Source: Georgenia sp. M64
GTDB taxonomy: Bacteria; Actinomycetota; Actinomycetes; Actinomycetales; Actinomycetaceae
Reading direction: 5' to 3'
Length of the DNA stretch: 64,000 nucleotides
Assembly: GCF_038049925.1 (NCBI RefSeq)
Contig: NZ_CP145809.1
Coordinates: 744,001 to 808,000, forward strand
Positions 1-64,000 of this stretch are shown piece after piece. The notes beneath the pieces were generated by a model that did not search any database, was not told where the DNA came from, and saw nothing but the letters and a program-made list of their open reading frames with translations. The first letter of the stretch is position 1. Every line of letters begins with the position of its first letter. The position numbers and the translations under genes were made by a program.

Positions 1-143
1 ACGGCGAGACCACCGCGGTGGTGGCCTCGGAGGGCCTGACCACGGTGGCGGTGGGCGTCGCCGTCGTCGGCACCGTGCTGCTCGGTGTCCTGCCCGGCCC
101 GGTGCTCGACCTCGCCGCGCAGGCGGCGGTGTTCCTTCCTTGA
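1..143 (+). CDS. nuoN: NADH-quinone oxidoreductase subunit N, C-terminal end (partial)
   Basis: Only the last 46 codons are visible, read from base 3, ending in TGA at 141-143. They encode a hydrophobic helix followed by a short tail with the segment VLPGPVLDLAAQAAVFLP. This resembles the end of NuoN, the membrane proton-pumping subunit of complex I. The next gene is a polyprenyl diphosphate synthase that starts inside this stop codon, a common arrangement at the end of actinobacterial nuo operons (menaquinone side-chain supply beside its user). The assignment rests on a short stretch plus context, so another antiporter-like subunit cannot be fully excluded. Confidence 0.7.
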   Translation, partial: GETTAVVASEGLTTVAVGVAVVGTVLLGVLPGPVLDLAAQAAVFLP

Positions 144-1162
144 GTACCGTTCCCCTCGTGACGACGACCATCCTCCCCCTGGGGGACGCCGAGCTCGAGG
201 CCCGGCTCCAGCCCGCCATGACCGCGGTGGAGGAGCGGCTGCGCGCCGCCGTGGCCGGCGCCGACGCGCTCGTCGACGCCCCGGCGGCGCACCTGGCCGC
301 GGCGGGCGGGAAGCGGCTGCGGCCGCTGCTCACCCTGCTGGCCGCCCAGCTGGGGGAGGGCACCGGCGACGACGTCCTCACCGCCGGGGTCGCCGTCGAG
401 CTGACGCACCTCGCCACCCTGTACCACGACGACGTCATGGACTCGGCGCCGATGCGTCGCGGGGCGCCCGCCGCCCACGAGGTGTGGGGCAACTCCGTGG
501 CCATCCTCACCGGGGACCTGCTCTTCGCCCGTGCGTCCCAGATGGTCGCCTCCCTCGGCCCGGACGCCGTGCGGGTCCACGCCGAGACCTTCGAGCGGCT
601 GTGCCTGGGCCAGCTCCACGAGACCCTGGGGCCCGCCGACGGCCAGGACGCCCGCGCCCACTACATCCAGGTCCTCGCGGACAAGACCGGCTCCCTCATC
701 GCGACCTCCGCGCGCTACGGCGCGACGTTCTCCGGCGCGGGCGCCGAGGTCGCCGAGGTCATGGCCCGCTACGGCGAGAAGGTCGGCGTGGCGTTCCAGC
801 TCGCCGACGACGTCATCGACCTCTCGGCCGACGCCGCCACGACCGGCAAGACCCCCGGCACGGACCTGCGCGAGGGGGTCGACACCATGCCGGTGCTGCT
901 GCTGCGCGAGCGTGCCGCCGCCGGCACCCTGGACGAGGCCGGCGCCGCCGTGCTGGCCCGGCTGGGCACCGACCTCGGCTCGGACGAGGACCTGCGTGCC
1001 GTCGTCGCCGGCCTGCGCGACCACGAGGTCGTCGCCGAGGCCAAGGCGCTGGCCACCGCGTGGGCCCACGACGCCGTCGCCGAGCTCGCGCCGCTGCCCG
1101 AGGGGCCGGTCAAGGACGCCCTCGGCGCCTTCGCCTCCCTGCTCGTGGACCGCCTGGCCTGA
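140..1162 (+). CDS. Polyprenyl diphosphate synthase (trans-isoprenyl chain elongation)
   Basis: The 340-residue protein condenses isopentenyl diphosphate onto an allylic primer and probably makes the menaquinone side chain. The first Asp-rich motif DDVMD is at residues 97-101 and the second, DDVID, at 223-227. The GGKRLRP substrate-binding segment lies near residue 56. The TTG start at 140 overlaps the upstream stop (TTGA), which implies translational coupling with nuoN. GTG at 161 is a possible later start. The length fits heptaprenyl to nonaprenyl synthases (HepT/GrcC type); chain length cannot be read from the sequence. The gene ends 4 bp from the convergent RarD gene. Confidence 0.9.
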   Translation: MSTVPLVTTTILPLGDAELEARLQPAMTAVEERLRAAVAGADALVDAPAAHLAAAGGKRLRPLLTLLAAQLGEGTGDDVLTAGVAVELTHLATLYHDDVMDSAPMRRGAPAAHEVWGNSVAILTGDLLFARASQMVASLGPDAVRVHAETFERLCLGQLHETLGPADGQDARAHYIQVLADKTGSLIATSARYGATFSGAGAEVAEVMARYGEKVGVAFQLADDVIDLSADAATTGKTPGTDLREGVDTMPVLLLRERAAAGTLDEAGAAVLARLGTDLGSDEDLRAVVAGLRDHEVVAEAKALATAWAHDAVAELAPLPEGPVKDALGAFASLLVDRLA

Positions 1163-1166
1163 CGCC

Positions 1167-2201
1167 TCAGGCGCGCACCAGGCGCCGGCGGGTCCGCTCG
1201 GCGCGCGCGCCGTCGACGCTGAGCACGACGATCGCGGCCCACACCAGCGCGAACCCCGCCCACCGCTCCGGCGGCATCGGCTCGTGGAAGACCGCCACGC
1301 CCACCGCGAGCTGGAGGGCGGGCGTGAGGTACTGGAGCATGCCGATGACGCTCAGCGGCAGCCGGCGGGCCGCCGCGCCGAACAGCAGCAGGGGCACCGC
1401 GGTGAGCGGCCCGGAGGCGACGAGGAGCGCCGTCAGGCCGGGGTCGGCACCGGCGACGCCGACCACCCCGGCGCCCGTCGCGCCCAGGACGACGAGGTAG
1501 GCGACCGCCACCGGGAAGAGCGCGGCGGTCTCGACGGTCAGGCCCGCCAGGGCGCCCACGGTCCGGCCCACGCGGTTCTTCACCAGCGAGTACAGGCCGA
1601 AGGTCGCCGCCAGGGTGAGGGAGATCCACGGCAGCTTGCCGTAGCCGACCGCGATGACGACGACGGCCGCCCCGCCGACCCCGGTCGCCACCCACTGCAT
1701 CGGGCGCAGGCGCTCGCCGAGGACCACGACGGCGAGGAGGACGGTGACGAGCGGGTTGATGAAGTAGCCGAGCGCGGCGTCGACCGTGCGGCCGGTGTTG
1801 ACCCCGTAGACGTAGACGAGCCAGTTCGCCGCCACCAGCGCCGCGCCGAGGGAGAGCACCGCCAGCGTCCGGCCGGAGCGCAGCACCGGGCGCAGGGTCC
1901 GCAGCGCACCGGTCACGGCCAGCAGGCCCAGGCAGAACACCAGGCTCCACGCCGCGCGGTGCGCGACGATCTCGACCGCGCCCGCCTCCTCCAGGAGGCG
2001 GAAGTACAGCGGGAAGGCGCCCCACATGAGGTAGGCGCCCAGGCCGTAGGGCAGGCCGCCGGTCGGCGTCGCGTCGGACGTCCGCCCGCCGGGTCCGGGG
2101 ACGGTCCCGCCGGGGGCGCCGGGGGCGCCGGGGGCGGTGTCGGTCCCGGCGGCGGCTGCGGCCGGCGCTCCGGCTCCGGGCTCGGTGGGGGAGAGGCTCA
2201 C
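1167..2201 (-). CDS. rarD: EamA/RarD-family membrane permease
   Basis: This is a predicted 344-residue integral membrane protein with about ten hydrophobic segments in two EamA halves, a drug/metabolite transporter-type fold. The RarD signature region is recognisable near the N-terminus (GAYLMWGAFPLYFRLL, then VAHRAAWS). The substrate is unknown; RarD was first named after chloramphenicol sensitivity work. The frame stays open to 2396, but the GTG at 2199-2201 is preferred because it is followed by a short Pro/Gly-rich leader and then the first helix. The 139-bp gap to the divergent reductase gene must hold promoters for both. Confidence 0.85.
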   Translation of the reverse strand: MSLSPTEPGAGAPAAAAAGTDTAPGAPGAPGGTVPGPGGRTSDATPTGGLPYGLGAYLMWGAFPLYFRLLEEAGAVEIVAHRAAWSLVFCLGLLAVTGALRTLRPVLRSGRTLAVLSLGAALVAANWLVYVYGVNTGRTVDAALGYFINPLVTVLLAVVVLGERLRPMQWVATGVGGAAVVVIAVGYGKLPWISLTLAATFGLYSLVKNRVGRTVGALAGLTVETAALFPVAVAYLVVLGATGAGVVGVAGADPGLTALLVASGPLTAVPLLLFGAAARRLPLSVIGMLQYLTPALQLAVGVAVFHEPMPPERWAGFALVWAAIVVLSVDGARAERTRRRLVRA

Positions 2202-2340
2202 CCACGCACTCTGGCAGATCCGCGGCCGGGGTGTGACGGACGCCGAACGACGCCGGACGCCCGCCGTCCTAGACTGGTCGCTGGACTTCCCAGGGCCGTG
2301 CCCAGCGCCGACGGCCCGGCACCCCGTACGAGAGGCACCC

Positions 2341-3738
2341 GTGACCAGCTCCCGCCCGTTGTCCGTCGCGCTCGTCGGCGCCGGCCCGGCCGGCATCTAC
2401 GCCGCCGACATCCTGTCCAAGTCAGGGCTCGAGGTGTCCATCGACCTCTTCGAGCGGCTGCCCGCCCCGTTCGGCCTCGTGCGCTACGGCGTCGCCCCGG
2501 ACCACCCGCGGATCAAGCAGATCATCGTGGCGCTGTACAAGATCCTCCAGCGCGGGGACATCCGGCTCGTCGGGAACGTCGACGTCGGCAAGGACGTCTC
2601 CCTGGCGGACCTGCAGCGGCACTACGACGCGGTGATCTTCTCCACCGGCTCCGACCGCGACGCCCCCCTGAACATCCCCGGGATCGAGCTGCCCGGCAGC
2701 TACGGCGCCGCGGACTTCGTCTCCTGGTACGACGGTCACCCCGACGTCCCGCGCACGTGGCCGCTCGAGGCCCGGGAGGTCGCGGTGCTCGGCGTCGGCA
2801 ACGTCGCGCTCGACGTCGCGCGGATCCTCGCCAAGCACGCGCGCGACCTCATGGTCACCGAGATCCCCGAGAACGTCGCCCAGGCGCTGGCCGCGAGCCC
2901 CGTCACCGACGTGCACGTCTTCGGCCGCCGCGGCCCGGCGCAGGTGAAGTTCACCCCGCTGGAGCTGCGCGAGCTGGGCAAGGTGCCGGACGTCGACGTC
3001 GTCGTCTACGACGAGGACTTCCAGTTCGACGAGGGCTCCGAGGAGTCCATCCGGTCCTCGAACCAGACCAAGCAGGTCGTCAAGACCCTCATGGACTGGA
3101 CGCTCAAGGACCCCGCCGAGCGGACCGCCCCGCGCCGCATCCACCTGCACTTCATGCACCGGCCCGTGGAGGTGCTCGGCTCCGACCGCGTCGAGGGCAT
3201 CCGCACCGAGCGCACCGAGCTCACCGGCGACGGCAGCGTGCGGGGCACGGGGGAGTTCGTCGACACCCCCGTCCAGGCCGTCTACCGGGCGGTGGGCTAC
3301 TTCGGCTCGCCCGTCCCGGGCCTGCCCTTCGACGAGCGGTCCGGCGTCATCCCCAACACCGAGGGCCGGGTCCTCGGCGACGACGGCGAGTACCTCACCG
3401 GCGTCTACGCCACCGGCTGGATCAAGCGCGGCCCGGTGGGCCTGATCGGCTCGACGAAGTCCGACGCCCAGCAGACGATCGCGCACCTCGTCGAGGACGC
3501 CCGGGCCGGCCTGCTGCGCGCGCACGGCGACGCCGTCGGGCACGAGGCGATGCTCGCCGAGCTCGACGCGGCGGGTGTGCGGTACACGACGTGGGAGGGC
3601 TGGGAGCTCCTCGACGCCTTCGAGCAACAGCTCGGCCAGGCCTACGAGGGGGTCGAGCGTGAGCGGGTCAAGGTCGTCGAGCGCGAGACGATGACGGCGA
3701 TCTCCCGCGGTGAGGAGCACGACGGCCGCCTGCTCTGA
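2341..3738 (+). CDS. fprA: Ferredoxin/adrenodoxin-type NADP+ reductase, FprA-like
   Basis: The 465-residue flavoprotein transfers electrons between NADPH and a ferredoxin. The FAD-binding motif GAGPAG is at residues 13-18, the NADP-binding motif GVGNVA at about 151-156, and the C-terminal GWIKRGP segment typical of adrenodoxin reductases at about 359-365. The length matches mycobacterial FprA (about 456). The GTG start at 2341 is preceded by AGAGG at 2331-2335. The frame is open upstream to 2137, but that part has no conserved content. The partner ferredoxin is not in this window. Confidence 0.93.
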   Translation: MTSSRPLSVALVGAGPAGIYAADILSKSGLEVSIDLFERLPAPFGLVRYGVAPDHPRIKQIIVALYKILQRGDIRLVGNVDVGKDVSLADLQRHYDAVIFSTGSDRDAPLNIPGIELPGSYGAADFVSWYDGHPDVPRTWPLEAREVAVLGVGNVALDVARILAKHARDLMVTEIPENVAQALAASPVTDVHVFGRRGPAQVKFTPLELRELGKVPDVDVVVYDEDFQFDEGSEESIRSSNQTKQVVKTLMDWTLKDPAERTAPRRIHLHFMHRPVEVLGSDRVEGIRTERTELTGDGSVRGTGEFVDTPVQAVYRAVGYFGSPVPGLPFDERSGVIPNTEGRVLGDDGEYLTGVYATGWIKRGPVGLIGSTKSDAQQTIAHLVEDARAGLLRAHGDAVGHEAMLAELDAAGVRYTTWEGWELLDAFEQQLGQAYEGVERERVKVVERETMTAISRGEEHDGRLL

Positions 3739-3755
3739 GCAGGTCCCCGCGGCCG

Positions 3756-3788
3756 GATCGGCGCCGGAACCCCGGACGGGCGCCGATC
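3756..3788 (+). terminator. Stem-loop after fprA
   Basis: A perfect 10-bp stem (GATCGGCGCC at 3756-3765 with GGCGCCGATC at 3779-3788) with a 13-nt loop lies 18 bp after the fprA stop and is followed by GTTGTGG. It is probably a terminator between fprA and htpX, although the T-run is weak, as is usual in high-GC actinobacteria. Confidence 0.6.
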
Positions 3789-3831
3789 GTTGTGGTCGGT
3801 GGTGGCACACCGGCCGAGGAGAGGATCGTGG

Positions 3832-4686
3832 ATGAGGCACCACAACGGCCTGAAGACGACGCTGCTGTTCGGGGCGATGTGGGCCCTCATGCTCGGCATC
3901 GGCGCCCTCGTCGCCAACGGGACCGGCCGGTCGGCCTTCATCTGGGTCTTCGCGGTCATCGGCCTCGCCACTACCTTCTACGGCTACTGGAACTCCGACA
4001 AGATCGCCATCCGGGCGATGCGGGCCCGGCCGGTCAGCGAGGCCGAGGCGCCGGGCTACCACGCCATCGTCCGTGAGCTCGCGACGGCGGCCCGCCAGCC
4101 GATGCCCCGGCTCTACATCGCGCCCACGGCACAGCCCAACGCCTTCGCCACCGGGCGCAACCCGCGCAACGCCGCCGTGTGCTGCACCGAGGGCATCCTC
4201 CAGATGCTCGAGCCGCGCGAGCTGCGGGGCGTGCTCGGGCACGAGCTCATGCACGTGTACAACCGGGACATCCTCACCTCGTCGGTGGCCGCGGCGTTCG
4301 CGGGGGTCATCACCTCGGTCGCGCAGTTCATGCTCTTCTTCGGCGGCCGTGACCGCAACGCCAACCCGCTCGCCCTGCTCGCGACGGCGCTGCTCGCCCC
4401 GATCGCCGCCAGCCTCATCCAGCTGGCGATCTCCCGCACGCGCGAGTACGACGCCGACGAGGACGGCGCGCAGCTCACCGGCGACCCCCTGGCGCTGGCC
4501 TCCGCGCTGCGCAAGATCGAGGCCGGGACGAGCGCCCGGCCGCTCCAGCCGACGCAGCGGCTGGAGAACGTCAGCCACATGATGATCGCGAACCCCTTCC
4601 GGGGCGGCGGGGCCGCGCGGATGTTCGCCACCCACCCGCCCATGGCCGAGCGGATCGCACGTCTGGAGCGCATGGCCGGGTACTGA
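3832..4686 (+). CDS. htpX: Membrane zinc metalloprotease HtpX (M48)
   Basis: The 284-residue protein is a membrane-bound protease thought to degrade misfolded membrane proteins. Two N-terminal helices (about residues 8-50) are followed by the zinc-binding HELMH motif at 137-141, two more hydrophobic segments, and the REYDADEDGA region that supplies the third zinc ligand. The ATG at 3832 is chosen because GAGGAGAGG (3816-3824) lies just upstream and the family normally begins with a short basic leader before the first helix. No heat-shock operator was recognised. Confidence 0.93.
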   Translation: MRHHNGLKTTLLFGAMWALMLGIGALVANGTGRSAFIWVFAVIGLATTFYGYWNSDKIAIRAMRARPVSEAEAPGYHAIVRELATAARQPMPRLYIAPTAQPNAFATGRNPRNAAVCCTEGILQMLEPRELRGVLGHELMHVYNRDILTSSVAAAFAGVITSVAQFMLFFGGRDRNANPLALLATALLAPIAASLIQLAISRTREYDADEDGAQLTGDPLALASALRKIEAGTSARPLQPTQRLENVSHMMIANPFRGGGAARMFATHPPMAERIARLERMAGY

Positions 4687-4703
4687 GCCGGTACCGTCCC
4701 CCC

Positions 4704-6209
4704 GTGCCGAGAGCGACCGGGTTCGACGACCGCCTGGCGTCCGTGCGCCCGAGCGCCCGCCAGCTCGCCTGGCAGGCGCGCGAGCTCTACGGGTTCCTCC
4801 ACGTCGGGATGAACACGATGACCGACGCCGAGTGGGGGACCGGCCGGGAGGACCCGGCGCTCTTCGACCCGCCCGACGTCGACGCCGACGAGTGGGTCCG
4901 CTGCCTCGCCGGGGCCGGGATGACCGGTGTCGTCCTCACGGCCAAGCACCACGACGGCTTCTGCCTGTGGCCGACGGCGACGACCACCCACTCCGTCGCC
5001 GCATCCCCCTGGCGCGAGGGACGCGGGGACCTCGTCCGTGAGGTCGCCGACGCCGCCCAGCGGCACGGCCTCGCCCTGGGCATCTATCTCTCGCCGTGGG
5101 ACCGCTCGCACCCCGCCTACGGCAGCGGTCGCGCCTACGACGACGTGTACGTCGCCCAGCTCACCGAGCTGCTGAGCGGCTACGGCCCGGTGTTCTCGGT
5201 GTGGCTCGACGGGGCGAACGGCGAGGGACCCACGGGCGCCCGGCAGGTCTACGACTGGGAGCGGTACCACGCCGTCGTCCGGGAGCTGCAGCCCGACGCC
5301 GTCCTCAGCGTGTGCGGGCCCGACGTGCGCTGGTGCGGCAACGAGGCCGGGCACACGCGCCCCGACGAGTGGAGCGTGGTCCCGCGGGCGCTCCAGGACG
5401 CCGAGCGGACCGCGAGCCAGTCCCAGCGCTCCGACGACCCGGGCTTCGCCCGGCTCGTGCGCAGCGACGATGAGGACCTCGGCTCACGCGCCGCGCTGGC
5501 CGGGCAGGACGAGCTCGTGTGGTACCCCGCCGAGGTCAACACCTCGATCCGCCCGGGCTGGTTCCACCACCCCGCCGAGGACGGCGAGGTCCGCTCCGCC
5601 GACGAGCTCTTCGCGCTCTACCGCTCCGTGGTCGGGGGCAACGCCACGCTCCTGCTCAACGTGCCCCCGGACCGGCGGGGCCGGATCGGGGCACCGGACA
5701 AAGAGGCGCTCGCCGGCCTCGGCCGGCGCGTCGCCGCGCTGCGGGCGTCGGCGCTGGACGCCGCCGTCGAGGCCTCCTCCGGGGAGGTCCTCGACCCGAC
5801 CCTGCCGGCCGCCTCCCGGTGGCTCGGCGGCGTCGCCGGGACCGCCCCGTGGTGGCGGCCCGCGGCGGACGACCCCGAGCCGACGCTGACGCTCGACCTC
5901 GGCGCGGTCGAACCCGTGGACGCCGTCGTCGTCAAGGAGGCCATCCGCGAGGGGCAGCGGGTCGAGGGCCTCGTGGTCAGCGGCCGGCGCGACGGCGTGT
6001 GGCGCGAGCTCGCGCGCACCGGCTCGGTCGGTTACCAGCGCATCCTCGGCATCGGGGCCGAGGTCGACGCCCTGCGGCTGGCGGTCACCGCGGCCCGGGG
6101 GGTCCCCGTCCTGGCGGGAGCGGCTGCGCTGGCCGCCGGCGCGGTGCCGCCCGGCGCGGTGCCGCCCGGCGCTGTGCCGCCGCCCGGCGGCGGGTCCGCT
6201 CAGCGGTAG
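4704..6209 (+). CDS. Alpha-L-fucosidase, glycoside hydrolase family 29
   Basis: The 501-residue enzyme is expected to release alpha-linked L-fucose by a retaining mechanism. The N-terminal barrel begins with [16 protein letters not shown] and continues with [13 protein letters not shown]. The likely nucleophile is Asp169 in [12 protein letters not shown]-terminal beta-rich region after about residue 390 resembles a discoidin/CBM32-like module. No signal peptide is evident, so it may be cytoplasmic and act on imported oligosaccharides. The extreme C-terminus carries three GAVPP-type repeats. The end overlaps the convergent yajQ gene by 10 bp. It starts with GTG 17 bp after htpX. Confidence 0.88.
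6138..6182 (+). repeat. Three 15-bp in-frame repeats at the fucosidase C-terminus
   Basis: The unit GGCGCGGTGCCGCCC occurs at 6138-6152, 6153-6167 and, with small changes, 6168-6182. It encodes a Gly-Ala-Val-Pro-Pro tail and probably arose by slippage. Confidence 0.8.
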
Positions 6210-6697
6210 TTGACGAACTGGAGCGCCGCGTCGACGTCGTCGGCGCCCTTGAGCAGGGCGATGACGGCCTGGAGGTCGTCGCGGTTCTTCGAGCTCACCC
6301 GCACCTCGTCGCCGGTGATCTGGGCCTTGACGCCCTTCGGGCCGGCATCGCGGATCAGCTTGGTGATCTTCTTCGCGTTCTCCTGGTCCAGCCCCTCCTT
6401 GAGCGACCCGGCCAGCCGGTACTCCTTGCCCGAGGCGCGAGGCTCGCCGTCGCCGAGGTCCAGGGCCTTGAGGGAGACGCCGCGGCGGATGAGCTTGGTC
6501 TGCAGGACGTCCAGGACGGCCTTGACCCGCTCGGCGGAGTTGGCGGTCATGGTCACCACGTCGCCGGCGAGGGTCACCGAGGCGCCGACGTTCTTGAAGT
6601 CGTAGCGCTGCGCGATCTCCTTGGCGGCCTGGTTGACGGCGTTGTCCACCTCCTGGCGGTCCACCTTGCTGACGATGTCGAAGGACGAGTCGGCCAT
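6200..6697 (-). CDS. YajQ-family nucleotide/c-di-GMP-binding protein
   Basis: The 165-residue protein starts [20 protein letters not shown] and contains the [12 protein letters not shown] segment characteristic of the YajQ (DUF520) family, which has two ferredoxin-like domains. Members bind RNA or nucleotides, and some bind cyclic di-GMP. The length matches the family (about 163). It is a single-gene unit; the last 10 bp overlap the end of the fucosidase gene on the other strand. Confidence 0.93.
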
Positions 6698-6814
6698 GCG
6701 TGTGCTCCTGTGGTCGGGACGGTCGGGATCTCACGGCTGTGACCATCATCGCGCACCCGCCCGGCGCGAGCACGCCGCGAACCTTGCTATCGTTGTCCGC
6801 GCACCAAGCCACGA

Positions 6815-6899
6815 GGCGGGTTACCCGAGTGGCCAAAGGGGGCTGACTGTAAATCAGCTGCGGAATGCTTCGGGGGTTCGAATCCCTCACCCGCCACCA
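6815..6899 (+). tRNA. tRNA-Tyr (GTA)
   Basis: The acceptor stem pairs GGCGGGT (6815-6821) with ACCCGCC (6889-6895), the discriminator is A, and CCA is encoded at 6897-6899. The anticodon stem GCTGA/TCAGC holds the loop with anticodon GTA at 6849-6851. The long variable arm is expected for a class II tRNA-Tyr. Confidence 0.97.
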
Positions 6900-6923
6900 C
6901 AGGCGATGTCCGACATCGCCGCC

Positions 6924-6953
6924 GGCCCGGATCCTCCCAGGAGGGTCCGGGCC
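6924..6953 (+). terminator. Stem-loop after tRNA-Tyr
   Basis: A 14-bp stem with one G-T pair (arms 6924-6937 and 6940-6953) and a 2-nt loop follows tRNA-Tyr by 24 bp. A smaller hairpin (CGATGTCCGACATCG) is just upstream. It probably ends the tRNA-Tyr transcript. Confidence 0.6.
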
Positions 6954-7104
6954 TCGTGCGTGCGGGCTTGGTGCGTCCAGGCCTTCGCGCGTCCAGGCCG
7001 GCCACCGAGGGCGCCCGTCGGCGGTCGCCGAGGGTGTTCAACCGCCTTGCCGGGGGGCCAACGGCGGTGTGAGCGGAGTCACCGGGCGGAGGCCGTCGAC
7101 GGAT

Positions 7105-7134
7105 TTCACGTTCGGCGCCGAGTCCATGTAGGCT
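7105..7134 (+). promoter_or_regulatory. Possible promoter of the tRNA-Thr/tRNA-Met/rpmG unit
   Basis: TTCACG at 7105-7110 and TAGGCT at 7129-7134 are separated by 18 bp and lie 10 bp upstream of tRNA-Thr. The -10 fits the actinobacterial TANNNT consensus; the -35 match is weak. Confidence 0.4.
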
Positions 7135-7144
7135 CGTCCGCGCT

Positions 7145-7217
7145 GCCCCGATAGCTCAGTCGGCAGAGCGTCTCCATGGTAAGGAGAAGGTCAAGGGTTC
7201 GATTCCCTTTCGGGGCT
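7145..7217 (+). tRNA. tRNA-Thr (GGT)
   Basis: The acceptor stem pairs GCCCCGA (7145-7151) with TCGGGGC (7210-7216). The anticodon stem is TCTCC/GGAGA with loop ATGGTAA, giving anticodon GGT. CCA is not encoded. It is the first gene of the conserved Thr-Met-rpmG cluster. Confidence 0.97.
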
Positions 7218-7258
7218 CAGGTCTGCGGATCGTCGCACGGTCGACGGTCCGCCGACGA

Positions 7259-7332
7259 GGCGGGGTAGCTCAGTTGGTGAGAGCGCACGACTCATAATCG
7301 TGAGGTCGCGGGTTCGAGCCCCGCCCCCGCTA
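7259..7332 (+). tRNA. tRNA-Met (CAT), elongator type
   Basis: The acceptor stem pairs GGCGGGG (7259-7265) with CCCCGCT (7325-7331), with a G-T first pair. The anticodon stem is CACGA/TCGTG with loop CTCATAA, giving CAT. The paired first position and the location before rpmG support an elongator tRNA-Met. CCA is not encoded. Confidence 0.95.
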
Positions 7333-7392
7333 CCGACAGACGAAGCAGCCAAACCCGGCCGCTCGCACGAGGCAGGAACGTGAGGAAACGCC

Positions 7393-7560
7393 GTGGCCAA
7401 GTCCACCGACATCCGCCCGAAGATCACTCTCGCCTGTGAGGTGTGCAAGGAGCGGAACTACATCACCAAGAAGAACCGTCGGAACAACCCCGACCGTCTC
7501 GAGCTGCAGAAGTTCTGCCCGCGCTGCAACGCCAAGACGGCGCACCGCGAGACCCGCTGA
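7393..7560 (+). CDS. rpmG: 50S ribosomal protein L33, zinc-binding form
   Basis: The 55-residue protein starts at GTG 7393 with [18 protein letters not shown]. It keeps both cysteine pairs, CEVC and CPRC, so this is the zinc-containing (C+) paralogue rather than the zinc-free one induced in zinc limitation. It lies 60 bp after tRNA-Met in the conserved actinobacterial cluster and was identified by direct translation because of its small size. Confidence 0.97.
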
Positions 7561-7593
7561 CCCGCGGTCGTCCCCCTGCCCTAGGCTGGCGGG

Positions 7594-8067
7594 ATGACCG
7601 AGAGCAGCACCCGCCCCACCGGCGTCGACCAGACGCTCGTGGGGCGTTCCTATGCCCCGCGGGAGACGTACGAGGTCTCCCGGGTCAAGATCGCCGAGAT
7701 GGCCGAGGCGACGGGTGCGACCCACCCGGCCCACACCGACCCCGACGCCGCCTGGGCCCTGGGCTACGCCGACCTGGTGGCGCCCCCCACGTTCGCCGTC
7801 GTCATCGCCCAGCGCGCCGAGCAGGCCTACGTCGCCTCGCCCGAGTCCGGGATCGACTTCTCCCGCGTCGTCCACGCCGAGGAGCGGCTGACCCACCACC
7901 GGCCCATCGTGGCCGGGGACCGGCTGCGCACCACCGTCCACGTCGACCGCATCGTCGAGCGTGCGGGCATCACCCTCGTCACCACCCGGGCCGAGATCGC
8001 CGACGCCGAGGACGCCCCGGTCGCCACCGTCGTGTCCGTCCTCGCCGTGCGGGGTGAGGGGCGATGA
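7594..8067 (+). CDS. HotDog dehydratase-like protein, HadA type (MaoC N-terminal family)
   Basis: The 157-residue protein has the FAS1-like/MaoC N-terminal fold, with the segments EVSRVKIAEMAEATG, YADLVAPPTFAVV and GIDFSRVVHAEERLTHHRPI. In mycobacteria the equivalent subunit, also located after rpmG, pairs with a MaoC subunit to dehydrate 3-hydroxyacyl thioesters. This organism need not make mycolic acids, so the natural substrate is uncertain. The catalytic residues are expected in the partner encoded by the next gene, with which it overlaps by 4 bp (ATGA). Confidence 0.85.
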   Translation: MTESSTRPTGVDQTLVGRSYAPRETYEVSRVKIAEMAEATGATHPAHTDPDAAWALGYADLVAPPTFAVVIAQRAEQAYVASPESGIDFSRVVHAEERLTHHRPIVAGDRLRTTVHVDRIVERAGITLVTTRAEIADAEDAPVATVVSVLAVRGEGR

Positions 8068-8498
8068 GCGAGGTGCGCCGCCCCGTCCTGACCGAGCTCG
8101 AGCCCGGCACCGAGCTCTTCGCGCGGACCTTCACCGTCGACCGGGCCCGGCTGGTGCGCTACGCCGGCGCCAGCGGCGACTTCAACCCCATCCACTACAG
8201 CGACCGGGTCGCCCACGAGGTCGGGCTCCCCGGCGTGATCGCCCACGGGATGGCCACCATGGGACTGGCCGGGGCCGCCGTGGAGGACTGGGCCCAGGAC
8301 CCCGGCGCCGTCGTCGACCTCGGGGTGCGCTTCACCCGGCCCGTCGAGGTCCCCGACCCGGGCGCCGCCGAGGTCGAGGTGGTCGGCACGGTCGGCGCCG
8401 TCGACCTCGCCGCCGGCTCCGTCAGGGTGGACCTGCGCGTGACGAGCGGCGGGACGTCGGTGCTGGCGAAGGCCCAGGCCGTCGTCCGGCTCGCGTGA
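8064..8498 (+). CDS. MaoC-family dehydratase, HadB type
   Basis: The 144-residue HotDog protein carries the hydratase signature: GDFNPIHYSD (Asp and His catalytic positions), followed by GLPGVIAHGM. It is expected to form a heterodimer with the preceding protein and to act as a (3R)-hydroxyacyl-thioester dehydratase. The start overlaps the upstream gene by 4 bp and its stop overlaps the start of the MFS gene (GTGA), so the three are probably translated from one message. Confidence 0.88.
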   Translation: MSEVRRPVLTELEPGTELFARTFTVDRARLVRYAGASGDFNPIHYSDRVAHEVGLPGVIAHGMATMGLAGAAVEDWAQDPGAVVDLGVRFTRPVEVPDPGAAEVEVVGTVGAVDLAAGSVRVDLRVTSGGTSVLAKAQAVVRLA

Positions 8499-9754
8499 GC
8501 GGCTCGTCCGCGGCGCACGTCCCCGGCCCCGGGCCCGGCGTGCCCGCCGAACGGCGCCGGGCCGACCGTGCCGCCTGGGCCACGTTCGCCGTCTTCACCC
8601 TCAACGGGCTCGTCTTCGCCAACTGGGTCTCCCGCCTGCCCGCCGTGCGCGACGCCCTCGACCTCACCCCGGCGCGCCTGGGGATCCTGCTGCTGGTGGG
8701 CTCGGTCGGCTCGGTCCTGGCGCTGCCCCTGACCGGGGCGGTCGTCCAGCGCATCGGGACGCGCCGCACCGTCGTCCTGGCCGCGACCCTCAACGTCGTC
8801 TCCTTCGCGCTCGTCGCCGTCGCGGTCGGCATCGGTGAGGTGGGGCTCCTCGCCCCCGCGCTGTTCGCCGCCCAGGCAGGGATCGCCGCGTGGGACGTCT
8901 CGATGAACCTCGAGGGCGGAGCGGTCGAGCAGGCCCTGGGCCGGGCGATCATGCCGCGGTTCCACGCCGGGTTCTCCCTCGGGACGGTGCTCGGGGCGGG
9001 GATGGGCGCCCTGGCCGCCCTCGCGGGGATCTCCGTGACGGTGCACCTGCTCGTCGTCCTGGGCCTGATCTACGTGGCGGTCCTGCTCAGCGTGCGCTCG
9101 TTCCTGCCCGACCCGCCACTCGCGGCTGCGGCGGATCGCCACCACGGCTGGCGCACCACCTTCCGCGCCTGGACCGAGCGCCGCACCCTGCTCGTCGGGC
9201 TCGTCGTGCTCGCCGCCGCCCTCACCGAGGGCGCCGCGAACGACTGGCTCGCCCTGGCCGTCGTGGACGGCTTCGGCACCACGAACGCGGTGGGCGCGGT
9301 CGGGTTCGGCATCTTCGTCACGGCCATGACGGCGATGCGCCTGGTGGGCACCGAGCTCCTCGACCGGTACGGCCGGGTGCCGGTCCTGCGCCTGTCCACC
9401 GCGCTGGCCCTGGTGGGGCTGCTGCTGTTCACCCTGGCGCCCGCGATGCTGCCGGCGCTGGCCGGGGCGGTGCTGTGGGGCCTGGGGGCGGCGCTGGGCT
9501 TCCCCGTGGGCATGTCCGCGGCGAGCGACGAGCCCGTGCACGCCGCCGCCCGGGTCTCCGTCGTCTCCTCCATCGGCTACACGGCGTTCCTCGCCGGCCC
9601 ACCGCTGCTGGGCCTGCTCGCCGAGCAGGTCGGCTACCGGCTCTCGCTGCTCGCCATCGCCGTCCCGCTGGTGCTGGGCCTGGCCCTGGTGCCGGCCGCC
9701 CGGCCGATCGGCGCGGCGGCCCGCGAGGAGGAACCCCGCCCCTCCCGGCCGTAG
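8495..9754 (+). CDS. Major facilitator superfamily transporter
   Basis: The 419-residue protein has about twelve hydrophobic segments, with an MFS-like A motif region around the second and third helices (VVQRIGTRRTVV). The GTG at 8495 overlaps the dehydratase stop and is chosen over the much longer open frame back to 7961, which covers the real dehydratase genes. The substrate is unknown. Related actinobacterial proteins are usually annotated only as MFS permeases. Its place between the dehydratase pair and murB suggests co-transcription rather than a shared pathway. Confidence 0.88.
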   Translation: MSGSSAAHVPGPGPGVPAERRRADRAAWATFAVFTLNGLVFANWVSRLPAVRDALDLTPARLGILLLVGSVGSVLALPLTGAVVQRIGTRRTVVLAATLNVVSFALVAVAVGIGEVGLLAPALFAAQAGIAAWDVSMNLEGGAVEQALGRAIMPRFHAGFSLGTVLGAGMGALAALAGISVTVHLLVVLGLIYVAVLLSVRSFLPDPPLAAAADRHHGWRTTFRAWTERRTLLVGLVVLAAALTEGAANDWLALAVVDGFGTTNAVGAVGFGIFVTAMTAMRLVGTELLDRYGRVPVLRLSTALALVGLLLFTLAPAMLPALAGAVLWGLGAALGFPVGMSAASDEPVHAAARVSVVSSIGYTAFLAGPPLLGLLAEQVGYRLSLLAIAVPLVLGLALVPAARPIGAAAREEEPRPSRP

Positions 9755-9763
9755 CCTGGGTGC

Positions 9764-10942
9764 ATGGCCGAAACCACCACGCCCGGCACGGACCCCGCCG
9801 GCGCCGCCCTCGCCGAGCGGCCCGTCGGCCCCCGGCCCACGCTCGCCGACCTCACCACCCTGCGTGTGGGCGGCCCGGTCGCGGCCTACGCCGAGACGCA
9901 CAGCGAGGCCGAGCTCGTCGACGCCGTCCGCGGCGCCGACGAGGCGGGGACCCCGCTGCTCGTCCTCGGCGGCGGCTCGAACGTCCTCGCCGCCGACGCC
10001 GGGTTCGACGGCATCGTCGTGCGTGACGCGCGGCGCGGCGTCGACGGCGTCGCCGACTCCTCCTGCGCCGGTGCCAACGTCGTCGTGCCCGCCGGCCAGC
10101 CGTGGGACGAGGTGGTGGCCACCGCCGTCGCCGAGGGGTGGATGGGCGTCGAGGCGCTCTCGGGGATCCCCGGGTCCACCGGGGCCACGCCGGTGCAGAA
10201 CGTCGGCGCCTACGGCCAGGAGGTCGCCGAGACGCTGTCGTCGGTGCGCGTGTACGACCGGCTCGAGCGGCGCACCCGGCTCCTCGCCGTCGGCGAGCTC
10301 GGCCTGGGCTACCGCACGTCGCTGCTCAAGCGCTCCCTCACCGACGGGACCGGGGGGCGGCCCTGGGGACCCACCGGGCGTTACGTCGTCCTCGACGTCA
10401 CCTTCCAGCTGCGCCTGGCAACCCTCTCGGCGCCGGTGCGGTACGCCGAGCTCGCCCGGAGCCTCGGGGTCGACGTCGGGACGCGCGTCCCCGCCGCCGA
10501 GGTCCGCGAGGCGGTCCTGGCCCTGCGCCGGGGCAAGGGCATGGTCCTCGACCCCGAGGACCACGACACCTGGTCGGCCGGCTCGTTCTTCACCAACCCG
10601 GTCCTGCCCGTCGCCCTCGCCGAGGAGCGTCTGCCCGTCGACGCCCCCCGGTTCCCGGTCACCGACCACACCGCCATCGGCCAGATCGGCGGGGCCGCCC
10701 CGGTGGTCGAGGGCCTGGTGAAGACCTCGGCCGCGTGGCTCATCGCCCACGCCGGCTTCGAGAAGGGCTTCGGGGAGGGCCGGGCGACCCTCTCCACCAA
10801 GCACCCCCTCGCCCTGACCAACCGGGGGTCCGCCACGGCGGCCGACCTGCTGGCGCTGGCCCGGACCGTGCGCGACGGCGTCCGGGACCGCTTCGGCATC
10901 GAGCTCGTCCCGGAGCCGGTGCTGGTGGGCCTCGAGCTCTAG
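9764..10942 (+). CDS. murB: UDP-N-acetylmuramate dehydrogenase
   Basis: The 392-residue FAD enzyme reduces enolpyruvyl-UDP-GlcNAc to UDP-MurNAc for peptidoglycan synthesis. The FAD-binding GGGSNV motif is at residues 69-74, the SGIPGSTGATPVQNVGAYGQ block follows, and the catalytic Ser lies in WSAGSFFTNPVL. The protein is longer than E. coli MurB (342), mainly by N- and C-terminal extensions. It starts 9 bp after the MFS gene and its stop overlaps that of the convergent hydrolase by 4 bp. Confidence 0.95.
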   Translation: MAETTTPGTDPAGAALAERPVGPRPTLADLTTLRVGGPVAAYAETHSEAELVDAVRGADEAGTPLLVLGGGSNVLAADAGFDGIVVRDARRGVDGVADSSCAGANVVVPAGQPWDEVVATAVAEGWMGVEALSGIPGSTGATPVQNVGAYGQEVAETLSSVRVYDRLERRTRLLAVGELGLGYRTSLLKRSLTDGTGGRPWGPTGRYVVLDVTFQLRLATLSAPVRYAELARSLGVDVGTRVPAAEVREAVLALRRGKGMVLDPEDHDTWSAGSFFTNPVLPVALAEERLPVDAPRFPVTDHTAIGQIGGAAPVVEGLVKTSAAWLIAHAGFEKGFGEGRATLSTKHPLALTNRGSATAADLLALARTVRDGVRDRFGIELVPEPVLVGLEL

Positions 10943-11691
10943 GGCGAGGTCTCGCCGCCGATCTCGGCGACGGCGTCGAGGATCTGGTCCACCACGGCCG
11001 GGTCGCCCAGCGGACGGAAGTGACCCTGGGCCGCCAGGTCCACGTTGCGGGCACCGGCCAGGCGCGACCTCCCCGGGATGTGGGGGTCCCAGGCGGGGGC
11101 GAGGGAGACGATGCGGGCGTCGACCGACCGCTCGCGGCGCAGCGTCCGCAACGACCTGGCCGTGGGCGACAGGCGGCCCACCGAGGTGAACGGCGGGAAC
11201 ATCCACGCCCAGACGGACCCGCGCCACGGCGTGGCGACGGCGACCATCCCCGCGACCCGGTGCCCGGCGGGGGAGAGCATCGCGGCCTTGCCGACGAGCC
11301 CACCCTTGGAGTGGGCCACGAGGACGACGTCGCGCAGGTCCCGCTCCTCGAGGTAGCGGCGCACGGCCTCCGCGCCCGCCGGCACGTCGCGGCGGTTGAG
11401 CCCGAGCGCCTCGACCACGTGCACCTCGTGCCCGGTGCGGCGCAGCCGGTCCGCGAGCGGGGCGAGGAAGCGCCAGGTCTCGAAGATCCCCGGCAGGAGG
11501 ACCACGGGCGTGCCCGGCCCCTCCGCCACGCGCCCGGCGGCCGCGCCCGGTGCGATCTCCGCCAGCCCGCGCCCGGGCCGGACCTTGGCGGCGAGGTCAC
11601 CGGCGCCCGCACGCACGAGGCGCGAGGTGGCCCAGACGTAGTCCGCGGCCCACGCCCGGGGGCGGGCGAGGAGCGTGCGCCGCCGGCTCAC
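10939..11691 (-). CDS. Alpha/beta hydrolase, lipase-like
   Basis: The 250-residue protein has the nucleophile elbow AHSKGG, an oxyanion-region GIFE after VVLLPG, and a C-terminal His in GHFRPLGDP. The pattern resembles PGAP1/triacylglycerol-lipase-like hydrolases. The GTG at 11689-11691 overlaps the stop of the upstream hydrolase gene (GTGA). The frame stays open further upstream, but that part is the shadow of the neighbour. It is the last gene of a three-gene operon starting with the adenosine deaminase-like gene; the substrate is not known. Confidence 0.82.
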   Translation of the reverse strand: MSRRRTLLARPRAWAADYVWATSRLVRAGAGDLAAKVRPGRGLAEIAPGAAAGRVAEGPGTPVVLLPGIFETWRFLAPLADRLRRTGHEVHVVEALGLNRRDVPAGAEAVRRYLEERDLRDVVLVAHSKGGLVGKAAMLSPAGHRVAGMVAVATPWRGSVWAWMFPPFTSVGRLSPTARSLRTLRRERSVDARIVSLAPAWDPHIPGRSRLAGARNVDLAAQGHFRPLGDPAVVDQILDAVAEIGGETSP

Positions 11692-12656
11692 GGCGCGGCC
11701 ACCGCGCGGGCCGCCGCGACGACGACGTCGGGGTCGTCCACGAGCACGGTGTGCGCGGCCCCCGGGACGGTCACCACCTCCGTCGGGGCGCCGCAGCGCC
11801 GGGCCAGGGTGGCGGACCAGTGGGCGGGCACGAGGGCGTCGTGCTCCCCCCGCACGATGACCACCCGGCCGTGGGGCGAGAGGCGGGTGATCGCGTCCTC
11901 GATCGGGTAGGCCAGCATGACCGGGACGACGTCGAGGAGCCACCGGGTGGTCGTGGCGAGGTAGGCACGCGCCACGAGGCGGACCACCCGCCCCGGCTCG
12001 TGGACGGCGGACTGGACGTAGCGCAGCACCTGACGGCCCAGCGACCGCTCACGGGCGTTGACCGGCGGGCCCACCAGGACCGCCCGGTCGTAGGTCTCGG
12101 GGCGCCGCGCCATGAGCTCCACCACCACCTGTGCGCCCATGGAGTGCCCCACCAGGACAGCCTCACCCACGCCGGACGCCGCCACCACCTGGTGCACCAG
12201 CTCGGCCTGCTCGGGTACCGAGAGGACCGCGGGCGGGGCGGGCAGACCGCGCGAGGCGGGCAGGTCCAGGAGCAGCACCTCCCCGTGCGCGGCCAGGCGC
12301 CGGGCCACCGGCAGGAGGTAGCGCGAGGACAGGCCGGCGCCGTGGACCAGGACGAAGGCGGGACCGGGCGGGCCGGGCATCCGCAACTCGCGCACGAACA
12401 CCTCCCCGACGCGACGGACGGCGACCTCCTGGACCCGCCCCGGTGCGCTCCCGGCGCCGGCCCGTGGGTCCGTGACGGTCGTCGCGCCGTCGGCCGCGGT
12501 GCGGCCCTCGGGAGCCGGTCCCTCGGCCGCTGCGGGTCCCTCGGCTGCCAGGAAACCCTCGGCCGCCGCGGCTCCCCCGGTGGGCGCGCGTCCCTCGACA
12601 TCCCCGGCGGGCGGCTCGACCCGGACGGTGCGCGGGCTCAGGACCGGCCCGGTCAC
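11688..12656 (-). CDS. Alpha/beta hydrolase with low-complexity N-terminus
   Basis: The 322-residue protein has VLVHGAGLSSRYL, the nucleophile elbow GHSMGAQ, an acid residue region RGEHDALVPAHW and the histidine in PGAAHTVLVDDP, a complete alpha/beta hydrolase triad. Residues 15-75 are Ala/Glu/Gly/Pro-rich with degenerate repeats and are unlikely to be part of the fold. The GTG start overlaps the adenosine deaminase stop (GTGA). A shorter protein starting inside the low-complexity part is possible. Confidence 0.82.
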   Translation of the reverse strand: MTGPVLSPRTVRVEPPAGDVEGRAPTGGAAAAEGFLAAEGPAAAEGPAPEGRTAADGATTVTDPRAGAGSAPGRVQEVAVRRVGEVFVRELRMPGPPGPAFVLVHGAGLSSRYLLPVARRLAAHGEVLLLDLPASRGLPAPPAVLSVPEQAELVHQVVAASGVGEAVLVGHSMGAQVVVELMARRPETYDRAVLVGPPVNARERSLGRQVLRYVQSAVHEPGRVVRLVARAYLATTTRWLLDVVPVMLAYPIEDAITRLSPHGRVVIVRGEHDALVPAHWSATLARRCGAPTEVVTVPGAAHTVLVDDPDVVVAAARAVAAP

Positions 12657-13669
12657 GTCGCGAGCCAGGCGTCGACGTCGGCGAGCATGGCCGCCCGGGA
12701 GCGTTCGGTGGCGAGGGAGGCGCGGATGGATCCGCGCGCGAGGTCGGCGAGCGCGTCGTCGTCGAGCCCGTGCTCCTCCCGGGCGATCCGGTACTGGTCG
12801 ACGAGCCGGGAGTGGAAGAGCAACGGGTCGTCCGCACCGAGCGCGACCTGCGCCCCGGCGTCGAGGAGCGCCCGCAGGGGAACGGCACCCGGCCCCGGGT
12901 AGACACCGAGGGAGACGTTGGAGGCCGGGCAGACCTCCAGGGCGATCCCCGCGTCGACGACCCGCGCGAGGAGGTCCGGGTCCTCCGCGCTGCGCACCCC
13001 GTGCCCGAGCCGGACGGGCTTGAGGTGGGCGACGACGTCACGCACGTGCTCGGGCCCGAGCAGCTCCCCGCCGTGGGGCAGACCGGCCAGGCCCGCACGG
13101 CGGGCGATGCGGAACGCCGCGGCCCAGTCGGCGGTGTCGCCGCGCCGCTCGTCGTTGCTCAGGCCGAAGCCGACCACGTCGCCCGGTCCGTCCCCGGCGA
13201 ACCGGGCCGCGAGCCGGGCGAGGGTGCGCGCGTCGAGCGGGTGCCGGGTCCGGGACGCGGCGACGACGACGCCGACCTCCACCCCCGTCGCCGTGCTCGC
13301 CGCGCGGGCCTCGTCGACGACGATCTCCAGGGCCGGCGTCAGGCCACCGACCCAGGGGGCGTAGGAGGTGGGGTCGACCTGGATCTCGAGCCGGCGCGAG
13401 CCCTCGGCGGCGTCGTCCTCGACCGCCTCGCGAACGATCCGGCGCATGGCGTGCTCGGAGCGCACGACCGCGCGTGCGGAGTCGTAGGAGCGCTGGAAGC
13501 GGAACCAGCCGCGCTCGGATGCGGGGACGCGCAACGGGTCGGCGTCGAGGAGGTGATGGGGGAGCCGGACGTTCTGCTCGGCGGCGAGCTCGCGAAGGGT
13601 GGACACGCGCATGGACCCGGTGAAGTGGAGGTGGAGGTGGGCCTTGGGCAGCCGGGTCAGGTCACGCAC
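12653..13669 (-). CDS. Adenosine deaminase family protein
   Basis: The 338-residue amidohydrolase-fold protein starts at GTG 13667-13669 (VRDLTRLPKAHLHLHF). It has the metal-binding HLHLHFTGS motif, then HGGE, LGHGVR and ALGADDPLLF, matching in order the metal and catalytic positions of adenosine deaminases. Adenosine, adenine or a related aminopurine could be the substrate. It is the first gene of an operon with two alpha/beta hydrolases and is read away from the phosphotransferase gene, leaving a 160-bp divergent intergenic region. Confidence 0.85.
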   Translation of the reverse strand: MRDLTRLPKAHLHLHFTGSMRVSTLRELAAEQNVRLPHHLLDADPLRVPASERGWFRFQRSYDSARAVVRSEHAMRRIVREAVEDDAAEGSRRLEIQVDPTSYAPWVGGLTPALEIVVDEARAASTATGVEVGVVVAASRTRHPLDARTLARLAARFAGDGPGDVVGFGLSNDERRGDTADWAAAFRIARRAGLAGLPHGGELLGPEHVRDVVAHLKPVRLGHGVRSAEDPDLLARVVDAGIALEVCPASNVSLGVYPGPGAVPLRALLDAGAQVALGADDPLLFHSRLVDQYRIAREEHGLDDDALADLARGSIRASLATERSRAAMLADVDAWLAT

Positions 13670-13829
13670 CCGGCCGAGTCTGCCATCAGCGCCGCACGGC
13701 CGACGGCGCGGCGGGCCCGGGCACCCTCCCGACGACGGCGGCCGTGCCGGCGCCCCCGGCGTGCCGTGCCGACGCCCCGCGCGGCCGTGTCCGGCCGCCG
13801 GCAGCCGCGCGCTGTGGTCAACTAGGGCC

Positions 13830-15095
13830 ATGAGCGTCCCCGTCTCCGCTCAGCACGAGCCGGCCGACGTCGCCCTGCTGACCGGCCCCGACGCCGGGGC
13901 CATGCTCGCGGACGCCCTCGGGGCGGAGGGGGGCCGACTGGTCGCCTGGCAGGTTCACACCGTCCACCACCGACCGGGCGCCGGGGTGACCGTGGGCTAC
14001 ACCGCCACCGTCGAACGGGCCGCCGAGGGCACCCCGGTGCGCGGCGAGGAGTACCTGTGCGCCACGACCGCCCGACTGAGCCGGCCGGCGGGACCGGGCC
14101 TGGTGCGGCTGGAGCAGGGTCCTGACGGACCCCCCGTCCACCTGTGGCGCCACCCCGCGGACCCCGAGCTGCCCGCGCTGCCCGTCGCCTGCGACCCCGC
14201 GGCGCTGAGCCGCCGCCTCGGCACCCCCGTCACGGTCGAGCTCCTCGCCTACCGGCCCACCAGGCGGGCGGTCCTGCGGGTCCAGGCACGCGAGGAGGAG
14301 TGGCGCACCGCCTACCTCAAGATCGTCCGGCCCTCGGCCGCGGGTCTCTTCGTCGACCGCCACCGGATGCTCGCCGCCGCCGGGGTGCCGGCCCCGCCGG
14401 TGCTGCGCGCCGACGACGACGGGCTGGTCCTCCTCGGCGCCGAGCGCGGGACGCCGCTGGCGAACCTCCTGGCGGAAGGGCTGGGCGAACGCGCCGTGCC
14501 CGTCCTCGACGCGCTCGTGCGCACCCTGGAGGCCCTTCCCCTCCCGCTCGTCGACCTGCCCCGGCGGCCCGCGTGGTCCGAGCGGGCCCAGCACTACGCC
14601 CACGCCGCGGCGACCGTGCTCCCCGAGCACGCGGCCCGGACCCAGGCGCTCGCGGACGGGATCGACCAGCTCCTCGCGGTGACCGACCCCGGGCCGGTCG
14701 TGCCCACCCACGGCGACTTCTACGAGGCGAACATCCTCATGGACCCGGCCGGGCCGACGGTCAGCGCCCTGCTCGACGTCGACGCCGTCGGCCCCGGCCA
14801 CCGGGTCGACGACCTCGCGTGCCTCCTCGGTCACGTCAGCGTCCTGCCGCACCTCGCACCGGCGACCTACCCCCGGGTCCCACCCGTGCTCGCGGCGTGG
14901 ACGCGCCGCTGCGAGGAGCTCGTCGACCCGGTCGCCCTCCACACCCGTGGCGCGGGCGTCGTCCTGTCGCTCGTCGCGGGGGCGCGCCGCACCGACGGCG
15001 CGCACTGGCGCGCCGACGCCGAGGGTCGCCTGGCCCGCGCCGAGGCGTGGCTGGCCCGGGCGCGGGAGATCCAGGCCCAGCGAGGACCGCACTGA
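13830..15095 (+). CDS. Phosphotransferase (APH)-family protein
   Basis: The 421-residue protein has a kinase-like C-terminal half with the catalytic loop THGDFYEANIL and the metal-binding LLDVDAVGPGHRVDD, as in aminoglycoside/choline phosphotransferases. A lysine-containing segment (TAYLKIVRP) could be the ATP-binding lysine. The first 130 residues look like a separate N-terminal region. The substrate is unknown and antibiotic resistance should not be assumed. The ATG at 13830 is chosen; the frame extends upstream to 13599 across the divergent gene. Confidence 0.78.
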   Translation: MSVPVSAQHEPADVALLTGPDAGAMLADALGAEGGRLVAWQVHTVHHRPGAGVTVGYTATVERAAEGTPVRGEEYLCATTARLSRPAGPGLVRLEQGPDGPPVHLWRHPADPELPALPVACDPAALSRRLGTPVTVELLAYRPTRRAVLRVQAREEEWRTAYLKIVRPSAAGLFVDRHRMLAAAGVPAPPVLRADDDGLVLLGAERGTPLANLLAEGLGERAVPVLDALVRTLEALPLPLVDLPRRPAWSERAQHYAHAAATVLPEHAARTQALADGIDQLLAVTDPGPVVPTHGDFYEANILMDPAGPTVSALLDVDAVGPGHRVDDLACLLGHVSVLPHLAPATYPRVPPVLAAWTRRCEELVDPVALHTRGAGVVLSLVAGARRTDGAHWRADAEGRLARAEAWLARAREIQAQRGPH

Positions 15096-15108
15096 GTAGG
15101 AGGACGCC

Positions 15109-15972
15109 ATGATCGCCGTCGTCGGGCCCGGGGCCGTGGGTGGGCTGCTCGCCGCGCTGCTGCACCGGGCGGGTGAGGACGTCGTCGCCGTGGGACGCCC
15201 GGCGAGCGCGGCACGGATCGCGGCCGAGGGGGTGACCGTGCGCTCGGAGCTCTTCGGGGACTTCACCGCCGCCGTCCCGGCCACCACCGCGGTGCCCCGC
15301 GGGGCGGCCGTGGTGCTGGCGGTCAAGGCCTACGGGCTCGCCGACGTCCTGCCCGGGATCCGGGAGGCGCGGGCCCCCGAGGTGCTCGCGCTGCTCAACG
15401 GCGTCGAGCACGCGGCGGCGCTGCGCGACCTGCCCGGGGCGGTGGTCTCCGGCTCGGTCCAGGTCGAGGCGGACCGGGTGGACTCGGTGGTGGTCCAGCG
15501 CGGGCGGTACCTCGTCGTCACGGTCCCCGACGGCGCTGAGCACTCCGCGACCGCCCGCGCGCTGGCCCGCGCGGGTGTGAGCGTGCGCGCCGGTGGCCCC
15601 GAGGCCGAGGTGCTGTGGCGCAAGCTCTCCTTCCTCGCACCCACGGCGCTGCTCACCACGTGGGCGGGCGCCCCGCTGGGCCCCGCCCTGGACCGCGACC
15701 CCGCGGTGACAGACGCCCTGCTGGGCGAGGTCGCCGCGCTGGCCGACGCCCAGGGGTGGCCGACGACGGCGAGCGACATCGGGTCGTTCCTCCGGCGCCT
15801 GCCACCGTCGCTGGAGTCCTCGATGCAGCACGACGCCGCCCGCGGCGGGCCCACCGAGCTCGACGCGGTCGGCGGGGCGCTGGTGCGCCTGGGGCGGGTG
15901 CTGGCGGTCCCGACGCCGACGCTCGAGCGCCTCGTCGCCGAGCTTCAGGCGCGCGGGTCGACCAGCCGGTAG
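15109..15972 (+). CDS. 2-dehydropantoate 2-reductase (ketopantoate reductase family)
   Basis: The 287-residue protein has the NADPH-binding GPGAVG at residues 6-11 and the family pattern LLNGVEH ... LWRKLSFLAPTALLT, where the Lys is the usual catalytic residue. The expected reaction is reduction of ketopantoate to pantoate in the pantothenate/CoA pathway. AGGAGG lies 5 bp before the ATG. The gene follows the phosphotransferase gene by 13 bp and may share its message. Its last 28 bp overlap the convergent response-regulator gene. Confidence 0.87.
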   Translation: MIAVVGPGAVGGLLAALLHRAGEDVVAVGRPASAARIAAEGVTVRSELFGDFTAAVPATTAVPRGAAVVLAVKAYGLADVLPGIREARAPEVLALLNGVEHAAALRDLPGAVVSGSVQVEADRVDSVVVQRGRYLVVTVPDGAEHSATARALARAGVSVRAGGPEAEVLWRKLSFLAPTALLTTWAGAPLGPALDRDPAVTDALLGEVAALADAQGWPTTASDIGSFLRRLPPSLESSMQHDAARGGPTELDAVGGALVRLGRVLAVPTPTLERLVAELQARGSTSR

Positions 15973-16616
15973 CCCATGCCGCGCACGGTGACCACGTGCT
16001 CGGCGCCGATCTTGCGGCGCAGGTAGCGCACGTAGACGTCCACGACGTTCGAGCCGGGGTCGAAGTCGTAGCCCCACACCCGCGAGAGGAGCTGCTCGCG
16101 GGAGAGGACCTGCCCGGGGTGGGTGAGGAACGTCTCGAGCAGGGCGAACTCGCGGGCGGACAGGTCGACCTCCCGCCCCTCGACGCTGGCCCGCCGGGTG
16201 CGCAGGTCCAGGCTGAGCGGACCCGCGGCGAGCGTCGTCGTCTCGCCCGGGGCGACGTCCTGGCGCAGCCGCAGGCGCACGCGCGCGAGGAGCTCCTCGA
16301 ACCGGAACGGCTTGGCCATGTAGTCGTCGGCCCCGCCCTCGAGGGCGGCCACGGTGTCGTCCACCGAGGTGCGGGCGGTGAGGATGATGACGGGGAGGGC
16401 CGAGCCCTCGCCGCGCAGCTGCCGCAAGACCTCGAACCCGTCGACGTCCGGCAGCCCGATGTCGAGGACCATGAGGTCGTAGCCCCCCGTGCGGGCGTGC
16501 GTCAGCGCGTCGGCACCCGTGGTCACGGCGGTCGGCTGGTGGCCCGCTGCGCGCAGCCCCTTCGTGACGAACGACGCGATCCCGGGCTCGTCCTCCACGA
16601 TCAGGATCTGAGCCAT
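15945..16616 (-). CDS. Response regulator, OmpR/PhoB family
   Basis: The 223-residue protein has a receiver domain (acidic pocket Glu8-Asp9, phosphoacceptor Asp52 in LDIGLPD, Lys in YMAKPF) and a C-terminal winged-helix DNA-binding domain ending RGMGYRLVDPRA. It is the regulator partner of the kinase encoded just upstream (51-bp gap). Targets cannot be told from the sequence. The gene end overlaps the convergent reductase gene by 28 bp. Confidence 0.94.
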   Translation of the reverse strand: MAQILIVEDEPGIASFVTKGLRAAGHQPTAVTTGADALTHARTGGYDLMVLDIGLPDVDGFEVLRQLRGEGSALPVIILTARTSVDDTVAALEGGADDYMAKPFRFEELLARVRLRLRQDVAPGETTTLAAGPLSLDLRTRRASVEGREVDLSAREFALLETFLTHPGQVLSREQLLSRVWGYDFDPGSNVVDVYVRYLRRKIGAEHVVTVRGMGYRLVDPRA

Positions 16617-16667
16617 GGTCCTCCTCCCGCGCCCCAGTCTGGCAGGGCGGGGCGGATGCGTGCGCCG

Positions 16668-18218
16668 TCAGGACCGACCGGTGCGCCTGCCCGAGGGTGC
16701 GGCGCCCCGGCCCGCGCGGATCGCGGCGCCGTCGGTGCCGACGGCGCCGGTGCTCCTCGGGACCGGCAGCTCCTCGGTCGGTGGGCCGGTGACGGCGCCC
16801 CGGGCGGGGAGGTCGAGCACGAAGACCGAGCCCGCGCCCGGCTCGGAGTCGAGCCGGACCTGCCCCCCGTGCGCCTGGGTGATCGCCGAGACGATCGCCA
16901 GGCCGAGGCCCGACCCCTCGCGCGCCGGTCCGGGGGTCCGGGCGCGGGCGAACCGCTGGAAGATCCGCTCCCGCTCCTGCGGTGCGACACCGACCCCCTC
17001 GTCGCGCACCCACAGCAGCAGGCGCCCCTCGTGCAGCGCGGAGCCCAGGGCCACCGTCGAGCCCTCGTCGGAGAACTTCACCGCGTTCGCGGCCAGCTGC
17101 AGCCAGGCCTGCGTGATGCGCTGCGCGTCGACCTCGACGTCGGCCTCGAGACGGGCGTCCACGCGCCACCGGCGCGGCCCGAGGGTCCGGGCGCGGTCGA
17201 GGGTGTCGTCGGTGAGGCGCCCGATGCTCGTGCGCACGGGCTGGACGAAGTCCGGCTGGTCGGCCTTGGCCAGGACCACCAGGTCGTCGGTGAGGCGGTG
17301 CATGCGGTCCAGCTCGGCCAGGGCCAGCTCACGGGTGGCCGCCGCGTCCTCGGCGTCGGTGGGGTCCATCAGCTCGAGGTGGCCGCGGATGACGGTGATG
17401 GGCGTGCGCAGCTCGTGGCCGGCGTCGTCCAGGAGGCGGCGCTGGGAGAGGAACGCCTCCTCCAGGCGGGCCAACATGGCGTTGACGGTGCGGGCGAGGT
17501 CCGAGAGGTCGTCGTCGCCCTGGACGTCGATGCGGCCCGAGAGGTCCGTGTCCGAGATCTGCTCGGCGGTCTCGCGCAGGCGGCGCAGGGGGCTGAGGAG
17601 CCGGCCCGCGAGCCGCCAGCCGACCACAGCGAGGAGCACCAGGGCGGCGACGCTGACGAGGACGTAACGGCGGAAGGTGTCGACCACCGCGCTCGTCTGG
17701 GCGCTGCGGTCCCAGACGACGGCCAGGGCGCCGGTGGTCGCGCCGTTCTCGTCCGAGACGGGGACGATGGACAGCCGGTACTGGGAGGTGGGCGTCGTCA
17801 CCGTCCTGGTCGCGCCCTTCTCCTCGTGCGCCATCGAGGAGAGCCGCTCGATGAGCACGGCGTCGTCGGTGAGGTCGACGCCGCCCGCCGACACCACCGA
17901 GACGAGCTCGAGCCGGTCACCCACGAAACCCAGCCATCCCTCGTTCGTGGCCGGCACCTCCTGGCCGATCGCGGCGCGGAGGAACTCCTTGACGTCCGGG
18001 TAGGGCCTGCCCGTGTCGGGGTCGACGGGGTCGGCGTCGGCGAACGTGCGGAACTCGGTCACCGAGCGTGCCAGGCTCTCGTCGATCGCGTCGTCGACCT
18101 GGTCGCGCTGGAGGAGGTACGCCGTCCCTCCCGCGACGAGGAGCGCCAGCGCGGTGATGGACAGGACCGTGGCGAGGATCCGTGCGCGGACGGTCAGCGC
18201 GCGGCGCGGCGCCCTCAC
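16668..18218 (-). CDS. Sensor histidine kinase
   Basis: The 516-residue membrane kinase has a first transmembrane helix at about 12-35, an extracytoplasmic sensor region to about 187, a second helix at about 188-210, then HAMP, the H-box with phosphoacceptor His268 in DDAGHELRTP, an N-box (QLAANAVKFS) and G-boxes (DEGVGV, GSGLGLAI). A low-complexity tail of about 45 residues follows. It is encoded 12 bp after an Asp/Arg-rich membrane protein and upstream of its response regulator, so the three probably form one operon. Confidence 0.94.
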   Translation of the reverse strand: MRAPRRALTVRARILATVLSITALALLVAGGTAYLLQRDQVDDAIDESLARSVTEFRTFADADPVDPDTGRPYPDVKEFLRAAIGQEVPATNEGWLGFVGDRLELVSVVSAGGVDLTDDAVLIERLSSMAHEEKGATRTVTTPTSQYRLSIVPVSDENGATTGALAVVWDRSAQTSAVVDTFRRYVLVSVAALVLLAVVGWRLAGRLLSPLRRLRETAEQISDTDLSGRIDVQGDDDLSDLARTVNAMLARLEEAFLSQRRLLDDAGHELRTPITVIRGHLELMDPTDAEDAAATRELALAELDRMHRLTDDLVVLAKADQPDFVQPVRTSIGRLTDDTLDRARTLGPRRWRVDARLEADVEVDAQRITQAWLQLAANAVKFSDEGSTVALGSALHEGRLLLWVRDEGVGVAPQERERIFQRFARARTPGPAREGSGLGLAIVSAITQAHGGQVRLDSEPGAGSVFVLDLPARGAVTGPPTEELPVPRSTGAVGTDGAAIRAGRGAAPSGRRTGRS

Positions 18219-18230
18219 CCCGGCAGCCGA

Positions 18231-18845
18231 TCAGTCGCCGTCATCGTGGTCCCGGTCGTTGCCGTCCCGGTCGTCCCGGTCGTCCCGGTCACGGTCGTCG
18301 TCGTCGCGGCCGTCCCGGTCGTCGTCGCGGTTGCCGTCGTCCCGGTCGTCCTCGTCCCGGTCGTCCTGCTTCCCGTCGTCGTCCCGGTCGTCCCCGGCCC
18401 GGTCGTCCTGCTTGCCCTCGCCGTCGTTGCCGTCCCGGTCGTCCTCGTCCTCGTCGTCCTGCTTCCCGTCGTCGTCCCGGTCGTCCTCAGCTGCGACGTC
18501 GCGGGGCGGGGCGGGGCGAACCACCTCGGGGGACGCGGGCGTCAGGTCCGTGGGCGAGATCGCCCTGGCGGGCGACGTCTGCGGGGAGGGGACGGCCGCG
18601 GGCTCGGCGGGGCGTGCGGCCGGGGGTTCGGCCGTGGCGTCGACCGTGGGCGGGGCGGGGGCCGGCGCGGTCGAAGGCTCCGGCGCGGCGGACGGCGCCG
18701 AGCCCGCCCCGTCGGCGGGGACCACCGGTGCGGCGATGGGGATCTCGGCCGGAGGACGCGTCAGCGCCTCCGCCGCGACGAGCGCACCGACGCCGGCCGA
18801 CAGGGCCACCAGGACCCCGACGGCCGCGACGCGCCACGTCGTCAT
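18231..18845 (-). CDS. Secreted or membrane-anchored Asp/Arg-repeat protein
   Basis: I do not recognise a family. The 204-residue protein has a short basic start and one hydrophobic segment (residues about 5-28), consistent with a signal peptide or anchor. A Pro/Ala/Thr-rich linker follows to about residue 115, and then about 87 residues made almost only of Asp, Arg, Gly, Asn and Lys (units such as DDRDDDGKQDD). The region is highly acidic and could bind cations or stay disordered. It is the first gene of the kinase/regulator operon, so it may modulate sensing; that is inference from position only. Confidence 0.7.
   Translation of the reverse strand: MTTWRVAAVGVLVALSAGVGALVAAEALTRPPAEIPIAAPVVPADGAGSAPSAAPEPSTAPAPAPPTVDATAEPPAARPAEPAAVPSPQTSPARAISPTDLTPASPEVVRPAPPRDVAAEDDRDDDGKQDDEDEDDRDGNDGEGKQDDRAGDDRDDDGKQDDRDEDDRDDGNRDDDRDGRDDDDRDRDDRDDRDGNDRDHDDGD
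18234..18494 (-). repeat. Low-complexity Asp/Arg codon repeats
   Basis: Short GAC-GAC-CGG-GAC type units repeat irregularly over about 260 bp within the preceding gene. The opposite strand reads as Pro-Val repeats, which is an artefact. Such a tract is likely to vary in length between strains. Confidence 0.8.
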
Positions 18846-18910
18846 CGCTTCATGGTCATCGGCGCTGATGAGAAGGCCATGAGACGACCCTGAGGGTTCG
18901 CGACCGGCCG

Positions 18911-20128
18911 TCAGGCCAGCAGCTCCTGGATGCGGCGCACGCCCTCCACCAGGTCGTCGTCACCGAGCGCGTAGCTCAGCCGGAGGAAGCCGCTCGGTCC
19001 GAAGGCCTCGCCCGGCACCACCGCCACCTCGACCTCCTCGAGGATGAGCGTGGCGAGCTCGGCCGACGTCGTGGGTGTGCGGCCCCGGATCGACCGCCCC
19101 AGCACGCCCTCGACCGACGGGTAGGCGTAGAACGCCCCCTTCGGGGTGGGCAGGACGACACCGTCGATCTCGCGGAGCATCTCCACCATCGTGCGGCGCC
19201 GACGGTCGAACGCCGTGCGCATCGCGGCGACGGCCGAGAGGTCGCCGCTCACGGCGGCGATGGCGGCGCGCTGCGAGACGTTCGCGACGTTGGAGGTCAG
19301 GTGGGACTGGAGGTTCGTCGCGGCCTTGATGACGTCGGCCGGACCGATCATCCAACCCACCCGCCAGCCCGTCATGGCGTAGGTCTTGGCGACGCCGTTG
19401 AGCACGATGGACGTCTCGACGAGCTCGGGCACGACCCGCTGGACCGGGGTGAAGACGGCGTCGTCGTAGACCAGGTGCTCGTAGATCTCGTCCGTGATCA
19501 CCCAGATGCCGTGCTCGAGGGCCCAGCGCCCGATGGCCTCGGTCTCCTCGGGCGTGTAGACCGAGCCGGTCGGGTTCGAGGGCGAGCAGAAGAGCAGCGC
19601 CTTCGTCGCGTCCGTGCGTGCGGCCTCGAGCTGGTCGACCGTGACCTTGTACTCCTGGTCGGCGCCCGCGAACACCTCCACGGCGCGGCCGCCCGCGAGC
19701 GAGATCGCCTCCGGGTAGGTGGTCCAGTAGGGCGCGGGCAGCAGGACCTCGTCACCGGGGTCGACGACGGCGGCGAACGCCTGGTAGACCGCCTGCTTGC
19801 CGCCGTTGGTCACCAGGACGGCGTCCGGGGAGACCTCGTACCCCGAGTCGCGCAGGGTCTTGGCGGCGATCGCCTCCCGCAGGGCCGGAAGGCCCTTGGC
19901 GGGGGTGTAGCGGTGGTTCGCCGGGTCCTTGGCCGCGGCCACCGCCGCCTCGACGATGTAGTCCGGCGTGGGGAAGTCGGGCTCGCCGGCGCCGAAGCCG
20001 ATGACCGGGCGGCCGGCGGCCTTGAGGGCCTTGGCCCGGGCGTCGACCGCCAGCGTGGCGGACTCGGCGATCGCCGCGAGGCGGGCGGACACGCGCGGCT
20101 TGGACACGGGAGAGGTCGGTGCGCTCAC
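18911..20128 (-). CDS. aspC: Pyridoxal-phosphate aminotransferase (aspartate aminotransferase type)
   Basis: The 405-residue class I/II fold-type I aminotransferase has the PLP Schiff-base lysine at Lys248 in [15 protein letters not shown], the FCSPSNPTG motif, and a conserved C-terminal Arg in [12 protein letters not shown]. Aspartate/2-oxoglutarate transamination is the likely activity. The GTG at 20126-20128 starts [20 protein letters not shown]; longer open frame upstream crosses tRNA-Trp and is not coding. It is divergent from tRNA-Trp-secE, as in many related actinobacteria. Confidence 0.92.
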
Positions 20129-20197
20129 GGGACGTATCGTGGCACGCCTGGCCGAGCGACGGTCCGGGACGGCCGAGGGATGGTCATTGCGGCCCGG

Positions 20198-20228
20198 TTC
20201 GACCTTTCGCCCCAGGACCCCGTACACT
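20198..20228 (+). promoter_or_regulatory. Possible promoter of tRNA-Trp/secE-nusG
   Basis: TTCGAC at 20198-20203 and TACACT at 20223-20228 are separated by 19 bp in the divergent region between aspC and tRNA-Trp. The -10 is a good match and the spacing is slightly long. Confidence 0.4.
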
Positions 20229-20306
20229 CGACGCGGTGGTTGACGTCCGCCAGGCTGGAGCGCGCCCCTCGAGGTGTCTCCAGGCGGAGCGGGCGGCCCC
20301 ACTGAT

Positions 20307-20382
20307 AGGGCAGTGGCGCAATTGGTAGCGCACCGGTCTCCAAAACCGGCGGTTGTGGGTTCGAGTCCCTCCTGCCCTGCCA
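20307..20382 (+). tRNA. tRNA-Trp (CCA)
   Basis: The acceptor stem pairs AGGGCAG (20307-20313) with CTGCCCT (20372-20378), the discriminator is G, and CCA is encoded at 20380-20382. The anticodon stem CCGGT/ACCGG holds loop CTCCAAA, giving anticodon CCA. It precedes secE, a conserved arrangement. Confidence 0.97.
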
Positions 20383-20495
20383 GGGTCGGCACCCTCCGGG
20401 GGTCGACGTCCTGAAGGCTCCGCCTCGAGGCGAGCCGCGGCCCGCCCGAGCCGGGCGGCGTCGAACCCGGCCGGAGAACCACGAAGGATGAATCT

Positions 20496-20762
20496 GTGAG
20501 CGAGTCTGCGAGCGCCACCTCGGGGCGGCCCGAGCGCGCCGGCAGCGCGCCGGCGCCGGGAAAGAAGGAGCGCGGCTTCTTCGGCCGGATCGCCCTGTTC
20601 GTGCGGCAGGTGATCGCCGAGCTGAAGAAGGTCGTCCGGCCCACCCGCAACGAGCTGCTCACGTACTTCGTCGTCGTGCTGGTCTTCGTCCTGGCGATCA
20701 TGGCCTTCGTCGGACTGCTCGACCTGCTGTTCGGGCAGGTCGTGCTCTGGATCTTCGGCTGA
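20496..20762 (+). CDS. secE: Protein translocase subunit SecE
   Basis: The 88-residue protein has a variable N-terminus, then the conserved amphipathic segment [19 protein letters not shown] and a single transmembrane helix (about residues 53-82). It clamps SecY in the SecYEG channel. GTG start at 20496; nusG follows 77 bp later. Confidence 0.95.
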
Positions 20763-20839
20763 CTCCCATGACGCCCGCACCCGTCGGGGGCTGGCCCACC
20801 GACCAGCCCGTCCACCACTGAGCAGAAAGCAGGTCACAC

Positions 20840-21694
20840 GTGCCTGAGGACAATCTCGAGCCCACCACCGAGGCGTCGCTCGAGCCCGAGCCGACCCCCG
20901 AGGCGCTCGAGGGCCGGGACGTTGCTGACGAGCTGGACGAGGTCGGCGGGGACGCTCCGGTCGAGGAGGCCGAGCTCGACGCCGACGCCCCCGCAGATGA
21001 GGCCGCCGAGGACGTCGTGACCGACGAGCCCGCCGTGACCGACGAGCCCGCCGTGACCGACGAGCCCGCCGAGGACGCCGTCGTCGACCCGGTTCAGGCG
21101 TTCCGCGACGAGCTGCGCACGCTGCCGGGGGAGTGGTACGTCGTCCACACCTACGCCGGCTACGAGAAGCGCGTGAAGACCAACCTCGAGAACCGCATCC
21201 AGAGCCTGAACATGGAGGACTACATCTTCCAGGTCGAGGTGCCCATGGAAGAGGTCGTCGAGATCAAGAACGCCCAGCGCAAGGTCGTGAGCCGGGTCCG
21301 TGTGCCCGGCTACACCCTCGTGCGCATGGACCTCACCGACGAGTCGTGGGGTGCGGTGCGCCACACCCCCGGCGTCACCGGGTTCGTGGGCAACACCCAC
21401 CAGCCGGTGCCGCTGACCGAGGACGAGGTCTTCTCGATGCTCGGCGCCACCATCAAGGCGGCCCCCGGCGCGGGTGCGCCCAGCCGGACCACCGCCCAGG
21501 GGGCGGCCGCGTCGCCGATCGAGGTCGAGTTCGAGGTAGGCGAGTCCGTCACCGTCACCGACGGCCCGTTCGAGACGCTGCCCGCCACCATCTCCGAGAT
21601 CACCCCCGAGAGCCAGAAGCTCAAGGTGCTCGTCACGATCTTCGGCCGGGAGACCCCGGTCGAGCTGTCGTTCTCCCAGGTCGCCAAGATCTGA
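20840..21694 (+). CDS. nusG: Transcription termination/antitermination factor NusG
   Basis: The 284-residue protein has an acidic N-terminal extension of about 90 residues, as is common in Actinobacteria, then the NGN domain ([20 protein letters not shown] ... [14 protein letters not shown]) and a C-terminal KOW domain ([14 protein letters not shown]). It binds RNA polymerase and couples transcription to Rho or ribosomes. The extension contains three perfect tandem VTDEPA repeats. GTG start. Confidence 0.96.
21017..21070 (+). repeat. Three perfect 18-bp repeats in nusG
   Basis: The codon-aligned unit GTGACCGACGAGCCCGCC occurs three times in a row and encodes VTDEPA in the disordered acidic extension. 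It is identical in all copies, so expansion is recent. Confidence 0.9.
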
Positions 21695-21762
21695 GAGACG
21701 GCAGCATCCCCGCCGGCCGCCCGTGCCGGTGGGACAGCCAGGAAGAACCGTAAGGACCCGAC

Positions 21763-22194
21763 ATGCCTCCCAAGAAGAAGGTCGCAGGCCTGATCAAGCT
21801 CCAGATCCAGGCCGGCGCTGCGACCCCCGCGCCCCCGATCGGCCCCGCGCTCGGTCAGCACGGCGTCAACATCATGGAGTTCTGCAAGGCCTACAACGCG
21901 GCCACCGAGGCCCAGCGTGGCAACGTGATCCCGGTCGAGATCACCGTCTACGAGGACCGGTCGTTCACGTTCGTCACGAAGACGCCGCCCGCGGCCGAGA
22001 TGATCAAGAAGGCCGCCGGCGTCGCCAAGGGCTCCGGCACCCCGCACACGGTCAAGGTCGCCAAGATCACCCGTGAGCAGGTCCGCGAGATCGCCCGCAC
22101 CAAGGCCGAGGACCTCAACGCCAACGACATCGAGGCCGCCGAGAAGATCATCGCCGGCACCGCCCGCTCCATGGGCATCACCGTCGAGGGCTGA
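21763..22194 (+). CDS. rplK: 50S ribosomal protein L11
   Basis: The 143-residue protein has the classic L11 sequence ([20 protein letters not shown] near the N-terminus and GTARSMGI at the end). It binds 23S rRNA at the GTPase-associated centre. ATG start; the gene is co-directional with nusG and rplA. Confidence 0.98.
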
Positions 22195-22282
22195 TCCACC
22201 CCACCCGTATCCGCACCCTCCCGGGTGCGCAGTGGCAGGGTCCGCGCGGACCCGCAGACCACGACTGCAAGGAGAGAAGCAG

Positions 22283-22999
22283 ATGGCAACGCGCAGCAAG
22301 AACTACCGCAAGGCGGCCGAGAAGATCCACGGCGGCGAGCTCTACTCGCCGCTCCAGGCCGTGCGCCTGGCCAAGGACAGCGCCACCACCAAGTTCGACT
22401 CCACCGTCGAGGTCGTCTTCCGCCTCGGCGTCGACCCCCGCAAGGCGGACCAGATGGTGCGTGGCACCGTCAACCTGCCGCACGGCACCGGCAAGACCGC
22501 TCGGGTCCTGGTCTTCGCCGTCGGTGACCGCGCGCAGCAGGCGCTGGACGCCGGGGCCGACGAGGTCGGTGGCGACGAGCTCATCGAGAAGGTCGCGGCC
22601 GGGTACACCGACTTCGACGCGGCCGTGGCGACCCCCGACCTCATGGGCAAGGTCGGCCGCCTCGGCCGGGTGCTCGGTCCCCGTGGCCTCATGCCGAACC
22701 CGAAGACCGGCACCGTGACGATGGACGTGACCAAGGCCGTGTCCGACATCAAGGGCGGCCGCATCGAGTTCCGTGTCGACAAGCACGCGAACCTGCACTT
22801 CATCATCGGCAAGGCCAGCTTCGACGAGAAGTTGCTCGTGGAGAACTACGCCGCCGCGCAGGAGGAGATCCTGCGCCTCAAGCCGGCCAGCTCCAAGGGT
22901 CGCTACATCACCAAGGCGACGCTGACCACCACGATGGGCCCGGGCATCCCGCTCGACGCCACCAAGACGCGCAACCTCACCTCCGAGGACGCGTCCTGA
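22283..22999 (+). CDS. rplA: 50S ribosomal protein L1
   Basis: The 238-residue protein forms the L1 stalk ([15 protein letters not shown] at the start, [13 protein letters not shown] in the middle). AAGGAGAG lies upstream of ATG 22283, which rules out the longer frame from 22073. In many bacteria L1 also represses its own rplKA message. A strong terminator follows. Confidence 0.97.
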
Positions 23000-23010
23000 C
23001 GCACGCATGA

Positions 23011-23048
23011 GACGGCGGCCCGGCACCTGGTGGTGCCGGGCCGCCGTC
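23011..23048 (+). terminator. Terminator after rplKA
   Basis: A perfect 17-bp stem (arms 23011-23027 and 23032-23048) with loop TGGT, followed by GTTGGTGG, begins 11 bp after the rplA stop. It separates rplKA from the accessory insertion. Confidence 0.8.
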
Positions 23049-23110
23049 GTTGGTGGGGCCGTCCCGAGCGTCGTCTGTCCGAACCGTCCCGGCCGTCGTG
23101 TGTCCGAGCG

Positions 23111-23206
23111 GCCGTCGGGGCGGTCACTCAGTGGCGGTGCGTCGAGCGAGGACCTCCGGCCGTCGGGGCGGTCACTCAGCGGCGGCGCGCCGAGCGAGGA
23201 CCTCCC
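23111..23206. repeat. 48-bp tandem repeat, two copies
   Basis: Copies at 23111-23158 and 23159-23206 both begin GCCGTCGGGGCGGTCACTCA and end in GAGCGAGGACCTCC. They differ at only a few positions, mostly T/C transitions. No coding role is apparent. Confidence 0.8.
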
Positions 23207-23412
23207 GCCCCACTCGCTCACCCCGCTCTCTCCGATGTCGGCCCACCTTCCGCTCCTCGAACGGCGGATGCCTCCACCGGGCCTGGCTCGGCGGCTCACG
23301 CGCACGGCTCGCCGCTCGGCCGGCGCCTCCACAACGCGTCGCTCGGCGGGCCGCTCCCCAGCCAGTGGCTCGGCGGGTGCCTCGGGCCAGTGCGACGGGA
23401 GAACGTGCCGAC

Positions 23413-24426
23413 ATGGAGCATCCGCCCGGTCCGCCCACCCCGCCGCCGGTGATACTCACCCGTGACTACGGCCGCGACGCGGTGCGGGCGGCACGCCGAC
23501 GGGGCAGGCTGACGCAGGTCCGTCGTGGCGCGTACGTCGTCCGGCCCGACGGGAGCCCGCCCTGGGTGCAGCGCGAGCACATGGCGCTCGCCGCCTGCGT
23601 CGCTGCGGCGGCTGAGCTGCGGTGCGAGTACGCGTTCAGCCACGAGACGGCGGCACTCATCCACGGCTGCTGGCTCTCCGGGATGGACGGCGACACGCAC
23701 ATCACGCAGCGCACCCGGCCCAGCTGCGGCGGAGGCCTCCGGCGCCATCAGGGCCGGCTCCCGGCGGGCGACGTCACCGTCGTGAACGGCCTGCCCGTGA
23801 CCACACTCGGACGCACCGTGGAGGACTGTGCCAGGACGATGCCGCCGCGTCGGGCGCTGGCCGTCGCAGACAGTGCGCTACGGATACTGGCGCGGCCGGA
23901 CCGTCGTGACCGCGCCGGGTCTACCGCGCGTCTGGAGGCCGCCCGCGCGGAACTGCTCGAGCGGCTCGACCGCCGCGGCGGGGACCGCGGCGTCGTCCGT
24001 GCCCGCGCGGTCATCTGCTGGGCGGATGGGTTCGCCGAGTCGGCCGGTGAGTCGGAGATGCGTTGGCTCGCGGTCGCGAACGGGCTTCCTCGTCCGACCA
24101 GCCAGATGCCGGTGCTGACCGAGAAGGGGGAGTACTTCACCGACCTTGGGTGGCGGCTGGCCGCGACCGGCACCGACGAGCGCTGGACGGTGGCCATGGA
24201 GTACGACGGTGCCTGCAAGTATCAGGCCGGACCGGAGAGCCTCTACGCCGAGAAGGTCCGTGAGGATGCCATCCGGGCGGTCGTGCACCGGTTCCAGCGG
24301 TTCGTCGCCGCCGACCTCCGCTCGCCCGACCGCGCTTTCGCGCGCATGGTGGGTGCGTTCCCTTCGGGCGTGCGGCGCGCTGTCCGCCCGGTGCGGGGAC
24401 TGCGGAGCGTCCCGGGAGCCGACTGA
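23413..24426 (+). CDS. AbiEi-type winged-helix protein with a nuclease-like C-terminal domain
   Basis: The 337-residue protein begins with an AbiEi-like region: GRLTQVRRGAYVVRP, then SHETAALIHGCWL and VNGLPVTTLGRTVEDCAR. The C-terminal 120 residues resemble DUF559-type or Vsr-type PD-(D/E)XK nucleases: Glu215 in SEMRW, Asp244 in YFTDLGW, Glu263 and Asp265 in MEYDG, Lys269. Such proteins are frequent single genes in Actinobacteria with no proven function. A role in DNA processing or phage defence is inference. No cognate AbiEii toxin is beside it. ATG 23413 is chosen; upstream open frame is repetitive DNA. Confidence 0.7.
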   Translation: MEHPPGPPTPPPVILTRDYGRDAVRAARRRGRLTQVRRGAYVVRPDGSPPWVQREHMALAACVAAAAELRCEYAFSHETAALIHGCWLSGMDGDTHITQRTRPSCGGGLRRHQGRLPAGDVTVVNGLPVTTLGRTVEDCARTMPPRRALAVADSALRILARPDRRDRAGSTARLEAARAELLERLDRRGGDRGVVRARAVICWADGFAESAGESEMRWLAVANGLPRPTSQMPVLTEKGEYFTDLGWRLAATGTDERWTVAMEYDGACKYQAGPESLYAEKVREDAIRAVVHRFQRFVAADLRSPDRAFARMVGAFPSGVRRAVRPVRGLRSVPGAD

Positions 24427-24829
24427 AGCATGCGTGCGTCGCCCCGTCCGACCGGCAGGGTTGCGCTCCGCCGTCGAGACCCTGCGGCTCAGTGCGGCCC
24501 GCAAGGTTCGAAGCGCCGTGCTCAGACGGTATGAGGGTCGGCTTGGGCCTGGTTGGTCTGGTCGGGGATTCCGCTGCTGGTGATCGATGGTGGCGGTCTC
24601 CGGCGGGGAGTCAAGGCACTTCGTCCCTGCGGGCGGCCTGCGGCCGGTCTTGACTCCCCGCCGGAGACCGCGCGTTCGCCTGGATCAGGGGAATCCCCTC
24701 GACGACTGCACGGAACTCCCCTCTACCGGGGGTTGTAGTGCAGGAAACCTCCACGGCGCATAGTCGTGAGTTACCACCGGTGGCCATCCGGGACCACCGG
24801 TGGACGTCACAGTCGTCGGGAGGTTCCCT
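24427..24829. other. Non-coding region with palindrome and structured leader of the IS110-type element
   Basis: No gene is supported here. The region contains a 135-bp imperfect palindrome (24564-24698) and directly after it two further stem-loops (24706-24743 and 24741-24830) that run into the transposase start codon. Confidence 0.7.
24564..24698. repeat. 135-bp imperfect palindrome with a perfect 23-bp core stem
   Basis: The arms 24593-24615 and 24649-24671 are perfect inverted repeats of 23 bp around a 33-nt loop that itself contains GGCCTGCGGCC. Outside the core the symmetry resumes with GGGGATTCC at 24564-24572 and GGAATCCCC at 24690-24698. It could be a REP-like sequence and IS target, part of the element, or a bidirectional terminator after the nuclease-like gene. 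Confidence 0.75.
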
Positions 24830-24830
24830 G
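24706..24830 (+). ncRNA. Candidate guide (bridge/seek) RNA region of the IS110-type element
   Basis: Two stem-loops precede the transposase. The first pairs CTGCAC (24706-24711) with GTGCAG (24738-24743), with an inner stem AAC(t)CCCC/GGGGGTT. The second pairs CAGGAAACCTCC (24741-24752) with GGAGGTTCCCTG (24819-24830; 11 of 12 pairs), encloses an internal loop (ACGGCGCATAGTC / AGTCGTC), then GTGA/TCAC and two CCACCGGTGG palindromes around a 10-nt loop. Stem-loops with internal loops upstream of the recombinase are the known layout of IS110-group bridge RNAs. The second stem also covers the Shine-Dalgarno GGGAGGT. The structure was read by eye and the RNA identity is inference. Confidence 0.45.
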
Positions 24831-25929
24831 TGTTCACCAACACTATCCCCGCCGCTCGTGAGCGGTGGGTCGTGGGCCTGGACGTCCACGCCCGTTCGAT
24901 CAGCGCGTCCGCGCTGGACCTGCTCACCGGGGAGCTGATCAACGCCCGCCTGGCCGCCGACCCCGCCACGGCGTTGAGGTTCGTCACCGGCCTCGGCGCA
25001 GACTCGGCGGTGGCCTACGAGGCCGGCCCGACCGGGTTCGGCCTGGCCCGGGCCCTGGACCAGGCCGCGATCCGGTGCGTGGTCGCGGCGCCGTCGAAGA
25101 TCGCCCGCGCCCCGGGTGATCGGGTCAAGACCGACAAGCGTGACGCGACCCTGCTCGCCCGTCGCCTCGCGGCCGGGGACCTGACCGCGGTGCGAGTGCC
25201 GTCCCCGACCGAGGAAGCCGCCCGCGACCTGACCCGTGCCCATGAGGACGCTCGCGCGGACCTGATGAGCGCCCGGCACCGGGCGTCCAAGCTGCTCCTG
25301 CGCCACGGCATCGTCTACTCCGGGGGAGCACCTGGAGCCGGGACCATCACGCCTGGCTGGCCCGCACCCACCTCGACCAGCCCCCCGCCCAAGACGCCTT
25401 CGAGGACGCCTACCAACAAGTCCTGCTGCTCGAGGTCCGCAAGAGGAACCTCGCCGCCAAGATCACCCACCTGGCCACCAACAGCGAGTTCACCGACGTC
25501 GTCCACGCCCTGGGCTGCCTGCGCGGCATCTCCGTGCTCACCGCGATGTTCCTGGCCGTAGAGATCGGTGACTGGGACCGTTTCACCGGCGCCTCGATCG
25601 GGGCCTACCTCGGCCTGACCCCCACCGAGCACTCCTCCGGCAGCTCACGACGCCTCGGGCCGATCACCAAGGCCGGCAACCCCCACATCCGTCTCCTGCT
25701 CGCCGAGGCCGCCTGGCACCACCGTCCCGGCTACCGCGTCGGCACCACCCTGCAAGCACGGTTCGACGCCGCCACCCCCGCCCAGGCCGCCCGCGGTCAC
25801 GAGGGCAACCTGCGCCTGCACCGCCGCTGGGTCCACTTCACCACCCAGCACAAGCGCACCACGATCGCCAACACCGCGATCGCCCGAGAACTCGCCGGAT
25901 GGTGCTGGTCCCTGGCCACCACCCGGTGA
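24830..25929 (+). pseudogene. IS110-family transposase, interrupted by one frameshift
   Basis: The GTG at 24830 follows GGGAGGT. The N-terminal RuvC-like DEDD domain is intact: Asp18 in GLDVHA, Glu64 in AYEAGP, Asp102 and Asp105 in KTDKRDA. Near 25322-25326 (a run of five G) the frame changes. The rest, GSTWSRDHHAWLARTHLDQ to the TGA at 25927-25929, reads cleanly in the next frame and contains the C-terminal serine domain (HSSGSSRRLGPITKAGNPHI). Restoring one base gives about 366 residues, normal for the family. The two parts are otherwise undamaged, so the change is recent or a sequencing error. Confidence 0.85.
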
Positions 25930-26281
25930 ACAAATCCTGGGCCCCGACAACCCCCCGGCCGGGAGCAGCGTGACGGGGACGACCCACGACTGCTCTGTGA
26001 GCACCCGACCCCGACCAGGACGGACACGCCCGACCTCAGACAGTGCCGACCGTCCCCCGCCGAACACCACCGTCATGCGGCAACCAACCCGCGCATATCA
26101 GACTCGACACCCGCGTCGAACAGACACGCACCCAGCCCGGGAACCCCAGGGACCAGGAACAAGAGGAAGACCGCCGACCCGAGCACCCAGCCCGGGCCGA
26201 CGGCCATCCCCTGCCCTCTTGACAAACCGACCTACATATCAGAGCAGGCGACGGCGACGGCGCCTCCATCGTGGGCACCCG

Positions 26282-26338
26282 GTGAGGTCGAACTGAACGG
26301 GTGAGGTCGTACCGGACGGGTTGAGGTCGGCTCGTACG
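26282..26338 (+). repeat. Three contiguous 19-bp repeats (triad A)
   Basis: The units are GTGAGGTCGAACTGAACGG (26282-26300), GTGAGGTCGTACCGGACGG (26301-26319) and GTTGAGGTCGGCTCGTACG (26320-26338), with an exact 19-bp period and no spacer. Confidence 0.85.
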
Positions 26339-26437
26339 CTGTGCTGGCTCAGCCCGGTTGGTGCTGAGTGGGCGCGGGGCCTCGAACTCGTTGCAGGGAG
26401 AACTCAGGGTCGGGCCGCCCACCGTCGCTGGTGGCCG

Positions 26438-26494
26438 GTGAGGTCGTGGCAGACGGGTGAGGTCGTAGCGAACGGGTTGAGGTCGGCTCGTACG
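26438..26494 (+). repeat. Three contiguous 19-bp repeats (triad B)
   Basis: The units are GTGAGGTCGTGGCAGACGG (26438-26456), GTGAGGTCGTAGCGAACGG (26457-26475) and GTTGAGGTCGGCTCGTACG (26476-26494). The third unit is identical to the third of triad A. Partial similarity continues downstream (CCCGGTTGGTGC), so a block of about 156 bp was probably duplicated. Confidence 0.85.
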
Positions 26495-26692
26495 TGGTGC
26501 TGACTCGGCCCGGTTGGTGCGGACTGAGCGCTGAGCCCCGCACTCGGCCGGGGGAGTGTGGCAGCGAACCTGACGATCGGGCTGATGGCTCCGGACTCGG
26601 CGGGGGAGCGCGCCAGGTACCCGCCGACCGCGCACGACAGCCGCCGGGCGACGGCATGCGACGCGGCTCACCCCCGCCGGGAAGGCACCGAG

Positions 26693-26722
26693 TTGGAGCA
26701 CGGTGCCGCGACGGGGTAGTGT
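26693..26722 (+). promoter_or_regulatory. Probable rplJL promoter
   Basis: TTGGAG at 26693-26698 and TAGTGT at 26717-26722 with an 18-bp spacer fit a housekeeping sigma promoter. It is placed just upstream of the L10 leader, as expected after the rplKA terminator and the insertion separated the two operons. Confidence 0.6.
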
Positions 26723-26727
26723 GCTCC

Positions 26728-26860
26728 TTGCCAAAGACCGCCGGTCGCCCGTCCGCCAGGACGGGGCCAAGTCCGCGAACGCGGAGCCAGCGCAGGCGTG
26801 CCAAGAGCGAGAGCATCTGATGCCCGAGCCCCGTGCCGTCTGCACGGGGCTTCTTTCGTT
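26728..26860 (+). ncRNA. Ribosomal protein L10 leader (autoregulatory mRNA element)
   Basis: The transcribed leader upstream of rplJ carries GC-rich pairings and the CAGCGCAGGCGTGCCAAGAG-type segment common to actinobacterial rplJ leaders, and ends in a stem-loop with a T-rich tail. In other bacteria the L10-L7/L12 complex binds this leader to repress its own synthesis. The exact fold was not computed. Confidence 0.5.
26828..26856 (+). terminator. Attenuator-like terminator in the rplJ leader
   Basis: GCCCCGTGC (26828-26836) pairs perfectly with GCACGGGGC (26842-26850) around a 5-nt loop, followed by TTCTTT. It lies 47 bp before rplJ, so it is more likely an attenuator than an operon end. 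Confidence 0.65.
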
Positions 26861-26902
26861 CTCGGACCCTCCCGGCCGCGGTTCACTATCGGAAGGAGGG
26901 CC

Positions 26903-27424
26903 ATGGCGAGGCCTGACAAGGCGGCAGCGGTCGCCGAGCTCACGGAGCAGCTCCGTGGGTCGAGCGCCGTACTGCTGACCGAGTACCGCGGGCTCAGCGT
27001 CGCCCAGCTCAAGCAGCTGCGCCGCTCGCTCAGCGGGCACGCAACCTACGCCGTGGTGAAGAACACGCTGACGGCCATCGCGGCGAAGGAGGCCGGCCTC
27101 GACTCCCTCGAGGACGAGCTGTCCGGCCCGACGGCAGCCGCCTTCGTGACCGGTGAGCCGGTCGAGGCGGCCAAGTCGATGCGCGACTTCGCCAAGGCGA
27201 ACCCCCAGCTGGTGATCAAGGGTGGTGTCCTGGAGGGTCGCAAGCTCTCCGCCGCGGACGTCACCAAGCTCGCCGACCTGGAGTCCCGCGACGTGCTGCT
27301 GGGCAAGGCGGCCGGAGCTTTCAAGGCTGCGCTCTTCGGTGCTGCCTACCTCTTCACCGCGCCGGCCACCCAGGCCGTCCGCACCATCGAGGCCCTGCGC
27401 GAGAAGCAGGCCGCCGAGGCCTGA
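26903..27424 (+). CDS. rplJ: 50S ribosomal protein L10
   Basis: The 173-residue protein ([17 protein letters not shown] ...) anchors the L7/L12 stalk to the ribosome. The [16 protein letters not shown] and VKNTL segments are typical. GGAAGGAGGG lies just before ATG 26903, which rules out the longer frame. rplL follows after 63 bp. Confidence 0.97.
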
Positions 27425-27487
27425 CGGTCCCGGCAACCACCAACCCCGCTGCTCGCGTAGCAGTCACTCAAGGAAGGAACGCCGCTC

Positions 27488-27877
27488 ATGGCGAAGCTCA
27501 CCACCGACGAGCTCATCGAGGCTTTCAAGGAGCTCACCCTCATCGAGCTCTCCGAGTTCGTGAAGCAGTTCGAGGAGACCTTCGAGGTCACCGCCGCCGC
27601 TCCCGTCGCCGTCGCCGCCGCTGGCGCGCCGGCCGGTGGCGCTGCCGCCGAGGAGGTCGAGGAGAAGTCGGAGTTCGACGTCGTCCTCGAGTCCGTCGGC
27701 GACAAGAAGATCCAGGTCATCAAGGAGGTCCGTGCGCTGACCTCCCTCGGCCTGAAGGAGGCCAAGGACCTCGTCGACGGCGCCCCCAAGGCCGTCCTTG
27801 AGGGCGTCTCCCAGGAGGCCGCGGACAAGGCCAAGGAGCAGCTCGAGGCCGCCGGCGCCACCGTCACCCTCAAGTGA
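27488..27877 (+). CDS. rplL: 50S ribosomal protein L7/L12
   Basis: The 129-residue acidic protein has the N-terminal dimerisation part, an Ala/Gly-rich hinge (about residues 36-55) and the C-terminal factor-binding domain ([20 protein letters not shown]). It recruits translational GTPases. AAGGAAGGAA precedes the ATG. Confidence 0.98.
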
Positions 27878-27939
27878 CCGCCCCCGGCCGGGGCTGAGGG
27901 CGCCCAGGCGCCCCGACCACGGCCGGCGGCACGCTCGAC

Positions 27940-27976
27940 GACGAGGCCCGCACCGGTACCCGGTGCGGGCCTCGTC
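27940..27976 (+). terminator. Terminator after rplL
   Basis: A perfect 16-bp stem (27940-27955 with 27961-27976) and 5-nt loop begins 63 bp after rplL, just upstream of the rpoB promoter. It may be partly read through, since rplJL and rpoBC are often linked. Confidence 0.7.
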
Positions 27977-27989
27977 GCATCACCGTCGC

Positions 27990-28018
27990 TGGACACCGCC
28001 TGTGCCCGCGGCTATGCT
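27990..28018 (+). promoter_or_regulatory. Probable rpoBC promoter
   Basis: TGGACA (27990-27995) and TATGCT (28013-28018) with a 17-bp spacer form a good housekeeping promoter about 91 bp before the rpoB start. Confidence 0.65.
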
Positions 28019-28109
28019 GTCGCTTTGCGCTGACTTCTGCCTGCCCGCAGGCATCCCCACCCGTACCGGTGGTCAGTGTGTGCAAACCAATCGCAGGGAA
28101 GGACCCCCT

Positions 28110-31100
28110 TTGGCTGCCTCGCGCACCTCTTCCGCACCTACTGCTGACGCTATCGCCAACCGCACGGCCTCGCGCCGTGTCTCCTTCGCCAAGATCCACG
28201 AGCCGCTCCAGGCCCCGAACCTCCTCGGCCTGCAGACCGAGAGCTTCGACTGGCTCCTCGGCAACGACGCCTGGCGCGGTCGCGTCGCGGCGGCGGCCGA
28301 GATCGGCGACACCAACGTACCGTCCACCTCCGGTCTGGAGGAGATCTTTGCAGAGATCTCCCCGATCGAGGACTTCGGGCAGTCGATGTCGCTCTCGTTC
28401 CGCGACCACCGCTTCGAGCCCCCGAAGTACACCGCGGAGGAGTGCAAGGAGAAGGACTTCACCTACGCGGCACCGCTGTTCGTGACGGCGGAGTTCGTCA
28501 ACTACACCACCGGCGAGATCAAGTCGCAGACGGTGTTCATGGGCGACTTCCCGCTCATGACCGAGCGCGGCACCTTCATCATCAACGGCACCGAGCGTGT
28601 CGTCGTCTCGCAGCTCGTCCGGTCCCCGGGCGTGTACTTCGAGAAGCTCGCGGACAAGACCTCCGACAAGGACATCTTCACCACGAAGGTGATCCCGTCC
28701 CGCGGCGCGTGGCTCGAGTTCGAGATCGACAAGCGCGACGCCGTCGGCGTGCGCATCGACCGCAAGCGCAAGCAGTCCGTCACGGTCTTCCTGCGCGCCC
28801 TGGGCATGACCGAGTCCGAGATCCGCGACGAGTTCGCCGACTACCCGGTCCTGCTCGAGACCCTGGAGAAGGACAACGTCCACACCCAGGACGAGGCGCT
28901 GCTGGACATCTACCGCAAGATCCGCCCGGGCGAGCCGCCCACGGTCGAGGCCGGCCGGACCCTGCTGGAGAACTACTACTTCAACCCCAAGCGCTACGAC
29001 CTGGCCAAGGTCGGCCGCTACAAGATCAACAAGAAGCTCGGCCTCACGGCCGACCTGGGCGAGTCGGTGCTGCGCATCGACGACGTCACCGCCGCGATCA
29101 AGTACATCCTCGCCCTGCACAAGGGTGTGGAGGAGCTCCCGGGCACCCGCAACGGCGAGCCCGTGCAGCTGCGCGTCGAGACCGACGACATCGACCACTT
29201 CGGCAACCGCCGCATCCGCGCCGTGGGCGAGCTCATCCAGAACCAGGTCCGCACGGGCCTGTCCCGGATGGAGCGCGTCGTCCGCGAGCGGATGACCACC
29301 CAGGACGTCGAGGCGATCACGCCGCAGACCCTGATCAACATCCGCCCCGTGGTGGCCTCGATCAAGGAGTTCTTCGGCACCTCCCAGCTGTCGCAGTTCA
29401 TGGACCAGAACAACCCGCTCGCGGGCCTGACGCACAAGCGGCGTCTGTCGGCCCTCGGCCCGGGTGGTCTCTCCCGTGACCGCGCCGGCATGGAGGTCCG
29501 TGACGTCCACCCGTCGCACTACGGCCGCATGTGCCCCATCGAGACCCCCGAGGGCCCGAACATCGGTCTCATCGGCTCGCTGGCGACGTTCGCCCGCATC
29601 AACCCCTTCGGCTTCGTCGAGACCCCGTACCGCAAGGTCACCGGGGGCCGCGTCACCGACGAGGTCGTCTACCTCACCGCCGACGACGAGGACCGGCACG
29701 TCATCGCGCAGGCCTCGGCCCCGCTCGACGACAACGGCACCTTCGTCGAGGACCGCGTGCTGTGCCGCCTCTCCGGCGGTGAGCCGGCCCTCGTGGCCGC
29801 CGACGAGGTCGACTACATGGACGTCTCCGCGCGCCAGATGGTCTCGGTCGCGACGGCGATGATCCCCTTCCTCGAGCACGACGACGCCAACCGTGCGCTC
29901 ATGGGCGCCAACATGCAGCGTCAGGCGGTCCCGCTGCTGCGCAGCGAGGCCCCGCTCGTGGGCACCGGCATGGAGCGGCGCGCCGCGGTGGACGCCGGGG
30001 ACGTCGTCGTGGCCACCAAGCCTGGCGTCGTCACCGAGGTCTCCGCCGACGCGATCCACGTCGCGGGCGACGACGGGACCACGCAGGTCTACCGCGTGGC
30101 CAAGTTCCGTCGCTCGAACCAGGGCAACTCCTACAACCAGCGCTCGCTGGTGGAGGAGGGCGCCCGGGTCGAGGTCGGCTCCGTGCTGGCCGACGGTCCC
30201 GCCACCGACGAGGGCGAGCTCGCCCTGGGCAAGAACCTCCTCGTGGCGTTCATGTCCTGGGAGGGCTACAACTTCGAGGACGCCATCATCCTGTCCCAGC
30301 GCATCGTGGCCGACGACGTGCTCACCTCGATCCACATCGAGGAGCACGAGGTCGACGCCCGCGAGACCAAGCTGGGCCCGGAGGAGATCACCCGGGACAT
30401 CCCCAACGTCTCCGAGGACGTCCTGGCCGACCTCGACGAGCGCGGCATCATCCGCATCGGCGCCGAGGTCAGCTCCGGCGACATCCTCGTCGGCAAGGTC
30501 ACGCCCAAAGGCGAGACCGAGCTGACGAGCGAGGAGCGGCTGCTCCGGGCGATCTTCGGCGAGAAGGCCCGCGAGGTGCGCGACACCTCGCTCAAGGTGC
30601 CCCACGGCGAGTCCGGCATCGTCATCGGCGTGCGCGAGTTCTCCGCGGACAACGACGACGAGCTGCCCCCGGGCGTGAACCAGATGGTGCGCGTCTACAT
30701 CGCCCAGCGCCGCAAGATCACCGACGGCGACAAGCTCGCCGGCCGTCACGGCAACAAGGGCGTCATCTCCAAGATCCTGCCGATCGAGGACATGCCCTTC
30801 CTGCCCGACGGGACCCCGGTCGACATCATCCTCAACCCGCTCGGTGTGCCCGGCCGCATGAACGTCGGCCAGGTCCTCGAGCTGCACCTCGGCTGGATCG
30901 CGGCGCAGGGCTGGGACGTCACCGAGGCGGCCAGGGCCGCGGAGGAGTGGACGAAGAACCTGCCGCCCGAGGCGCTGACCGCCGACCCGCGCACCCCCGT
31001 GGCGACGCCGGTGTTCGACGGCCTGCAGCCCGAGGAGCTCCAGGGCATGCTCGCCCACACCCTCCCGGGCCCGTCCGGGGAGCGGATGGTCGGCACCGAC

Positions 31101-31619
31101 GGCAAGGCGCAGCTCTTCGACGGCCGCTCCGGCGAGCCGTTCCCGGAGGCGATCTCGGTCGGCTACATGTACATCCTCAAGCTCCACCACCTCGTGGACG
31201 ACAAGATCCACGCGCGCTCGACGGGTCCGTACTCGATGATCACGCAGCAGCCGCTGGGTGGTAAGGCGCAGTTCGGTGGCCAGCGCTTCGGTGAGATGGA
31301 GGTCTGGGCCCTGGAGGCCTACGGCGCCGCCTACGCCCTCCAGGAGCTGTTGACCATCAAGTCCGACGACGTCACCGGCCGCGTGAAGGTCTACGAGGCG
31401 ATCGTCAAGGGCGAGAACATCCCCGAGCCGGGCATCCCCGAGTCCTTCAAGGTGCTCATCAAGGAGATGCGGTCGCTGTGCCTGAACGTCGAGGCCCTCG
31501 ACGCCGACGGCAACGCCATCGAGCTCCGGGACGCCGACGACGAGGTCTACCGCGCGGCGGAGGAGCTCGGCATCGACCTGTCCCGCCGTCCTGACGCGAG
31601 CAGCGTCGACGAACTCTGA
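28110..31619 (+). CDS. rpoB: DNA-directed RNA polymerase subunit beta
   Basis: The protein has 1169 residues. The TTG start at 28110 ([10 protein letters not shown]) matches the usual actinobacterial beginning and follows CAGGGAAGGA. The frame is open upstream across the rplL terminator but is not coding. The rifampicin region [20 protein letters not shown] keeps the wild-type Asp, His and Ser positions, with Ala where many species have Ser after NPL. The C-terminal [20 protein letters not shown] motif is present. It forms the catalytic core with RpoC. Confidence 0.97.
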
Positions 31620-31695
31620 GCCTCACGGGCCCGCCGGGCCCGGGAGACCTCTCCCCAGCAGTACACGGTGTTCTACCTTCAGGAAGTAGGAACCC

Positions 31696-35586
<3,891 letters not shown>

Positions 35587-35598
35587 CCTGACCGCGTC

Positions 35599-35622
35599 GG
35601 CGGCGGGGGAGACCCCGCCGCC
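35599..35622 (+). terminator. Terminator after rpoC
   Basis: A perfect 10-bp stem GGCGGCGGGG/CCCCGCCGCC closes a GAGA tetraloop, starting 12 bp after the rpoC stop. There is no T-run. Confidence 0.65.
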
Positions 35623-35991
35623 GGCCCGGGCGGGCCACCGCACGTCCCGGACGTGGCGCAGACCACCCCGGGGCCACCTCCCTGCCTTTGACGCTGTCAA
35701 CCGCCGCAGAGTACGCTGGTCGGCGGTGCCCGCGACATCGGGCTCTCGTGCGTGCGGCTGTCCCGGGGTCCCAACCCCCGGTGGAGGCAGGAGTGCGCAG
35801 GCGTTCTCGCCAGCCGGACAGGTCCACGTCTCCCCAGGGTGACGCACGACCGGGTCCACCTCTGGTCGACACGCCCGACAACGGGGGCTGGGGGAGCGAG
35901 CCTGGACGGGCCGCACGGCCCGGGCCGGTCGACCCCACGGTCGGGCGAGCAGTGACATTCGACAGCCAAAGAACTTCGAGACGGAGAAGTA
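35623..35991. other. rpoC-rpsL intergenic region and long rpsL leader
   Basis: Apart from the rpoC terminator and the str promoter, this stretch holds only GC-rich potential pairings. A GGAGGCAGGAGTG at 35783-35795 looks like a ribosome-binding site plus GTG, but the frame opened there runs without stop through rpsL into rpsG and is not credible as a gene. Confidence 0.5.
35688..35717 (+). promoter_or_regulatory. Probable promoter of the str operon (rpsL-rpsG-fusA)
   Basis: TTGACG (35688-35693) and TACGCT (35712-35717) are separated by 18 bp, the best -35 match in the window. Transcription from here gives a leader of about 265 nt before rpsL. Confidence 0.65.
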
Positions 35992-36366
35992 GTGCCCACG
36001 ATTCAGCAGCTGGTCCGCAAGGGCCGCAGCGTCAAGGTCGGGACCTCCAAGACGCCGGCCCTCAAGGGCAGCCCGCAGCGTCGCGGTGTGTGCACCCGCG
36101 TGTACACCACGACCCCGAAGAAGCCGAACTCGGCCCTTCGCAAGGTCGCCCGCGTGCGTCTGTCGAGCGGTATCGAGGTCACCGCGTACATCCCCGGTGT
36201 CGGCCACAACCTGCAGGAGCACTCGATCGTGCTCGTGCGCGGCGGTCGTGTGAAGGACCTGCCCGGTGTGCGTTACAAGATCGTCCGCGGAGCGCTCGAC
36301 ACCCAGGGTGTGCGCGGCCGCCAGCAGGCTCGCAGCCGGTACGGCGCGAAGAAGGAGAAGAAGTAA
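35992..36366 (+). CDS. rpsL: 30S ribosomal protein S12
   Basis: The 124-residue decoding-centre protein has the conserved [18 protein letters not shown] and [16 protein letters not shown] segments. The lysines where streptomycin-resistance changes occur are wild type. GTG start at 35992 after ACGGAGAAG. The stop shares one base with the rpsG start. Confidence 0.98.
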
Positions 36367-36836
36367 TGCCTCGTAAGGGCCCCGCCCCGAAGCGTCCCCT
36401 CGTCGTCGACCCGGTCTACGGCTCCCCGACGGTGACCCAGCTCGTCAACCGCGTGCTGATGGACGGCAAGAAGTCCACCGCCGAGCGCATCGTGTACGGC
36501 GCGCTCGAGGGCGTGCGCGACAAGACGCAGGGTGACCCCGCGGTCGTCCTCAAGCGCGCGCTGGACAACGTCCGCCCCGCCCTCGAGGTCCGCTCCCGCC
36601 GCGTCGGTGGCGCCACCTACCAGGTGCCCGTCGAGGTCCGCCCCAGCCGGCAGACCACCCTCGCGATGCGCTGGCTCGTCGACTACGCACGCTCGCGCCG
36701 CGAGAAGACGATGACCGAGCGCCTCATGAACGAGATCCTCGACGCCTCCAACGGCCTCGGCGCCGCTGTCAAGCGCCGCGAGGACACCCACAAGATGGCC
36801 GAGTCCAACAAGGCCTTCGCGCACTACCGCTGGTGA
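36366..36836 (+). CDS. rpsG: 30S ribosomal protein S7
   Basis: The 156-residue protein has the standard S7 length and sequence ([20 protein letters not shown] ... NKAFAHYRW). It organises the 3' domain of 16S rRNA. ATG 36366 overlaps the rpsL stop by one base, implying translational coupling. Confidence 0.98.
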
Positions 36837-36913
36837 CGCCGGCCGGCCGCCGGTGACCCCGGCGGCCGTCGCCGCCCCCTGTCCAGCCCCGAGACCCGAG
36901 AAGAGAGCCTCAC

Positions 36914-39016
<2,103 letters not shown>

Positions 39017-39033
39017 GTCCCACAGGTCGACCC

Positions 39034-39063
39034 TGCAAGTAATCCATAACCGACCCGTAGGAT
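39034..39063 (+). promoter_or_regulatory. Possible promoter for tuf
   Basis: TGCAAG (39034-39039) and TAGGAT (39058-39063) lie 18 bp apart in the fusA-tuf gap. The -10 is good and the -35 poor. A separate tuf promoter is common in Actinobacteria. Confidence 0.4.
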
Positions 39064-39138
39064 CCCAACCGCCCCGGCAGGGCCAGGACGCGCCTGCCAG
39101 AGCTGTGAGACAACTACCCGAGTCCTCAGGAGGACCCA

Positions 39139-40332
<1,194 letters not shown>

Positions 40333-40387
40333 CGCCCCGCCGGGTCTGACCCGGCAGCCGGCCCCGGCCGGCACGCAGGACCCCCGA

Positions 40388-40422
40388 GGGCCCGGCAGCT
40401 GCCTCACGGCGCTGCCGGGTCC
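40388..40422 (+). terminator. Terminator after tuf
   Basis: GGGCCCGGCAGC (40388-40399) pairs with GCTGCCGGGTCC (40411-40422), 12 bp with one G-T pair, followed by TCGTCGTCGTC. It ends the str operon. Confidence 0.65.
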
Positions 40423-40860
40423 TCGTCGTCGTCGAGGTGGCGGGACGGGTGCCGCCGGATGGCGCGGGGTCGGCGCGGTCCGTTCCCCGGACGCAGCACC
40501 CGCCCGTGCGCAGCCTCACAGCCGGTGCACCGCCGGGGCCTCGCCGTCACGCCGGCCGGCTGGTAGCGTGGGTGCGCCGGATCGCGCGCGAGCGCGGCGC
40601 CGGACGTGACCGGCCCCTCATCCGGAGGAGCCTTCCGGATTAGGCAAAGCGCCTGTCCGTCTGGCAGACTGTTCAGGTTGCCTGGGCCCCGGCCCGAGGC
40701 GCCAAAGACTGCAGGATCGGGCGGCCCCGCCCAGGTCCGACCAAGCATCACAGCGACCACCCCCCGCGAGGGGAGAACCGGTCGAGCGTGTCACCAACCG
40801 CGACACGCCCGAGCGCGGGGGTCGGTGCAAGTTGCGGTACGAGAGAGGTTAGACGACGCC
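40423..40860. other. S10 operon upstream region and leader
   Basis: No gene is supported in these 438 bp. A possible promoter lies around TTAGGCAAAG (40640-40649) and TGGCAGACT (40662-40670). The remaining 190 nt before rpsJ would be a transcribed leader with several GC-rich pairings. In other bacteria the S10 leader binds L4 for autoregulation; whether that applies here is unknown. Confidence 0.45.
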
Positions 40861-41169
40861 ATGGCGGGACAGAAGATCCGCATCCGGCTCAAGTCCTACG
40901 ACCACGAGGTCATCGACAGCTCGGCGCGCAAGATCGTCGACACGGTGACTCGCGCTGGTGCGACGGTCGTGGGCCCGGTGCCGCTGCCGACGGAGAAGAA
41001 CGTCTTCGTCGTCATCCGTTCGCCCCACAAGTACAAGGACAGCCGCGAGCACTTCGAGATGCGCACGCACAAGCGGCTCATCGACATCGTCGACCCGACG
41101 CCGAAGGCCGTCGACTCGCTCATGCGTCTCGACCTGCCCGCGGACGTCAACATCGAGATCAAGCTCTGA
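40861..41169 (+). CDS. rpsJ: 30S ribosomal protein S10
   Basis: The 102-residue protein ([20 protein letters not shown] ... DVNIEIKL) has the exact family length. It is a head protein of the small subunit and also NusE, an antitermination partner. It is the first gene of the S10 operon. ATG 40861 follows GAGAGAGG. Confidence 0.98.
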
Positions 41170-41180
41170 GGACATCTGCC

Positions 41181-41849
41181 ATGACTACCCTTTCCCAGCA
41201 GGCTGCCGGCCGCGCCGTCACGGCGCTGCTCGGCACGAAGCTCGGCATGACCCAGGTCTGGGACGAGGCCGGCCGCCTCGTGCCGGTCACGGTCGTCCAG
41301 GTGGGCACCAACGTCGTGACGCAGGTGCGCACCCCCGAGACCGACGGCTACAGCGCCGTCCAGCTCGCCTTCGGCCAGATCGACCCCCGCAAGGTCACCC
41401 AGCCCCTCAAGGGCCACTTCGGCAAGGCCGGGGTCACCCCCCGCCGCCATGTGGCCGAGATCCGCACCACCGACGCCGCCGAGTACTCGCTCGGGCAGGA
41501 GATCACCGCCGAGGCCTTCGAGGCCGGCGCGAAGGTCGACGTCGTGGGCACCACCAAGGGCAAGGGCACCGCGGGTGTCATGAAGCGGCACGGGTTCCAC
41601 GGTGTCGGCGCCTCCCACGGTGCGCACCGCAACCACCGCAAGCCCGGCTCTATCGGTGGCGCCTCGACGCCCTCGCGCGTGTTCAAGGGCCTGAAGATGG
41701 CCGGACGCATGGGCCACGACCGTCACACCACCCAGAACCTCACGATCCACGCCGTCGTCGCCGAGAAGGGTCTCCTGCTCGTCGCGGGCGCCGTTCCCGG
41801 CCCCAAGGGTGGCGTCGTCGTGATCCGTACCGCCGCGAAGGGGGCGTGA
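41181..41849 (+). CDS. rplC: 50S ribosomal protein L3
   Basis: The 222-residue protein has [16 protein letters not shown] near the start and the long rRNA-contacting loop ([20 protein letters not shown]). It helps shape the peptidyl transferase centre. ATG 41181, 11 bp after rpsJ. Confidence 0.97.
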
Positions 41850-41854
41850 GCCGC

Positions 41855-42511
41855 ATGGCTACCACCCAGACCGTCGACATGCTCGACGCCACGGGCGAGA
41901 AGGCCGGCTCGGCCGAGCTTCCCGCCGAGGTGTTCGACGTCCAGACGAACGTGCCGCTGATCCACCAGGTCGTCGTGGCGCAGCTCGCCGCCGCGCGTCA
42001 GGGCACGCACGCCACCAAGACCCGCGGCGAGGTCCGCGGCGGTGGCCGCAAGCCCTACAAGCAGAAGGGCACCGGCCGCGCCCGTCAGGGCTCGACCCGC
42101 GCCCCGCAGTTCGCCGGCGGTGGCGTCGTCCACGGCCCGCAGCCGCGCGACTACAGCCAGCGCACCCCCAAGAAGATGAAGGCCGCCGCCCTGCGCGGGG
42201 CCCTGTCGGACCGGGCCCGCGCCGGCCGCGTGCACGTCGTCTCCGGGCTCGTCGACGCCGGCGCCGAGCGCCTGACCCGCACCGCGGTCAGCGCCCTGCG
42301 CACGATCGTCGCCGACCGGACCGCCCTCGTGGTGGTCGAGCGCAGCGACGAGCACACCGTCCTCGCGCTGCGCAACGTGCCCACCGTGCACCTGCTGTGG
42401 GTCGACCAGCTCAACACCTACGACGTCCTGGTCAACGACGACGTCGTGTTCACCTCCGGTGCGCTCGAGACCTTCCTCGGCGGCCCGAAGGCCGAGGAGG
42501 AGACCAAGTGA
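41855..42511 (+). CDS. rplD: 50S ribosomal protein L4
   Basis: The 218-residue protein has the conserved internal loop [20 protein letters not shown] that lines the exit tunnel. ATG 41855 is chosen. An in-frame GTG at 41846 overlapping the rplC stop is an alternative that adds three residues. Confidence 0.96.
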
Positions 42512-42813
42512 GCCTCGAGGCGAGCAAGAACCCCCGCGACATCATCGTCAAGCCGATCGTGTCGGAGAAGAGCTACAACCTGATCGACGAGGGCAAGTAC
42601 ACCTTCGAGGTGGACCCCCGCTCGAACAAGACCGAGATCAAGAACGCCGTGGAGAAGATCTTCGACGTCAAGGTCGCCTCGGTGAACACCCTGAACCGTC
42701 CCGGCAAGACCCGCCGGACGAAGTTCGGCCTCGGCAAGCGCAAGGACACCAAGCGCGCGATCGTCACGCTGCGCGAGGGAACCATCGACATCTTTGGCGA
42801 GGTGGCCGGCTGA
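42508..42813 (+). CDS. rplW: 50S ribosomal protein L23
   Basis: The 101-residue protein ([20 protein letters not shown] ...) surrounds the exit tunnel and docks trigger factor and SRP. GTG 42508 overlaps the rplD stop (GTGA). Confidence 0.97.
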
Positions 42814-42847
42814 GGCCGGTCTGCCGGAGAGATTGAGGATCTGATCC

Positions 42848-43684
<837 letters not shown>

Positions 43685-43699
43685 TAGGGAGACGACGAC

Positions 43700-43981
43700 A
43701 TGCCGCGCAGTCTGAAGAAGGGTCCCTTCGTCGACGACCACCTCCAGAAGAAGGTGGACGTCCAGAACGAGAAGGGCACCAAGAACGTCATCAAGACCTG
43801 GTCCCGCCGGTCGGTCATCACGCCCGACTTCCTGGGTCACACCTTTGCGGTGCACGACGGCCGCAAGCACGTCCCGGTCTTCGTCACCGAGTCGATGGTC
43901 GGCCACAAGCTCGGGGAGTTCGCCCCGACCCGCACCTTCCGCGGGCACGAGAAGGACGACCGCAAGGCCCGCCGCCGCTGA
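43700..43981 (+). CDS. rpsS: 30S ribosomal protein S19
   Basis: The 93-residue protein ([20 protein letters not shown] ...) is full length and sits in the 30S head with S13. ATG 43700, 15 bp after rplB. Confidence 0.98.
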
Positions 43982-44031
43982 CGCGGCCGCGGACCTCCCG
44001 AGCACACCGAACCGACAAGTAAGGCAGGAAC

Positions 44032-44430
44032 ATGGAAGCCAAGGCGCAGGCGCGATTCGTCCGCGTCACGCCTCAGAAGGCGCGCAGGGTCGTGGACGTC
44101 GTCCGCGGCAAGCGCGCCGAGGAGGCCGTGAGCGTTCTGCGGTTCGCCCCGCAGGCGGCGGCGGAGACCGTGCGCAAGGTCGTCGAGAGTGCGATCGCCA
44201 ACGCCCGAGTGAAGGCCGACCAGGCCGGCGAGGCGTTCGACGAGTCCAGGCTCGTCGTCGTCGAGGCCTACGTGGACGAGGGTCCGACCCTCAAGCGGTT
44301 CCGTCCGCGGGCCCAGGGCCGGGCCAGCCGCATCCTCAAGCGCACCAGCCACATCACCGTCATCGTCGGCGAGGCTGAGACCACCGGCGCGGCCAAGAAG
44401 GCCGCTGGCACGAAGGGGAGGACCCGATAG
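44032..44430 (+). CDS. rplV: 50S ribosomal protein L22
   Basis: The 132-residue protein has the core L22 fold ([18 protein letters not shown] ... [19 protein letters not shown]) and a short Ala/Lys tail. It lines the exit tunnel. Its stop shares one base with the GTG of rpsC. Confidence 0.98.
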
Positions 44431-45266
44431 TGGGTCAGAAGGTCAACCCGACCGGGTTCCGACTCGGCATCACCACAGACCACCGTTCGCGCTGGTTCGC
44501 GGACTCGACCAAGGTCGGCCAGCGCTACCGCGACTACGTGCGCGAGGACGTGGCGATCCGTCGCCTCATGTCCGCGGGCATGGAGCGCGCCGGCATCGCC
44601 AAGGTCGACATCGAGCGCACCCGCGACCGGGTCCGCGTCGACCTGCACACCGCCCGCCCGGGCATCGTCATCGGGCGCCGCGGTGCGGAGGCCGACCGGC
44701 TGCGCGGCGAGCTCGAGAAGCTCACGGGCAAGCAGGTCCAGCTGAACATCCTCGAGGTCAAGAACCCCGAGATGGACGCCCAGCTGGTCGCCCAGGGCAT
44801 CGCCGAGCAGCTCGCCTCGCGCGTGTCGTTCCGCCGCGCCATGCGCAAGGGCATGCAGTCCGCCCAGCGCGCCGGCGCCAAGGGCATCCGGGTGCAGTGC
44901 GCCGGCCGCCTCGGCGGCGCGGAGATGTCGCGCTCGGAGTTCTACCGCGAGGGGCGCGTGCCGCTGCACACCCTGCGCGCGAACATCGACTACGGCTTCT
45001 TCGAGGCCCGCACCACCTTCGGCCGCATCGGCGTGAAGGTGTGGATCTACAAGGGCGACATGACCGAGAAGGACTACGCCCGCGAGCAGGCGGAGGGCGG
45101 CTCCCGCGGCGCCCCCCGCGGCCGTGGTGGCGAGCGTCGTGGCGCCCCGCGCCGCGACGGCGCCCCTCGCGACGGCGCCCCCCGCGACGCCCGCACCCAG
45201 GCCGCCCCGGCCCAGGAGGCCCCGGCCTCCGAGCCCGGCGCGGCGTCGACCGGAACGGAGGCCTGA
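44430..45266 (+). CDS. rpsC: 30S ribosomal protein S3
   Basis: The 278-residue protein has the KH domain ([15 protein letters not shown]) and the C-terminal S3 domain, followed by an extension of about 60 residues rich in Arg, Gly, Ala and Pro with RDGAP repeats. E. coli S3 has 233 residues. GTG 44430. Confidence 0.97.
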
Positions 45267-45269
45267 GCC

Positions 45270-45689
45270 GTGCTCATCCCCCGGCGGACCAAGCACCGCA
45301 AGCAGCACCACCCCACGCGTCGCGGCGTGGCCAAGGGTGGCACCGAGATCTCGTTCGGCGACTTCGGCATCCAGGCCCTCGAGCCCGCCTACGTCACCAA
45401 CCGGCAGATCGAGGCCGCCCGTATCGCCATGACCCGTCACATCAAGCGTGGTGGAAAGGTGTGGATCAACATCTTCCCCGACCGCCCGCTGACGAAGAAG
45501 CCCGCCGAGACCCGCATGGGTTCCGGCAAGGGCTCCCCGGAGTGGTGGATCGCCAACGTCAAGCCCGGCCGCATCATGTTCGAACTGGCCGGCGTGGATG
45601 AGGAGCTCGCCCGCGAGGCCATGAGCCGCGCGCAGCACAAGCTCCCGATGAAGACTCGCTTCGTGAGTCGTGAGGGTGGTGAGAGCTGA
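45270..45689 (+). CDS. rplP: 50S ribosomal protein L16
   Basis: The 139-residue protein ([20 protein letters not shown] ...) contains [19 protein letters not shown], near the A-site tRNA. GTG 45270; its TGA overlaps the rpmC ATG. Confidence 0.98.
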
Positions 45690-45928
45690 TGGCCATCGGA
45701 ACCAAGGGCATGGCCCCGGCCGACCTGGACCAGATGGACGACGAGAAGCTGGCCCAGGAGCTGGAGAAGGCCAAGGCCGAGCTGTTCAACCTGCGGTTCT
45801 CCGCCGCGACCGGGCAGCTCGAGGACCACGGCCGGCTCAAGGCCGTGCGCCGCGACATCGCCCGCATCTACACGATCGTGCGCGAGCGCGAGCTCGGCAT
45901 CCGCACCGCGCCGAGCACCGAGAAGTGA
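45689..45928 (+). CDS. rpmC: 50S ribosomal protein L29
   Basis: The 79-residue helical-hairpin protein ([20 protein letters not shown]) sits beside L23 at the exit site. ATG 45689 overlaps the rplP stop by one base. Confidence 0.97.
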
Positions 45929-45939
45929 ACGAGGGACCC

Positions 45940-46230
45940 GTGAGCGAGAACACCACGCCCGCCGAGGGCGACACCACGCGCAGCACCGACCGCAAGACGG
46001 CCCGGGGCTACGTGGTCAGCGACAAGATGGACAAGACCGTGGTGGTCGAGGTCGAGGACCGCGTCAAGCACGCCCTCTACGGCAAGGTCATCCGCCGCAC
46101 CCGTCGGGTCAAGGCCCACGACGAGAACGGCGAGGCCCACGTCGGCGACCTCGTCCGGATCATGGAGACCCGGCCGCTGTCCGCCACCAAGCGTTTCCGC
46201 CTCGTCGAGATCCTCGAGAAGGCCAAGTAA
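45940..46230 (+). CDS. rpsQ: 30S ribosomal protein S17
   Basis: The 96-residue protein starts at GTG 45940 ([20 protein letters not shown]) and has the OB-fold core [20 protein letters not shown]. The longer frame from 45670 overlaps rpmC and is rejected; GAGGGACCC precedes this GTG. Confidence 0.96.
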
Positions 46231-46315
46231 GCCACGACCACCAGGTCGAAGCCCACCATCCGTTCGGCAAGGCTCGCCCCGTGCGAGAACCGGCACGACG
46301 ACAGGAGTACACCTC

Positions 46316-46684
46316 ATGATCCAGCAGGAGTCGCGGCTGAAGGTCGCCGACAACACCGGTGCGAAGGAGATCCTCTGCATCCGTGTGCTCGGCGGCTCCG
46401 GCCGGCGCTATGCCGGCATCGGCGACGTCATCGTCGCCACCGTCAAGGACGCCATCCCCGGCGGCAACGTCAAGAAGGGCGACGTCGTCAAGGCGGTCGT
46501 GGTCCGCACCACCAAGGAGCGCCGTCGTCCCGACGGCTCGTACATCAAGTTCGACGAGAACGCGGCCGTCATCCTCAAGAACGACGGCGACCCGCGCGGT
46601 ACCCGCATCTTCGGGCCCGTGGGGCGCGAGCTGCGAGACAAGAAGTTCATGCGCATCATTTCTCTGGCGCCGGAGGTGCTCTGA
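46316..46684 (+). CDS. rplN: 50S ribosomal protein L14
   Basis: The 122-residue protein ([20 protein letters not shown] ...) has the standard length. It forms intersubunit bridges. It begins the spc cluster, 85 bp after rpsQ, with ACAGGAG upstream of the ATG. Confidence 0.98.
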
Positions 46685-46686
46685 CC

Positions 46687-47028
46687 ATGGCGAAGATCAA
46701 GAAGGGCGACCTCGTCGTCGTCATCGCCGGCCGCGACAAGGGCAAGCAGGGCCGGGTGCTGGAGGTCCAGCGCGACGCCGACCGCGTCGTCGTCGAGGGC
46801 GTCCAGCGCGTGAAGAAGCACACCAAGGTGGGCCAGTCCAGCCGCGGTGCGCGCACCGGCGGCATCGAGACCGTCGAGGCCCCCATCCACGTCAGCAACG
46901 TGATGCTGGTCGACCCGGAGACCAAGAAGGGCACCCGGGTGGGCTACCGCACCGAGCAGGTCGAGCGTGACGGCCGCGACCGCAGCGTGCGGGTCCGTGT
47001 CGCGAAGCGCTCCGGTAAGGACATCTGA
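46687..47028 (+). CDS. rplX: 50S ribosomal protein L24
   Basis: The 113-residue protein has an N-terminal KOW motif ([20 protein letters not shown]) and helps start 50S assembly. It begins 2 bp after rplN. Confidence 0.98.
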
Positions 47029-47030
47029 GC

Positions 47031-47597
47031 ATGAGCGAGACCACCACCACCGCACTGCCGCGCCTCAAGCAGCGCTACCGCGACGAGATCGTCGCCGGGC
47101 TGCGCGAGGAGTTCCAGCACGCCAACGTCAACGAGGTCGCCGGCCTGACCAAGATCGTGGTCAACATGGGCGTGGGGGACGCGGCGCGTGACTCCAAGCT
47201 CATCGAGGGCGCGATCCGCGACCTGGCCCAGATCACCGGTCAGAAGCCGCAGGTGACCAAGGCCCGCAAGTCCATCGCCCAGTTCAAGCTGCGCGAGGGC
47301 CAGCCGATCGGCGCCCACGTCACCCTTCGCGGGGACCGCATGTGGGAGTTCCTCGACCGGCTGCTGTCCCTGGCGCTGCCCCGTATCCGCGACTTCCGCG
47401 GCCTGAGCCCGAAGCAGTTCGACGGCCACGGGAACTACACCTTCGGTCTGACCGAGCAGTCGATGTTCCACGAGATCGACCAGGACAAGATCGACCGCGT
47501 GCGCGGCATGGACATCACGGTCGTCACCTCGGCCACCACCGACGACGAGGGTCGCTCGCTGCTGCGTCGCCTCGGATTCCCTTTCAAGGAGGACTGA
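47031..47597 (+). CDS. rplE: 50S ribosomal protein L5
   Basis: The 188-residue protein binds 5S rRNA ([20 protein letters not shown] ... [20 protein letters not shown]). ATG 47031, 2 bp after rplX. Confidence 0.98.
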
Positions 47598-47598
47598 G

Positions 47599-47784
47599 AT
47601 GGCGAAGACCGCTCTGATCCAGAAGGCCAACCGGAAGCCGAAGTTCGGCGTCCGCTCGTACAGCCGGTGCCAGCGCTGCGGGCGTCCGCGCGCGGTCTAC
47701 CGCAAGTTCGGACTGTGCCGTGTCTGCCTGCGCGAGATGGCGCTGCGCGGCGAGCTGCCCGGTATCACCAAGTCCAGCTGGTAA
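47599..47784 (+). CDS. rpsZ: 30S ribosomal protein S14, zinc-binding type Z
   Basis: The 61-residue protein has two cysteine pairs (CQRC and CRVC) and is the short zinc form of S14. Together with the zinc-type L33 and L36 genes in this window, the cluster encodes the zinc-replete ribosome set. ATG 47599, 1 bp after the rplE stop. Confidence 0.97.
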
Positions 47785-47838
47785 CACTGACGTCGCAGGT
47801 CCCGCGAGGAAACCACGACGAGGAAGGGCCGAGGCCCG

Positions 47839-48237
47839 ATGACTATGACAGACCCCATCGCGGACATGCTCACGCGTCTGCGTAACGCCAACTCGGCGTA
47901 CCACGAGTCGGTGACCATGCCGTACTCGAAGCTCAAGGCGAACATCGCCGAGATCCTCAAGGCGGAGGGCTACATCGCCGCCTGGACCGTCGAGGACGCC
48001 GAGGTCGGCAAGAAGCTGACCCTCGACCTGAAGTTCGGCCCCAACCGTGAGCGCTCGCTCGCGGGGGTGCGCCGTGTGTCCAAGCCCGGTCTCCGGGTCT
48101 ACGCCAAGTCGACGAACCTGCCCAGGGTCCTCGGCGGCCTCGGTGTGGCGATCCTGTCCACCTCCTCCGGCCTGCTGACGGACCGCGAGGCGCAGAACAA
48201 GGGTGTGGGCGGGGAAGTCCTCGCCTACGTCTGGTGA
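47839..48237 (+). CDS. rpsH: 30S ribosomal protein S8
   Basis: The 132-residue protein ([20 protein letters not shown] ... AYVW) binds the central domain of 16S rRNA. In E. coli it is the spc-operon repressor. Full length. Confidence 0.98.
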
Positions 48238-48255
48238 CCCGGAAGGAATAAGAGC

Positions 48256-48795
48256 ATGTCCCGAATCGGTAGGCTCCCCGTCCCGGTCCCCGCTGGCGTC
48301 GACGTCACCATCGACGGCTCCACCGTGACGGTCAAGGGCCCCAAGGGCACCCTGGCGCACACGGTGGTCGAGCCCATCTCCGTCGCACGCGACGAGGACG
48401 GCGCCATCGTGGTGACCCGGCCCAACGACGAGCGCGAGGCGCGCTCGCGCCACGGCCTGACCCGCACGCTCCTGGCCAACCTCGTCACCGGGGTGACCCA
48501 GGGCTACACCAAGGACCTCGAGATCGTCGGTACCGGTTACCGCGTCCAGGCGAAGGGCTCGGACCTCGAGTTCGCGCTCGGGTTCTCCCACCCGGTGTCC
48601 GTGAGCGCCCCCGAGGGCATCACGTTCACGGTGACGGGCCCGACGAAGTTCTCGGTCTCCGGCATCGACAAGCAGCTCGTCGGCGAGGTCGCCGCGAACA
48701 TCCGCAAGATCCGCAAGCCCGAGCCGTACAAGGGCAAGGGCGTGCGCTACGCCGGCGAGCAGGTCCGCCGCAAGGTCGGAAAGGCTGGTAAGTAA
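48256..48795 (+). CDS. rplF: 50S ribosomal protein L6
   Basis: The 179-residue protein has two L6 domains and the C-terminal [20 protein letters not shown] signature. ATG 48256 after AAGGAA. Confidence 0.98.
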
Positions 48796-48798
48796 GCC

Positions 48799-49170
48799 AT
48801 GGCTATCTCCATCAAGGGCAAGGGCAAGTACGTCGCCCGTCAGCGCCGCCACCTCCGGGTGCGCAAGCGCATCACGGGCACGGCCGAGCGTCCCCGCCTG
48901 GTCGTCACCCGCTCTGCCCGGCACATGGTCGCCCAGCTCGTGGACGACTCCACCGGCCGCACGCTGGCCTCGGCCTCCACGCTCGAGGCGGACCTGCGGT
49001 CCGCGGAGGGCGAGAAGGTCGCCAAGGCGCGCAAGGTCGGCGAGCTCGTGGCCGAGCGGGCCAAGGCCGCCGGCATCGAGGCCGCCGTGTTCGACCGCGG
49101 GGGCAACAAGTACCACGGGCGGGTCGCGGCCGTGGCCGACGGCGCCCGCGAGGGTGGTCTGGCCCTGTGA
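48799..49170 (+). CDS. rplR: 50S ribosomal protein L18
   Basis: The 123-residue protein binds 5S rRNA ([40 protein letters not shown]). It begins 3 bp after rplF. Confidence 0.98.
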
Positions 49171-49204
49171 CCACGCAGACCGTACGAGAGCAGAGGAACA
49201 TCTG

Positions 49205-49906
49205 ATGGCTGCACCGCAGCGAAGCAGGACCGGCTCCGCTACCGGCGCGGGGGAGAACCGCGAGGGCGAGAGCACCAACCGGCGCGACGGCCGTCGCGGC
49301 GGCGGCGACCGCCGGGACAACCGGCGCGGCGCCGAGGAGAAGAGCCAGTACATCGAGCGCGTCGTCACGATCAACCGTGTCGCCAAGGTCGTCAAGGGCG
49401 GTCGCCGCTTCAGCTTCACGGCGCTGGTCGTCGTCGGCGACGGCGACGGCACCGTGGGTGTCGGCTACGGCAAGGCCAAGGAGGTGCCCGCGGCGATCGC
49501 CAAGGGCGTGGAGGAGGCGAAGAAGAACTTCTTCCGCGTCCCCCGCATCGCCAAGACCATCCCGCACGTCGTGCAGGGTGAGGCTGCGGCCGGCGTCGTC
49601 TTCCTCCGGCCGGCGTCGCCGGGTACCGGTGTCATCGCCGGTGGTCCCGTCCGCGCCGTCCTCGACTGCGCGGGCATCCACGACATCCTGAGCAAGTCGC
49701 TCGGCTCGTCCAACGCGATCAACATCGTCCACGCCACCGTGGCGGCGCTCAAGGGGCTCGAGCAGCCCGAGGCCGTCGCCGCGCGTCGTGGTCTGCCGCT
49801 GGAGCACGTGGCCCCGGCCGCGATGCTGCGCCAGCGCGCCGCGGGCGAGGCGAAGGACCGCGCCGAGAAGTCGGGCGACCAGGCGACCGTCGGGGCAGGT
49901 GCGTGA
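49205..49906 (+). CDS. rpsE: 30S ribosomal protein S5
   Basis: The 233-residue protein has the core S5 domains ([40 protein letters not shown]) plus an N-terminal extension of about 50 charged residues and a longer C-terminus than E. coli S5 (167). ATG 49205 follows AGAGGAAC; the frame upstream overlaps rplR. Confidence 0.96.
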
Positions 49907-50088
49907 TGGCCGAGCTCAAGGTGACCCAGACCAAGTCCGTCATCGGCGGCAAGCAGAACCAGAAGGACACCCTGCGCACCCTGGGGCTCCGCCGCATCGG
50001 CCAGTCGGTCGTGCGGGAGGACAAGCCCGAGGTCCGCGGCATGATCCAGACGGTGGCGCACCTCGTCTCCGTCGAGGAGGTCGACTGA
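49906..50088 (+). CDS. rpmD: 50S ribosomal protein L30
   Basis: The 60-residue protein ([20 protein letters not shown] ...) has the single L30 domain. ATG 49906 overlaps the rpsE stop; GTG at 49903 would add one residue. Confidence 0.97.
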
Positions 50089-50090
50089 CC

Positions 50091-50567
50091 ATGGCTGAGA
50101 ACGAGAAGAACGAGACCGTGGGCCCCGCGCTGCGCGTCCACCACCTCCGCCCCGCGCCCGGCGCCCGGACCGCCAAGGTCCGCGTCGGCCGTGGTGAGGG
50201 TGGCAAGCGCGGCAAGACCGCCGGTCGCGGCACCAAGGGCACCAAGGCCCGCTACCAGGTGCCCGAGCGCTTCGAGGGCGGGCAGATGCCGCTGCACATG
50301 CGGCTGCCCAAGCTCCGGGGCTTCAAGAACCCGTTCCGCACCGAGTACCAGGTCGTCAACCTGGACAAGCTCGGCGCGCTCTACCCCGAGGGTGGCTCCG
50401 TCACCGTCGAGGACCTGGTCGCCAAGGGCGCGGTGCGCTCCGGCAAGCCGGTCAAGATCCTCGGCACCGGTGAGCTCGGCGTGAAGCTCGAGATCGCCGT
50501 CGACGCGTGGTCGGCCTCGGCCAAGGACAAGATCGAGGCTGCCGGCGGGACCATCTCCGCCGCGTGA
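50091..50567 (+). CDS. rplO: 50S ribosomal protein L15
   Basis: The 158-residue protein has the Gly/Lys-rich segment [20 protein letters not shown] and [21 protein letters not shown] 50091, 2 bp after rpmD. A terminator follows. Confidence 0.97.
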
Positions 50568-50574
50568 GCCACGA

Positions 50575-50610
50575 CGAGGGCGGCCCGGCACACGTGCCGG
50601 GCCGCCCTCG
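50575..50610 (+). terminator. Terminator after rplO
   Basis: A perfect 17-bp stem (50575-50591 with 50594-50610) separates the ribosomal protein genes from secY. The 2-nt apparent loop means the top base pairs open in practice. Confidence 0.7.
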
Positions 50611-50654
50611 TGCGTCCGGGGCCCCCGGCGGCCCGCGCCGGCGCGCATCCGCGA

Positions 50655-50660
50655 TAGTCT
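50655..50660 (+). promoter_or_regulatory. Possible secY-adk-map promoter -10 element
   Basis: TAGTCT lies 78 bp before secY after the rplO terminator. No clear -35 is visible 16-19 bp upstream. Confidence 0.35.
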
Positions 50661-50738
50661 GACGCGCGGCCCGCGCCGTGACCCGGCCGCACCCCGCAGC
50701 GGGCCGACGTGGCCCGCCACCACCATGCAGGAGGAAGT

Positions 50739-52028
50739 TTGCTCAGCGCATTCGCCCAGGCGTTCCGCACGCCTGACCTACGGCGCAAGCTGCTGTTCAC
50801 GCTGGGGATCATGGCGATCTTCCGGCTGGGCACGTTCATCCCGGCCCCGGGGGTCTCCTACGTCAACGTCCAGCAGTGCCTGTCGCTGCAGGGCACGAGC
50901 GACCTCCTCGGCATGGTCAACCTCTTCAGCGGCGGTGCCCTCCTCCAGCTGAGCGTGTTCGCGCTGGGGATCATGCCCTACATCACGGCGAGCATCATCG
51001 TCCAGCTCATGCGGGTGGTCATCCCGCGGTTCGAGGAGCTGCACAAGGAGGGCCAGGCGGGGCAGTCCAAGCTCACGCAGTACACCCGCTACCTCACGAT
51101 CTTCCTCGCGATCCTGCAGTCCTCGGTGATCGTCACGGTGGCCAACAGCGCCCTCTTCCCGGGCTGCCCCACCCCGCCGATCCCGGACGACTCCCCGCTC
51201 TCGCTCCTGCTGACCATCACGGCGATGACCGCCGGCACCGGGCTGATCATGTGGCTGGGCGAGCTCATCACCGAGCGCGGTGTCGGCAACGGCATGTCGC
51301 TGCTGATCTTCACCTCCATCGCCGCCTCGTTCCCCTCGGCGCTGTGGTCGATCGCCGGTGGCGCCGACGGCGCCGGCCGCCTCGCGATCGTCGTAGGTCT
51401 CATCCTGCTCATCACGCTGCTCGTCGTGTTCGTCGAGCAGTCGCAGCGTCGGATCCCCGTCCAGTACGCCAAGCGGATGGTGGGGCGGCGCATGTACGGC
51501 GGCTCCTCGACCTACATCCCGATCAAGATCAACATGCCCGGCGTCATCCCGGTCATCTTCGCCTCCTCGCTCCTGGCCCTGCCGACCCTCGTCGCGCAGT
51601 TCGGCGACCAGACCGAGCCGTGGGTGCAGTGGGTCATCGCCAACGTCGCGAACCCGGCCTCGCCCCTGTACATCGCGCTGTACGCGGTGCTCATCCTGTT
51701 CTTCGCGTTCTTCTACACCTCGATCACGTTCGACCCCGACGAGGTCGCGGACAACATGAAGCGGTACGGCGGGTTCATCCCCGGCATCCGTGCGGGCCGG
51801 CCCACCGCCGAGTACCTGCAGTACGTCATCATCCGCATCACGACGGCCGGCGCCATCTACCTGACCCTGGTCGCCCTCATCCCGACGATCGTGTTCGCGC
51901 AGATGAACATCACGCAGATCGCGTTCGGCGGCACCTCGATCCTCATCGTCGTCGGCGTGGGTCTGCAGACGGTCAAGGAGATCGACTCCCAGCTCCAGCA
52001 GCGGCACTACGAAGGGTTCCTCCGATGA
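50739..52028 (+). CDS. secY: Protein translocase subunit SecY
   Basis: The 429-residue channel protein has ten hydrophobic helices and the SecY signatures [15 protein letters not shown] and [12 protein letters not shown]. The TTG at 50739 ([20 protein letters not shown]) is chosen because AGGAGGAAG lies directly upstream and homologues start this way; the open frame from 50709 has no ribosome-binding site. The stop overlaps the adk start (ATGA). Confidence 0.96.
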
Positions 52029-52603
52029 GCGCACGTCTCGTCCTCCTCGGCCCCCCCGGCGCCGGCAAGGGGACCCAGGCCGCGCGGATCTCCGAGCGGC
52101 TGGGCGTCCCGGCGGTGTCCACCGGGGACATCTTCCGGGCCAACGTCGCCGGCCAGACCGAGCTCGGCCGCCGCGCCCAGCGCTACATGGACGCCGGGGA
52201 GTACGTGCCCGACGAGGTCACCAACGCCATGGTGCGCGACCGGCTCGCGCAGTCCGACGCCGCGGACGGCTTCCTCCTGGACGGCTACCCGCGCACCGAC
52301 GACCAGGTCGTCGAGCTCGACGCCATGCTCGCCGACGCCGGGCAGGCGCTCGACGCCGTCGTCGAGCTCACCGCGGACACCGACGAGGTGGTCACCCGCC
52401 TGCTCGGGCGGGCCCAGGAGCAGGGCCGGGCGGACGACACCGAGGTGGTCATCCGCCGCCGGCTCGAGGTCTACGCCGAGCAGACCCAGCCGCTGGCCGA
52501 CGTCTACGCCGGGCGGGGCCTGCTCGTGCAGGTCGACGGCATCGGTTCGATCGACGAGGTCACCGAGCGCATCATGACCGCCCTCGCGCCCCGCCTCGGC
52601 TGA
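52025..52603 (+). CDS. adk: Adenylate kinase
   Basis: The 192-residue enzyme interconverts ATP, AMP and ADP. The P-loop GPPGAGKGT is at residues 9-17, followed by STGDIFR and DGYPRT. The LID is short, as usual in Actinobacteria. Translationally coupled to secY. Confidence 0.97.
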
Positions 52604-52611
52604 GGCGGACC

Positions 52612-53445
52612 GTGTTCGGGCGCGAGCGGATCGAGTACAAGACCCCGGAGCAGATCGCGGTCATGCGGCGGGCGGGCCTGGTGGTCGCCGACATCCACGC
52701 GGCGCTGCGCGAGGCCGTCGCGCCCGGGACGACCACGGGCGAGCTCGACGCCGTCGCCGCCGACGTGCTGGCGCGAGCCGGAGCCACCTCGAACTTCCTC
52801 GGCTACCACGGCTACCCCGCGACGGTGTGCATCTCCGTCAACGAGGTCATCGTCCACGGCATCCCCGGCGACCGGGTCATCCAGGAGGGCGACGTCGTCT
52901 CCTTCGACTGCGGCGCCGTGGTCGAGGGGTGGCACGGTGACGCCGCCTTCACCACGATCGTCGGCGAGCCCGCCGACGAGGAGGACCGCCTCCTGGTCGA
53001 CATCACCGAGGAGGCGATGTGGGCCGGGATCGCGGCACTGGCCACCGGCACCCACCTCGGCGCCGTCGGGGACGCCGTCGAGGACGTGGTCGAGCGACGC
53101 GGCGGCGAGACCGGGGTCCGGCTGGGGATCGTCGAGGAGTACGTCGGGCACGGCATCGGCTCGGCGATGCACCAGCCGCCCGAGGTGCTGAACTACCGCA
53201 CCAAGGACAAAGGGCCCCGCCTGCGCCCGGGGATGGCGCTGGCGGTCGAGCCGATGCTCACCGCCGGGTCCCCCGCGAGCGAGGTCCTCGCCGACGACTG
53301 GACCGTGGTCACCCTCGACGGCGCCCGCGCCGCGCACTGGGAGCACACGGTGGCGCTGGGTGAGCACGGCATCTGGGTCCTCACCGCGCCCGACGGCGGG
53401 GCCGCCCGGCTCGCCGCGCTCGGCGTCGAGGTCGCACCCGGCTGA
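52612..53445 (+). CDS. map: Methionine aminopeptidase, type I
   Basis: The 277-residue metalloprotease removes N-terminal Met. The metal ligands are present in order: VSFDCGAV and WHGDAAF (two Asp), GHGIGSAMH (His), ALAVEPML and WEHTVAL (two Glu). GTG 52612, 8 bp after adk. Confidence 0.96.
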   Translation: MFGRERIEYKTPEQIAVMRRAGLVVADIHAALREAVAPGTTTGELDAVAADVLARAGATSNFLGYHGYPATVCISVNEVIVHGIPGDRVIQEGDVVSFDCGAVVEGWHGDAAFTTIVGEPADEEDRLLVDITEEAMWAGIAALATGTHLGAVGDAVEDVVERRGGETGVRLGIVEEYVGHGIGSAMHQPPEVLNYRTKDKGPRLRPGMALAVEPMLTAGSPASEVLADDWTVVTLDGARAAHWEHTVALGEHGIWVLTAPDGGAARLAALGVEVAPG

Positions 53446-53471
53446 CCCGCCCTTCGCCGCCCCATCTCTGT

Positions 53472-53493
53472 GTGCCCCGATCTCTTCGGGCAC
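53472..53493 (+). terminator. Weak stem-loop after map
   Basis: GTGCCC (53472-53477) pairs with GGGCAC (53488-53493), with two more pairs inside around a bulge. It lies in the 175-bp gap before the regulator pair and could end the secY-adk-map message. Confidence 0.4.
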
Positions 53494-53620
53494 GAAATCC
53501 CATGTTCGGGGGATATTGCCGCCGAACCGTTCCACAACGCCGTCCCGAGGCCCACAATGGCAAGGGCACCGTACGGCGGCGCCGGCGTCCGGGGACGGAC
53601 GTGCGGGGGGAGGGGGTGGC

Positions 53621-56125
53621 GTGGTCGCGTCGCTCCCCGCCGTCCTCGAGCTCCGGCCGCGCACGGCCCGCGAGGTCGAGGTCGACCCGGCACTGATCGC
53701 CATGCTCGACGCCCGCGCCCCGCTCACGGTCGTCCGCGGACCACGCGGCTACGGCAAGTCCACCCTGCTCGGGGCCTGGCTGGCCACCGGTGGTCCGGGG
53801 CACGCGGTCGTCTCCCTCGCGCTCACCCGCGAGGCCAACGACGCCGCGGAGTTCTGGGCCGGGGTCGCCGGTGCGCTCGAGGCGGCGGGGGTGCTCCAGC
53901 AGGAGCGGGCCGTCGCCGGGCCCGCACCGGCCGGGGACACGGACCGGCTGCGCGTCCTCGGCGCGCTCGGCGCCCGGCGCACCCCGCTGACGATCGTCCT
54001 GGACAGCTACCACCACGCCGGACGGCGGGACGCCGCAGCGGAGATCGACGACGACCTCGTCGAGCTGGTGCGCCAGAACGACCAGCTCTACCTGGTCGTC
54101 GCCACGCGGACCATGCGCCTGCTGGAGACCTCCGGGTCCCTGTCCGTCGACGCCACGATCATCTCGCCGCAGAACCTGCGGCTCGACGCGGTCGCGGTCG
54201 CAGCGCTGGCGCGCCGGCTCGGCGTGCCGATCTCCGGGCGCGACGCCGGCCGGCTCGCCGACGGGTTCGGCGGCTGGCCCGCCGCCGTGCGCGACGTCCT
54301 GGTGCGCTCGCGCACCGAGGGTGGGCAGGTCAACCTCGCCCTCGCCGACGAGTACATCGCCTCGATGGTCCGGGACCTTCGCCACGAGGCCGTGCGGAGC
54401 TTCCTCCTGCGGGCCGCCGTCCCGGAGGAGTTCGACGCGGAGGTCGCCCAGCTCCTCGCGCCCCAGGACACGACGCCGCAGATCCTGCGCAACGTCCGGG
54501 CCGCCGGGCTGCTCCGCGAGGAGATCCGCGACGGCCGGCGGGCCTACTCCTTCGCCCCGATCGTGCGGCAGGCCCTCGTGCGGATGCTGGCCGAGTCCCG
54601 CCCCGACGAGCTGCGCGAGGTCCACCGCATCCTCATGGACCACCACGCCCGCGGGGACGACCACCTGCGGGTGCTCGTCCACGCGGTCCACGCCGGCGCC
54701 TGGGAGACCGCGGAGCGCGTCCTGGAGCAGGAGTGGCACCACATCGTCACGGAGGAGCCGGTGGTCCTCGTGGCCGCCGCCCAGCTCATCCCGCCTGAGG
54801 TGGCCGCCGCGCACCCGCGGTTCCGGGTGGCCCGCGAGGACGTGACGGGGTCCCTCCCGCCCGGCGGCGACCGACCGCCGGCGCCGCCCTGGCGCACGGG
54901 CGACATCCGCGGGATCACCGCCGAGTTCTCGCCCCAGCGCACCCACGGACGTGTCGAGCCCACCTCGGTCGCCCTGCTGCAGTGGGGGGTCGCCGCCGTC
55001 CTCGCCGGGGACGAGTCCGCCGCCCTCTACGCGTTCGGGCGGGCCCGGTCCCGGGCGCAGGAGCCCGGCGGCAACCCCACGTCGGTCCGGCTCGCCACCG
55101 TGGGCCTGGCCATGACCCACGCCATCTACGCCGACGCCGACATCGCCGCCCGCTGGCTCGCCGACCCGGTCCTGGCGGCGGTGAACCGTCCGGACCACGA
55201 GGACCACGCGCTGGTGGGCCCGTGGCTCGCCCAGGCCGCCGCCCTCGTCGCGCTGGACCGCCTCGACGACGACCTCGCGGAGCGCGTCGCGGCGATGCCG
55301 CAGCGGCACCGGCGCGACGAGGTCTGGGCGCTGTCGGTCCTGGTCTCGGCCCTGCACGCCTCCCTCGACGGCGGCCCGGCCGACGTCGCGCGGTGGGCGG
55401 CGAACCTGCGCGCGGCCCGGCACTACCTGCCGCGCGGAGGCCTGACGGAGATGCTCGTGCGCACCTCCGAGGTCGAGGTCCTCCTGGCCGGCGGGCTGGA
55501 CGTCGCGGCGCGCAAGGCCGCCGAGGACCTGCCGGTGTCGGTGGTCAGCGCCGCCACCCACGCGCGTCTCGCCCTCGCCGCCGGTGACCACCGCCGGGCC
55601 ATGGCCCGCGCCCGGGCCGCGCTCGAGATGCCCGGTCTCACCCAGCGCTCGGTCATGGAGTGCTGGCTCGTCGTCGCGGCGGCCCACCACGCCCTGGGGG
55701 AGCGGGTGCCCGCCCGGGCGGCCTTCGTCCGCGCCGTCCGCGCCGGCGAGTCGTCCGGGCTGCGCCGGCCGTTCCTCGTCATCCCGCGCGGGGTCTTCAC
55801 CGCCCTCGCCGGCGCCGACCCGCAGGTCCTGCAGATGTGGCCCGCAGGGCTCGCGCCCGCGCCCGACGCCGTGGCCGCCGGCGGGGAGGAGCTCACCGAG
55901 ATCCTCACCCCGCGCGAGCTCGAGGTCCTCCAGGCCCTGCACGTCCACGCCGGCGCCGTCGCGGTCGCCCGGGAGCTGGGCCTGTCGGTCAACACCGCCA
56001 AGTCCCACCTCCGCAGCATCTACCACAAGATGCGGGTGACGAACCGCGCGGAGGCCCTGCGCCGGGCCGAGGAGCTCGACCGCTCCGCGCAGCCGGCGAC
56101 CGTCGCCGGCGGAAGCGACGAGTGA
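53621..56125 (+). CDS. Large NTPase-LuxR transcriptional regulator (MalT-like), first of a pair
   Basis: The 834-residue protein starts at GTG 53621 after GGAGGGGG. It has a P-loop GPRGYGKST at about residues 36-44, a Walker B-like LTIVLDSYHH, a long helical repeat-like middle, and a C-terminal LuxR helix-turn-helix (LTPRELEVLQALHVHAGAVA ... SVNTAKSHLRSIYHKMRV). This is the layout of STAND-type ATPase regulators such as MalT, where an inducer releases the activator. No known inducer domain was recognised. It ends one base inside the next gene, which has the same layout. Its site between map and infA is unusual. Confidence 0.8.
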   Translation: MVASLPAVLELRPRTAREVEVDPALIAMLDARAPLTVVRGPRGYGKSTLLGAWLATGGPGHAVVSLALTREANDAAEFWAGVAGALEAAGVLQQERAVAGPAPAGDTDRLRVLGALGARRTPLTIVLDSYHHAGRRDAAAEIDDDLVELVRQNDQLYLVVATRTMRLLETSGSLSVDATIISPQNLRLDAVAVAALARRLGVPISGRDAGRLADGFGGWPAAVRDVLVRSRTEGGQVNLALADEYIASMVRDLRHEAVRSFLLRAAVPEEFDAEVAQLLAPQDTTPQILRNVRAAGLLREEIRDGRRAYSFAPIVRQALVRMLAESRPDELREVHRILMDHHARGDDHLRVLVHAVHAGAWETAERVLEQEWHHIVTEEPVVLVAAAQLIPPEVAAAHPRFRVAREDVTGSLPPGGDRPPAPPWRTGDIRGITAEFSPQRTHGRVEPTSVALLQWGVAAVLAGDESAALYAFGRARSRAQEPGGNPTSVRLATVGLAMTHAIYADADIAARWLADPVLAAVNRPDHEDHALVGPWLAQAAALVALDRLDDDLAERVAAMPQRHRRDEVWALSVLVSALHASLDGGPADVARWAANLRAARHYLPRGGLTEMLVRTSEVEVLLAGGLDVAARKAAEDLPVSVVSAATHARLALAAGDHRRAMARARAALEMPGLTQRSVMECWLVVAAAHHALGERVPARAAFVRAVRAGESSGLRRPFLVIPRGVFTALAGADPQVLQMWPAGLAPAPDAVAAGGEELTEILTPRELEVLQALHVHAGAVAVARELGLSVNTAKSHLRSIYHKMRVTNRAEALRRAEELDRSAQPATVAGGSDE

Positions 56126-58542
56126 TGCCACCGTCGCGCCGCGACGGTGACGGACGGGGCCTGCCACGCGTCCCCGAGGCGTTCTTCCCCACCGACGCCG
56201 CCTGGTCACGCCTGAGCGGCCTGCCCGCGCTCGTCGTGGTGCAGGCCCCGCGCGGCTACGGCAAGACGACGACCGTCTCGGCGTGGCTGCGCCGGCGCGA
56301 CCTGCCCGAGCACGACCTCGTGTGGGCGGCGGTGCCGCCGTCGGTGACGGGCCGTGCGGAGTTCTGGGCCGCGCTCCACGACGCGGTCGTCCTCGCGGGC
56401 CACGAGAACCCCGGCGTGGGCGAGGACGGCTGGCAGCGCCTGGCCCGCACCGCCGGGGCCCGCCGGCGCGACCTCGTCATCGTCGTCGACGCCTACGACC
56501 GCCAGCCCGAGGAGTCGGTCGACGCCGAGCTCGTCGAGCTCGCGCACGAGCACGAGCAGCTCCACCTGGTCCTGCTCATGCGGGCCACCCGGCCGGCCGT
56601 GGCGCTCGCCGGCGCGAGCGGTGACGCGGTCGTCCTGCGCGCCGAGGACCTCGCGCTGGACCCCCGGCGGGTCGCGCTGCTGGGGCGGTCGCTGGGGGTG
56701 TCCGTCAGCCCGGACGCCGCCGCCGAGCTGTGCGCCGCGACCGGCGGGTGGCCGGGACTGCTGCGCGTGGCCCTGCTCACGTCCACCCCCGACGAGGAGG
56801 GCGACCCGCTCCCCGACGTCTCCGGCATCGCCGCCTACCTGCGGGTGGTCCTGGCGGACCTCGACGCGGACGGGGACGCCGGGGCGCTGACCGCCCTGGC
56901 GGTGCCCGGCACCCTCACGAGGGAGGCCACGGCCGCCCTCCTGGCCCCTGGTGAGGCGACTCACGTCGAGACCGTGCTCGCGCGGATGGCCCGGGCCGGG
57001 CTCCTCCTTCCCGGCGGTGCCGGCGAGCTGCGCTACCCGCCGCTGCTGCGCGCGGGCGGGCGACAGATCCTCCTCGAGGACGACCCCGCCCGGTTCCGTG
57101 CCCTCAGCGCCGCGAGCGCCCGTCTCGCGACGGCGGCCGGGGACGCGCCCGCGGCGCTCCGGCACGCCGTCGACGCCCAGGACACCGATCTCCTGCGCGC
57201 CACGGTCGAGACGACGTGGGCGGCGGTCCTCGAGGGTCACCGGGACCTCCTGCGCGAGGCGCTGACCCGCCTGCCCGACGACGGTCCCCGGGTCCGGGCG
57301 CTGCGCGAGCTCGTCCTCCCCGCGTCCGTCCCTCGGTGGTTCGCCGAGGCGCTGCAGAGCGGGCTGCCGCTCGTCGAGCCGGGTGGGGAGGGCCTGCCGC
57401 TCGCCGCCGCCGCGTCCGACCCGCCCGGGCTCCCCGCCGCGATCGCCGACCTGGCCTCGGCCGAGCTGCGCGGGGCCGACCTGCTGCGCGCGGCGCACGC
57501 CTTCCACGAGGCGGCGCGCCGCGCGTCGCCCGGGCCGACCCGGCGCGAGGCCGCCTCGGGCCTCGCGCTGACCCTGGCCCTCATGGGGCACCCGCGCACC
57601 GCCTCGCGCTGGCTCGCGTGGGGCCGGCGGGACCGGGGCGGGACGGACGGGCCGCTGGAGCGGGTGGCCGCGACCGCCGTCCCCGCGATCCACGATCTCG
57701 ACGCCCTGCACCCCGCGTCCGCGCCGGGCAGCCCGCCGGCGCTGGGCGAGGGCGAGCGCTGGCTCGAGGCGGTCCTGCTGTACGTGTGGGCCGGCCGGTC
57801 CCTCCACGGGACGGGCGCCGAGGAGCACCTGGCCGACCTCGAGCGCTACCGCGAGCAGCGGGGCGCCGGGGTGGAGCGCCTCACCGAGACCCTCCTGCTC
57901 ACCGCCCTGGTGGACCTGTGCCTGGCGACGGACAACCTCACCCGCGCCCGGACCCTGCTGACCGACGTCCGAGGAGCCGACCCGCACTGGGCCGACGTCG
58001 CCCGGGCGAAGGTCGCGCTGTACACCGGGGACGACCGCGGCGCGCTCGACCTCAGCCGGGCCCCGGCCGGTGTGGTCCCGCTGCTCTGCCGGCCGGCGCT
58101 GGAGGGCCTGCTGGTGCACGCGGTGGCCGCCCACCGGCTGGGGGAGCGGGCCACCGCCACCGGAGCGCTGGACCTGGCCACCCGGATCGCCGAGCGCACC
58201 GGGCTGCTGCGCCCGTTCCTCCTCGTCCCGCGGGGCGACCTCGAGTCGGTCGCCGCCACCCTGCCCGGCGGGGGCGAGGTGCTCGACCGCTCGGTGCTGG
58301 CCGCGGGGAGCGGCCCGTTCCCCGAGCCGGTCCGCTCCGAGCCGCTCAGCGGGCGGGAGCTGAAGGTCCTGCGCGAGCTCGCGAGCGGCCGGCCGGTGGC
58401 CGTCATCGCCCGTCGCCTGTACGTCTCCGAGAGCACGGTCAAGACGCAGGTGCGCAGCATCTACCGCAAGCTCGGGGTCCACACCCGCACCGACGCCGTC
58501 GCGCGTGGTCAGCTCCTGGGGGTCCTGGCGCCCGAGGACTGA
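56125..58542 (+). CDS. Large NTPase-LuxR transcriptional regulator (MalT-like), second of a pair
   Basis: The 805-residue protein starts at ATG 56125, whose A is the last base of the previous stop. It has a P-loop APRGYGKTT at about residues 41-49, Walker B-like DLVIVVDAYD, a long helical middle part and a C-terminal LuxR domain (LSGRELKVLRELASGRPVAV ... SESTVKTQVRSIYRKLGVHT). The two proteins share layout, the GYGK P-loop and several blocks (AEFWA, CATGGWP/FGGWP), so they probably arose by duplication. Coupled synthesis suggests they may act together. Targets are unknown. Confidence 0.8.
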   Translation: MPPSRRDGDGRGLPRVPEAFFPTDAAWSRLSGLPALVVVQAPRGYGKTTTVSAWLRRRDLPEHDLVWAAVPPSVTGRAEFWAALHDAVVLAGHENPGVGEDGWQRLARTAGARRRDLVIVVDAYDRQPEESVDAELVELAHEHEQLHLVLLMRATRPAVALAGASGDAVVLRAEDLALDPRRVALLGRSLGVSVSPDAAAELCAATGGWPGLLRVALLTSTPDEEGDPLPDVSGIAAYLRVVLADLDADGDAGALTALAVPGTLTREATAALLAPGEATHVETVLARMARAGLLLPGGAGELRYPPLLRAGGRQILLEDDPARFRALSAASARLATAAGDAPAALRHAVDAQDTDLLRATVETTWAAVLEGHRDLLREALTRLPDDGPRVRALRELVLPASVPRWFAEALQSGLPLVEPGGEGLPLAAAASDPPGLPAAIADLASAELRGADLLRAAHAFHEAARRASPGPTRREAASGLALTLALMGHPRTASRWLAWGRRDRGGTDGPLERVAATAVPAIHDLDALHPASAPGSPPALGEGERWLEAVLLYVWAGRSLHGTGAEEHLADLERYREQRGAGVERLTETLLLTALVDLCLATDNLTRARTLLTDVRGADPHWADVARAKVALYTGDDRGALDLSRAPAGVVPLLCRPALEGLLVHAVAAHRLGERATATGALDLATRIAERTGLLRPFLLVPRGDLESVAATLPGGGEVLDRSVLAAGSGPFPEPVRSEPLSGRELKVLRELASGRPVAVIARRLYVSESTVKTQVRSIYRKLGVHTRTDAVARGQLLGVLAPED

Positions 58543-58595
58543 GGACTCCCCACACAGCCTGCTCGCCGGGGTGGTCCGCCTCACCCGGGCCGCGG

Positions 58596-58624
58596 TTCCG
58601 CCGGCGCCGGCGATGCCGTAGGAT
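58596..58624 (+). promoter_or_regulatory. Probable infA operon promoter
   Basis: TTCCGC (58596-58601) and TAGGAT (58619-58624) with a 17-bp spacer lie 86 bp before infA. A dedicated promoter here would let infA-rplQ be expressed independently of the regulator pair upstream. Confidence 0.5.
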
Positions 58625-58710
58625 TGTCCGCTGGGCGTGGGCTCGCCCTGCACGCGTGCGTGCGGGTCGCCACGGCCACCTTTCGAGCACACCAACGTTA
58701 GCGGGAGTTC

Positions 58711-58932
<222 letters not shown>

Positions 58933-59003
58933 CCACCACGAGCACATCGCCGCCGTGACGGCCCCTGCGGGGCCCCGGCATGCGCGGCGGCGGAGGAAGA
59001 ATC

Positions 59004-59117
59004 ATGAAGGTCAAGCCCAGCGTCAAGCCGATCTGCGACAAGTGCAAGGTCATCCGTCGCCACGGCCGCGTCATGGTCATCTGCGAGAACCTGCGTCACA
59101 AGCAGCGCCAGGGCTGA
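59004..59117 (+). CDS. rpmJ: 50S ribosomal protein L36, zinc form
   Basis: The 37-residue protein reads [20 protein letters not shown] and continues to [11 protein letters not shown]. Its cysteines and His make it the zinc-binding form. It was found by direct translation; CGGAGGAAG precedes ATG 59004. Confidence 0.97.
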
Positions 59118-59251
59118 GTCCCTGACCGCCGGGGTCCTCCCGGCAACCGCACCACCAGCACCCACGGGTGCCACCCCCGGCTCGGAGGCCGGGGCCCGCA
59201 GCAGCGGCGAGGGTGGTGAGGCAGACCTCCGACCCACAACAGGAGTCAAAG

Positions 59252-59632
59252 TTGGCACGTCTCTCCGGCGTCGACCTCCCCCGCGAGAAGCGGCTCGAGA
59301 TCGCGCTCACCTACATCTACGGCGTGGGCAGGACCCGCGCCAAGGAGACCCTCGAGGCCACCGGGATCAGCCCTGACCTGCGCGTCAAGGACCTGACCGA
59401 CACCGACCTCGTCGCTCTCCGTGACCACATCGAGGGCAACTTCAAGGTCGAGGGTGACCTCCGCCGCGAGGTCGCCGCGGACATCCGCCGCAAGGTGGAG
59501 ATCGGCTGCTACCAGGGCCTGCGCCACCGTCGTGGTCTGCCCGTGCACGGGCAGCGCACCAAGACCAACGCGCGCACCCGCAAGGGCCCCAAGCGCACCG
59601 TCGCCGGCAAGAAGAAGGCCGGCAAGAAGTAG
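59252..59632 (+). CDS. rpsM: 30S ribosomal protein S13
   Basis: The 126-residue protein starts at TTG 59252 ([20 protein letters not shown]) after ACAGGAG. The [20 protein letters not shown] signature and Lys-rich tail are present. The frame upstream to 59168 is not coding. Confidence 0.97.
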
Positions 59633-59707
59633 CAGCCGTCCGCGTCCGGCGCCCACCGGCGCCCGCGGACCGGTCCGACGACCTCACCCCAGGAGAGAAA
59701 GCACCTC

Positions 59708-60115
59708 ATGCCCCCCAAGACCCGTACGGCGACCGCGGCCCGCAAGCCGCGCCGCAAGGAGCGCAAGAACGTCTCCCACGGCCACGCCTACATCAAGAGC
59801 ACGTTCAACAACACGATCGTCTCCATCACCGACCCGACCGGCGCCGTCATCGCCTGGGCGTCGTCGGGCCAGGTCGGCTTCAAGGGCTCGCGCAAGTCGA
59901 CGCCCTTCGCCGCCCAGCTCGCCGCCGAGGCCGCGGCCCGCCGCGCGCAGGAGCACGGGATGAAGAAGGTCGACGTCTTCGTCAAGGGACCCGGCTCCGG
60001 CCGCGAGACCGCGATCCGCTCCCTCCAGGCCACCGGCCTCGAGGTCGGCTCGATCCAGGACGTCACCCCGCAGGCGCACAACGGCTGCCGCCCGCCCAAG
60101 CGCCGCCGCGTCTGA
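59708..60115 (+). CDS. rpsK: 30S ribosomal protein S11
   Basis: The 135-residue protein ([20 protein letters not shown] ... PPKRRRV) is full length and lies on the platform of the 30S subunit. rpsD, which often follows in other bacteria, is absent. Confidence 0.98.
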
Positions 60116-60124
60116 CGCGACCCC

Positions 60125-60160
60125 GCGGGGTGCGCACGCCCCTCGGCGCGCGCACCCCGC
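60125..60160 (+). terminator. Stem-loop between rpsK and rpoA
   Basis: GCGGGGTGCGC (60125-60135) pairs with GCGCACCCCGC (60150-60160) around a 14-nt loop. It may be a partial terminator or processing site, as the 132-bp gap is long for this operon. Confidence 0.5.
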
Positions 60161-60247
60161 CTCTGCACGCAACGGCACGACCGCCGGCCGGACCAGGCCG
60201 GTCCTCAGGCGTCATATAGCGGACGCCGATCGAAAGGAAACCCACCA

Positions 60248-61276
60248 GTGCTCATCGCACAGCGCCCCGCCCTGACCGAAGAGGTCGTCTCCGACTACCG
60301 CTCGCGCTTCGTCATCGAGCCGCTCGAGCCGGGCTTCGGCTACACCCTCGGCAACTCCCTGCGCCGCACCCTGCTCTCCTCCATCCCCGGTGCCGCCGTG
60401 ACGTCGATCCGGATCGACGGCGTCCTGCACGAGTTCTCCACCGTGCCGGGGGTCAAGGAGGACGTCACCGAGATCATCCTCAACATCAAGAACATCGTCG
60501 TCTCCTCGGAGAACGACGAGCCCGTGGTGATGTACCTGCGCAAGCAGGGCCCGGGCGTCGTCACCGCCGGTGACATCACCCCGCCGGCCGGCGTCGAGGT
60601 CCACAACCCCGACCTGCACGTCGCCACGATCAACGGCAAGGGCAAGCTCGAGATCGAGCTGACCGTCGAGCGCGGGCGCGGCTACGTCTCCGCCGTGCAG
60701 AACAAGAGCGCCGACTCCGAGATCGGGCGCATCCCGGTGGACTCGATCTACTCCCCGGTGCTGAAGGTGACCTACAAGGTCGAGGCCACCCGCGTCGAGC
60801 AGCGCACGGACTTCGACAAGCTCGTCGTCGACGTCGAGACGAAGAACGCGATCGCCCCGCGCGACGCGCTCGCCTCGGCGGGCAAGACCCTCGTCGAGCT
60901 CTTCGGCCTGGCCCGTGAGCTCAACGTCGAGGCCGAGGGCATCGAGATCGGCCCGTCGCCGACGGACGCCGCGCTCGCCCAGGACCTCGCCCTGCCGATC
61001 GAGGACCTCGGGCTGCTGTCCCGGTCCTACAACTGCCTCAAGCGTGAGGGCATCCACACCGTGGGTGAGCTCGTGGCCCGCAGCGAGGCCGACCTCCTCG
61101 ACATCCGCAACTTCGGCGCGAAGTCGATCGGCGAGATCAAGGAGAAGCTCACCGGACTGGGCCTGACCCTCAAGGACAGCCCCGCCGACTTCGACCTGGC
61201 CGCCCACGCGGGCGACGAGGACGAGGACGACGACGTCTACGGCGACATCCAGTTCAGCGACGAGCAGCCCAGCTGA
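60248..61276 (+). CDS. rpoA: DNA-directed RNA polymerase subunit alpha
   Basis: The 342-residue protein has the N-terminal dimerisation domain ([20 protein letters not shown]) and the C-terminal DNA/activator-binding domain ([34 protein letters not shown]), ending in an acidic tail. GTG 60248 after GAAAGGAAA. Confidence 0.98.
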
Positions 61277-61310
61277 CCTGCTCACCCGACACCATCACTA
61301 GGAGTTAGAC

Positions 61311-61946
61311 ATGCCTACCCCCTCCAAGGGTCCCCGTCTGGGTGGCAGCGCGGCGCACGAGCGGCTCATGCTGGCCAACCTGGCCACCGCGCTGTTCGAG
61401 CACACGAAGATCACGACCACGGCGCACCGGGCCAAGCGGCTGCAGCCCGTGGCGGAGAAGCTCATCACGCTGGCCAAGCGCGGTGACCTCCACGCCCGCC
61501 GCAAGGTCATGACCACCGTGCGCCGCAAGGACATCGTGGCCGAGCTCTTCGAGCAGACCGCCCCGAAGTTCGCCGAGCGCAACGGCGGCTACACCCGCAT
61601 CACGCAGGTGGCGCCCCGCAAGGGCGACAACGCCCCCATGGCCGTGATCGAGCTCGTCCTCGAGCCCGTCAGCCCCAAGCAGGCCACGGTCCGCGAGGCC
61701 GAGAAGGCCACCGCCCGCGCGGCCGCCGCCCCGGCTCCCGAGACCGCCGAGGTCGAGGAGACCACCGCGGCCGCCGTCGAGGCCGAGGCCCCGGGCGAGC
61801 AGGGCTCCGCCACCGAGGGCGTCGAGGGCTCGACCACCGTCGAGGCCCAGCAGGCCGACGCCGAGACCGCGGCCGTCCAGTCCACGGACGAGGCCACCGA
61901 CGCCCAGGCCGGCGCGGCCGAGGGTTCGGTCGACCCGCGCGCCTGA
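61311..61946 (+). CDS. rplQ: 50S ribosomal protein L17 with long acidic tail
   Basis: The 211-residue protein has a normal L17 core in the first 120 residues ([20 protein letters not shown]) followed by about 90 residues rich in Ala, Glu, Thr and Val. E. coli L17 has 127 residues. Such tails occur in several Actinobacteria and are probably disordered. truA, a frequent next gene, is not here. Confidence 0.96.
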
Positions 61947-61963
61947 CGCACGACGCACCACCG

Positions 61964-61999
61964 ACGAAGGTCCGGTCCCCTCGGGGGCCGGGCCTTCGT
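61964..61999 (+). terminator. Terminator after rplQ
   Basis: A 17-bp stem with two G-T pairs (61964-61980 with 61983-61999) ends the alpha operon 17 bp after rplQ. Confidence 0.65.
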
Positions 62000-62032
62000 G
62001 CGTGGCAGGCGCCGCTTTCGTGCGTGGCAGGC
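61995..62032 (+). repeat. 16-bp direct repeat before the hydrolase gene
   Basis: TTCGTGCGTGGCAGGC occurs at 61995-62010 and 62017-62032, a 22-bp period. The first copy begins inside the rplQ terminator. Confidence 0.75.
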
Positions 62033-62039
62033 TGGGACG

Positions 62040-62753
62040 ATGACGACCGTCCTCCTCGTCCACGGCATCCGCACGTCCGCGACGATGTGGCGGCGTCAGG
62101 TGGGCGCCCTCGAGGCGGCCGGGGTGCAGGCGCTGGCCCCCGACCTGCCCGGGCACGGCACCCGCCGGGGGGAGGAGTTCACCGTCGCCGGCGCGATGGC
62201 GACCCTCACCGCCGCGGCGCAGGTCCCCGGCCCGCTCGTGGTGGCGGGCCTGTCCCTCGGGGGCTACCTCGCGATCCACTGGGCCGCGACGGGGGCGCGG
62301 CCCCCGGACGCGGTCGTCGCGGCGTCGTGCAGCACCGTGCCGCGCGGGCCGGGCCTCACGGGGTACCGGGCCCTGGCCCGTCTCGTGGCCCGGCTGCCGG
62401 ACCGCGGGGCGGGCCTCGGCGACGCGCTCGCCCGACGGTTCCTGCCGCCGGAGGCCGTGACGGACGTCGGCGCGGGCGGGATGGCCCTGGAGGTCATGGA
62501 CGCCGCCCTGGCCGGCGTCGCCGGGCTGGACCCGCTCGCCGAGCTCGCCGCGATCACCGCACCGGTGTGGATCGTCAACGGCCGCCTCGACCACTTCCGG
62601 CTCCACGAGCGGCGCTACCTGCGCGCGTGCCGCGACGGCCGGCTCGTGCACGTCCCCGGCGCCACGCACCTGGTCGCCCTCACCGACCCGGTGCCGTTCA
62701 CCCGGGTGCTCCTCGAGGCCGCCGCCGTCGCCGACGCCCGGGCCGTGCGCTAG
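62040..62753 (+). CDS. Alpha/beta hydrolase
   Basis: The 237-residue protein has VLLVHGIRTSATMW, the nucleophile elbow GLSLGGYLA, an acid in VNGRLDHFRLHE and the histidine in PGATHLVALTDP. It is a compact esterase-type hydrolase of unknown substrate. ATG 62040. The stop overlaps the convergent ROK gene stop by 4 bp. Confidence 0.85.
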   Translation: MTTVLLVHGIRTSATMWRRQVGALEAAGVQALAPDLPGHGTRRGEEFTVAGAMATLTAAAQVPGPLVVAGLSLGGYLAIHWAATGARPPDAVVAASCSTVPRGPGLTGYRALARLVARLPDRGAGLGDALARRFLPPEAVTDVGAGGMALEVMDAALAGVAGLDPLAELAAITAPVWIVNGRLDHFRLHERRYLRACRDGRLVHVPGATHLVALTDPVPFTRVLLEAAAVADARAVR

Positions 62754-63541
62754 CCCTCGAGGGGCCGGGGGGCGCCGGCCCGCGGGAGCTGCAGCTCCCA
62801 CGCGCGCACCCCGCCGACGATGCCGGCGCTGTTGGGCACGACGACGACGTCGTCACCGAGCCGGCCCAGGACGGCGGCGGAGATGCGCCGGGAGTTGCCC
62901 CCGCCGACGTAGAGCCGGTCCCACAGGTACATCGGGCGGAGCGCCTCGATGACGTTGCGGACCCGCCGCGACCACATCGCGTCGCCCAGGCGCAGGCGCT
63001 CGTGCTCGCCGATGTAGTCGTCGTAGGTCAGGCCCCACTTGACCGGGCCCTGGCTGAGCTCGACGTGCGGGGCCAGCGCGCCGCCGTCGAAGACGGCGTT
63101 CCCCAGCCCGGTGCCCAGCGTGAGGATCATCTCCAGACCGGCCCCGGCCACGACCCCCGCGCCGTGGACCTCGGCGTCGTTGAGGACGAGCGCCGGCAGC
63201 CCGAGGGCATCCTCCACGGCCGAGCGCATGTCGAAGCCGGACCAGTGGAGGACGAGCTCGGGCAGCACCCGCGTGCGCGGCCCCGCCTTGGTGACGTAGT
63301 GCGGCGTCGCCACCACGACACCGTGGCGCAGCATCCCGGGCATCCCCACGGTCACCCGGTCGGCGGCCGGCAGCTGCTCGGCGAGGGAGGAGATGACCGA
63401 GACCAGGCGCGAGGGCGGCAGCGGGTACGGCGTGCTCGCCCGGACGGGCTGGGCGTGCATGGTCCCCGCGGCGTCCAGCACGGAGGCCTTGATGCCACCG
63501 CCGCCGCAGTCCACCGCCAGGGTGGTCAGAGAGGGCTCCAC
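62750..63541 (-). CDS. ROK-family protein (polyphosphate glucokinase-like)
   Basis: The 263-residue protein has the ATP-binding phosphate motif VDCGGGGIKASVLD, an LNDAEVHGAG segment with the likely catalytic Asp, TLGTGLGNAVFDGG and a C-terminal VGGGNSRR. This is the order found in ROK and polyphosphate glucokinases. The usual EXGH motif reads ELSQGPVKWG, so the histidine is absent and substrate use is uncertain. GTG start at 63541 lies 16 bp inside the end of the selB-like gene. Confidence 0.75.
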   Translation of the reverse strand: MEPSLTTLAVDCGGGGIKASVLDAAGTMHAQPVRASTPYPLPPSRLVSVISSLAEQLPAADRVTVGMPGMLRHGVVVATPHYVTKAGPRTRVLPELVLHWSGFDMRSAVEDALGLPALVLNDAEVHGAGVVAGAGLEMILTLGTGLGNAVFDGGALAPHVELSQGPVKWGLTYDDYIGEHERLRLGDAMWSRRVRNVIEALRPMYLWDRLYVGGGNSRRISAAVLGRLGDDVVVVPNSAGIVGGVRAWELQLPRAGAPRPLEG

Positions 63542-64000
63542 GAGGTGACCGTACCGGAGCGGACCTCGCGCCGGTCGTCGGGCAGCCGCCGGGTGACGCC
63601 GAGCCGGTCCAGGTGCTCGAGCAGGGGGAGCGCGACGCGGCGGGTGGTGCCCAGCGCCGCCCGGGCCTGCGCCGCGGTGAAGGGCTGGGGCAGGGCCGCC
63701 AGCCGGCCCGCAGCGGCGGCCGCCGCGTCGGGGAGCAGGACGAGCCCCGGCGCGGGGCGCAGGAGGAGGCCGGCGCGGGCGGCCGCGGCGAGGGCCCGGT
63801 CGTCGAGGCCGAGCTCTTTCAGCCGGTCGGCGGTGGGGGCCGCGAACGGCTCGGCCCGCAGGTCCTCCCGGACCCGGCCGACAGCCTCCGCGACGGCGGG
63901 GGGCAGGCCCGCGCCGAGGGTGACCCGGCCGGCGCCGAGGACGAGCGGCGGCCCGAGCACGGCGCGGGCCACCTCCGAGGGCAGCCCGAGCCGCTCGGCG
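63526..64000 (-). CDS. selB: SelB-like selenocysteine-specific elongation factor, C-terminal part (partial)
   Basis: The frame runs off the right edge of the window; about 158 residues are visible. They contain winged-helix repeats typical of the SelB C-terminus, with the last one reading LPQPFTAAQARAALGTTRRV followed by PLLEHLDRLGVTRRLPDDRREV. In SelB this part binds the SECIS hairpin, while the GTPase part delivers Sec-tRNA. The GTPase domain lies outside the window, so the call rests on the C-terminus. It implies selenoprotein synthesis in this organism. Confidence 0.75.
   Translation of the reverse strand, partial: AERLGLPSEVARAVLGPPLVLGAGRVTLGAGLPPAVAEAVGRVREDLRAEPFAAPTADRLKELGLDDRALAAAARAGLLLRPAPGLVLLPDAAAAAAGRLAALPQPFTAAQARAALGTTRRVALPLLEHLDRLGVTRRLPDDRREVRSGTVTSWSPL

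Follow-up and report, generated by a model that had tools for sequence, protein, structure and literature searches.

A conserved leader predicted to cover the transposase ribosome-binding site, and a separate candidate 3′ guide RNA, in an IS1111-type element of Georgenia

Does the structured leader in front of the transposase gene of an IS110-family element in Georgenia sp. M64 direct the element to its target, or does it control the synthesis of the transposase? IS110-family elements work as programmable RNA-guided DNA-insertion systems, and the initial annotation of the window (i.e. the whole stretch of DNA analysed, 64,000 nucleotides) took this leader for the guide RNA, adding that its fold might also limit transposase translation. 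Based on our comparison of relatives we favour a separation of the two tasks: the second of the two annotated stems would close a conserved 5′ leader on the transposase mRNA and thereby block the ribosome-binding site, and the guide would be a separate RNA from the 3′ region, a reading to which we assign a probability of about 0.8.

The element resides in a genome of 4.18 Mb assembled as a single contig, and consists of the following main parts.

24524 to 26240, + strand: IS element, 1717 bp, ends set by alignment with copy 2, the G001 copy, L025 and multi-copy relatives
24531 to 24541, + strand: left subterminal inverted repeat ATGAGGGTCGG, pairing with the right repeat at 9 of 11 positions
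24592 to 24670, + strand: long hairpin of about 25 pairs at the left end, predicted
24830 to 25929, + strand: DEDD transposase gene, a pseudogene whose frame is broken near 25.3 kb
26227 to 26237, + strand: right subterminal inverted repeat CCGACCTACAT

Copy 2 is a second copy in the same genome (G000) with 82% identity to the window copy, and L025 is a copy in Promicromonospora umidemergens. G001 is a congener that contains a diverged homologous locus with both flanks adjacent and without the element. The multi-copy relatives (eight copies in G036, five in G156 and five in Leucobacter) have sharp ends and readable flanking targets. The termini are a left extension of 7 bp, AGACGGT, and a right extension of 3 bp, ATC, and an AG core common to element and target is found at 24524-24525 and 26241-26242; the left extension is 7 bp long in all 22 elements. 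Identity of the subterminal repeats is 9/11 in the window, 10/11 in copy 2 and 8/11 in L025, and only 6 of 22 elements reach at least 9/11 (window, L006, L109, L065, L088 and L077), the poorest having 3/11.

Several features of the surroundings were seen in passing. Within 22283-27424 the element and an ORF lacking a Pfam match (23413-24426) lie between the genes for ribosomal proteins L1 and L10. To the right of the element, 26263-26546 holds a direct repeat of two copies (128 nt, 80% alike, spacing 156), and sequence related to it is present at the matching locus of G001. L024, the copy of the element in G001, differs very little from copy 2 in sequence; about 60 nt are missing from its left end, and other DNA interrupts it at two places downstream of the transposase. 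The arms of the hairpin at 24592-24670 are still paired in copy 2 despite many changes and are less perfect in L025; in Arthrobacter relatives, read by eye, complementary stretches precede the leader as well.

An intact homologue of the transposase is encoded by copy 2 (G000:C1:3663537-3664634, 366 residues). The protein contains the domains DEDD_Tnp_IS110 and Transposase_20, and its two pieces in the window match the NCBIfam IS110 model below the cut-off of that model. The sequence GLTPTEHSSG in P0002 and P0003 corresponds to the IS1111-group motif GL-P----S(t)G, a looser IS110 pattern fitting as well.

Directly upstream of this gene the following leader features can be distinguished.

24706 to 24738, + strand: first stem-loop, predicted, not conserved
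24741 to 24832, + strand: conserved leader RNA (match to covariance model R1 at 24742-24832, 55.5 bits, the window being one of the 17 training sequences)
24741 to 24752, + strand: left arm of helix 1, the stem over the ribosome-binding site
24755 to 24758, + strand: left strand of helix 2, partner 24814-24817
24766 to 24769, + strand: left strand of helix 3, GTGA, within the conserved motif TCGTGAGTTACC, partner TCAC at 24807-24810
24774 to 24803, + strand: inner variable hairpin with two CCACCGGTGG palindromes (24774, 24794)
24819 to 24830, + strand: right arm of helix 1, overlapping the Shine-Dalgarno sequence (SD, 24818-24823) and reaching into the GTG start codon by one base

The arms of the second stem, 24741-24752 (CAGGAAACCTCC) and 24819-24830 (GGAGGTTCCCTG), are complementary at 11 of 12 positions, as annotated, with an A-C mismatch, and the two palindromes annotated inside it are present. 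The interval 24680-24840, to which the initial annotation had looked for the fold, is indeed far more stable than its shuffles (-82.7 kcal/mol versus a mean of -61.4; z -5.24; 0/200 as stable), but the second stem is absent from the minimum-energy fold of exactly this interval, in which a different strand, farther upstream, is the partner of the SD. Whether the stem is predicted depends on where the RNA starts. With starts at 24526, 24540, 24706, 24720 or 24741 it forms with 10-11 of 12 pairs at a mean probability of 0.71-0.90, the first two of these starts lying near the left end of the element and representing the full-length leader; it is absent (probability 0.00-0.05) when the RNA begins at 24592, 24680 or 24690, and with a start at 24560 the result depends on the 3′ end chosen. 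The right arm is mostly paired whatever the start (0.68-0.90), so the ribosome-binding site is predicted to be covered either way. As to the alternative, when the RNA starts within 24592-24690, the stretch 24680-24707 is predicted to pair with 24810-24830 and to supply the partner of the SD instead of 24741-24752, which gives two alternative ways to cover one site. Taken on its own the second stem of the window is not exceptional, as equally good pairing is seen with 6 of 200 shuffles of the upstream region, and the strong evidence for it is comparative, drawn from the sequences of relatives.

Upstream of the start codon the relatives share one architecture, namely helix 1 over the SD, helix 2, a short helix 3 and a variable inner hairpin. 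When the 22 pairs are followed through 17 leaders, 88.4% of the cells are paired versus 72.1% after shuffling, and 65 cells have changed on both sides versus a shuffled mean of 19.4. The covariation score is 0.476 versus 0.165 with shuffled 3′ letters (0/500), with 0.056-0.144 for controls in which the partner was slid, so that covariation, for which the initial annotation had suggested looking, is clearly present; RNAalifold returns 17 pairs, 13 of them with changes on both sides. Of the two stem-loops originally described upstream of the gene, the second is thus kept by compensatory changes. The first (24706-24738) remains a predicted structure without conservation: copy 2 and L025 have a different sequence here, and the G001 copy lacks the stretch.

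A second, alignment-free line of evidence comes from the SD region: in 19 of 32 loci its upstream pairing surpasses that of every one of 200 shuffles (mean z -3.98), in a set that includes near-identical relatives and the mis-assigned L030, whose partner lies 133 nt away. Among more distant loci this holds for 14 of 29 (mean z -2.97), where L054, L102, L103 and perhaps others have poor start codons and were kept in the counts. Given that the relatives do not constitute independent samples, these counts are not to be read as probabilities. For 11 other genes of the window, serving as control, the mean z is -0.16, and in 0/11 are as few as 5 of 100 shuffles or fewer as good. Helix 1 is formed in all 32 loci when the leader is folded by itself; with 180 nt of upstream sequence the number is 27 of 32, helix 1 then being missing from the minimum-energy fold of the window, L030, L035, L108 and L110.

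Helix 1 itself shows up to four standard pair types per position with changes on both sides in the 17 leaders, and its paired cells are exclusively Watson-Crick, without a single G-U pair in 170 cells. This is unusual for an RNA helix and would also be compatible with a constraint on the DNA. Hence the palindrome might be maintained for recognition by the transposase or as part of the end, with the hiding of the SD as a by-product. Helix 2, however, does contain G-U pairs, and the distance between core and start codon varies from 96 to 321 nt among elements, yet helix 1 stays tied to the SD and the start codon. Moreover, mini-elements of ISEc11 move with 50 bp of the left end, as described in the excerpted text of PMC11187229. 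Altogether, we regard a palindrome constrained as DNA as very unlikely.

How far does the leader extend beyond close relatives? R1, a covariance model of the leader trained on 17 sequences including the window, locates the leader where the transposase begins in 49 of 68 sources if E≤1 is allowed and in 40 of 68 at E≤0.01, the 68 comprising the 17 training sequences and some near-copies of them; 19 of the 68 give no match. In 46 of the 49 the end of the match falls between -7 and +26 nt relative to the projected first transposase residue, the placement being scripted for all but the window, L024 and L107. Beyond Actinomycetota only L065 (Caldiserica) and L054 (Spirochaetaceae) reach E≤0.01 in this search, and weaker matches (E 0.017 to 0.9) occur at loci from Alicyclobacillus, Elusimicrobia, Shewanella and Porticoccus. 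Four plasmid relatives, chosen among the 30 listed of 2541, have a stem ending at the start codon, and a smaller search without filtering gives R1 matches for three of them, from Pseudomonadota, at E 2e-4 to 2e-3.

In the home genome R1 recognizes the two copies of the element only, and a search of 347 genomes of the order, the home genome among them, yields 41 places in 18 genomes. The transposase match begins about where the R1 match ends in 25 of the 30 order-level loci checked (own copies included); three of the 30 lie at contig edges, and in two (L146 and L156) a transposase beside the R1 match was not detected. L156 and L146 are possible remnants or non-autonomous elements. In L027 a second leader-like match (2296-2381) is located just upstream of the proper one, perhaps a tandem copy or an assembly artefact beside N. 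In the leader region of the window no Rfam family reaches its gathering score, and at E≤5 only sub-threshold microRNA families appear, three of the four on the long hairpin.

If the leader closes over the start site, where is the target chosen? For 26 elements, i.e. the window and 25 relatives with usable ends, the right target was compared with the non-coding regions of the same element; this excludes 19 of 45 elements in which an end could not be located or was cut off by the end of the contig. For L048, L058 and L065, each with several matches to choose from, the ends were set manually, in the case of L058 after a first selection had pointed elsewhere, and in elements without an identified left end the last 150 nt served as 5′ region. 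Against the own 3′ region the match extends over a mean of 5.69 contiguous bases from the core versus 3.38 for permuted targets, and 0 of 2000 permutations are as good, their maximum being 4.23. Against the own 5′ region it is 3.31 versus 3.47, with 1727 of 2000 permutations as good. A match of at least 4 nt in the 3′ region is found in 22 of the 26 (exceptions: L108, L109, L110 and L050), and the match of the window element is 7 nt long. The segments of its 3′ region are listed here.

25990 to 25996, + strand: right target guide CTGCTCT, reverse complement of AGAGCAG (AG core plus 26243-26247)
26031 to 26039, + strand: candidate left target guide CGACCTCAG, sharing CTCAG with the left target, no permutation test
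26069 to 26074, + strand: candidate right donor guide ACCGTC, reverse complement of GACGGT of the left end
26091 to 26101, + strand: candidate left donor guide GCGCATATCAG, resembling the right end CTACATATC plus AG

The order is thus a complement of the right target, a segment resembling the left target next to the core, a complement of the left end and a segment similar to the right end, the last three being read by eye; the segments resembling the element's own ends therefore also lie in the 3′ region. From these matches, target choice appears to fall not to the leader but to another RNA, which the element encodes in its 3′ non-coding region.

The initial annotation had identified the 5′ structure with the bridge/seek RNA of the element. 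This would agree with IS621-like members of the IS110 group, where the guide (bridge RNA) lies upstream of the gene according to the excerpted text of PMC11208160, and with a left end as long as about 305 nt. The loop complementarity to junction or target that was expected of the leader is nevertheless not above permutation for the right target, the one tested, in contrast to the clear signal in the 3′ region. The end-like segments are located there as well, with the guide order published for IS1111, and as a weaker point the G001 copy lacks about 60 nt of its 5′ region, although it is itself interrupted. We thus consider a guide function of the 5′ structure highly improbable; for the choice of the right target a guide RNA in the 5′ region is ruled out by the permutation test.

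Judged by its sequence the element has an IS1111-type layout with the guide downstream of the transposase. According to the available portion of PMC11187229, from which the extension rule for this group is taken, IS1111-family elements, which use a seekRNA (e.g. ISEc11), have 7/3-bp extensions and a downstream guide in which the complement of the top strand comes first. The window element shares the extensions, the order of the guide halves, the downstream guide and a candidate junction promoter. It differs in its imperfect subterminal repeats, poor in many relatives, from repeats that are usually 11-13 bp long and perfect or near-perfect (PMC11187229, in part), in a left end of about 305 nt with an extra hairpin, and in its structured leader, which the same portion of that paper does not mention. 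It also resembles the 26 of more than 350 ISfinder entries that have long non-coding regions on both sides (same source, in part). With IS621 it has in common the DEDD transposase family (PDB 8wt6, E 5e-8) and the use of RNA guides, but, as far as PMC11208160 could be drawn on, the guide lies downstream instead of upstream and the order of the guide halves differs.

Thus, we propose that the 5′ leader is a device for translational control. In the cell its fold would keep ribosomes off the start site, so that the transposase would be made rarely and jumping would be kept rare. Such a leader would lower the translation of every transposase mRNA, whether it originates from a promoter at the circle junction or from read-through of a neighbouring gene. 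The junction promoter may be assembled at the circle junction from TTGACA of the right end and the left end.

26219 to 26224, + strand: TTGACA, candidate -35 element of the circle-junction promoter, right end

CATAAT is found 17-18 nt from TTGACA in L065, L077 and L088, and a weaker GACGGT takes its place at the junction of the window element. A scan of 24500-26350 for sigma-70-type promoters, the type it covers, returned no promoter-like site in either direction.

How might a closed leader be opened or held? A general anti-sequestor strand competing for the left arm did not emerge in 25 loci (mean z -0.78, none beating all 200 shuffles), four of which (L033, L034, L047 and L110) have at most 10 shuffles as good. 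Alternatively, an RNA acting in trans, either the guide RNA of the element itself or an antisense transcript such as Asr9, may pair with the leader and open the fold, as has been proposed and partly tested for ISPpu9 (PMC8450116, excerpted text). Duplexes between leader and own guide are, however, no better than swapped ones (19 elements; 974 of 1000 swaps as low or lower), and the sigma-70-type scan provides no antisense site either, which makes opening by a trans-acting RNA unlikely to our mind.

Sequence conservation of the inner motif (CGTGGGTTRCC with GCCACAT) exceeds what the hiding of an SD would need, and this suggests a bound factor, possibly the transposase itself. Helix 3 of the relatives' leaders sits inside a conserved motif; a search that favours pairing located it in 39 of 65 leaders, with no call for the other 26, and in 29 of the 39 it alternates between GTGG/CCAC, GCGG/CCGC, GTAG/CTAC and GTGA/TCAC. 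Both observations would suit an autogenous control, in which the transposase, alone or with the guide RNA, binds the inner motif and stabilizes the closed state. On the other hand, the 3′ guide regions of 16 sources contain no R1-like structure beyond weak matches, so there is no sign of guide mimicry, and the leader as a mimic of the guide was rejected for want of a good R1 match there. We view autogenous control as rather unlikely. A match of 25.6 bits in L028 (4924-4988) is outside the element and palindromic. The broadest version, which we put forward as a tentative possibility from sequence comparison, would see in the leader an undescribed RNA family across IS1111-type elements of Actinomycetota, Pseudomonadota, Bacillota, Spirochaetota and Caldiserica, a translational switch in which the transposase reads the inner motif and by which an element might count its own transposase and stay nearly silent.

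Translation of a transposase mRNA is also controlled at the ribosome-binding site in IS10, which belongs to another transposase family and relies on Hfq. The closest precedent for the hidden ribosome-binding site is ISPpu9 of Pseudomonas putida (IS110/IS492 family), where mutations weakening the fold of the 5′UTR raised a translational fusion 26-fold (PMC8450116, excerpted text). Compared by description, the two elements share a long 5′UTR folding over the transposase ribosome-binding site and an AG repeat at the ends, and the sense RNA Ssr9 of ISPpu9 is encoded downstream of tnp, like the guide in the window, so that Ssr9 may well be the guide RNA of ISPpu9. They differ in the abundant antisense RNA Asr9 described in that excerpt: a leader of the ISPpu9 kind would have an antisense promoter overlapping the ribosome-binding site, and our sigma-70-type scan shows no antisense promoter in the window element. 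Among the matches listed, which are 30 of 2541 records in one search and 60 of at least 5000 in another, ISPpu9 does not appear. Hiding of the ribosome-binding site by a transposase leader (ISPpu9) and guides downstream of tnp (IS1111) are thus already known, and no description of a conserved leader structure common to the group was found in the open-access full text of PMC.

The comparison, i.e. compensatory change and recurrence in distant IS110-family elements, supports the part of the initial annotation according to which the fold might limit transposase translation. Among the open-access PMC papers found, the control of transposase synthesis is worked out for one case, ISPpu9, and a conserved leader that a model can recognize would make such control testable across the group. 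Taken together, the two non-coding ends can be told apart, with control at the 5′ end and the guide at the 3′ end as the probable arrangement, and the locus serves as a warning that a structured left end need not be a guide RNA.
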